Shown here: positions 1-37,593 of the stretch, piece after piece | How the letters are laid out: each line of letters begins with the position of its first letter | Numbering within the stretch: the first letter of the stretch is position 1 | Translations under genes and position numbers: made by a program | From: Bacteroidota bacterium | GTDB lineage: Bacteria; Bacteroidota; Bacteroidia; Flavobacteriales_D; JABDKJ01 | Reading direction: 5' to 3' | NCBI GenBank assembly: GCA_024279715.1 | Contig: JAJRRH010000164.1 | Span: 1 to 37,593 of the forward strand | Length of the DNA: 37,593 nucleotides | The notes under the pieces: model-generated | The model's input: the letters and a program-made list of their open reading frames with translations, nothing else | Databases searched by the model: none | What the model was told of the DNA's origin: nothing

Positions 1-114
1 AAAGCTGCAAATATTTACCCTTGATCTTATGGTAGATACCCAATAGAGTCCTTTTTGCATTACTAATTGCATAGGAGGCACGATTATTATATTTTAGTTA
101 TTAACACCATTGAT

Positions 115-306
115 CCGCTTTTTTTATACAAAAACAAATAGTGTTGTATGAATACTTCGACAAGCTGAGTAGAACTACGAGCTGGACTGTGGGAAGTAAA
201 GCGTGAAAACTCCGATTTAGAAACGCCCAAATATGGGTATTTGAAAAACCCTATACTTGCAGGTGTTGCTTAATCGTTCAAAAATTGATGAATTTTCCAA
301 GTTAAT
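115..306. repeat. Dispersed structured intergenic repeat, copy 1
   Basis: This stretch aligns over its whole length with 18717-18908, by eye at roughly four-fifths identity with a few single-base gaps. It begins with an inverted pair ATACAA...TTGTAT (from 126), includes the phrase AATACTTCGACAAGCTGAG, and has a hairpin AAACGCCC (221-228), loop AAATAT, GGGTATTT (235-242). It ends with a shared block GATGAATTTTCCA plus GTTAAT. There is no ORF in it. The ACTTCGACAAGCTGAG part resembles short repeats common in Bacteroidota intergenic DNA. It could be a mobile miniature element or a transcribed structured RNA; the sequence alone does not decide. Confidence 0.8.
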
Positions 307-405
307 GTGGTAGATGAAAATAGTTGTTTTAATTCAAGCTGATAAATTATCACCTGTCACTGATAAGCTACTAGCCATTGACTTCTGAGATTAAAGTTTG
401 TCACC

Positions 406-413
406 TAACTTTG
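406..413 (+). promoter_or_regulatory. -7 promoter box TAACTTTG
   Basis: TAACTTTG matches the Bacteroidota sigma-factor -7 consensus TAnnTTTG. It ends 12 bases before the ATG at 426, so it supports that start rather than the upstream ATG at 378. A good -33 TTG at the usual spacing is not seen; the nearest TTG (378-380) is 25 bases away. Confidence 0.5.
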
Positions 414-425
414 AATCATAAAATC

Positions 426-641
426 ATGAAAAAAACAATAACAATTATTATCATAAGCTTTTTAACTTTAGGTATAAATGCTCAAACAGTACAGGGTGAA
501 TCTGTTTCTGTCAATGATATAACCATCCCTAATGTTAATATGATAAAATTCACTCCCCTTGACGGGAATACTTCGCAGCTTGAATCTATAGATAATGTGA
601 GTATTTCAGCCAGAGGAACAAGAGTTGATATTATTGATTAA
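426..641 (+). CDS. Small secreted protein of unknown function (71 aa)
   Basis: The ATG at 426 gives a 71-residue protein that opens with a clear signal peptide: a lysine pair, then an isoleucine-rich core, then ending Ala-Gln around residue 20. The mature part is only about 50 residues, is acidic and polar, and has no cysteines or recognisable domain. The reading frame extends upstream to an ATG at 378, but the extra 16 residues would bury the signal peptide and would start upstream of the promoter-like box at 406-413. A strong terminator follows directly (651-690). It could be a small periplasmic or surface protein, or the residue of a larger secreted protein. I do not recognise the family. 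Confidence 0.55.
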   Translation: MKKTITIIIISFLTLGINAQTVQGESVSVNDITIPNVNMIKFTPLDGNTSQLESIDNVSISARGTRVDIID

Positions 642-654
642 ATAACTATATTTG
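625..654 (+). promoter_or_regulatory. Promoter TTG-N19-TATATTTG for the CPBP gene
   Basis: TTG at 625-627 is followed after exactly 19 bases by TATATTTG at 647-654, a near-ideal Bacteroidota -33/-7 pair. The -33 element lies inside the end of the upstream gene, and the -7 element overlaps the left edge of the 651-680 palindrome. The predicted start of transcription (about 658-661) therefore falls inside the terminator stem, about 38 bases before the ATG at 698. Confidence 0.6.
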
Positions 655-690
655 AGGAGTAATAATTATTACTCCTCAAATTTTATTTTA
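651..690 (+). terminator. Rho-independent terminator, perfect 30-bp palindrome
   Basis: TTTGAGGAGTAAT (651-663) pairs perfectly with ATTACTCCTCAAA (668-680) around AATT, and is followed by TTTTATTTTA. It lies 10 bases after the stop of the small secreted-protein gene and should end that transcript. Confidence 0.8.
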
Positions 691-697
691 GAACGTT

Positions 698-1435
698 ATG
701 AAGATTATTTCTTACTTAAAGACATTTGGAATTTTTGCTTTTGCCCTAATTATTCAGCAAATTACTACGATCGTATTCTCAGTATTTAATTATATTAAGG
801 ATAGAGAAATACATAATGTGAAATTAAGCATTCAGAAATTAGACATTAATAATGGTGAAGAAATTATCTCTCCATTGGATTTGCCAACTGCAATGAGTGG
901 AATGGTTTTCGGGTCGGTACTTGGTATTTTGTTCATTATTATGGCTTCTTGGCTAGTCAATAAAAAAAAGCCTTTTAGCTTATTAAGACTAAATTCTTTC
1001 TCGTTTAAAGGAGGTCTACTGCCGATAATTCTTTTCACATGTCTTTTGATAACAAATAATTTACTAGAGAGTTATATCACTTATGAAGATCTCGAAAAAA
1101 TGAGTGAAATGATTATCAAATCCTTTGAAAATAATGCTTTTTTAACTGTTTTGGGAGTAGGTATTTTTATTCCTTTTTTTGAAGAAATTTTGTTTCGTGG
1201 ATGGTTGTTTGATAGACTAGAGCATCTTTTGTCTAGCAAATATGCTCTGATAATCACTTCTATTATGTTTGGTTTGGTACATGGTCAATACCATGGAGTA
1301 ATACTGTTACTTACAATTGTGTCGGGATTTGTCTTGGGATTCATACGTTTGCGAACCAACTCCCTTTGGCCAAGTATTATATTACATGCGATTAATAATA
1401 CGAGCTCAATTTTCTTGGCGTACTATCTTGGTTGA
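698..1435 (+). CDS. CPBP (CAAX/Abi-type) intramembrane metalloprotease
   Basis: This 245-residue polytopic membrane protein belongs to the CPBP family (Rce1-like, glutamate-dependent intramembrane proteases). Hydrophobic segments sit near residues 8-30, 64-87, 106-120, 148-161, 182-196, 200-215 and 224-243. The three family motifs are all present: EExxxR as E162-E163-x-x-x-R167, FxxxH ending at H195, and HxxxN from H230 to N234, so the active site looks intact. Bacterial members are linked to peptide or bacteriocin maturation and immunity, but the substrate here is unknown. The next gene begins 21 bases downstream on the same strand, which suggests co-transcription from the promoter at 625-654. 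Confidence 0.9.
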   Translation: MKIISYLKTFGIFAFALIIQQITTIVFSVFNYIKDREIHNVKLSIQKLDINNGEEIISPLDLPTAMSGMVFGSVLGILFIIMASWLVNKKKPFSLLRLNSFSFKGGLLPIILFTCLLITNNLLESYITYEDLEKMSEMIIKSFENNAFLTVLGVGIFIPFFEEILFRGWLFDRLEHLLSSKYALIITSIMFGLVHGQYHGVILLLTIVSGFVLGFIRLRTNSLWPSIILHAINNTSSIFLAYYLG

Positions 1436-1456
1436 TAGAGATGTAGATTGCTTTGG

Positions 1457-2329
1457 ATGAAATACTATTGGATATTATTATCATTATTAATTTCATTGGA
1501 GGGGAATTCTCAAACGCCAATGGACACCGTAATATCCACTAACTTACAGTTTACAGGAAATATTACATCAGCCTATTCTAAGAAGAGTAACTGGAATAGT
1601 AATAATTATCGATTCTTTTCCTTAAGCAGTGAGATATACACACAACATGACGTTTATAGATCTTCAGGGAAATATCACCAACATCGTTTCTTAGCAGATG
1701 TAGGTTTTCTAAAGTATATTGACAGCACATGGTCTAAACGTAGCGATTTTGTGCAATTAGCATTATTGTGGGGCAATCAATCGGATTCTTGGTCTAGTAG
1801 CTACTCCATTCTTTTAGAAACTGCAATGTTTTCAGATCTACAGTTGCTTTATGACGAAGACAAGGACGAGCTAGTATTGAAGAAAATAGGCGGATTTGGA
1901 CAGCCAAGTCATTTAGAACTGGGGTACGGTGCCATCTGGGTGCCCTGGAAAAGATCCTCCGTGCAATTTGCATTCGCAACCATTAGATTGGAAAATTCAT
2001 CTAAACTCGATGGAGATTATAGTGAAGCTGGAATTATATATGAAATGGAAGATTCATTTTTATCTCTTGAGTATGGCGCCTCGATGATTGTCAATATAAA
2101 TCATAAATTCAATGACCGGTTTCACTGGTACAATAATACAAGGTTTTTCATCAATGGATTCAATAAAGATCAACTAAACTTGAACTTCAGAAATAAGATT
2201 ACCTGTAAGTTATGGAAAAATATTCATATAAAATTTGACACTAGGGTTAGGTATAATCCACGTAGAAGTTATCGTATGGGGCTTAGTCAAGAGTTGTCTC
2301 TTGGGTATTACTACACAGTTAGAAAATAA
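1457..2329 (+). CDS. Probable outer-membrane beta-barrel protein, DUF3078-like
   Basis: The ATG at 1457 gives 290 residues starting with a signal peptide (MKYYW, a Leu/Ile-rich core, cleavage near SQ at residue 18-19). A TTG nine bases upstream is in frame but adds nothing. The mature protein is rich in alternating aromatic and polar residues, and its end reads like the last strands of a barrel with a terminal Tyr-rich strand. The arrangement (N-terminal strands, a conserved 'DSTWSKRSDFVQLAL' block, then a GYGAIW block) reminds me of DUF3078 outer-membrane proteins, but this is recognition by eye. It follows the CPBP protease gene at 21 bases and is probably in the same operon. Its ligand or role is unknown. 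Confidence 0.65.
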   Translation: MKYYWILLSLLISLEGNSQTPMDTVISTNLQFTGNITSAYSKKSNWNSNNYRFFSLSSEIYTQHDVYRSSGKYHQHRFLADVGFLKYIDSTWSKRSDFVQLALLWGNQSDSWSSSYSILLETAMFSDLQLLYDEDKDELVLKKIGGFGQPSHLELGYGAIWVPWKRSSVQFAFATIRLENSSKLDGDYSEAGIIYEMEDSFLSLEYGASMIVNINHKFNDRFHWYNNTRFFINGFNKDQLNLNFRNKITCKLWKNIHIKFDTRVRYNPRRSYRMGLSQELSLGYYYTVRK

Positions 2330-2408
2330 AGTGTTTTTGAGCATAGTATGAGCTAGTTTGGTAACTTGAAAGTCTTCCTGATTTACACATTAGAAAATCC
2401 ACTACGTC

Positions 2409-2519
2409 ATGAAGTTATTACTAAACATAATGCTTGCTGCTTTTTTGAAGCCTAACGATAACCACTCAATAACACACAGGATACACCAGTTATGTTTAAA
2501 CTACTTGAGTGATATTTGA
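2409..2519 (+). other. Possible 36-aa ORF or gene remnant
   Basis: In the 291-bp gap before lepA, an ATG at 2409 opens a 36-codon frame beginning MKLLLNIMLAAFL, which looks like the start of a signal peptide, and then continues as a non-descript polar stretch to a TGA at 2517. No promoter box is seen just upstream. It may be chance, or the front end of a decayed secreted-protein gene. Confidence 0.2.
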
Positions 2520-2605
2520 TTATGCGTTCAATCCTCACCCGTCCCTTCAATTTTTAAGTTAATAAACATCATAATTTTTCATTATGATTATCGTCAACAT
2601 AGTGT

Positions 2606-2613
2606 TACTTTTG
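2606..2613 (+). promoter_or_regulatory. -7 promoter box TACTTTTG upstream of lepA
   Basis: TACTTTTG matches TAnnTTTG and ends seven bases before the lepA ATG. Transcription would start about 0-4 bases before the start codon, giving a leaderless or nearly leaderless message. No TTG stands at the ideal -33 spacing. Confidence 0.5.
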
Positions 2614-2620
2614 CACATCA

Positions 2621-4408
2621 ATGAAGAATATAAGAAATTTTTGCATCATCGCGCATATAGACCATGGTAAAAGTACTTTGGCAGATAGACTATTGCAGCA
2701 CACTGGCACCATCTCAGATAGGGATATGCAGGCGCAAGCGTTGGATGATATGGATCTTGAAAGAGAACGTGGCATCACCATTAAAAGTCATGCCATACAG
2801 ATGAAATACAATTATGAAGGAGAAGATTATATCCTCAACCTCATAGACACTCCTGGTCATGTTGATTTTTCTTACGAGGTTTCCCGCTCCATTGCAGCTT
2901 GCGAAGGAGCATTACTCATAGTGGATGCCACACAAGGGATAGAGGCACAGACCATATCCAATCTCTATTTGGCTTTAGAGAATGATTTAGAGATTATTCC
3001 TATTCTTAATAAAATGGATCTTGACTCTGCCATGGCAGAAGAAGTGACAGATGAAATCGTCGATCTTATTGGTTGTAAACCTGAGGATGTGATACCCGCT
3101 AGTGGAAAAACTGGCATGGGCGTAGAAGATATTCTAAAAGCAGTCATTGAAATAGTGCCCGCACCAACAGGTGATGTTACTAAGCCTTTGCAAGCCATGA
3201 TTTTTGACTCTACATTTAATTCTTTTCGTGGCATTATCGCTTTGGTACGTATCATGAATGGAACACTAAATAAAAATGATATTGTAAAATTCATTAATAC
3301 AGGCAATGAATATAAAGCGGATGAAATAGGGGTGCTCGGTCTCGATCTCATACCTCAAAAAACCTTAATGGCTGGGGACGTAGGTTATATTATTTCTGGA
3401 ATTAAAGTGGCTAAAGAAGTAAAAGTGGGTGACACAATCACCACAGTAGAACATCCCACAGATGAGGTTATTCAGGGATTTGAAGACGTTAAGCCCATGG
3501 TATTTGCCGGTGTTTATCCTGTAGATACTGATGAGTATGAAGAATTGAGAGCATCGTTAGAAAAACTCCAGTTAAATGACGCCTCATTAACGTATGAACC
3601 CGAATCTTCCAATGCCTTAGGTTTTGGATTCCGCTGTGGATTTTTAGGAATGTTGCACATGGAAATAATTCAAGAAAGACTCGAACGAGAGTTTGATATG
3701 ACCGTTATCACCACTGTCCCTAATGTGTCCTATTATGCATATACAACCGCCAATGAAAAGATATTAGTCAATAATCCTTCTGACCTTCCTGATCCAAGTT
3801 CTTTGGACTATATTGAAGAGCCTGTTATCAATGCGCAGATAATTACCAAAGCCGAGTATACAGGACAGGTTATGAATCTGTGTATTAATAAAAGAGGAAT
3901 ATTACTCAATCAGGTATATCTTACATCCGATAGAGTAGAACTTAGCTTTGACTTGCCCCTCGGTGAAATAGTATTTGACTTCTATGACAAGCTCAAATCC
4001 GTTTCTAGAGGATATGCATCATTTGACTACCACCCAAAAGGATATCAAAAATCAAAACTCATTAAACTTGACATCTTGCTTAATGGTGACCAAGTGGACG
4101 CACTCTCTGCCTTGATACATCGTGATAGTGCTTATGAATTGGGTAAAAAAATATGTCTAAAACTAAAAGAACTTATACCTCGACAACAATTTGATATAGC
4201 AATACAAGCTGCTATTAGTACCAAAGTGATTGCGAGAGAAACTGTAAAAGCTGTTAGGAAAGACGTAACGGCTAAGTGTTATGGTGGAGATATTTCTAGA
4301 AAAAGAAAACTTCTAGAAAAGCAAAAGAAAGGAAAAAAGAGAATGCGTCAAGTCGGTAATGTAGAAATTCCACAGAATGCTTTCATGGCAGTATTAAAAC
4401 TAGACTAA
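2621..4408 (+). CDS. lepA: Elongation factor 4 (LepA GTPase)
   Basis: The protein has 595 residues, about the usual length for LepA/EF4 (E. coli has 599). It is a ribosome-associated translational GTPase implicated in back-translocation, ribosome assembly and stress. G1 is AHIDHGKST at residues 11-19, G3 is DTPGH at 76-80 and G4 is NKMD at 130-133. The Gly-Phe-rich '[16 protein letters not shown]' block marks EF-G-like domain III/V, and the lysine-rich C-terminus ('[16 protein letters not shown]') is the LepA-specific tail. The stop codon overlaps the next start as TAATG, so the DUF59 gene is translationally coupled to it. The promoter box lies almost on the start codon. Confidence 0.97.
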
Positions 4409-4728
4409 TGGGACTGAGTAATAAAAAAATATTAGAAGTAAATATCATAAGTGCATTGAAAAGTATTTATGACCCAGAAATTCCTGTGGATATATATGAG
4501 CTAGGATTGATTTACGAAATCAATATCGATGATGATAACAACGTGGTGGTCATTATGACCTTAACCTCTCCAAACTGTCCGGTAGCTGAGTCTTTACCAG
4601 CAGATGTAAAAGAAAAAGTAAAATTAGTACCCACTGTTACCTCCGCAGACGTACAAATTGTATTTGACCCTTCGTGGGATAATTCAATGATGAGCGAAGA
4701 GGCAAAGTTTGAACTTGGAATGCTTTAG
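4408..4728 (+). CDS. MIP18/DUF59-family Fe-S assembly protein (SufT-like)
   Basis: This 106-residue protein is a stand-alone DUF59 (MIP18/PaaD-type) domain, a family that helps mature iron-sulfur proteins. It shows the family core DPEIPVDIYELGLIY near residues 22-36 and the block MTLTSPNCPVAESLP with the conserved cysteine (about residue 57). The C-terminus has DPSWDNSMMSEEAKFELG, as in SUF-associated DUF59 proteins of Bacteroidota. Its ATG overlaps the lepA stop by one base and the next gene starts three bases after its stop, so all three genes look like one operon. In many Bacteroidota this gene sits with sufBCDSE; here no other suf core gene is in view. Confidence 0.88.
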   Translation: MGLSNKKILEVNIISALKSIYDPEIPVDIYELGLIYEINIDDDNNVVVIMTLTSPNCPVAESLPADVKEKVKLVPTVTSADVQIVFDPSWDNSMMSEEAKFELGML

Positions 4729-4731
4729 CCC

Positions 4732-5244
4732 ATGGAAGGAGAGATAGTCAATAGAGTAGCGAAGAGTGGTATTGTCAATCTCGATTTAGAAATTTTCTTG
4801 GAAGGACTTGACCTAGCTCAAATCGATATACTTGACCTAATGGGCGATGAGTTGATACTGAGAGAAAAACCTTTTCGTGAACTTCTTAAATCGTTCGATT
4901 GGAATAAGTACCAAGATAAATGGGTAGCGATTCACACCTCCGAAGAGGCTATTATTCCAAGTTGGGCATATATGCTTATTGGATCTCACCTTAGTGGAAT
5001 AGCTAAAAAGGTAGCTTTCGGTTCTGCAGATTCACTGCGTACAAAATATATCCTCGATAATATAGATAATATAGATTTATCGCTTTATACCGATGAAAGA
5101 GTAATTATAAAGGGCTGTGGAAATGTTCCAATCCCAGATGCAGCATATATAGCCATCACGCAAAAATTGACCCCCGTCGTTAAGTCTTTAATGTACGGAG
5201 AGGCATGTTCTTCTGTCCCTGTTTTTAAAAAGAAGAAAAACTAA
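4732..5244 (+). CDS. DUF2480 family protein
   Basis: The 170-residue protein closely matches the pattern I know for DUF2480, a Bacteroidota family of unknown biochemical role usually encoded in SUF iron-sulfur clusters. Recognisable blocks are EIVNRVAKSGIVNLDLE at the N-terminus, WVAIHTSEEAIIPSWAYML in the middle, IIKGCGNVPIP, and the C-terminal PVVKSLMYGEACSSVPVFKK. Two cysteines occur in these conserved blocks (KGCGN and GEACS), which is compatible with metal or cluster handling, but that is inference. It starts three bases after the DUF59 stop. It has no signal peptide and should be cytoplasmic. Confidence 0.9.
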   Translation: MEGEIVNRVAKSGIVNLDLEIFLEGLDLAQIDILDLMGDELILREKPFRELLKSFDWNKYQDKWVAIHTSEEAIIPSWAYMLIGSHLSGIAKKVAFGSADSLRTKYILDNIDNIDLSLYTDERVIIKGCGNVPIPDAAYIAITQKLTPVVKSLMYGEACSSVPVFKKKKN

Positions 5245-5253
5245 GAATTGACC

Positions 5254-5442
5254 TTATATCATAGAGTTAAAACTCTCTACAATAACATCCTTATACAGGT
5301 GTCCAAACGTGGATAGACACCATATTTGTAGCGTCAATCGCTCTTCTTTCTTAATCCAAGCGATGGATTTTTTAAGTTCTTTTTTAAATAATTGTCTGTC
5401 GAAACTAACCTTGCTAAGTAGTTTTTTACTGTAATCCAACAT
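5254..5442 (-). CDS. Small conserved-looking protein (62 aa), function unknown
   Basis: The minus-strand frame encodes a basic, helical-looking protein (start MLDYSKKLLSKVSFD; tail acidic and hydrophobic). The pattern 'ILEKVSFD..LF.KEL.KA..W' is one I associate with short uncharacterised Bacteroidota proteins, so I take it as real, though it has no motif pointing to an activity. It has no signal peptide and one cysteine. It ends tail-to-tail with the DUF2480 gene, ten bases away, and lies 180 bases beyond the minus-strand outer-membrane gene, so it may have its own promoter; none is obvious. Confidence 0.55.
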   Translation of the reverse strand: MLDYSKKLLSKVSFDRQLFKKELKKSIAWIKKEERLTLQIWCLSTFGHLYKDVIVESFNSMI

Positions 5443-5624
5443 AATATCTCCGGATTTAATATTTTTATTTCCCGTATTCTTGCGATTATTCTGGTCGAAT
5501 TCTAGTGGTCTAAAAGAGAAACACTAGCAATGTTGAAATTAATCAATCAATAATGTAATTACAACAGTTTGGTCGAAAAGTTATCACCAACGGGTCTTAA
5601 TCTATTACGAATTCCGACTATTAC

Positions 5625-6248
5625 TTATTGTGCCAATTGTCGGATAATTGTGAACATTACCACAGAATGATATTGACCAGAAATAACCAAAGAACCAATT
5701 CCTTGATTTCCAATCTTACGAAACGGTAAAATGCTATGACTATACCGAATTTGTGAGCGCCATTTTTCATTAATAGAGTAATTAAACCCGACCATATAAT
5801 TAAAATCTACCGTTTTGAACGGATAGAAGTCTTCGGGTCTAATCAATAAACCATCTCTTTCCTCAACACTCTTTAGTAAGTACTCGGTGGTGATACCGAT
5901 TTCAAAATCAAACCGATCTTGATAATAGGTCATATACACAGGTACCTCCACGTAATGTAGTGCCATGCGGTAAATCGAAAAATCATTGTTATTGATGTTT
6001 TGAGGCTTACGACTGCCTTTTTGAATATATCCCATATCAAGGCCTAAGCCTATTTTGTCCGTCATCTTTATTTTCACCCCGACACCAGCATGAAAACCTA
6101 ATTTATTGAAGCCTGCATAGGTATCACCGTTTACTTGACTGAATACTAATCCTGAGAAGATGTGCGGCTTGAACGTGTTATTCTCCTCTTGACAAAATGA
6201 AGATAAATATAGAAAAATGAAGGTTAAAAGGAGTGTGTACTTTTTCAT
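5625..6248 (-). CDS. Outer-membrane beta-barrel protein (OMP_b-brl/PorT-like)
   Basis: This 207-residue protein has a signal peptide (MKKYTLLLTF..., cleavage after about residue 19, SFCQ). It is followed by the repeating strand pattern of a small eight-stranded outer-membrane barrel: G-F-H-A-G-V-G-V-K-I, G-L-G-L-D-M-G-Y, LHYVEVPVYMTYY and a final strand rich in Val/Ile/Phe. 'YVEVPVY' is the usual signature of the Bacteroidota 'porin family/outer membrane beta-barrel' group (PF13568-like). It starts 12 bases after the Omp28-like gene, so it is the third gene of a DUF6029-Omp28-OMP operon. Its specific function is unknown. Confidence 0.82.
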   Translation of the reverse strand: MKKYTLLLTFIFLYLSSFCQEENNTFKPHIFSGLVFSQVNGDTYAGFNKLGFHAGVGVKIKMTDKIGLGLDMGYIQKGSRKPQNINNNDFSIYRMALHYVEVPVYMTYYQDRFDFEIGITTEYLLKSVEERDGLLIRPEDFYPFKTVDFNYMVGFNYSINEKWRSQIRYSHSILPFRKIGNQGIGSLVISGQYHSVVMFTIIRQLAQ

Positions 6249-6260
6249 TCGAGGAAAATA

Positions 6261-7196
6261 CTAAAAGGTCACTTCTGCCGAAGCGACTTGATAAATGTCA
6301 AATATACCATTATCAAAGTCTGATTTATAGACATAAATAATAATATGACAATCTTCGATTTCAATATCAGGATTGGGAGTGTTTGGATCAATTGAATTCC
6401 CGGGTAAAAAATAATTTCCCTCTACAATATGCAAGTCCATATCTTGAGGATCGCTATTGACCAATTCCCCATAGACGCCGTTCAGTGTCCCTCTGAAAAC
6501 ATCTTTTTGTAGGTAATCATACTCTACCTCTCCTGTGGTGTATTGCGCAGAGGTCAATTCATTTTCCACAAGATTAATAGTGACGTAATAATCACCATCC
6601 AAAGCCTCGAGAAATTCAATATCAAAGTTTACCTTCAAAGTGTCTTCAGAATAGTGAGCGCTAAATATATCCATTCTGATATCCGCCATTTCATTGATCC
6701 TAGCATCTATTTCCGTCTCCCATGATGCAAATGGTATAGTGTAGAAACCATTAGAACTATTGCGATTAATCAATCCTGAAGGCAAAGCAAAAACACCAAA
6801 TTGACTGACATATATTTCACCAGCTTCTGTTCTGAAGTCTTGAGAGAAAGGGTCAGGATATACCGTGCCATCCGTTGGAGCAGCAAAGACGTCCGTCACA
6901 TGCAATGCCATTATCTTTACTTGGTCGCCATAGGTGTCTCTTATGTCTTGTGCCACTTCATGTGCGTCAGGACAGTTGGTACACTTGAATCCAGTGTAAT
7001 CTTCGAGTAAAATGCTTTTCGTTACTGCATCAGAAGCAAGTTCTGTAGAAATTATACTATTCGTAATCATGGTGCCGATAGAGGAAGAGCCATTGCCACT
7101 ATTACAGCTGAAATCCTCTGGATACGGATTATCCACCTTGTCACAGGAGTACATCATTAAAAGAAGTGGAGCGATTAAAACGAATATTCTTTTCAT
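6261..7196 (-). CDS. Omp28-related lipoprotein with thioredoxin-like CxxC
   Basis: The 311-residue protein starts with a lipoprotein signal peptide whose lipobox ends MMYSC, placing the lipidated cysteine at residue 18. From about residue 60 it has an Omp28/thioredoxin-like domain: LLEDYTGFKCTNCPDAHEVA with C72 and C75, followed by the strand 'VKIMALHVTDVFA'. Omp28 was described as a Porphyromonas gingivalis outer-membrane protein; most relatives are surface or periplasmic lipoproteins of unclear function. The C-terminal half is Asp/Glu-rich and beta-like. It lies 18 bases after the DUF6029 gene and 12 before the small OMP gene. The CTNC pair suggests thiol-disulfide exchange, which is not proven for the family. 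Confidence 0.88.
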   Translation of the reverse strand: MKRIFVLIAPLLLMMYSCDKVDNPYPEDFSCNSGNGSSSIGTMITNSIISTELASDAVTKSILLEDYTGFKCTNCPDAHEVAQDIRDTYGDQVKIMALHVTDVFAAPTDGTVYPDPFSQDFRTEAGEIYVSQFGVFALPSGLINRNSSNGFYTIPFASWETEIDARINEMADIRMDIFSAHYSEDTLKVNFDIEFLEALDGDYYVTINLVENELTSAQYTTGEVEYDYLQKDVFRGTLNGVYGELVNSDPQDMDLHIVEGNYFLPGNSIDPNTPNPDIEIEDCHIIIYVYKSDFDNGIFDIYQVASAEVTF

Positions 7197-7214
7197 AAGG
7201 GCTTTTTCAAATTA

Positions 7215-8942
7215 TTAGAAACTACTAGAGAGAGATAGAGCAATGCCATTAGATGCAGGAACTTCACGACATACTCCACCTACACAAAAGATACCTGCTC
7301 GTTGTTTCCCATACCTAAGTTCAATTCTAGTAGAGTTCTTTAGATATCCTGCAGATATAATTGGATAATGGATTTTTTGATTTTCAATTTCATTGCCGTA
7401 GTTATATTGATCCATAACCGTTGCGAACCAATGGGGCGAAACAGTATATTCTATCAAGGCGGTAGCCCAGTCCCCTTGATCTTGTTTGGTGCTTAGATTT
7501 TGTAATTCTACCCTAACATTATGTTTTTTGTTGATTTTATAGGATACATCAACAACGTGAATATCGGCATATATGATAGGAATATGGTCGTTAATCACAG
7601 CTTTTTGTACCAGCCACTTGTCAAATACGAGATTGAAATACGTGTATTTTCCTTTCCATTTTTTATTGATCTTCTTGGCTATCTCAATATTAAAGTCTTT
7701 AATCATGTTTCTCCCTTTCATACTGAAAAAATTGGTACTGTACCCTTGCCTTGTGGGATCCACTTCGTATTGCTCCCAAAGACTAGCTTCATTGCTGTAA
7801 AAATGAGTGGTATCTAGAGTGTTAGCATGTGTATAGCCAATAGTGACTTTAGTTCCATATTTACCCCCAAGTAGTTTGTCAATTTTTGACTTAGCATTCT
7901 TGGTCTTTTTGAATTTGTAAGTTATCTCACCGCTAAATCCAATCTCTCCATTCACAGCTGTTGCATACGGATACAAGGTCGCAGGTAGATTATAGGTGTG
8001 TTGTTTCGTAATGGCAGGCATGTAATTTACATTCAGGTCAAATGGGGAAGAAGGTGCTCTTACAGAACTAAAAGACATATTGTCTATTACTTTGCCCCGT
8101 AGTAACACAGAGAACCCTTTTTGAGAATATACCATTGACCCAAGAATTCCTTTTCCTGGTTTGAAAATATCCCCATTGGTATTGTTCGGATCATTCATCT
8201 TGTAGGCATATTCAGCAGATAGCCCCACTTTTCCTTTGCGGATATCCAGTCTCGATGAGAAGGCTGCAACATTTTTAGGTAATTCAAAATCTGAAGTTAA
8301 ATAACCTTGATATCTACTAATCATACCCGCACCTAGAGTGACCTTTGTCTTTTTAGCACCTAATTTCTCAAACAATTCGTTGATATTGACCTCTAAATCG
8401 CCACCACGTAATAGTCCACTGCCTAATACTGTCTTGGAGTTAAAGGCAAGACGCTGTCTCCCAAAAACGCCTTTCAGATGGATCCCTTTTATTGGATTGT
8501 ACCTCACACGCACCCCATCCATGGCGTTATCGACTCCCAGAAACGGTTCGTTATAGGATCTGAAAATCATACCACTGCCAAATTGCTCATAGAAGTGTCC
8601 GACGGTAATCTCCATGTCTGTATTTTTGTAAGAAGCAAATCGAAAACCTATGCCGCTGCCTTTCCAGTCTGAACCAGCTGGATAACCCATTAACGATGGG
8701 CCATAGAATTCATATCGTCCTCCCACTTGAAAACCTCCCTTGGAAAGCGTGATATATCCTTGCGCATTGATTCCTTGCTTGGATTCTGGTTGCGCCGCAC
8801 CAATCAATGAGTCTTCATTATAGTACTGCGTATCTATTTGGAAATTACCTTGTATCGTCAAAGGTTGTTCGTTCTGAGCTTGTATAGAAAGGCTAACGAT
8901 CAAAACAGAAATCGTGCTTAAAAAATAGTATAATACTTTCAA
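7215..8942 (-). CDS. DUF6029 family outer-membrane protein
   Basis: This 575-residue protein has a signal peptide (cleavage near SIQAQ, residue 22-23) and then beta-strand-rich sequence throughout. It matches the DUF6029 pattern: a start like GNFQIDTQYYNED, 'GGRYEFYGPSLMGY', a middle block 'GHFYEQFGSGMIFRSYNEPFLGVDNAMDGVRV' (given in part here) and a barrel-like C-terminus ending LSLSSSF. Near the end is a CVGGVC pair (C553 and C558) inside what should be the last hairpin. DUF6029 genes are often neighbours of Omp28 and TlpA genes in this phylum. It is the first gene of the minus-strand operon, separated from the upstream thioredoxin gene by a terminator. The role is unknown; a large outer-membrane barrel is the best structural guess. 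Confidence 0.8.
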   Translation of the reverse strand: MKVLYYFLSTISVLIVSLSIQAQNEQPLTIQGNFQIDTQYYNEDSLIGAAQPESKQGINAQGYITLSKGGFQVGGRYEFYGPSLMGYPAGSDWKGSGIGFRFASYKNTDMEITVGHFYEQFGSGMIFRSYNEPFLGVDNAMDGVRVRYNPIKGIHLKGVFGRQRLAFNSKTVLGSGLLRGGDLEVNINELFEKLGAKKTKVTLGAGMISRYQGYLTSDFELPKNVAAFSSRLDIRKGKVGLSAEYAYKMNDPNNTNGDIFKPGKGILGSMVYSQKGFSVLLRGKVIDNMSFSSVRAPSSPFDLNVNYMPAITKQHTYNLPATLYPYATAVNGEIGFSGEITYKFKKTKNAKSKIDKLLGGKYGTKVTIGYTHANTLDTTHFYSNEASLWEQYEVDPTRQGYSTNFFSMKGRNMIKDFNIEIAKKINKKWKGKYTYFNLVFDKWLVQKAVINDHIPIIYADIHVVDVSYKINKKHNVRVELQNLSTKQDQGDWATALIEYTVSPHWFATVMDQYNYGNEIENQKIHYPIISAGYLKNSTRIELRYGKQRAGIFCVGGVCREVPASNGIALSLSSSF

Positions 8943-8971
8943 GATATTGGATAATAGTTTAATGCAAAAAA

Positions 8972-8996
8972 AAGCCCACCAATATTTGGTGGGCTT
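8972..8996 (-). terminator. Terminator after the tlpA-like gene (perfect 11-bp stem)
   Basis: AAGCCCACCAA (8972-8982) pairs perfectly with TTGGTGGGCTT (8986-8996) around a three-base loop. Reading on the minus strand, the stem is followed by seven Ts, so it terminates the tlpA-like transcript about 70 bases after its stop. It lies 30 bases upstream of the DUF6029 start. Some readthrough into DUF6029 is possible, since no clear separate promoter is visible. Confidence 0.85.
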
Positions 8997-9014
8997 AAAA
9001 GTAATATTTTTTTG

Positions 9015-9052
9015 GGAATCTCCCTCTCTAAACGACTTTAGGTTTGGATTCC
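9015..9052 (-). ncRNA. Two-tier hairpin in the tlpA 3' UTR (possible sRNA)
   Basis: Between the tlpA stop and its terminator, GGAATC (9015-9020) pairs with GATTCC (9047-9052). Inside that stem, CTAAA (9028-9032) pairs with TTTAG (9037-9041) around a four-base loop. With the strong terminator beyond it, the 3' UTR could form a stable, folded tail of about 70 nt. Whether it is a processed small RNA is speculation. Confidence 0.25.
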
Positions 9053-9066
9053 TATGGGGTGTAATG

Positions 9067-9564
9067 TTACTTTACGAGCTCTAGCACTTTTTCGTATAGT
9101 TCATCTTCATCTCCTTCACTATATCCAACATGTTTATACACGATATTTCCTTCACCATCTATAAGGAAAGTAAATGGGGGAGAAGTGACACCCATCGCTC
9201 TTTTCAAGTCAGAATTCTCATCCAATAAAATGTCAAAATCCCATCCTGAACCATCAATATAAGGTTTTACCCTAGAAGAAGATCGACTGTCATCAATGGA
9301 AACAGCAATTATCTTAACACCAGTCTCTTCCACCCATTCATCGTACAGCTCCGAAATATTGTTAAGCTCTTTCTTGCAGGGAGAGCACCAAGTTGCCCAG
9401 AAGTTGATTATGATCGGTTTACCATCATTTTTTATGGTTGATATATCTACGGCTGTTCCGTCAAGTTGTTTTACAGTAATCGAAGGGACTTTGCTTAATT
9501 CTTGCGCAAATGTAAGTGTTGATAGACAAATGCTTAGCGCTAAAATAATCGTTTTTTTAATCAT
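9067..9564 (-). CDS. TlpA/ResA-like periplasmic thioredoxin
   Basis: The 165-residue protein has a signal peptide ending TFAQ (residue 21) and one thioredoxin-fold domain of the TlpA-like AhpC/TSA-Redoxin type. The redox motif is WATWCSPC (C60, C63), and the cis-proline motif is the TSPPFTFLID stretch near residue 129. These proteins usually keep cysteines reduced in the periplasm, for example in cytochrome c maturation or partner proteins. No cytochrome gene is nearby; instead the downstream genes encode a DUF6029 barrel and an Omp28-like CxxC lipoprotein, so those are the likely partners (inference). A -7 box (9632-9639) lies 67 bases upstream, and a terminator follows. Confidence 0.93.
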   Translation of the reverse strand: MIKKTIILALSICLSTLTFAQELSKVPSITVKQLDGTAVDISTIKNDGKPIIINFWATWCSPCKKELNNISELYDEWVEETGVKIIAVSIDDSRSSSRVKPYIDGSGWDFDILLDENSDLKRAMGVTSPPFTFLIDGEGNIVYKHVGYSEGDEDELYEKVLELVK

Positions 9565-9631
9565 TATTGTAGTTTTTTATTAATGTAAGGCAACATGCGT
9601 GCCAAATTATTTCATCAAATACTTGGTGGAG

Positions 9632-9639
9632 CAAAGGTA
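9632..9639 (-). promoter_or_regulatory. -7 box (TACCTTTG on the minus strand) for the tlpA-like gene
   Basis: The plus strand reads CAAAGGTA, so the minus strand reads TACCTTTG, matching TAnnTTTG. It gives a leader of about 65 nt before the thioredoxin start. The -33 region on the minus strand is T-rich but has no exact TTG at the best spacing. Confidence 0.45.
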
Positions 9640-9676
9640 ATTTATTTTTGAAAAAAAAACATAAAAACAATCCTCA

Positions 9677-10366
9677 TTATAGGGAAGGTAAGATTTTTTT
9701 AGAGAAATAAGAAAGGCCTTCGATAGCACCTTTTGTGATATTGATTATTCTTTTTTCCAAATTAACGGCATCATCTGGATTGATGTTAAAAATAGGGCAG
9801 TCTGGATTTGAATATTGGTGTAGTCCAGCCGCAGGATACACTTGCATGGAAGTGCCTATGATAACCAATATGTCGGCTTCTGCTACAATCTGAGCCGCTT
9901 TTGGAATGCTTGGTACAGCTTCTTCAAACCATACGATATGGGGTCTATTCTGATGCCCATCTGGGCATAAATCGCCGATATTCAACGGCTCATAGCCTAT
10001 GTCTTTGATGTGATTATGGTCTTTGCTGCATCGAATTTTTGTTAACTCTCCGTGGAGATGCAATATATTTGTCGATCCCGCTCTTTCATGGAGATCGTCC
10101 ACGTTTTGAGTAATGATGGTCACATGGTAATCCTTTTCCCATTGAGCAATCATTCTATGGCCATCGTTGGGGGATGCATTTTCAAGTTGCTTGCGCCTTT
10201 GATTGTAAAAAGCTAAGACAAGTTCTGGGTTTTTTTGCCAAGCATTGGGAGTAGCTACTTCATAGATATTGTGATTTTCCCATAATCCATTGTTGTCTCT
10301 AAATGTTTTAAGACCACTCTCAGCACTCATTCCGGCACCTGTTAGTAACACGATTTTTTTATTCAT
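9677..10366 (-). CDS. NAD-dependent protein deacylase, sirtuin (CobB-like)
   Basis: This 229-residue Sir2 protein removes acyl groups from lysines using NAD+. It has GAGMSAESGLKTFRD (from residue 10), TQNVDDLHERAGS (residues 86-98), the catalytic HLHG with H105, and IGTSMQVYPAAG. Y54 and R57 form the YxxR pair that in CobB and SIRT5 favours succinyl, malonyl or glutaryl substrates. Only two of the four usual zinc cysteines are present (C113 and C134), so the zinc site looks degenerate, as in several Bacteroidota relatives. It has its own -7 box at 10387-10394 and is transcribed away from ruvA. Annotation as cobB would be reasonable, but orthology is not shown. Confidence 0.92.
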   Translation of the reverse strand: MNKKIVLLTGAGMSAESGLKTFRDNNGLWENHNIYEVATPNAWQKNPELVLAFYNQRRKQLENASPNDGHRMIAQWEKDYHVTIITQNVDDLHERAGSTNILHLHGELTKIRCSKDHNHIKDIGYEPLNIGDLCPDGHQNRPHIVWFEEAVPSIPKAAQIVAEADILVIIGTSMQVYPAAGLHQYSNPDCPIFNINPDDAVNLEKRIINITKGAIEGLSYFSKKILPSL

Positions 10367-10386
10367 TAACGGATTTTTGCAAATTT

Positions 10387-10394
10387 CAAAAGTA
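10387..10394 (-). promoter_or_regulatory. -7 box (TACTTTTG on the minus strand) for the sirtuin
   Basis: CAAAAGTA on the plus strand gives TACTTTTG on the minus strand, matching TAnnTTTG, with 20 bases between it and the sirtuin ATG. No clear -33 TTG at ideal distance. Confidence 0.45.
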
Positions 10395-10496
10395 CAAATT
10401 ATTTGTAGTTATAATTAATATGTACGAATGCTTGATTCTATAATAAAATTACTAATTTTACGCTCGTTTTGACCTTGGGTATTATGAGGTAGTATA

Positions 10497-10520
10497 ATGA
10501 AACCTAATCATAAGATTTGA
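10497..10520 (+). other. Seven-codon upstream ORF overlapping the ruvA start
   Basis: ATG at 10497 opens MKPNHKI and stops at TGA 10518-10520. That TGA overlaps the ruvA TTG start (10517-10519) as TTGA. It could couple ruvA initiation to termination of this leader. It is preceded by TTGACC-N18-TATAAT, which looks like a classical sigma-70 promoter but is not the Bacteroidota form, so I do not call it a promoter. Confidence 0.3.
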
Positions 10521-11119
10521 TAACTTTTATAGAAGGAAAATTAGTCGAGAAGTCACCAACGCATGCAGTTATTAGCTGTAATGGCGTTGGGTATCTACTC
10601 CATATCTCTTTGCATACTTTTGAGCAATTGAAAGATGAAGAAAATTGTAAATTGTTGACACATTATGCAGTCTCTGTGGATGTACGTTCCGGTGCTAGCA
10701 ACCATAATCTTTATGGTTTTGTCGCTGAGGATGAAAGGTTTTTATTCCGTACACTTGTGAAAATATCTGGTGTAAGTAGTAATATGGCCAATATTATTAT
10801 GTCTACTTTGTCTCCAGATGAACTGAAAAACGCTGTGGCTAGTAAAGACATCAGCAGGATAAAATCTGTAAAAGGTATCGGACCTAAATTAGCCCAAAGA
10901 GTAATAATGGAATTGCATGGTAAATTGGATTTGTCTCCAATGTTGGGAAATATTTCTCCTCCTTCAGGCAATACGATAAGAAACGAAGCGTTTAGCGCAT
11001 TGTGTACGCTTGGTTTCGATAAAACCAAAGTAGATACCGTGCTTAAAACAGTGGTGAATAAGACGAACAACATCCTCACTGTGGAAGAGTTGATAAAAGA
11101 AAGTTTGAAAGTTTTATAA
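10517..11119 (+). CDS. ruvA: Holliday junction branch-migration protein RuvA
   Basis: The 200-residue protein is RuvA, which binds four-way DNA junctions as a tetramer and loads the RuvB motor. The OB-fold N-terminus reads MITFIEGKLVEKSPTHAVI followed by NGVGYLLHISL. The helix-hairpin-helix regions are 'RFLFRTLVKISGVSSNMAN' and 'DISRIKSVKGIGPKLAQRV' (about residues 74-124), and a C-terminal domain III for RuvB binding begins after the linker at about 150. The TTG start at 10517 is chosen because it gives the family's normal MI-(T/G) beginning and no ATG fits. sprA starts eight bases after its stop, also with TTG. The ruvA-sprA-gcvH order is seen in other Bacteroidota. Confidence 0.95.
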   Translation: MITFIEGKLVEKSPTHAVISCNGVGYLLHISLHTFEQLKDEENCKLLTHYAVSVDVRSGASNHNLYGFVAEDERFLFRTLVKISGVSSNMANIIMSTLSPDELKNAVASKDISRIKSVKGIGPKLAQRVIMELHGKLDLSPMLGNISPPSGNTIRNEAFSALCTLGFDKTKVDTVLKTVVNKTNNILTVEELIKESLKVL

Positions 11120-11126
11120 ATATATT

Positions 11127-14100
11127 TTGACTAACTCCCCCTCAAATATAAAACGAACCTTTTACGCTAGCATGAGCGCTGTTGTAATCCTTGGCTTGTT
11201 TGCATTCTCCTCTTCAGACAAGATGGAGGTAGCCTCTTGGCGAAAAACTAATTTCACACTCCCTGTGGATTCTCCTGAAGTAGACTTGCCTTATCCTATT
11301 TCAGATACGTACAACCCTTTTGGTGGTGGTGGACTGATTGATATTACGCCGTCCAATATATCAGATAGTATGTCCTACGACCCAGTATCTGGAGAATATA
11401 ATTTTTTCCAAACAGTGGGTGGTTTGAACTATCGAAATCCTAGCTCCATGACGTCCAATGAGTTTTTGGAATATTCGATGGATGACATTATTCAATCCAA
11501 TTGGCAGGATTTTGTTCAGAATAGTAATAATAATCAACAACAAAATAATAATCCCAATCCATTCAAACCATCATTGAATATCAAAAGCGAGGTGTTTAAC
11601 AATATTTTTGGAAGTGATAAGATTGAAATACGTCCCCAAGGGTCTGCCGAACTTACCTTTGGCGTAAATTATTCTAAAACAGCAAATCCAAACCTGTCAG
11701 TACGGCAACAGACCAATACAGTATTTGATTTTGACCAAAACATCCAACTCAACCTTGTTGGAAGCATTGGCGACAAAATGAAGTTGCAATTTGATTATAA
11801 CACTCAAAATTCATTTGACTTTGAGAATAAGATGAAGCTTGAATACTCAGGTAAAGAGGATGAGATTATTCAGAAAATTGAGGCAGGTAATGTTAATCTT
11901 CCACTATCTGGCTCCTTAATCAGTGGTAGCCAAAGTTTGTTTGGAATAAAACTCCAGTCGAAATGGGGTAAACTAACTTCTACGACAATTCTCTCTCAGG
12001 AAAAGGGGGTAAGAAAGGAAATTAACGTGGAAGGAGGGTCTCAAACACAAGACTTTGAATTGTCAGCCGATGACTATGAGGCCAATCGTCACTATTTTTT
12101 AAGTAATTATTTCCGAGATCATTATGATGAGGCGTTAGCCGGACTACCAATAGTGAATTCTCCAATAGGCATTACTCGTATAGAAGTGTGGGTGACCAAT
12201 AAAAGGTCTGCCTATGAAGGAAATAGGAACATTGTTGCATTCACGGATATTGGTGAAGATCAAATATACTGGGATCCTAACAGCATACCCACTGGGCAAA
12301 CGGATATTAGTCCAACGGACTTGCCAGATAATGATAATAATACCCTTTATAATTCAGTGGCCAATAACCCTGCAATACGCTCGTTTTCATCTGCTTCAGG
12401 TGTGTTGACTAGTTTGGGGTATATTCCTTCAAATCATTTCGAGGATCTTGAAAGCGCTCGTAGTTTGAGTCCATCAGAGTTCTCATACAATTCAAGACTT
12501 GGCTTCATCTCGTTGAACCAATCGCTAAACAATGATGAGGTCTTAGGGGTAGCCTATGAATATACCATCAATGGACAGACCTATCAAGTAGGAGAGTTCT
12601 CCACAGATGGTATTGAACCACCGAATGCCTTGATGGTACGATTGTTAAAGTCGACAACCACTAATCCTAAGAATAAATTGTGGGATTTGATGATGAAAAA
12701 TGTTTATTCCATAGGAGCGTATCAAGTCAATAGAGAAAACTTTAGATTAGATGTGTGGTATAACGATCCTACCGAGGGATATGACATTCCATTCTTGCCG
12801 CAAGATGGATTAAGTCATTTGCCACTTGTCAATGTTCTTAATTTGGATAGAATAGATCAGAATGGCACAAACAGCCCAGATGGGGTCTTTGATTATGTGC
12901 CAAATGCTGGCACCCAAGGTGGAACAATCAATGAGAGAAATGGTCGAGTGTTTTTCACTTCTGTAGAGCCATTTGGTTCTTTACTTGATAGTAAGCTTGA
13001 GGCTGTCGGAGTTTCAGAAGCGGATAGAGCAGGCATCGTATTTCAAGCACTTTATGACTCAACGAAAATAGCTGCACAACAAATTCCTGAGCTCAATAGA
13101 TTCAAACTCAAGGGTACTTACCAGTCGGCTTCGTCAGATGAAATATCTTTAAACGCCATCAATGTCCCACAAGGATCAGTGAAAGTTACTGCTGGTGGGG
13201 TTCAGCTAATAGAAAATCAAGATTATACGGTGGATTATAACCTTGGAAGAGTGAAGATTTTAAACTCGGGATTGCTAGAGTCTGGCACCCCCATCAAAAT
13301 ATCTCTGGAAAGTAATAATGGACTTAATTTTCAAACCAAAACCATGGTTGGTAATCGTTTCGACTACGAGGTGAATGACAATCTGCTTGTGGGAGGAACT
13401 ATTCTAAATTTAAGTGAAAGACCGATTACTCAAAAAATAGATGTGGGATCTGAACCTATCAGTAACACGATTTGGGGTGCAGATATCAACTACCAGAAAG
13501 AATCTCAGTTTATTACCAAACTTGTGGATAAACTACCATTTTACGGAACCAAAGAAGCTTCAAATTTTAATTTCTCAGCGGAATTCGCACAACTTTTACC
13601 TGGTCACTCTAGAGCCATTACTAAAGAAGGAATATCATATGTGGATGACTTTGAAGGGAGCTATTCTACTATCGACCTGCGCTCATGGACACGTTGGTCC
13701 CTGGCAAGTACGCCTCAAGGGCAAGATATTAACTTCCCTGAAGGAAACCTAATTGACGACCTTGCCTATGGATACAATCGATCCCATTTGAGTTGGCACA
13801 CCATTGATAATTTGTTTTTTGGTAATAATAATTCGCTCCTACCACCAAATGTTACCTCTGACATGCAGTCGGATCATCGAATGAGAGAGGTGAGAGAAAA
13901 AGAAGTGTTTCCAACTAGAGATTTAGCACCAGGCTCTCTCCCAACGTTACCAACATTTGACCTTAGCTTTTATCCTTCTGAAATAGGAACATACAATTAT
14001 AACCCTGACCTTTCACTCAATCCGAACGGAACCATTGGATATGGTATTGGACAGTCGCCACAAGAAAAATGGGGTGGTATTATGAGGGATCTTACTACTA

Positions 14101-17100
14101 CTAATTTCGAACAAAGCAATATTGAATTTATTCAATTTTGGATGATGGATCCGTTTAATGATGATGCGGAAAACACAGGAGGCGGACAACTATACTTTAA
14201 TCTTGGGAATATCTCCGAAGATATATTGAGAGATTCTCGTAAAAGCTTTGAAAGTGGATTGCCTAGTGAGGGAAATCCAGCTGCGGGTGTAGATACAACC
14301 GTCTGGGCTATGGTACCTACAGGACAAGCTATTGTGAATGCTTTTGATAATGCCTCCGAGTCGAATGCAAGTCAGGATGTTGGTTATGATGGATTTAATG
14401 ATGAATTGGAAAACACACAACTTGCGGATTATGTAAATGCATTGCCTGGACCGATTCAAACCATAGTGCAATCAGATCCTTCCAATGATAATTATCATTA
14501 TTATAGAGGAAGTGATTATGATAATCAAGGGCTAGATATTCTACAACGATATAAACGATATAATAATACAGAGGGAGACGCAGTAACTGCAGTAGATTCC
14601 CCCGAAGATTATCCCACAAGATCACCAGTAGGCCCATCTACAGAAGATGTAAATCAAGACCAGAATCTAAGTAAAACCGAAAGCTATTTCCAGTACAGAG
14701 TGAATCTGATACCATCACAAATGAACGTTGGTCAGAATTACATCACCGACAAACAAACACGTACAGTTACCACTATCAATGAGGAAGACAGAGATATAAT
14801 ATGGTATCAATTCAAAATTCCATTGAGAGATCTGTCTAATGGTTCGGCTGAAAAAATAGGAGGGATACAAGATTTTAGATCCATCAGATTTATGAGAATG
14901 TACCTTAAAGGGTGGTCACAAGATATTACCTTACGATTTGCTAGGCTCGAACTTGTACGAGGAGAGTGGAGAAAATTCAATGGTTTTTTAGAAACAGATA
15001 TTGGTCCTGGTCAAGAGAGTTCACCTACCTTTGATATCTCCGCAGTCAACCTTGAAGAGAATAGCAATAAACAACCTGTTAACTACGTGCTTCCAGATGG
15101 TATTATTCGTGAGCAACAATTTGGCTCCACGAGAGCAACACAATTGAATGAGCAATCCCTCGCTTTAAATATATGTGAATTGCCTGATGGTATTTCGAAA
15201 GCAGCTTTCAGAAATTTGAATATCGATATGCGAACATACAAAAAACTGAAGATGTTTATCCATGCTGAAAATGCAGACCCTGTCAATGACTTAAATTATG
15301 CAGACTTAACTGTATTTGTACGTCTTGGAACTGACTTCAAAGATAACTACTATGAGTATGAAGTGCCATTATACTCCACTGATGATGGTGCTGTAAGCCC
15401 ATCAGATGTTTGGAAAGAAGCCAATGAAATGGAGATAGTTTTTAGTGACCTGAAACAATTAAAAACGGAAAGAAATTTGAACAATCATTTGACCAATGTG
15501 GAATATGAGAAAATGATTGAATCTGGAACACGGAGAATAGCTGTTAAAGGTAATCCTGTTTTGAGTGCCGTAAAGACTGTTATGATTGGGATAAGAAATC
15601 CTGCATCCCTTAATAATCCGTGGGTTGATATTGATGATGGGGCAAGTAAATGTGCTGAAATATGGGTCAATGAATTAAGGTTGTCGGACTTCGATGAACG
15701 TAGTGGTTGGGCTGCCATAGCAAGAGTCAATACGCAGCTTGCTGACCTTGGTAATCTTTCAGTAGCTGCCAATATGAGTACCCCGGGATTTGGAAGTATA
15801 GAGAAAAAAGTTAATGAACGTCAAAAAGAAGAAATACGTGGTGTCGACGCCTCGTCAAACATTGAATTAGGTAAATTCTTGCCCGAAAATTCTGGAATCA
15901 AAATACCCCTTTACCTTGGCTATAGTGAGACCATATCTAATCCACAGTTTGATCCATTGTCACCAGATATAGAAACAAGAGAAGTTAGTCAGTCCCTGAG
16001 TGGTGCAGAACGTAGAGCTTTCTTAAGAAGACGCCGTGAATTCTTGAAACGCCGCAGCTTCAATCTGACCAATGTGCGACGAGAAAGACCAACTGGAGCA
16101 GGTAAGCCCCATTTTTATGACATATCCAATGTAAGTGCATCGTACTCATATAATGAAATTACAGCATATGATATCAACACTGAATTCAATAACACACGAA
16201 ACTATCATGGCGGACTGACCTACAACTTCTCACCAAAACCGTTAACCATAAAGCCTTTTGGTAGTATTGGCGCAATTGGTAAATCCAAATGGTTGAAACT
16301 GATAAAGGATTTTAATTTTAATCTAGGGCCAAAACAATTTTCTTTCAGAACGGACATGGATCGTACCTATAACGAATTTCAAACAAGAAATAACACTACT
16401 GGTTTTTCATTCCAACCGCAAGCACAATACACCAAGACATTTAATTGGACCCGAGTTTATGACTTAAAATATGATATCACTAAATCATTGAGAGTCAACT
16501 TTACCGCAAATAATCAAGCCATAATTGGAGAGCCTACAGGTATCGTGGACAATACCGACGAAACCTATGAAGATCTGAAACAGGAAGTTTGGGGGAATAT
16601 TGAGAATTTCGGAGAAACGACTAACTATAACCATACATTTAATGTAAGTTATAAGCTCCCCCTTGATAAGTTTCCTTTGACAGATTGGATTACAGTTAAT
16701 ACAGGATACGCTGGCACCTATGATTGGCAGCGAGCACCATTTGCGCAAGATTCACTCTTGGCAAATACCATTCAGAATTCTAGAAACATGAATGTGAATG
16801 CGCAGGTTAATTTTCTTAATTTGTATAACAAGGTGCCTTATTTAAAGAAAATTAATAGCTCATCTAAAAAACGTAATAGCTCACGTGCCAATAAGGGAGG
16901 TCTTAAGAAAGGAGCTAAATCAGCAAGTACGAATAAAGGAAAACCAGAACCGTTTAATATTATACACGAGGCTGCTCGATTTATAATGATGCTGAAAAAC
17001 ATCAATATCACTTATACACAAACGGAAGGGCAGTTGCTTCCTAGTTATACTCCTAATACTAGTGTTATTGGTATGGATCCTAGTTTTAGTGCGCCTGGAC

Positions 17101-18326
17101 TAGGTTTTGTATTCGGAGAACAAGATCCCGATTATCCTTTCTATGCCGCTAGAAAAGGTTGGATAAGTACCCAAAACAATCAGAATATTGCACACACCAA
17201 TACTTATTCTGACAATCTTAACTTGCGCATGAAAATAGAGCCAATTAAGCACTTCAGAATAGATGTAACAGCCACTAGAACCAAAGCAAGAAACAATTCT
17301 GGATTCTTTAGATTTAATGAAGATTTACAGGATTTTGTTGATGATAATAACCTTGAAACAGGTAGTTACAGCGTGTCCATTATTTCTTTAGGCTCTACCT
17401 TTAGTAAGGATAATGAAGACCAGTCTAGTGCGGTCTTTAGGCAATTCATGACCAACAGAAGAGTGATATCCGCACGATTGGCTAATGAAACCCCTTCCAA
17501 TGCATTCTATGACGGTTATGGTAGCACATCGCAGGATGTCGTAATCCCAGCGTTTATTGCGGCCTATACAGATGTCGCTGCCGATAAAGCGAGTCTGAGT
17601 CCCTTATCAATATTGCCAATGCCTAATTGGCGTGTTACTTATGATGGATTCTCTAAAAATAAAAAAATAAAAAAGATTTTCAAATCCTTTACCATCGGAC
17701 ATGCCTATAGATCGTCTTATTCATTAGGGTCATATACTTCCAATTTAAATTATACATCACCAGATTTAGGGCCGCAAGCACGAGATATAAACAATAATAT
17801 AATCCCAAAATTACAAATTCAAAGTATCTCTATCTCTGAACAATTAAGCCCACTGATAAACGTAGACATGACCTGGCAAAACAGCCTTATATCCAAGGTG
17901 GAAATAAAACGGAGTAGAACCCTTAACTTCTCATTATCTAACTATCAATTGACAGAGAATAGAAGTAATGAACTAGTGATAGGAACAGGATATCGTTTTA
18001 AAAACGTAAAGTTCCCTTTCAAAATCCAAGGTAAGAAACGCCCTGTTAATGATTTAAATGTACGTGGTGATCTATCCATTAGAGATAATATCATCATCAC
18101 AAGGATTATTGTAACGGATGATGAAGGCAATGAGATTGAGCAAAACCAAGTAACCTCAGGTCAACTTGTGTTTTCACTCAAGACCTATGCTGACTACACG
18201 TTGAATAATCAATTGAACTTTCGTTTATTCTATGATCATCAATTTACAAACCCACAACTCGTCTTGTCTTACCCAACAACTAATATAAACGCTGGTATTG
18301 CAATACGATTTACTTTAGCACAATAA
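11127..18326 (+). CDS. sprA: SprA, type IX secretion outer-membrane translocon
   Basis: At 2399 residues this matches SprA (Sov in Porphyromonas), the giant 36-stranded barrel that exports type IX secretion cargo and is needed for gliding in Flavobacterium. The start region has a basic stretch and a hydrophobic core (residues about 10-30), consistent with a signal peptide. The TTG at 11127 keeps that basic stretch, whereas the ATG at residue 16 would lose it. SprA-family landmarks include 'NFFQTVGGLNYRNP', 'GVNYSKTANPNLSVRQQ', 'DNLLVGGTILNLSERPI', 'ISYVDDFEGSYSTIDLRSW', 'SKCAEIWVNELRLSDFDE' and a terminal barrel strand. A Lys/Ser/Gly-rich stretch at about residues 1908-1943 looks like a flexible loop. 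The frame is intact over 7.2 kb. It is followed by gcvH after 11 bases. Confidence 0.96.
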   Translation: MTNSPSNIKRTFYASMSAVVILGLFAFSSSDKMEVASWRKTNFTLPVDSPEVDLPYPISDTYNPFGGGGLIDITPSNISDSMSYDPVSGEYNFFQTVGGLNYRNPSSMTSNEFLEYSMDDIIQSNWQDFVQNSNNNQQQNNNPNPFKPSLNIKSEVFNNIFGSDKIEIRPQGSAELTFGVNYSKTANPNLSVRQQTNTVFDFDQNIQLNLVGSIGDKMKLQFDYNTQNSFDFENKMKLEYSGKEDEIIQKIEAGNVNLPLSGSLISGSQSLFGIKLQSKWGKLTSTTILSQEKGVRKEINVEGGSQTQDFELSADDYEANRHYFLSNYFRDHYDEALAGLPIVNSPIGITRIEVWVTNKRSAYEGNRNIVAFTDIGEDQIYWDPNSIPTGQTDISPTDLPDNDNNTLYNSVANNPAIRSFSSASGVLTSLGYIPSNHFEDLESARSLSPSEFSYNSRLGFISLNQSLNNDEVLGVAYEYTINGQTYQVGEFSTDGIEPPNALMVRLLKSTTTNPKNKLWDLMMKNVYSIGAYQVNRENFRLDVWYNDPTEGYDIPFLPQDGLSHLPLVNVLNLDRIDQNGTNSPDGVFDYVPNAGTQGGTINERNGRVFFTSVEPFGSLLDSKLEAVGVSEADRAGIVFQALYDSTKIAAQQIPELNRFKLKGTYQSASSDEISLNAINVPQGSVKVTAGGVQLIENQDYTVDYNLGRVKILNSGLLESGTPIKISLESNNGLNFQTKTMVGNRFDYEVNDNLLVGGTILNLSERPITQKIDVGSEPISNTIWGADINYQKESQFITKLVDKLPFYGTKEASNFNFSAEFAQLLPGHSRAITKEGISYVDDFEGSYSTIDLRSWTRWSLASTPQGQDINFPEGNLIDDLAYGYNRSHLSWHTIDNLFFGNNNSLLPPNVTSDMQSDHRMREVREKEVFPTRDLAPGSLPTLPTFDLSFYPSEIGTYNYNPDLSLNPNGTIGYGIGQSPQEKWGGIMRDLTTTNFEQSNIEFIQFWMMDPFNDDAENTGGGQLYFNLGNISEDILRDSRKSFESGLPSEGNPAAGVDTTVWAMVPTGQAIVNAFDNASESNASQDVGYDGFNDELENTQLADYVNALPGPIQTIVQSDPSNDNYHYYRGSDYDNQGLDILQRYKRYNNTEGDAVTAVDSPEDYPTRSPVGPSTEDVNQDQNLSKTESYFQYRVNLIPSQMNVGQNYITDKQTRTVTTINEEDRDIIWYQFKIPLRDLSNGSAEKIGGIQDFRSIRFMRMYLKGWSQDITLRFARLELVRGEWRKFNGFLETDIGPGQESSPTFDISAVNLEENSNKQPVNYVLPDGIIREQQFGSTRATQLNEQSLALNICELPDGISKAAFRNLNIDMRTYKKLKMFIHAENADPVNDLNYADLTVFVRLGTDFKDNYYEYEVPLYSTDDGAVSPSDVWKEANEMEIVFSDLKQLKTERNLNNHLTNVEYEKMIESGTRRIAVKGNPVLSAVKTVMIGIRNPASLNNPWVDIDDGASKCAEIWVNELRLSDFDERSGWAAIARVNTQLADLGNLSVAANMSTPGFGSIEKKVNERQKEEIRGVDASSNIELGKFLPENSGIKIPLYLGYSETISNPQFDPLSPDIETREVSQSLSGAERRAFLRRRREFLKRRSFNLTNVRRERPTGAGKPHFYDISNVSASYSYNEITAYDINTEFNNTRNYHGGLTYNFSPKPLTIKPFGSIGAIGKSKWLKLIKDFNFNLGPKQFSFRTDMDRTYNEFQTRNNTTGFSFQPQAQYTKTFNWTRVYDLKYDITKSLRVNFTANNQAIIGEPTGIVDNTDETYEDLKQEVWGNIENFGETTNYNHTFNVSYKLPLDKFPLTDWITVNTGYAGTYDWQRAPFAQDSLLANTIQNSRNMNVNAQVNFLNLYNKVPYLKKINSSSKKRNSSRANKGGLKKGAKSASTNKGKPEPFNIIHEAARFIMMLKNINITYTQTEGQLLPSYTPNTSVIGMDPSFSAPGLGFVFGEQDPDYPFYAARKGWISTQNNQNIAHTNTYSDNLNLRMKIEPIKHFRIDVTATRTKARNNSGFFRFNEDLQDFVDDNNLETGSYSVSIISLGSTFSKDNEDQSSAVFRQFMTNRRVISARLANETPSNAFYDGYGSTSQDVVIPAFIAAYTDVAADKASLSPLSILPMPNWRVTYDGFSKNKKIKKIFKSFTIGHAYRSSYSLGSYTSNLNYTSPDLGPQARDINNNIIPKLQIQSISISEQLSPLINVDMTWQNSLISKVEIKRSRTLNFSLSNYQLTENRSNELVIGTGYRFKNVKFPFKIQGKKRPVNDLNVRGDLSIRDNIIITRIIVTDDEGNEIEQNQVTSGQLVFSLKTYADYTLNNQLNFRLFYDHQFTNPQLVLSYPTTNINAGIAIRFTLAQ

Positions 18327-18337
18327 AACTTATAATT

Positions 18338-18715
18338 ATGAATGTCCCACAAAATTTAAAATACACAGAAGATCACGAATGGGTAAACCTTGATGGAAAT
18401 ATTGCCATCGTAGGTATAACTGATTTTGCTCAAGGTGAACTTGGAGATATAGTGTTTATCGAGATTGAGACAGAGGGTGAAGAACTTGCTATTGGAGAGG
18501 TGTTCGGTACTATTGAAGCGGTAAAAACAGTTTCGGATTTATTCCTTCCCGTAGATGCTAAAATCTTAGAAGTAAATTCAGCAATTCTTGACAATCCTGA
18601 ACTTGTTAATAGCGATCCCTTTGGGGAAGGATGGCTTGTGAAGATAGAATTAAAGGACGCTTCTTCTTTGGATACCCTTCTCACAAGTGAAAAGTACGAA
18701 GAACTTATCGCTTAA
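18338..18715 (+). CDS. gcvH: Glycine cleavage system H protein
   Basis: This 125-residue lipoyl-carrier protein shuttles the aminomethyl group between the P, T and L proteins of glycine cleavage. It shows LKYTEDHEWV at the N-terminus and the lipoylation site GTIEAVKTVSDL, with K63 as the modified lysine, then NPELVNSDPFGEGWL near the C-terminus. The length is normal for GcvH (about 125-130). It follows sprA by 11 bases in the same direction and is probably read from the same transcript, even though the functions are unrelated. The second intergenic repeat copy begins directly after its stop codon. Confidence 0.97.
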   Translation: MNVPQNLKYTEDHEWVNLDGNIAIVGITDFAQGELGDIVFIEIETEGEELAIGEVFGTIEAVKTVSDLFLPVDAKILEVNSAILDNPELVNSDPFGEGWLVKIELKDASSLDTLLTSEKYEELIA

Positions 18716-19104
18716 CCCGCTTTAATCATACAAATACGAAGTTATTGTATGAATACTTCGGCAAGCTCAGCAGAACTGCAAGCTGGGTTCGTGAGAAGCA
18801 AAGCGTGAAACCCCGATTTAGAAACACCCAAATTTTGGTGTTTGAAAAACCCCAAACTTGCAGGGGCTGCTTATTCGCTGAAAAATCGATGAATTTTCCA
18901 GATTAATTATTCCTTCCAGTGCCGTTTGTTGTAGAATGGCAACCTTAGCTTGCAAAAGATAAACTTTTTCGTAGAATCATTTATTTTTTAATCAACTTGG
19001 TGTAGTTTTTGATGGGTTATTATCTCTAAGCTACTAGTTCATCGATAATTATGTGTTCTTGAATGTTCTGATGTCTTGGAGATTTTATAAATAAACCAAA
19101 AGTT
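18716..19104. other. Gene-free region: repeat copy 2 and upstream region of TonB gene 1
   Basis: The first half is the second copy of the intergenic repeat. The rest (about 18909-19104) is AT-rich with no ORF I can support. A box TAGTTTTTG at 19003-19011 has one base too many to match TAnnTTTG exactly, so a promoter for the first TonB gene is only suggested. Confidence 0.6.
18717..18908. repeat. Dispersed structured intergenic repeat, copy 2
   Basis: This is the partner of the copy at 115-306. It begins one base after the gcvH stop. ATACAA (18728-18733) pairs with TTGTAT. CTGCAAG (18776-18782) pairs with CTTGCAG (18857-18863), with CCCA/TGGG able to extend that stem across a small internal loop. 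Enclosed in this is the hairpin AAACACC (18822-18828) / GGTGTTT (18837-18843). The corresponding hairpin in copy 1 differs in sequence at the stem yet still pairs. The element has no coding capacity. Confidence 0.8.
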
Positions 19105-19770
19105 ATGAGAAAAATAGACAAACCACAAGCAAGTATAAGTACACTAAAGCTACTAGGATTTACAGCAGCATTCGCATTTACCTTAGTGGCATTTGAATGG
19201 AAACAATTTGAACCTGAAATGGACATTTATCACTCTGTTGATATTATTTCAATAGACTTCGAAGCTGTACCAGTAATGCCAAAGCCAAAGAAAAAAAAGA
19301 AAATGACTGGGAAGGTTGTCAAAAAGACAAAAGGGGCAAAAATGGTGATAATTCCTGATATTGAAACTAAATCACCGGATTATCAATCCTCGCTAATTGA
19401 CACCGTTGTTTACGATGGAGACGACCCTGATGATGGATTTGAGCCTCCAATCGACAGGCCTTATATAGTGACAGATGTACGGGCTGAATTCCCCGGAGGC
19501 GATCAAGCACTGTTCAATTTGCTAGCAAAAGAAATAGTTTATCCCGATATTGCTCTCCAAAATGGAATCGAGGGGAAAGTTCATGTTCGATTCGTTGTGG
19601 GTAGAGATGGAAGTACAAGTAGCATAGAAATAATACGTGGAATCGGCGGTGGATGTGAAGAAGAAGCCGTTCGAGTGCTAAGTAATTTACCCCAATGGAA
19701 GCCTGGATTAGTGGATGGAAAAAAGGTGGATTCATATTTTTATCTACCAGTTAATTTTAAAACAAAATAA
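19105..19770 (+). CDS. TonB C-terminal domain protein 1 (lysine-rich linker)
   Basis: The 221-residue protein is of the energy-transducer TonB type. It has a short cytoplasmic N-terminus, one membrane segment (about residues 12-29, ending FEWKQFEP), a linker and a TonB C-terminal domain (about 125-221) with EFPGGDQALFN, YPDIALQNGIEGKVHVRFVV, GGGCEEEAVR and WKPG. It would couple the inner-membrane proton motive force to outer-membrane receptors if it works with ExbBD. The linker carries a run of lysines around residues 58-78 and is not the usual long Pro-rich spacer; it is short (about 95 residues), so reach across the periplasm is a question. Two paralogs follow in tandem. Confidence 0.85.
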   Translation: MRKIDKPQASISTLKLLGFTAAFAFTLVAFEWKQFEPEMDIYHSVDIISIDFEAVPVMPKPKKKKKMTGKVVKKTKGAKMVIIPDIETKSPDYQSSLIDTVVYDGDDPDDGFEPPIDRPYIVTDVRAEFPGGDQALFNLLAKEIVYPDIALQNGIEGKVHVRFVVGRDGSTSSIEIIRGIGGGCEEEAVRVLSNLPQWKPGLVDGKKVDSYFYLPVNFKTK

Positions 19771-19805
19771 ATGTGTACATTAGTGCATTCTAAAAAAACG
19801 ACATT

Positions 19806-20480
19806 ATGGAATTAAAGAAAAACCCAGTTGCAGATATCAATCGTAAGTCAAAAGCATTATGGACCATGGGGCTTATGGCTGCCATGGCAATGATATTAGT
19901 TGCTTTTCAATGGAAGCAGTTTGACCCAAGTTATGTAGAACTTGAGGTTTTTAATGAAGACCTACTGGAGGAAGAGTTTGTTCCGCCAAGTGAGGATTTG
20001 AAAAAACAAGAGCCTATAAAACAAGCTCAAGTAGTAACAGTAATTGAGATTATTGATGATGATTCTGAAGAAGAAGAAACCGTAGATCAAGACGATCTTG
20101 ATGTAGATGAGGATAAAGACATCGTAATAGTAGAGCCAGATGAGCCAGAAGATGACGATGAAGATCAGATATTTATGTCTGCATCTGTTCAGCCCGAATT
20201 TCCTGGCGGAGCATTGGCTTTTGCTAAATTCCTTCAATCCAATATCAAGTATCCAGATCTTGCTATGGAGACCAATACTCAAGGTAAGGTTTATGTCAAA
20301 TTTGTTGTTCAAAAAGATGGTTCTATAGCAAAAGTACAAGTGTTAAAAGGAATAGGTGCTGGTTGTGATGAAGAGGCAGTGCGTGTTATTAAGAGTGTTC
20401 CCAAGTGGAAACCTGGTGAGAACATGGGAAAACCTGTAAATGTTTGGTACACGTTGCCAGTGAACTTTACACTTCGATAA
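19806..20480 (+). CDS. TonB C-terminal domain protein 2 (acidic linker)
   Basis: The 224-residue paralog has one membrane segment (about residues 18-35, followed by FQWKQFDPSY, much like the FEWKQFEP of its neighbour), an extremely acidic linker rich in Asp/Glu (about residues 76-121), and a TonB C-terminal domain with EFPGGALAF, YPDLAMETNTQGKVYVKFVV, GAGCDEEAVR and WKPG. The linker charge is opposite to the lysine-rich stretch of the first copy. It starts 35 bases after the first gene's stop. The family role is energy transduction to TonB-dependent receptors; the substrate is unknown, and no receptor gene or exbBD is in the window. Confidence 0.85.
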   Translation: MELKKNPVADINRKSKALWTMGLMAAMAMILVAFQWKQFDPSYVELEVFNEDLLEEEFVPPSEDLKKQEPIKQAQVVTVIEIIDDDSEEEETVDQDDLDVDEDKDIVIVEPDEPEDDDEDQIFMSASVQPEFPGGALAFAKFLQSNIKYPDLAMETNTQGKVYVKFVVQKDGSIAKVQVLKGIGAGCDEEAVRVIKSVPKWKPGENMGKPVNVWYTLPVNFTLR

Positions 20481-20502
20481 TTAGCATGAATATGATTGTG
20501 TC

Positions 20503-20934
20503 TTGAGAGTAGCTCTGTTGTTGTTAATCACGTTATTGGTGTCATATAGTATCTATGGGCAAGAGTCCGTTGTGGATAGTATGAAGGTAGAGGCACGAGA
20601 TGTTGAGGATGAAGAGGAAATAATTATTAGTGATCTGGATGAAATGCCTGAGTTTCCAGGTGGACATTTAGAACTAGCGAAATATTTACAAAACAATATC
20701 CTATATCCGGACTCTGCAATGAAATACAACACCCAGGGAAAGGTGTATGTTAGGTTTCAAGTGAAAAAGGATGGTTCTATTGATTGTGTCGTAGTACTAA
20801 AAGGAATAGGATATGGATGCGATGTGGAGGCAATTCGGATTATTAAGAAAATGCCTCGATGGAAACCTGGATTGCGTGATGGAGAGCCAGTAAAGGTATT
20901 GTATACATTGCCTATAAATTTCCTACTAAACTAG
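20503..20934 (+). CDS. TonB C-terminal domain protein 3 (signal peptide, no anchor)
   Basis: This 143-residue protein has a signal peptide (MRVALLLLITLL..., probable cleavage at SIYGQ, residue 20), a short acidic stretch (about 30-45), then a TonB C-terminal domain with EFPGGHLELAKYL, YNTQGKVYVRFQV, GYGCDVEAIR and WKPG. Unlike its two upstream neighbours it has no FxWKQF membrane-anchor segment, so it may be a soluble periplasmic TonB domain. The TTG start at 20503 is the only sensible one. A six-codon ORF (ATG at 20486) ends with TGA overlapping that TTG, so either the start is coupled or a one-base shift separated it from an original ATG. It follows gene 2 by 22 bases. Confidence 0.75.
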   Translation: MRVALLLLITLLVSYSIYGQESVVDSMKVEARDVEDEEEIIISDLDEMPEFPGGHLELAKYLQNNILYPDSAMKYNTQGKVYVRFQVKKDGSIDCVVVLKGIGYGCDVEAIRIIKKMPRWKPGLRDGEPVKVLYTLPINFLLN

Positions 20935-20964
20935 TCACTTACTCGTTGATTCTTAATTAAATAT

Positions 20965-21078
20965 ATAAGAGCATCTGTAACACTTCTCTTAGTCTTATTG
21001 TCTCCGTTTCAATGGGGTCAAGATGTAGGCATTGAAAGTGTAAGTCGAAAAACAGAACGATATTGTATTCAGGGATAA
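20965..21078 (+). pseudogene. Probable remnant of a fourth cassette: start-less signal peptide
   Basis: From an ATA codon at 20965 the frame reads R-A-S-V-T-L-L-L-V-L-L-S-P-F-Q-W-G-Q-D, then about 18 further residues to a TAA at 21076. This has the layout of the signal peptide of TonB-domain gene 3, which begins TTG AGA GTA GCT, where this copy reads ATA AGA GCA TCT. No ATG, GTG or TTG start is available before an upstream in-frame stop (20947-20949), and no TonB domain follows. The likely reading is a duplicated gene that has lost its start and body. The homology is short, so confidence is limited. Confidence 0.35.
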
Positions 21079-21275
21079 TCAAGTAGACGGAATGATATTC
21101 ACTGGAGAAAGTTAATTTTATCAGTTTTCGATTGATTTAGTCAATATTTTTATTAAGTAACTGTACGTCAATCATGTGAAGGGGGTTGTTTTGTGAGCGG
21201 ATGTGAACAAGGAGCTTGAAAATAATCATGTTTAGACCCTAATTTACTCGAAGTATCTAAAAATTGTTGAAAAAC

Positions 21276-21307
21276 TTTGTTAGTTCAAAAAAACAACCGT
21301 AATTTCG
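21276..21307 (+). promoter_or_regulatory. Promoter TTTG-N20-TAATTTCG of the rplM operon
   Basis: TTTG at 21276-21279 and TAATTTCG at 21300-21307 are 20 bases apart, close to the Bacteroidota consensus TTTG-N19-TAnnTTTG with one mismatch in the -7 box. It is the expected kind of promoter for a ribosomal-protein operon and leaves a leader of about 110 nt before rplM. Confidence 0.65.
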
Positions 21308-21421
21308 CAGCCCCTAAGAAATGGGGATAATACTGTTTATGGTATTGGCTTGTATGATTAAAAGAACGATTTTTTAGTCAAATCAATACTAGGACAGAAC
21401 AAATTTAAATATAGTAATAAA
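21308..21421 (+). promoter_or_regulatory. rplM leader with two small hairpins, possible r-protein leader
   Basis: The leader can form CCCC...GGGG (about 21311-21326) and directly after it AATACT/GGTATT (about 21330-21348, with a G-U pair). Leaders of this sort often bind the encoded ribosomal protein to limit its synthesis. No known leader class is recognised here, so the role is inferred from position only. Confidence 0.3.
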
Positions 21422-21865
21422 GTGGATACACAAAGTTATAAAACGATATCAGCCAATAAAGCTACTGTTAATAAAGAGTGGTTAGTACTAGATGCTGAAG
21501 GAAAAAAACTAGGTCGTTTAGCGTCTGAAGCTGCCAGATTACTTAGAGGAAAACATAAAACTAACTTCACACCTCATGTTGACTGTGGCGATTACGTAAT
21601 AGTAATCAATGCAGAGAAAATTGAGTTGAGTGGTAAGAAATGGACCGATAAGAAATACATCCGATTTACAGGTTACCCTGGTGGACAACGAATCACAACA
21701 GCCAACCAATTAATGGCAAAAAAACCATTTGCCATGGTAGAAAAAGCAATAAAAGGCATGTTGCCTACCAATACATTGGGAGCTGCTATGTATAAAAACC
21801 TTCACGTTGTTGTCGGGTCTGAGCATAAACATGCTGCCCAAAAACCAAAAGAACACAAATTTTAA
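21422..21865 (+). CDS. rplM: Large-subunit ribosomal protein uL13
   Basis: The 147-residue protein is ribosomal protein L13 of the 50S subunit. It begins [20 protein letters not shown], the usual Bacteroidota L13 start, and contains [35 protein letters not shown] and the [15 protein letters not shown] block. The start codon is GTG (21422); no ATG suits. rpsI follows after 12 bases, as in nearly all bacteria. A good promoter and a structured leader of about 110 nt precede it. Confidence 0.97.
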
Positions 21866-21877
21866 TAGAAGCTTACA

Positions 21878-22264
21878 ATGGATGTAATCAATAAAATTGG
21901 AAGAAGAAAATCATCAGTGGCAAGAGTATATCTCAGCACTGGTAAAGGTAAAATAACCATCAATAATAAAGATGCGAAAGATTATTTTACCGTAGACACA
22001 CTACACTATAAACTTAATCAGCCATTTATGCTTACAGATACTGTAGGGCAATATGATGTCATGGTTAATGTTAAAGGTGGAGGTGTAAATGGTCAAGCGG
22101 AAGCTATTCGATTAGGGATCTCAAGAGCCCTTGTAGAAGTGGACGCTGAGAATAAGCCAAAACTAAAAATCGTAGGACTAATGACTAGAGACCCTAGAAT
22201 GGTCGAAAGAAAGAAACCCGGTCAGAAGAAAGCTCGTAAGAAATTTCAATTTAGCAAGCGTTAA
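21878..22264 (+). CDS. rpsI: Small-subunit ribosomal protein uS9
   Basis: The 128-residue protein is S9. It has the start [20 protein letters not shown], the central [19 protein letters not shown] and the characteristic basic tail ending KKFQFSKR, whose last residues contact the anticodon of P-site tRNA. It is 12 bases after rplM. A 7-bp stem with a wobble (AGCGTTA/TGACGCT, 22257-22274) spans its stop codon but has no T-run, so it is not called a terminator; rpsB could be read from the same transcript. Confidence 0.97.
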
Positions 22265-22356
22265 TATTGACGCTGGTTTAGTATCCAAATTGTGTCGATT
22301 CTTCGGACTACTGCACGATTGCTATTAAATAGAATGTAAACCTAAATACAATTAAT

Positions 22357-23103
22357 ATGTCAAAAGAAATATTTGATGAATTCCTAAAAGCAGGCGTTCA
22401 TTTCGGTCACCTAAAAAGAAAATGGAACCCAAACATGGCACCTTATATCTTCGACGAGAAGAAAGGTATCCATATCATCGATCTTAATAAAACGATCGCA
22501 AAACTTGAAGAAGCAAAACAGGTGCTAAGAAATTTAGCCGCATCTGGGAAGAAAATTCTTTTTGTTGCAACAAAAAATCAAGCCAAAGACATCGTTACCG
22601 AGTACGCCAAAGAGATGAACATGCCGTACATTACGGAAAGATGGTCAGGTGGAATGTTGACAAACTTTGCTACCATTAGAAAGGCAATCAATAAAATGAA
22701 GACAATTGATAACATGGGTGCCAACGGTACACTTGAGATTTTGTCAAAAAGAGAAAGACTCCAAATTACTAGAACAAGAGCAAAACTTGAAAAGAACTTT
22801 GGTAGTATTGCTGATCTTACGAGATTGCCACATGCTGTATTTATCGTAGATGTACACCGTGAGCATATTGCAGTAAAAGAAGCTAGAAAATTGAATATGC
22901 CAACTTTTGCTTTGTGCGATACCAATTCAGATCCTCAACTTATCAATTACCCAATTCCTGCAAATGACGATGCTTCAAAGTCAATTGACGTTATTATGAA
23001 ACACATTGCAGATGCAGTGAAAGAAGGATTGGCAGAAAGAGAGAAATCTAAAATGGAACGTAAGAGTCAAAGTAAAGATGAAAAAGTAGAAGCTAAAGCC
23101 TAA
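22357..23103 (+). CDS. rpsB: Small-subunit ribosomal protein uS2
   Basis: This 248-residue protein is S2. It begins MSKEIFDEFLKAGVHFGH and contains KRKWNPNMAPYIF, 'GIHIIDLNKT', 'TERWSGGMLTNFATIRKAI' and 'LPHAVFIVDVHREHIAVKEA'. The C-terminal 20 or so residues are a charged Lys/Glu/Ser-rich tail, common in this phylum. It is 92 bases after rpsI and 44 before tsf, the standard rpsB-tsf pair. No strong separate promoter is seen in the 92-base gap. Confidence 0.97.
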   Translation: MSKEIFDEFLKAGVHFGHLKRKWNPNMAPYIFDEKKGIHIIDLNKTIAKLEEAKQVLRNLAASGKKILFVATKNQAKDIVTEYAKEMNMPYITERWSGGMLTNFATIRKAINKMKTIDNMGANGTLEILSKRERLQITRTRAKLEKNFGSIADLTRLPHAVFIVDVHREHIAVKEARKLNMPTFALCDTNSDPQLINYPIPANDDASKSIDVIMKHIADAVKEGLAEREKSKMERKSQSKDEKVEAKA

Positions 23104-23147
23104 ATTAAGCATTAGCAATTTTTATAATCAAATAATTATTTATTAAA

Positions 23148-23969
23148 ATGGGAATTACTGCCTCAGACGTAGGAAAACTAAGAAAACAAACTGGCTCAGG
23201 AATGATGGATTGCAAAAATGCACTCGTAGAAGCCAATGGAGATTTTGACAAAGCTGTTCAAATTCTAAGAAAAAAAGGTCAAAAAGTGGCTGCAAAGAGA
23301 GGGGATAGAGATGCTTCAGAAGGTGTGGTTATTACACAAACTTCTGCGGATAGTAAAACAGGTGTAATCGTAAGATTAAACTGTGAAACTGATTTCGTTG
23401 CAAAAAATGATTCTTTCGTGGAATTTGCTGCTAAGATTGCTAAAATTGCACTTGATAACGGTGTTTCATCTTTGGACGAATTGAAATCAATGGATTTTGA
23501 AGGTGTTACAATTTCAGAGAAAATAATCGAACAAACTGGTGTGATTGGTGAAAAACTTGATCTATCTGCTTTTGAAGTAATCAAAAGTGAAACAGTATTT
23601 GGTTATAATCATCCGGGTTATGGTATCGCTGCTCTTGTAGGACTTAACAAAGAAGGGAAGTCAGATGAAGCCAAAGATGTGGCTATGCAAATAGCTGCAA
23701 TGTCACCTATTGCCTTAGATAAAGAAGGTGTCTCACAAGATATCATTGATAAAGAAATAGAAGTAGGTAAGGAATTGGCTATCAAAGAGGGTAAGCCAGC
23801 AGAAATGGCTGAAAAAATAGCTCTAGGAAGATTAAATAAATTCTTCTCTGAAGTCACCTTATTAAACCAAAAATTCATCAAGGATAACAAAAAAACTGTA
23901 AAACAATACTTGAACGATGCAGATAATGGACTTACTGTTACTTCATACAGTAAATACAGCTTATCTTAA
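23148..23969 (+). CDS. tsf: Elongation factor Ts
   Basis: The 273-residue protein is EF-Ts, the nucleotide-exchange factor for EF-Tu. The N-terminal UBA-like part reads MGITASDVGKLRKQTGSGMM with DCKNALVEANGD. The TDFVAKND signature that inserts into EF-Tu is present at about residue 80, and the C-terminus has 'FIKDNKKTVKQYL'. Length is typical. A strong terminator ends this transcript 25 bases after the stop codon, so pyrH is read from its own promoter or by readthrough. Confidence 0.97.
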   Translation: MGITASDVGKLRKQTGSGMMDCKNALVEANGDFDKAVQILRKKGQKVAAKRGDRDASEGVVITQTSADSKTGVIVRLNCETDFVAKNDSFVEFAAKIAKIALDNGVSSLDELKSMDFEGVTISEKIIEQTGVIGEKLDLSAFEVIKSETVFGYNHPGYGIAALVGLNKEGKSDEAKDVAMQIAAMSPIALDKEGVSQDIIDKEIEVGKELAIKEGKPAEMAEKIALGRLNKFFSEVTLLNQKFIKDNKKTVKQYLNDADNGLTVTSYSKYSLS

Positions 23970-23994
23970 ACGGTTAAAAAGATAAAGAAAAAGA

Positions 23995-24028
23995 AAAGAG
24001 AGTCTGGATAGACTCTCTTTTTTTATTT
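23995..24028 (+). terminator. Terminator after tsf (10-bp perfect stem)
   Basis: AAAGAGAGTC (23995-24004) pairs with GACTCTCTTT (24011-24020) around TGGATA and is followed by TTTTATTT. It closes the rplM-rpsI-rpsB-tsf unit. The pyrH -7 box begins two bases after it. Confidence 0.85.
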
Positions 24029-24029
24029 C

Positions 24030-24037
24030 TACATTTG
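24030..24037 (+). promoter_or_regulatory. -7 promoter box TACATTTG upstream of pyrH
   Basis: TACATTTG matches TAnnTTTG and sits directly downstream of the tsf terminator, 32 bases before the pyrH start. The -33 position falls inside the terminator stem and does not read TTG. Confidence 0.45.
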
Positions 24038-24069
24038 CCTACATACTAATCGCTAAACATTATACAAAA

Positions 24070-24792
24070 TTGGAAAGCTTAAAATATAAACGTGTATTGC
24101 TCAAAATAAGTGGAGAAGCACTTATGGGAGAGAAAAATTTTGGTATTGACAACAATCGATTAGCTAGCTATGCTATGCAAATCAAAGAAGTAGTTGATAT
24201 GGGATTGGAATTGGCAATAGTAGTCGGAGGTGGAAATATTTTTAGAGGTATTCAAGCAGAAGAAGGCGGGATGGAACGTACCCAAGGCGATTATATGGGC
24301 ATGTTAGCAACCATGATAAATTGTATGGCACTGCAAGCAGCACTAGAAAAACTAGAATTACACACGCGATTACAGTCAGCCATAGAAATGAAAACCATTG
24401 CAGAGCCTTTCATCAGAAGAAAAGCAATGCGCCATCTTGAAAAAGGACGAATAGTAATATTTGGATCAGGAACAGGTAACCCATTTTTCACCACAGATAC
24501 CGCAGCATCTCTGAGAGCTATCGAAATTGAAGCCCAAGTAATCCTGAAAGGAACTAAAGTAGATGGAATCTATTCTTCCGATCCAGTGAAAAATTCTGAT
24601 GCAGTAAAATACGATACGATAAACTATAGAGAAGTATTGCAAAAGGATCTTAAAGTAATGGATATGACAGCCTTCACGCTATGTAATGAAAATAACCTGC
24701 CTATAATAGTATTTGATATGAATACCCCAGGAAACTTGAAGAAGGTAGTTATGGGTGAAACGATTGGCACACTTGTTGAAGCCAACGCTTAA
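24070..24792 (+). CDS. pyrH: Uridylate kinase (UMP kinase)
   Basis: The 240-residue protein phosphorylates UMP to UDP and belongs to the amino-acid-kinase fold (hexameric bacterial PyrH). Diagnostic stretches are [15 protein letters not shown] at the start, [10 protein letters not shown], '[20 protein letters not shown]', [14 protein letters not shown] and '[16 protein letters not shown]'. The start is TTG at 24070; no ATG or GTG yields the family's normal N-terminus. frr follows after 11 bases, the order found in most bacteria (tsf-pyrH-frr). Confidence 0.97.
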
Positions 24793-24803
24793 AATTGTAA
24801 ATT

Positions 24804-25367
24804 ATGACCGAAGAGATAAATATTATTGTAGACATGGCAAAAGAACAAATGGAAGCATCCATTGTTCATTTAGAAAAAGAATTACGTAGCATTCGTGCTG
24901 GCAAAGCTAATCCAAGCATGCTGGATAGTATAATGGTCGATTACTATGGATCAAGTACACCATTGTCACAAGTAGCGAATGTAAATACCCCAGACGGTCG
25001 GACACTTTCGATACAGCCGTGGGAGAAATCAATTCTTGAAGAAATTGAAAAGGCAATAATAAATTCAAACCTAGGACTCAATCCTCAAAATAATGGAGAA
25101 ATGATCATCCTTTCTATTCCTGCCTTGACGGAAGAAAGGCGAATAGACCTAACGAAAAAGGCTAGAGCAGAAGGTGAGACAGCTAAAATTAGTATCCGGA
25201 ACTCCCGAAAGGAGGCCTTGGATTCTATTAAACAGTTAGAAAAGGATGGATTGAGTGAAGACATGGCCAAAACGGCAGAGTCAAGTATTCAAGGAATTGT
25301 AAATTCCTATTCTGAAAAAGTGGAAAAGACGGTAGAAGCGAAAGAAAAAGATATAATGACTGTTTAA
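24804..25367 (+). CDS. frr: Ribosome recycling factor
   Basis: This 187-residue protein splits post-termination ribosomes together with EF-G. It shows ELRSIRAGKANPSMLD, 'VDYYGSSTPLSQVANVNTPDGRTL' (in part), the IQPWEKS block and RIDLTKKARAEGETAKISIRN. The length is standard (E. coli 185). The stop codon is embedded in a small inverted repeat ACTGTT-TAA-AACAGT (25359-25373); no T-run follows. It converges with the CAP-domain gene, 20 bases away. Confidence 0.97.
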   Translation: MTEEINIIVDMAKEQMEASIVHLEKELRSIRAGKANPSMLDSIMVDYYGSSTPLSQVANVNTPDGRTLSIQPWEKSILEEIEKAIINSNLGLNPQNNGEMIILSIPALTEERRIDLTKKARAEGETAKISIRNSRKEALDSIKQLEKDGLSEDMAKTAESSIQGIVNSYSEKVEKTVEAKEKDIMTV

Positions 25368-25387
25368 AACAGTTAAACTCGAAGTTT

Positions 25388-26122
25388 CTAGTAAGCGAAT
25401 TCTTGAATCCACCATTTGTAGTCTCCTTTATTAAGCTCTGTTACATTATAACAGCTAAAAACTCTCCATTGGGGATTCAAAATATTCTGTCGATGCCCTC
25501 GTTTTTCAACACCCGAATCGACCAATAAATGGAGTACTGTTTCCCGTTCGTTATTAATTCCTGAAACTATGTTTTCATTACCATTTTTTACCCAAGGTGC
25601 AGCTGCTTTAATTCTGTCAAGTGGCCAAGTGCCATCAGCGCCAAAATGATCAATGTAATTATTAACCGATTGAGTGGCACCATGTTTCTTTGCAGCATTA
25701 TATAAAGCCTCATCTGGCATTAAAGGTTCAAGAGGTGTTGCGATACTTAACACTTCGATTATTTCGTTAATTGCAATCACACGATTCTTGTAATAATTGT
25801 TTTTTATAGTATCCACAGTAATAACTTCACCATAGTCTTCGTATACGACTTTCGTACGGATGGATTCACTTATCATGTTTGAAAGCCTTGCACTATCAAG
25901 TTTTGTGACATTTAGTAATTGTTGTGCATACCGCAGGTACACTCCTGGCTGTGTCCGCGCTTTATTTATTTCTTTAAGCATCGTTTTTTCTTGGATATTC
26001 ATGTAAGTGGCATTGTCAATAGCCATAGTACAATCGGATTGAATCGTAGGCATGTATCTCACTTGAAAACTTGCGCTAAGAAACCAAAAAAATAAAATTA
26101 ATAGTAAATTCGAGTATTTCAT
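25388..26122 (-). CDS. Secreted CAP-domain (SCP/PR1-like) protein
   Basis: The 244-residue protein has a hydrophobic signal peptide (residues about 4-20) and one CAP domain. Family features are EINKARTQPGVYLRYAQQLL (residues 51-70), AAKKHGATQSVNNYIDHFG with H147, GNENIVSG with E183, and the GHRQNILNPQWR motif with H210. The two His and the Glu that form the CAP cavity are present. An insertion at about residues 75-130 lengthens the early part of the domain compared with short bacterial CAP proteins. C31 and C224 could form a disulfide. The biochemical function of bacterial CAP proteins is poorly known. Confidence 0.88.
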   Translation of the reverse strand: MKYSNLLLILFFWFLSASFQVRYMPTIQSDCTMAIDNATYMNIQEKTMLKEINKARTQPGVYLRYAQQLLNVTKLDSARLSNMISESIRTKVVYEDYGEVITVDTIKNNYYKNRVIAINEIIEVLSIATPLEPLMPDEALYNAAKKHGATQSVNNYIDHFGADGTWPLDRIKAAAPWVKNGNENIVSGINNERETVLHLLVDSGVEKRGHRQNILNPQWRVFSCYNVTELNKGDYKWWIQEFAY

Positions 26123-26435
26123 ATTTTAAATCTAAACTTGCTGAAAAGCTAGTGATTATAGTACGAAAATATTAATAGATTGTTACATTCTTTCTCTAGT
26201 TTATCTATTGTATAAATGGAGTTAGTTGTTATGGTTGGTGTGTTAAGAAAACACAAACACCTGATAATCAGCACTTGAAAATTACATGCTACCGTAAATC
26301 AACAATTTAAGTGTGGTTTATCATACGACTATCATGCTGTAGTAACAAAAAATGAACTATATTTGTACCAAATATTGATGAAAATCTCTATAACCATACA
26401 AATAAATATTTTAACAACTTAAATCATAAACTAAA
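26123..26435. other. Gene-free divergent intergenic region
   Basis: The 313 bases between the divergent CAP-domain and repeat-protein genes hold no ORF I can support. A box CGAAAATA at 26164-26171 (minus: TATTTTCG, one mismatch to TAnnTTTG) could serve the CAP gene, and TATATTTG at 26358-26365 serves the repeat-protein gene. A 20-codon ATG frame at 26216-26278 looks like chance. Confidence 0.6.
26358..26365 (+). promoter_or_regulatory. -7 promoter box TATATTTG for the repeat-protein gene
   Basis: TATATTTG matches TAnnTTTG exactly and leaves a leader of about 65 nt before the ATG at 26436. No -33 TTG at the ideal distance. Confidence 0.5.
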
Positions 26436-27398
26436 ATGAGAATTAAATTTTTACCTTTGGTAGTACTGTTTAGCCTTTTCGCTTTTACAGTATCGGCCCA
26501 AATCGATAACCCATTCAGCTCTAACGATGCTCCAAAAGCTGAATTAGGAAAGTGTTACGCAAAATGTTACATCCCAAGTCAGTATGAAACAACTACTGAA
26601 AAAGTGCTTGTACAGCCAGCGTCAGCTAAATTGAAAGTAGTTCCTGCTAAATTTGAAACAGTAACTGAAAAAATGCTAGTGAAAGAAGCATATACTAAGT
26701 TAGTAATTGTTCCTGCTGAGTTTGAATCAGTGACTGAAAAAGTACTTATCCAAGAAGCTTCTACCAAATTAGTGGCAGTTGCTGCTGAGTATGAAACAAC
26801 TACTGAAAAAGTTCTTATCAAAGAGGCATCTACAAGATGGACAATGAAAAAAGATAAAAACTGTATGTCTGCTGACCCTGATGATTGCTTCGTAGCTTGT
26901 TTTGAGGAAATTCCGGAAAAATATACGACTTATACTTCTAGTGTTTTGAAAACGCCAGCAACTACTAAGTCAGTTGAGGTACCTGCAAAGTACAAAACGA
27001 TAACTAAAACTGTAGTAGCAACACCAGCAACTACAAAAACAGTTGAAGTGCCTGCAGTATATAAAACAGTTTCAAAGAAAATTGTGAAAACACCTGCAAC
27101 CACTTCTTCTATTGAAATACCTGCAAAATATGAAACAGTAACAAAAAGAAAATTAATCAAAGCTGGTGAATATTCTGATTGGAGAGAAGTGCTTTGTGAT
27201 GGTAGTGTGACAAATGACGTCAACAGACAAATACAAAACGCATTAGTTGTTAAAGGATATGATATCGGACCTGCAGGTGCGGATAATATTCTTGGTGGAC
27301 AATCAAGAGCTGCATTAATGCAGTACCAAAGAGATAATAACCTTCCAGTAGGTAATCTTAATACTGAAACTTTAGACCACTTGGGTATTAAATATTAA
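26436..27398 (+). CDS. Secreted 23-residue-repeat protein with PG-binding domain
   Basis: This 320-residue protein has a signal peptide (cleavage near VSAQ, residue 22) and then two matching halves. Half 1 has CxxxC (C40, C44), four 23-residue repeats starting at 49, 72, 95 and 118, and C143. Half 2 has CxxxC (C151, C155), four more repeats starting at 162, 185, 208 and 231, and C254. A repeat reads like [KE][YF]ETVTEKVLVKEASTKLVxVPA. Residues about 258-320 form a peptidoglycan-binding domain type 1 (NRQIQNALVVKGYDIGPAG, QSRAALMQYQRDNNLPVG). Similar repeats occur in Bacteroidota proteins, sometimes with OmpA domains, but the function is not known to me. It is probably periplasmic and wall-bound. 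Confidence 0.85.
   Translation: MRIKFLPLVVLFSLFAFTVSAQIDNPFSSNDAPKAELGKCYAKCYIPSQYETTTEKVLVQPASAKLKVVPAKFETVTEKMLVKEAYTKLVIVPAEFESVTEKVLIQEASTKLVAVAAEYETTTEKVLIKEASTRWTMKKDKNCMSADPDDCFVACFEEIPEKYTTYTSSVLKTPATTKSVEVPAKYKTITKTVVATPATTKTVEVPAVYKTVSKKIVKTPATTSSIEIPAKYETVTKRKLIKAGEYSDWREVLCDGSVTNDVNRQIQNALVVKGYDIGPAGADNILGGQSRAALMQYQRDNNLPVGNLNTETLDHLGIKY
26580..27197 (+). repeat. In-frame tandem repeats of 69 bp (2 x 4 units)
   Basis: Eight diverged 69-bp units encode the 23-residue repeats: four from 26580 to about 26840, then a cysteine-rich spacer, then four from about 26919 to 27197. The period is exact within each block. Because it is coding and diverged, it is not a CRISPR or a recent slippage repeat. 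Confidence 0.8.
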
Positions 27399-27427
27399 TA
27401 CACAAAAATAATTGGAATAATTTTTGA

Positions 27428-27460
27428 GTCCTTGGAACATATGTTCCAGGGACTTTTTAT
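27428..27460 (+). terminator. Terminator after the repeat-protein gene
   Basis: GTCCTTGGAAC (27428-27438) pairs with GTTCCAGGGAC (27443-27453), 11 bp with one G-T wobble around ATAT, followed by TTTTTATTTTT. The T-run overlaps the next gene's -7 box. Confidence 0.8.
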
Positions 27461-27465
27461 TTTTG
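27458..27465 (+). promoter_or_regulatory. -7 promoter box TATTTTTG for the thioredoxin gene
   Basis: TATTTTTG fits TAnnTTTG and lies in the T-run of the preceding terminator, 25 bases before the ATG. A TTG at 27432-27434 is 23 bases upstream, at the wide end of reported spacings. Confidence 0.4.
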
Positions 27466-27490
27466 TACACGCCCGATTTATATAATACAC

Positions 27491-27916
27491 ATGAAGATGA
27501 AGAATATTTTAATGATAATATTGCTAACTATGGGCGTGATCCTTTCTGGATCTACTACGGATGATGAATCCATTGTTTTTTTTGATGGAACCTATGAAGA
27601 AGCAATGAAAGCCGCTAGAAAACAAAAAAAACCAATGCTTTTAGATTTCTATGCGGATTGGTGTGGACCATGTAAGCAAATGGAGAAATATAGCTTCAGT
27701 GATCCTGATCTTGCAAAATTGATTAATGAGGATTTCATAGCGTTTAGAGTTAATGTGGATTGGTTTTGGGGAATGGATATTGCAGAAGAGTATCAGATAA
27801 AAAAATATCCTACTTTAATATTTACAACCAAAAAAGGTAAAGAAATTCGAAGAGCAGTTGGCTTCAAAAGTGCTAAAGAAATCCAAGAAATAGCTAGCAA
27901 AGTCCTGAGCAAGTAA
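27491..27916 (+). CDS. Thioredoxin-family protein with signal sequence
   Basis: The 141-residue protein has an N-terminal hydrophobic segment (residues about 5-20) and a thioredoxin domain with DFYADWCGPC (C58, C61) and a cis-proline in KKYPTLIF. The 'SFSDPDLAKLINEDFIAFRVNVD' stretch resembles DUF255/DsbD-gamma-like thioredoxins that act in the periplasm. The Cys-Gly-Pro-Cys centre is the classical reducing type. It is the first of three closely spaced genes (S4 protein 19 bases later, then GNAT), which look co-transcribed though not functionally related. Confidence 0.9.
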   Translation: MKMKNILMIILLTMGVILSGSTTDDESIVFFDGTYEEAMKAARKQKKPMLLDFYADWCGPCKQMEKYSFSDPDLAKLINEDFIAFRVNVDWFWGMDIAEEYQIKKYPTLIFTTKKGKEIRRAVGFKSAKEIQEIASKVLSK

Positions 27917-27935
27917 TTAATTAGCTACAATTCAA

Positions 27936-28310
27936 ATGAGAATAGACAAAGCACTGTGGTGTTTCAGACTATACAAAAACCGAAGACTCTCAAAAGATGC
28001 CTGTGTTACTAGTAAAGTAAAATTGGAAGGCAAAGTAGTTAAGCCATCCGTAGATGTAGGTCCTGGAGACACAATTTCCACAAGAAAAGGAGCAATTACT
28101 TACACTTATCGAATACTGGAAATACCAAAAAGTAGAATTGGAGCCAAATTACTATTTCAGCATATTGAGGATATAACACCCGAGTCTGAGAAACAAAAAG
28201 CTATAGAAATTCGAGAGATGAGTAAGAACTATCCATATGAAAGAGGTAGACCTAGTAAAAAAGACCTGCGCCATATTCATCAATTTCTACATGGAGATGA
28301 AGAAGAGTGA
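27936..28310 (+). CDS. hslR: S4-domain RNA-binding protein, Hsp15-like
   Basis: The 124-residue protein has an N-terminal S4 RNA-binding domain, MRIDKALWCFRLYKNRRLSK, followed by GKVVKPSVDVGPGDTI, like Hsp15. In E. coli, Hsp15 binds stalled 50S subunits carrying a nascent chain with tRNA. The C-terminus has the basic 'ERGRPSKKDLRHIHQFL' stretch that is common in Bacteroidota homologs. The gene symbol follows the E. coli name and is an assignment by similarity. It overlaps the start of the GNAT gene by a few codons. Confidence 0.87.
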   Translation: MRIDKALWCFRLYKNRRLSKDACVTSKVKLEGKVVKPSVDVGPGDTISTRKGAITYTYRILEIPKSRIGAKLLFQHIEDITPESEKQKAIEIREMSKNYPYERGRPSKKDLRHIHQFLHGDEEE

Positions 28311-28773
28311 GATTACGATAGAGATATTAAATTCTGTGCAAACTCAGGAATTACGACATTTGGTGTTATGGCCGCATATTCAAGCGCAAAAGGAATGCAC
28401 AATTGATATAGATGACTGCGCCAACGCTTTTCATCTTGGAGCAGTAATCAAAGGACGTGTTGTAAGTGTGGCTTCTTTTTTTCAAACAAATACAGAAAAA
28501 CTGAATGCACTAGTTCCTGATGCACACAAACACTATCAACTTCGTGCCATGGCAACGCATGTTGATTACAGAAGAGAAGGGGCTGGTCGAGAAATCATCA
28601 ATTTCGCTCTTAACAAGTTGAAAAAAATGAATATTGATATCCTATGGTGTAATGCAAGAAAAGTAGCCCTTGATTTTTACCTAAACCAAGACTTTGAATC
28701 CATTGATCAATGGTATGAAGTGCCACCAATAGGGCCGCATAAATTGATGTACTATCGAATTAAGGACTACTAA
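28297..28773 (+). CDS. GNAT-family N-acetyltransferase
   Basis: This protein of about 158 residues has the GNAT acetyl-CoA-binding motif A, YQLRAMATHVDYRREGAGREII, and the C-terminal 'LWCNARKVALDFYLNQDFESI' that ends the fold. Possible starts are ATG 28291 and ATG 28297; a frame opening at 28237 would overlap the S4 gene by 74 bases and adds a non-GNAT N-terminus, so 28297 is preferred (14-base overlap). The substrate is unknown. It ends tail-to-tail with the radical SAM gene, sharing four bases (28770-28773). Confidence 0.85.
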   Translation: MKKSEITIEILNSVQTQELRHLVLWPHIQAQKECTIDIDDCANAFHLGAVIKGRVVSVASFFQTNTEKLNALVPDAHKHYQLRAMATHVDYRREGAGREIINFALNKLKKMNIDILWCNARKVALDFYLNQDFESIDQWYEVPPIGPHKLMYYRIKDY

Positions 28774-29795
28774 TCATCCTTCCAGACACTCAATCCTTCA
28801 CTGCAGTTAGTGCAGATGTCTATTGACGCCCGTGAGGTATGAATATTATTTCTAAATGTTTTGTAAGCATTGCTCTTCCAAATGCTAGACATATCCTCCT
28901 GAGCCGCATTCCCCATGCGATACTTCGCATCTTTATCAAAACAACATGGAACCATCAATCCATCCCAAGTAATTACAGGAGAATGGGATAATCGCCAACA
29001 ATGATTCCCCATCTTGCTTTTCAATTCATAAGTTCCCTGCTCAGTCTTTTTATATCGTGAATACTTGTCGATAGTGGGTATCAAAGGATGTCCATTTTTA
29101 TAATTATATATCTGAGCAGTTTTGAATTTTATCTCGTCCACGCCGATGTCTTTAGCCAATTGTTTAGCCAAATCAATCTGATGCTCATTTGGTTTCACCA
29201 CGAGAAATTGAAATATAATATGAGGAGTAGAGGATTTCAGTTTCCTCTTCCATTTTACGACATTCTTAGCGCCTTCAATAACTTTATTAACATCCCCTTC
29301 TATTCTATATTGCTCATATATCTCTTGTGTAATCCCGTCTAATGATATTATTAATCGATCAAGACCAGATTCAACTGTTTTTCGGGCATTATCGTCTCCA
29401 AGAAAATGAGCATTGGTAGAGGTGGCAGTGTATATTTTTTTCTGATTAGCATATTTTACAAAATCAAAAAAACTTGGATTAATGTAAGGTTCTCCTTGAA
29501 AGTAAAGCGTCAAAAATGAAATATGACGATAACTATTATCAATGATTTTTTGGAATAAATCAAACTTCATATTGCCTGTTCGTCTAGAAAATTGACGCAG
29601 TCCACTCGGGCATTCAGGACATCGAAGATTACAAGAGGTAGTGGGTTCTATCGCAACACTGTCTGGCAGACCCCAAGTCACACTTCGGCGAAGCAGCTTA
29701 CTTAACTGAAAAGAAGCTAATAGAAGAGCACTATTAAAAACCTTGTACGGGGTAAGTTTTTTAAGGAAATTCTTCTTGTCTAGGTAGTGAGCCAT
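28770..29795 (-). CDS. Radical SAM/SPASM-domain protein
   Basis: The 341-residue protein has the radical SAM cluster motif IEPTTSCNLRCPECP (C55, C59, C62). It then has the 'LYFQGEPYINPSFFDFVKYA' block, SAM-binding elements, and a C-terminal SPASM-like cysteine region with HCWRLSHSPVITWDGLMVPCC and C328/C331 near the end. SPASM proteins often modify peptides or act as anaerobic sulfatase or quinohemoprotein maturases. No precursor peptide or partner is visible here, so the substrate is unknown. The start ATG lies only four bases from a -7 box, suggesting a leaderless message. Confidence 0.9.
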   Translation of the reverse strand: MAHYLDKKNFLKKLTPYKVFNSALLLASFQLSKLLRRSVTWGLPDSVAIEPTTSCNLRCPECPSGLRQFSRRTGNMKFDLFQKIIDNSYRHISFLTLYFQGEPYINPSFFDFVKYANQKKIYTATSTNAHFLGDDNARKTVESGLDRLIISLDGITQEIYEQYRIEGDVNKVIEGAKNVVKWKRKLKSSTPHIIFQFLVVKPNEHQIDLAKQLAKDIGVDEIKFKTAQIYNYKNGHPLIPTIDKYSRYKKTEQGTYELKSKMGNHCWRLSHSPVITWDGLMVPCCFDKDAKYRMGNAAQEDMSSIWKSNAYKTFRNNIHTSRASIDICTNCSEGLSVWKDD

Positions 29796-29799
29796 ACTA

Positions 29800-29807
29800 C
29801 AAAAGTA
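29800..29807 (-). promoter_or_regulatory. -7 box (TACTTTTG on the minus strand) for the radical SAM gene
   Basis: CAAAAGTA on the plus strand gives TACTTTTG on the minus strand, an exact TAnnTTTG. Only four bases separate it from the ATG, so transcription is predicted to start at or next to the start codon. Confidence 0.5.
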
Positions 29808-29971
29808 GTCTTTTGATTCTTATATGTCATCATTAATTATGTAGGTCACTTGGCAGATAGTCTTTCCTGCGTTTTGTCGACTGTTAATTCAATCTTAATC
29901 CGTTAACAAAAGCAAGTTATACTCTCCTTGAAATCTAACGCTAACAATAGAAAATTTTGTTTCTTTGTATC

Positions 29972-32359
29972 ATGTGGGAAACCGTCGCAAGTAGGATATT
30001 ACGTAATCGAATTGCCATCTTGATAACTCTTGGTTTGATCACTGCATTTATGCTCTATCAAGCGCAATTTGTTAAGCTTAGTTACGAGTTTGGAGGGTTT
30101 TTACCCAAAGATGATATTACTTACCAAGAGCATCAAAGTTTTATCAATACATTCGGTATGGATGGCAATATCGTCGTACTAGGAATAGATGGAAAGGAGA
30201 TTTATCAAAAAGAAAATTTCACAGCGTGGTACAACCTTGGAAATGATTTGAAGCAAATAAGTGGAATAGATTCTGTGTTTTCTATTGCCCATTTGTATAA
30301 TCTACATAAAAATGAAGAAAAAAAACGGTTTGATCTTGAGCCTATCGTTAAGAATCAACCAGAGTCTCAAAAAGAGATAGACGAGTATAAAAAAACCATT
30401 GAGTCATTACCGTTTTATCGTGGATTGCTTTATAATGATAGCACCAAGGCAAGCCTGATGATGATATTTGTGAATGCTGAGAAATTCAATTCTGAGAATC
30501 GTGGTGATGTGATTGAACGCCTGACTGCGCGTGTCGCGCAATTTGAAGGAGACTTTACGCAAGTACACTACTCGGGACTTCCATATATACGAACGGTTGT
30601 ATCCAAACGTGTGCAAAAGGAATTGTTGATGTTTGTTATGCTAGCGGCGTTGGTGACCTCTTTGATTTTATATATATTTTTTAGGTCCTTCAAGATCGTA
30701 TTGTTTAGCCTGTTAGTCGTTGGTATTGGAGTCGTTTGGTCGCTTGGTACCATTGCCCTGCTAGATTTTCGACTTAGTATGTTGATGGGATTGATACCAC
30801 CACTGATTATCGTTATAGGTATTCCTAATTGCGTTTTTCTACTCAATAAATACCATCAAGAATATGTTTCTCATGGCAATAGAATAAAAGCACTTGTAAG
30901 AGTGATCACAAAAATAGGAAATGCAATATTTTTAACAAATCTTACCACTGCTTTAGGATTCGCCACTTTCATATTTACATCGAGTAGAAAGCTGAGGGAA
31001 TTCGGCGTCACGGCATCCTTAAATATTCTTGGCGTATTTGTCATAGCATTGTTAGTTATACCTATTGTCTTTTCTTATGTATCCGTTCCAAAGTCCAAAC
31101 AAATTAAACATCTAAAACGAAGTTGGTTGAAGAACGTGATTGAATCGATGACCAACATAGTTCAATTTAATAGAAAAGGAGTATATCTAGTGACATTGTT
31201 GTTGTTGTTCATTGGTGCTTATGGTATCTCTTTGCTTAAAATAAGTGGAAATATCGTAGATGACCTGCCAAATGGCGATGAAATAATTGTCGATTTGAGA
31301 TATTTCGAAAGTAATTTCAACGGTATAATGCCGTTTGAAATACTAATTGATACAGGAAAAAAAGGTCAAGCCATCAAATCCAAGAATTTAAAAAAGATAG
31401 AAAAACTTCAGAAAGTACTCTTAGAATATCCTCAACTTTCAAAATCCGTTTCCATTGTTGATGCTATAAAATATGCAAAGCAGGCATTTTACAACGGAAA
31501 AGAATCAAAATATAAACTGATAGGAAGTAGTGAGAAGAGCTTTATAGCGCCTTATTTGAAACAAAAAAAAGGCAAGAAAGGAATCGGAAGCGTATTCCTT
31601 AACGAAGATAAAAGCATAGCTAGAATTAATGCGCAAGTAGCTGATATTGGCACAATAGAAATGCAAGAGCTTTTCAATGAACTAAGACCTAGAATTGATG
31701 AGATCTTTAATCCCGAAAAGTACAAGGTAATCTCAACAGGCACTAGTGTTGTTTTTCTTAAAGGGACAACGTATCTTGTTAAAAATTTGAGAATATCATT
31801 GCTAATAGCTATCTCCTTAATCAGTATGATAATGTTCCTGTTGTTTAAATCATGGCGAATTGTACTCATCTCATTAATACCAAACCTCATACCTTTGTTC
31901 CTAACCGCTGCCATTATGGGTTATTTTAATATCAATATAAAGCCTTCCACTATACTTGTATTTAGTATCGTTTTTGGTATCTCGGTGGATGACACGATAC
32001 ATTATCTCGCAAAATTTCGCCAAGAATTAATCGCCCAAGACTGGTATATAAGAGGTTCGGTAATCAAAGCAATTGAAGAGACTGGTGTAAGTATGGTTTA
32101 CTCTAGCATCATACTTTTCTTCGGTTTTGGTGTGTTTGTAGCATCGCATTTTGGTGGCACTCGGGCCATAGGCGTATTGTCATCCATGACTTTACTCATA
32201 GCAATGCTTACCAACCTTGTTTTACTTCCTACCTTGCTTTTGACAATGGAAAGATATATTACCAAGAAATCATTCAAAGAACCTTTGTTTCAAATACTAG
32301 ATGAAGAGGATGATATGGATATGGACAAACTCAAAATAAAAGATTTAAAAAAGAATTAA
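29972..32359 (+). CDS. MMPL/RND-family transporter
   Basis: The 795-residue protein has two repeated halves, each with a large extracytoplasmic domain and a membrane bundle, as in MMPL/HpnN-type RND exporters that move lipids or hydrophobic molecules out of the inner membrane. The first half has '[24 protein letters not shown]', with Asn near residue 286 where many RND proteins carry Asp. The second half has [15 protein letters not shown] with D673 and D674, likely the proton-relay acids. The frame can be extended five codons upstream to TTG 29957, but ATG 29972 ([10 protein letters not shown]) is preferred. It is followed one base later by rmlA in an apparent five-gene operon. Confidence 0.9.
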
Positions 32360-32360
32360 A

Positions 32361-33221
32361 ATGAAGGGAATAATCCTCGCAGGTGGCTCAGGAACTAGGC
32401 TTCATCCATTGACATTGGTAGTGAGCAAGCAATTAATGCCTGTTTATGACAAGCCTATGATTTACTATCCATTGTCCACTTTATTGGAAGCTGGGATCCG
32501 TGAAGTACTCATAATATCTACTCCTAAAGATAAGCCTTTATTTGAAGCCTTGTTAGGGGATGGTTCTCGGATTGGCTGTTCTTTTTCTTATGCAGAACAA
32601 CCCGAGCCAAAAGGACTTGCCCAAGCTTTTACGATAGGTAAAGATTTTATTGGTAATGATAAAGTAGCTCTTATTTTGGGGGACAACATCTTTTATGGTT
32701 CAGGTTATGGTCAAACTTTAAGAGAGCACCTTGATCCTGATGGGGGCGTAGTATATGCCTATAGAGTGTCAGACCCTGAACGTTATGGTGTCGTAGAATT
32801 TGATGCAAATAATAACGTGATTTCTATCGAAGAAAAACCTCAAAATCCCAAATCAAACTTTGCAGTGCCAGGGCTTTATTTCTATGATAATGATGTAGTC
32901 GCGATAGCCGAAGGGCTTACGCCAAGCCATAGAGGAGAACTAGAAATAACGGATATCAATAAATCATACCTTCAAAGCGGAAAACTAAAAGTAGCAATGA
33001 TTGATCGTGGAGCGGCTTGGCTGGATACCGGCACATTTGAATCGCTTATGCAAGCTGGGCAGTATGTACAAGTCATAGAGGATCGACAAGGAATAAAGAT
33101 AGGTTGTATTGAAGAGATAGCTTTTAAAATGGGATTTATTGATGAACAACAATTGCGAATCATCGCACAACCATTAGTGAAAAGTGGATACGGAGAGTAT
33201 CTACTGAATCTGTTAGCATAA
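32361..33221 (+). CDS. rmlA: Glucose-1-phosphate thymidylyltransferase
   Basis: The 286-residue protein makes dTDP-glucose from glucose-1-phosphate and dTTP, the first step toward dTDP-rhamnose and other deoxysugars. The nucleotide-binding start is [20 protein letters not shown] with [17 protein letters not shown]. Further family blocks are [12 protein letters not shown]-like (here '[14 protein letters not shown]'), YGVVEFD, '[12 protein letters not shown]', RGELEITD and the '[13 protein letters not shown]' block. Length is as usual for RmlA/RfbA. rmlB, rmlC and rmlD are not in the window, which is unusual. It begins one base after the MMPL stop and ends seven bases before the polyprenyl synthase. 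Confidence 0.95.
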
Positions 33222-33228
33222 AAGTTAT

Positions 33229-34191
33229 ATGAGTATTGACTACCAACAACTAATCGAGGAGAATATCCAAAAATCATTAAGTGACTACCAAGGTGCTATA
33301 TATGATCCTGTGAAGTATATTATGTCTATCGGTGGTAAGAGAATAAGGCCTGGTCTGCTGCTAGCAACAGCCAAAGCTTATGGAATAGATGAAAATGAAG
33401 TGATGATTCCTGCTATAGGCGTTGAGATATTTCACAATTTCTCACTAGTGCATGACGATATAATGGATGCCGCAGCATTGAGAAGAAGTGAAGAAACGGT
33501 TCATACAAAGTGGAATATTAATCAAGCCATACTTTCGGGCGATGTAATGTTTGGGATGGCCTATGAGCATATCACCCGTGTCGAGGATAGACATTTGCGG
33601 TCAATGATAAATATATTTAATAAAACCACTACGGAAGTATGTGTTGGTCAACAACTTGATCTTGACTTTGAAAACTTGAGTTTTGTGGATTTTGATAAGT
33701 ATATCGAGATGATAAAGCTCAAAACTTCCGTACTAATTGGTGCTTGCACTTATATGGGTGCTATCTTAGCGGATGCACCACAAGGAGAAGAGAAATTGAT
33801 GTATGAATATGGAGTGAATATGGGACTGGCTTTCCAAATTCAGGATGATTATCTCGATCTATATGGGTCCGATATTATTGGAAAAACGATAGGAGGAGAC
33901 ATTATTAATAATAAAAAAACAATACTTTATATCTTAGCATATCAAAAAGCTAGTTCGGAAACTCGACTAGTTTTAGAAGGTTATTTTTCAGAAAGAGATA
34001 CAGATCCAAAGAAAAAAATACAGAAAGTAAAAGATATTTTTAATAAACTAAATATCAATGGGGATATGATAAAATTGCAAGAAAAATATTTCGACCTAGC
34101 TGTGGAAGCTATCCATAAAACCTCGATTTCTATAAGTGATAAAGAAATGTTTATAGACTATGCAGAAATGCAATTAAAAAGAGAATACTAA
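33229..34191 (+). CDS. Polyprenyl synthase (short-chain; GGPP or FPP type)
   Basis: The 320-residue trans-isoprenyl diphosphate synthase condenses isopentenyl diphosphate onto an allylic primer. It has GGKRIRP at 35-41, the first Asp-rich motif DDIMD (D76, D77, D80) and the second one QDDYLD (D206, D207, D210). The first motif lacks the two-residue insertion of bacterial FPP synthases, and F71 lies five residues upstream of it, a position that in archaeal GGPP synthases limits the chain to C20. Product length is therefore predicted as about C20, with moderate confidence. It lies seven bases after rmlA and 31 before the ABC ATPase gene. Confidence 0.92.
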   Translation: MSIDYQQLIEENIQKSLSDYQGAIYDPVKYIMSIGGKRIRPGLLLATAKAYGIDENEVMIPAIGVEIFHNFSLVHDDIMDAAALRRSEETVHTKWNINQAILSGDVMFGMAYEHITRVEDRHLRSMINIFNKTTTEVCVGQQLDLDFENLSFVDFDKYIEMIKLKTSVLIGACTYMGAILADAPQGEEKLMYEYGVNMGLAFQIQDDYLDLYGSDIIGKTIGGDIINNKKTILYILAYQKASSETRLVLEGYFSERDTDPKKKIQKVKDIFNKLNINGDMIKLQEKYFDLAVEAIHKTSISISDKEMFIDYAEMQLKREY

Positions 34192-34222
34192 CCAATCCAA
34201 AAGTTTTTTATATATTTAAAAA

Positions 34223-35149
34223 ATGCTAAAAGCCGAAAATATCACCAAATTCTACCAAGAGTACAAAGCTTTAGATGGCGTGAATATCCATGTGCCTCCT
34301 CAGAGTATTTTCGGATTATTGGGTCCTAACGGAGCAGGAAAAACAACACTAATACGTATCATTAATCAAATCATCATGCAAGATAAAGGAACTATCCATC
34401 TCGATGGAAAAATCCTTAAACGTGAAGATGTAGAGATGATTGGATACCTACCGGAGGAGCGGGGGTTGTATAAAAAAATGAAAGTTGGAGAGCAGGCCAT
34501 TTATCTAGCACAACTAAAAGGTATGAACAAGGCTGAAGCCAAAAGAAGACTTATCCAATGGATGGAAAAATTCGAAATAGAATCGTGGTGGAACAAAAAA
34601 GTAGAAGATCTTTCAAAAGGAATGGCACAGAAGATTCAATTTATAACTACCGTAATCCATGAGCCCAAATTATTGATATTGGATGAACCCTTCAGTGGAT
34701 TCGATCCCATCAATGCAAATCTGATAAAAAATGAAATTTTAAAATTACGTGATGAAGGAAGTACCGTCATGCTTTCCACGCATAATATGAAATCGGTAGA
34801 GGAGATTTGCGACAATATTTCTCTAATCAATAAGGGCAAGGTAATCTTATCAGGGACTGTCAATGAAGTGAAAACAAAACACAAAGAGAATATATTTGAG
34901 ATACAGTTTTATGGTCCTGTAATAGGATTTGCAAATTCGCTGTGGGCAGGATTCCAGTTGATAAAACACCACACCAATGAAGATAAAATCACCATAGCCA
35001 TTGTGAAATTATTGAATGATAACTCACTCAATGATTTGCTCAAAAATGTATTAGATTCGGTGAAGATTATCAGTGTGAAAGAGGTGATCCCAACGATGGA
35101 TGATTTGTTTATCAAATTAGTAAATGAAAAAGAAATGGTACATGAGTAA
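34223..35149 (+). CDS. ABC transporter ATP-binding protein (NatA-like)
   Basis: The 308-residue ABC ATPase has Walker A GPNGAGKTT at 34-42, the signature LSKGMAQK at 130-137, Walker B LLILDEP at 150-156 and the H-loop STHNM with H187. The C-terminal part (about 215-308) looks like the DUF4162 extension of NatA-type ATPases. The signature reads LSKGM rather than LSGGQ, which is common in this subfamily. Its stop overlaps the start of the permease gene (ATGAGTAA), so the two are coupled. The substrate is unknown. Confidence 0.93.
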   Translation: MLKAENITKFYQEYKALDGVNIHVPPQSIFGLLGPNGAGKTTLIRIINQIIMQDKGTIHLDGKILKREDVEMIGYLPEERGLYKKMKVGEQAIYLAQLKGMNKAEAKRRLIQWMEKFEIESWWNKKVEDLSKGMAQKIQFITTVIHEPKLLILDEPFSGFDPINANLIKNEILKLRDEGSTVMLSTHNMKSVEEICDNISLINKGKVILSGTVNEVKTKHKENIFEIQFYGPVIGFANSLWAGFQLIKHHTNEDKITIAIVKLLNDNSLNDLLKNVLDSVKIISVKEVIPTMDDLFIKLVNEKEMVHE

Positions 35150-36488
35150 GATTGGAATTATAATCAAAAGGGAATTCCTGACTCGGGTCAAAAAGAGGTC
35201 ATTTCTTATCATGACATTTCTTGGGCCTCTGTTGTTTTTGGGGTTTATAGCAGCTACATTCTATATCAGTCAGGCTGAGTCTAAAGTGTATAAAGTACTA
35301 CTCACTGACCGTGAAGCAATGTTTGGTAAAGTACTCTTCAAAGATGAATTTAAAGACAGCAAGTTTGTCAAATTCTATCATCAGGAATCGCCAATGACGG
35401 ATGATCAATTCAAGGCTAGTGAGTATGATATTAAGATTGATTTAGAAAGAGATCTTACAATAACCTCAGCCGTAAATCTATATTATAAGACCTATCCAAG
35501 TTTTAAAATACAGGATCACATTGAGTCTCAGTTGACCAAAAACTTCCAGAAGCTTAATCTTCTAAAGCATGATGTTACCCTTGAGCTATATGATTTACTG
35601 AAGACTAAAATCAGTCTTCATCCCATAGATATTGATAAAACAGGAACTACAGTAGTGCCAACAGAAGTAGGTTATTCAGTAGGGTTGATGCTTTCTGTAA
35701 TTATTTTCATGTTTATTATGATGTACGGTCAACAGATTATGCGTGGTGTGATGGAAGAAAAATCAAGTAGGATAGTCGAGGTTATCGTCTCTTCCGTCAA
35801 GCCGTTTAGCCTAATGATGGGTAAGATTATCGGAGTTGCACTTGTAGGATTGACACAATTTATCATGTGGATTCTCTTGAGCTCTTTCTTGTTTTTTATT
35901 GCTGGCATGTTTTTGCCAGATGTTTTTTCGGACCCGAGTGCTTTGATGGAGCAGCAAATGACACCAGAGATGCAGAATGCCATCACCAGTGAACTAGGAG
36001 CAAATCCCAATGATATGGCGAAAGATATCTATTCATTTATTCATCAAGTTAATTTCCCCTTTATAATCGGGATGTTCATCTTTTATTTCTTGGGTGGATA
36101 TTTCCTTTTCGGTAGTCTATACGCAGCCATAGGAGCAGCGGTAGATTCTGAAACAGATTCACAGCAGTTTATGATTCCTATCATGTTGCCGCTCACGCTG
36201 GGCTATATTATAGCCATAGCGGGCATTGAAAACCCCGAAAGCAACGTCATGTATTGGGGGTCCATAATTCCGCTGACCTCACCGATAGTAATGATGGTCA
36301 AAGTCGGCTCGATGGGAATGGGATTTCAACCTATTGATTGGTCTTTAATAATCACTTCTATGGTGCTGTTAATTGGAGCATTCATTTTATCCGTATGGGT
36401 AGCAAGTAAAATATACAGAGCGGGCATATTATTTCATGGTAAGAAAGTGGGGTATAAAGACCTCTGGAAATGGTTGCGTCATGGTTGA
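35142..36488 (+). CDS. ABC transporter permease (NatB-like)
   Basis: From ATG 35142 (MSKIGIIIKREFLTRVKKRS) the protein has 448 residues, overlapping the ATPase gene by eight bases; an ATG 18 bases upstream is in frame but would overlap by 26. There is an N-terminal membrane segment, a large extracytoplasmic domain (about 45-190), then a bundle of five or six helices, the layout of ABC-2/NatB permeases. 'GVMEEKSSRIVEVIVSSVKPFSLMMGKIIG' is the typical cytoplasmic loop of that family. With the ATPase it forms an exporter of unknown substrate. Confidence 0.9.
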   Translation: MSKIGIIIKREFLTRVKKRSFLIMTFLGPLLFLGFIAATFYISQAESKVYKVLLTDREAMFGKVLFKDEFKDSKFVKFYHQESPMTDDQFKASEYDIKIDLERDLTITSAVNLYYKTYPSFKIQDHIESQLTKNFQKLNLLKHDVTLELYDLLKTKISLHPIDIDKTGTTVVPTEVGYSVGLMLSVIIFMFIMMYGQQIMRGVMEEKSSRIVEVIVSSVKPFSLMMGKIIGVALVGLTQFIMWILLSSFLFFIAGMFLPDVFSDPSALMEQQMTPEMQNAITSELGANPNDMAKDIYSFIHQVNFPFIIGMFIFYFLGGYFLFGSLYAAIGAAVDSETDSQQFMIPIMLPLTLGYIIAIAGIENPESNVMYWGSIIPLTSPIVMMVKVGSMGMGFQPIDWSLIITSMVLLIGAFILSVWVASKIYRAGILFHGKKVGYKDLWKWLRHG

Positions 36489-36506
36489 GCCGTTGATCCT
36501 TGAATA

Positions 36507-37295
36507 TCAATACCTCAATTTAAAATGCTCTTTGCTCATCTCTTTGCGAAGCAGTACTATCCCAAAATAAAATAAGTCAATCGTTGTCTTTACTTTCTCA
36601 TAATCTTGAATTTCAAGCCAAGCATTGTTCATGGGTTTCGACCAATAGATATCATCGACGATTATAATTGTATCGTTGTTTGACTTTTGTAAAGCCATTT
36701 CAAAGTAAGCGATGGTATTCTCATAGGTGTGATTGCCATCAATAAATATCATATTGATAGAGTCCAAGTCTTCAAGAAGTAGGGGTAGCCTAGTGTCAAA
36801 ATCGCCAATGAGCAACTGGATATTGTCTAGGTTCAAAGCATCAAAGGTGTTTTGTGCATATGATGCTACTGCATCTGACCCTTCTATGGTGTATAACATA
36901 CTCTCGTTATCAGCCAAAGCCATATACGCCGAGCTGATACCGAGTGATGTGCCGATCTCAATGATGATATTAGGCGAGTAGAATTCTACTAATCTATACA
37001 GCATTCTACATTGATGGGGTGCAGACAGACTGTATTTTGCTATTGTTTTTATTTTCCTTCGTGTAGCATTACCTGATTTTGATCCAGCACCAAGGTCATT
37101 CACAACTATTGTAGTGTCATCACCTAGTAGTGAATTTCTGATCTTTTCAATGGGTGTAAATACGTCAAGGTTTATATCTTTTCGCAGTACCTTTTCACAC
37201 ATCTCATAAACAAATGGTGAGTGGACGGAGTGCCGATTCTTACTAGTTAAAACAAATTTACCGTAAGCTAATATTTGATAGAGCTTATTGTTCAA
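36507..37295 (-). CDS. Class I SAM-dependent methyltransferase
   Basis: The 262-residue protein contains a Rossmann-type methyltransferase domain: IIIEIGTSLGISSAYMALA (SAM-binding loop), 'MLYTIEGSDAVASYAQNTF', 'LLIGDFDTRLPLLL', MIFIDGNHTYENT and 'TIIIVDDIYWS'. The DGNHTYE block with paired acidic residues resembles metal-dependent O-methyltransferases of the class I/III small-molecule kind. The N-terminus (about 1-90) is a family-specific cap with KxRHSVHSPFVYEMC. The substrate is unknown. It converges with the ABC permease gene, 18 bases apart, and lies just downstream of two tRNA genes. Confidence 0.87.
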   Translation of the reverse strand: MNNKLYQILAYGKFVLTSKNRHSVHSPFVYEMCEKVLRKDINLDVFTPIEKIRNSLLGDDTTIVVNDLGAGSKSGNATRRKIKTIAKYSLSAPHQCRMLYRLVEFYSPNIIIEIGTSLGISSAYMALADNESMLYTIEGSDAVASYAQNTFDALNLDNIQLLIGDFDTRLPLLLEDLDSINMIFIDGNHTYENTIAYFEMALQKSNNDTIIIVDDIYWSKPMNNAWLEIQDYEKVKTTIDLFYFGIVLLRKEMSKEHFKLRY

Positions 37296-37344
37296 TCTCG
37301 GAGTCGTAATAGATCAATATTCATCGATCTAAAGGTGAAATATG

Positions 37345-37419
37345 TGAGGTATACTGGATTCGAACCAGTGACCTCTACCCTGTCAAGGTAGCGCTCTAAA
37401 CCAACTGAGCTAATACCCC
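37345..37419 (-). tRNA. tRNA-Val (anticodon GAC)
   Basis: The minus strand folds into a complete cloverleaf of 75 nt. The acceptor is GGGGTAT with ATACCTC (one G-T pair). The anticodon stem CTACC/GGTAG holds the loop TTGACAG, so the anticodon is GAC. The T-arm is ACTGG-TTCGAAT-CCAGT, and the discriminator is A. CCA is not encoded. The plus strand reads 'gtc' in the loop, but the sense strand is minus, so it is valine and not aspartate. Confidence 0.93.
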
Positions 37420-37420
37420 A

Positions 37421-37450
37421 TAAAAAAACCTTCCCTATGGTAGAGAAGGT
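37421..37450 (-). terminator. Terminator-like hairpin between the two tRNA-Val genes
   Basis: On the minus strand ACCTTC (37445-37450) pairs with GAAGGT (37428-37433), with an inner CTA/TAG pairing, and is followed by seven Ts (37421-37427). It lies after tRNA-Val(TAC) and directly before tRNA-Val(GAC). It may stop part of the transcription or act as a processing signal. Confidence 0.5.
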
Positions 37451-37459
37451 CTTTGTTAG

Positions 37460-37534
37460 TGGGCGATGAGGGATTCGAACCCCCGACCCCCTCGGTGTAA
37501 ACGAGGTGCTCTGAACCAACTGAGCTAATCGCCC
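37460..37534 (-). tRNA. tRNA-Val (anticodon TAC)
   Basis: The minus strand gives a complete 75-nt cloverleaf. The acceptor GGGCGAT pairs perfectly with ATCGCCC. The anticodon stem CCTCG/CGAGG holds the loop TTTACAC, anticodon TAC. The T-arm is GGGGG-TTCGAAT-CCCTC with one G-T pair, and the discriminator is A. CCA is not encoded. A near-ideal promoter lies 19 bases upstream. Confidence 0.93.
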
Positions 37535-37553
37535 CTTTCCTTTTAAGGGAGTG

Positions 37554-37583
37554 CAAATATAGAGCAATTAAAATTTCATGCAA
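37554..37583 (-). promoter_or_regulatory. Promoter TTTG-N19-TATATTTG for the tRNA-Val genes
   Basis: On the minus strand TTTTTTTTG ends at 37581, then exactly 19 bases, then TATATTTG (37561-37554). This is a full match to the Bacteroidota vegetative promoter consensus and is the best promoter in the window. It lies 19 bases before the tRNA-Val(TAC) 5' end. Confidence 0.8.
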
Positions 37584-37593
37584 AAAAAATATG

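Follow-up and report, generated by a model that had tools for sequence, protein, structure and literature searches.

The window (the whole 37,593-nucleotide stretch analysed, from contig JAJRRH010000164.1 of a Bacteroidota bacterium) contains two copies of a repeat of about 195 bp, both on the forward strand. The second copy adjoins gcvH, whose product matches GCV_H to profile position 119 of 122. Directly upstream of gcvH lies a sprA-type gene (11127-18326, 2399 aa, SprA_N), and a TonB_C protein gene is found downstream of it, at 19105. A repeat of about 190 bp had been proposed here in the initial annotation, and its existence is borne out by blastn, which aligns 115-306 with 18717-18907 at 82% identity over 193 columns (E ~6e-48). 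The true ends of the element are located a few bases outward, so that it stretches from TTAA to TTAA at 110-305 (copy 1) and 18712-18906 (copy 2). The ATACAA/TTGTAT arms noted earlier are present in both copies, as is an AAACRCCC..GGGTRTTT palindrome. Copy 2 had been placed directly after the gcvH stop codon, which is nearly the case, but the stop codon is itself inside the terminal TTAA of the element. The features of the two copies are as follows.

110..305, + strand: putative MITE, copy 1, whole, 196 bp; the older one, with 87% identity to the consensus in an alignment to ~30 copies
110..131, + strand: left terminal inverted repeat of copy 1, TTGATCCGCTTTTTTTATACAA (consensus TTAACCCGCTTTATTCATACAA); its first four bases are probably a decayed TTAA target copy, and it resembles the end on the 3' side of IS1380 transposase genes
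126..149, + strand: left hairpin of copy 1 (ATACAA..TTGTAT)
153..175, + strand: 23-bp REP-like segment of copy 1, TACTTCGACAAGCTGAGTAGAAC, from the alignment
213..276, + strand: central long imperfect hairpin of copy 1; the palindrome reported earlier is 221-242
284..305, - strand: right terminal inverted repeat of copy 1 (consensus ATTGATGAATTTTTCGGGTTAA); the same as the end 5' of IS1380 transposase genes
18712..18906, + strand: putative MITE, copy 2, whole, 195 bp; 93% identical to the consensus
18712..18733, + strand: left terminal inverted repeat of copy 2, TTAACCCGCTTTAATCATACAA
18713..18715, + strand: gcvH stop codon TAA, common to the TTAA of the element
18728..18750, + strand: left hairpin of copy 2 (ATACAA..TTGTAT)
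18754..18776, + strand: 23-bp REP-like segment of copy 2
18814..18877, + strand: central long imperfect hairpin of copy 2; the palindrome reported earlier is 18822-18843
18885..18906, - strand: right terminal inverted repeat of copy 2, ATCGATGAATTTTCCAGATTAA

Extent and copy number of the repeat

The element had been described as occurring in two copies. A genome-wide search of the assembly (2.36 Mb in 207 contigs, 72% complete) found ~45 copies and fragments. When ~30 of the genome copies are aligned, their ends are abrupt: the element spans ~195 bp, TTAACCCGCTTTATTCATACAA…TTGATGAATTTTTCGGGTTAA (its bounds in full are TTAACCCGCTTTATTCATACAAAAACGAAGTG...CTGAAAAATTGATGAATTTTTCGGGTTAA), and the flanks of different copies are unrelated outside the TTAA. 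The terminal inverted repeats are imperfect, about 18 bp in length (TTAACCCG....ATTCAT), and their pattern has 76 matches in this genome versus 6 for a reversed control pattern. The element displays three of the properties by which a MITE is recognized, namely (i) a short length, below about 300 bp, and a non-coding sequence, with ORFs of at least 80 aa absent from both window copies, (ii) terminal inverted repeats with sharp boundaries, and (iii) many copies dispersed over the genome. A search of the same genome for long elements bearing this terminal repeat near extra repeat sites returned only MITE copies, fragments and chance matches.

Some copies are found in compound or truncated arrangements. 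Locus L006:1-435 is a pair of MITE copies in the same orientation with ~50 bp between them. At L041:1020-1397 and L056:1412-1666, MITE copies are split close to their central palindrome by a different repeat, which has CTCGAG arms (GGTTCTCGAGC...GCTTTGTCGAGAACCTTCAATTTGTCTTTCATTTC in L056) and represents a second repeat family of this genome. The 34-bp near-perfect palindromes at L073:1973-2006 and L085:1692-1725 are composed of the two MITE ends joined head to head (TTAWYCCGAAAAATTCATGAATTTTTCGGGTTAA) and look like elements from which the whole inside has been lost. Finally, L054:1-187 starts with the left end TTAACCCGCTTTATTCAT and continues into an unrelated inside with repeated AGCATCCAAAACAAAATATTTAGAAAACGCCGGAGG at the contig end; it is perhaps a second MITE type.

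Probable target site and relationship of the ends to IS1380 elements

As judged from the flanks of the copies, TTAA is most likely the 4-bp target that is duplicated upon insertion in this genome. TTAA/TTAA flanks 20 of the 39 scorable copies; TTAA is palindromic and hence is not separable from the repeat by itself. A TTAT/TTAT direct repeat is found at 3 of the 39 (Fisher p 0.008), two of the three being in one sub-family, which makes their independence incomplete, and one copy from Fluviicola is flanked by ATAA..ATAA. In plasmids of Pseudanabaena, a named IS1380 element whose own sequence starts at CCTG is represented by two copies, with the flanks CTAA..CTAA and TTAG..CTAG. As these two copies carry different 4-mers, the tetramer belongs to the target; for this related element the duplication is clear. 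No empty site, in which the element would be absent, was seen.

The copies are intergenic, sometimes positioned exactly on TAA stop codons, and 37 out of 40 have no overlap with an ORF of at least 100 aa. The orientations of the surrounding genes are mixed. In the convergent pairs lspA/PAP2 and hisS/PPK2, both genes end exactly on the two TTAAs of the element, and gcvH likewise ends exactly on its TTAA. The simplest explanation for the two pairs is that one common TTAA was duplicated.

In other sampled genomes of the order (Flavobacteriales), intact and broken IS1380-family transposase genes are bounded by termini that equal, or nearly equal, those of the element. Genome G327 (L133) carries a 1619-bp element with an intact transposase that matches NF033539, "IS1380 family transposase", with 258 bits against a cut-off of 180. 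This element terminates in TTAACCCGAAAATTTCAT at the transposase-start side and in TTAACCCACATTATTCAT at the opposite side, and displays the same asymmetry as the MITE, with an end of the AAAA type on the 5' side and of the CATT type on the 3' side. The left end of the MITE resembles the 3' side of the G327 element and the right end to its 5' side, which shows that the asymmetry is kept. A 1762-bp element in G385 (L132) has TTAACCTGCATTATTCATGA at both ends and encodes an intact NF033539 transposase (392 bits), although its contig may be a contaminant, as G385 is listed as 7% contaminated. A 533-bp deletion remnant in G074 (L115) still has its two ends, and the broken start of its transposase matches PF13701. 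G074 has the 18-bp sequence ATGAATTTTTCGGGTTAA without a change at the end where the transposase starts, and leaders at contig ends in G291, G040 and G104 have it equally unchanged. In the latter three genomes, the final ~120 bases of the contigs include this 18-bp right end together with a leader alignable to that of G327; the contigs stop inside the element, and a transposase is presumed there from the common leader.

Comparing these sequences, we propose that the element is a MITE carrying IS1380-family ends and that it was probably mobilised by an IS1380 transposase, with a probability of about 0.88. A miniature mobile element had been one of the options of the initial annotation, and it can now be named an IS1380-family MITE. 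The notion that the copies could be decayed parts of a known insertion sequence or gene holds in a partial form, as a relation to an insertion sequence: the MITE and the IS have their ends in common, but not their internal sequence. No IS1380-family MITE is described in the papers surveyed on IS1380 with MITE or TTAA.

The search of the own genome, a draft assembly that is 72% complete, returned no IS1380 transposase, as would be expected if the MITE were moved by an enzyme from a different transposase family that also uses TTAA. We consider such an origin very unlikely, however, because 18-20 bp of the ends match IS1380 at both ends and their asymmetry is equal in G327. The result for the own genome may be an effect of the assembly, or the parent may have been lost. 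The 11 genomes with same-ended short elements similarly yielded no IS1380 transposase except for one weak broken match. Insertion sequences often drop out of draft MAGs.

In the mechanism that we propose for the IS1380-family MITE, the ~18-bp ends (CCCG..ATTCAT) would be the recognition site of the transposase, and the element would be inserted at TTAA with duplication of the four bases. Copies would come to be located between genes or on TAA stop codons, where the duplicated TTAA would be harmless, and, once inserted, would decay neutrally.

The window element resembles the IS1380 family (NCBIfam NF033539; Pfam PF13701) in the terminal pattern at both ends, in the asymmetry of the ends as found in G327, in a 4-bp TTAA-like target duplication, which is probable for the window element, and in a subterminal hairpin at the transposase-start end. 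It differs in being ~195 bp long without a transposase, whereas the IS measures 1.6-1.8 kb, and in its internal sequence, which is not common to the two. A parallel can be drawn to MITECca01 of Cardinium, also a member of the Bacteroidota, an IS982-family derivative whose parent is present (PMC9769881). Both are short and non-coding, exist in many, mostly intergenic copies, and carry the ends of a parental IS, but the window element has IS1380 as its parent type, and the search of the genome did not reveal this parent. The piggyBac elements, for which IS1380 transposases are an outgroup, usually target TTAA and have ends mostly starting with CCC (PMC10813416). Unlike the window element, piggyBac elements and their MITEs are eukaryotic; the likeness drawn here is in target and ends. 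A repeat that is abundant in several Bacteroidota lineages and has been without a name can be assigned, with the probability given above, to an IS1380-type, TTAA-targeting system.

Base pairing in the hairpins

The stem of the palindrome had been reported to differ between the two copies but to pair still, from which it was reasoned that selection keeps the pairing. The copies do differ; the description is nevertheless misleading, as both depart from a consensus stem that is a perfect 22-bp palindrome, AAACACCCAAATTTGGGTGTTT: copy 1 by a G.U and a C.A, copy 2 by the loss of one G-C. The consensus fold is strong (z -5.5), and its optimum is the long central hairpin, which competes with this palindrome.

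Covariation, the check that had been suggested for the repeat, is absent across 32 copies by RNAalifold, pair counts and shuffles. RNAalifold returned no consensus pair. In the palindrome, 87.8% of the cells are paired versus 87.7% in shuffled alignments, the two-sided changes number 1 versus 1.1, and the divergence of the columns is 0.088 versus 0.099 for the rest of the element. When the whole optimum fold is considered, 241 of 312 one-sided changes break a pair; two-sided changes keep it in 17 cases, with 10 expected from shuffles that ignore relatedness, and break it in 14. The folding energy per base is correlated with identity to the consensus (Spearman −0.73), the fold being weaker with distance. 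Considering the predominance of pair-breaking one-sided changes and this correlation, the variation of the hairpin is decay of the copies from a structured master, as expected if neutral. The earlier argument for selection on pairing thus fails.

A structured non-coding or cis-regulatory host RNA, of which many copies are kept by selection on the fold, would account for the strength of the consensus fold, for the surplus of kept two-sided changes over the shuffles, and for two properties of the founder elements: the relative in G403 folds well (z −6.5), and between it and the own consensus four two-sided changes in the central and left hairpins keep the pair while none breaks it. (The same comparison with G404 gives 0 kept and 2 to 4 broken two-sided changes, partly for alignment reasons.) We nevertheless find this explanation most improbable. 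Rfam families gave no match above the gathering score, two tRNAs elsewhere being the sole matches, the palindrome shows no covariation, and the fold decays with divergence; furthermore, the position and orientation of the copies relative to genes are variable, and their boundaries are explained by transposon ends and a probable target duplication. More generally, a hairpin that is "still pairing" in two copies of a repeat may only mean descent from one palindromic master, and with many copies the pairing test on such a hairpin is at chance level.

Relatives and live elements in other genomes

A scan of GTDB genomes with the right end returned 30 loci in MAGs titled Flavobacteriales, Flavobacteriaceae, Cyclobacteriaceae, Lutibacter and Fluviicola, as well as one Chlorobiota and one Acetofilamentum. 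Many of these are short elements of 34-255 bp that have both ends, often with another inside. The inside of the window element recurs in G403 (L074) and in a Fluviicola MAG (G404, L075/L098). When the genomes of relatives were queried with the whole element, the same inside was found only in G193 (Fluviicola MAG NORP3).

The 23-bp REP-like segment, which contains ACTTCGACAAGCTCAG and presumably resembles repeats widespread in Bacteroidota, is missing from a sub-family of the own genome (L023, L026) and from the relatives in two other genomes, and was therefore probably gained in this lineage. This segment is what would suggest that the repeat is of the REP/BIME palindromic type and owes its spread to a RAYT-like enzyme, an explanation that is next to excluded, as the distribution of the segment makes it look like a passenger and as REPs lack the transposon ends and the probable target duplication of the element.

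The leaders of the IS1380 elements of G040 (ATATCTGGGC/GCCCAGATAT) and G327 (ATAATTGGGG/CCCCAATTAT), which were compared by eye, form fully paired 10-bp stems of differing sequence at the same place. We put forward only tentatively that, in live Bacteroidota elements of the IS1380 type, selection maintains a hairpin in subterminal position at the end where the transposase starts and that the MITEs preserve it. On these few sequence comparisons, among them the four pair-keeping changes between the founder elements of two genomes, a cis-function of the hairpin in live elements is plausible: it could possibly be a leader that silences read-through transposase expression, or a DNA structure that is read by the transposase.

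In G074, an IS end (L110:1-138) carries a near-perfect hairpin of ~30 bp (RNA fold z −8.3) that is far stronger than those of its relatives.
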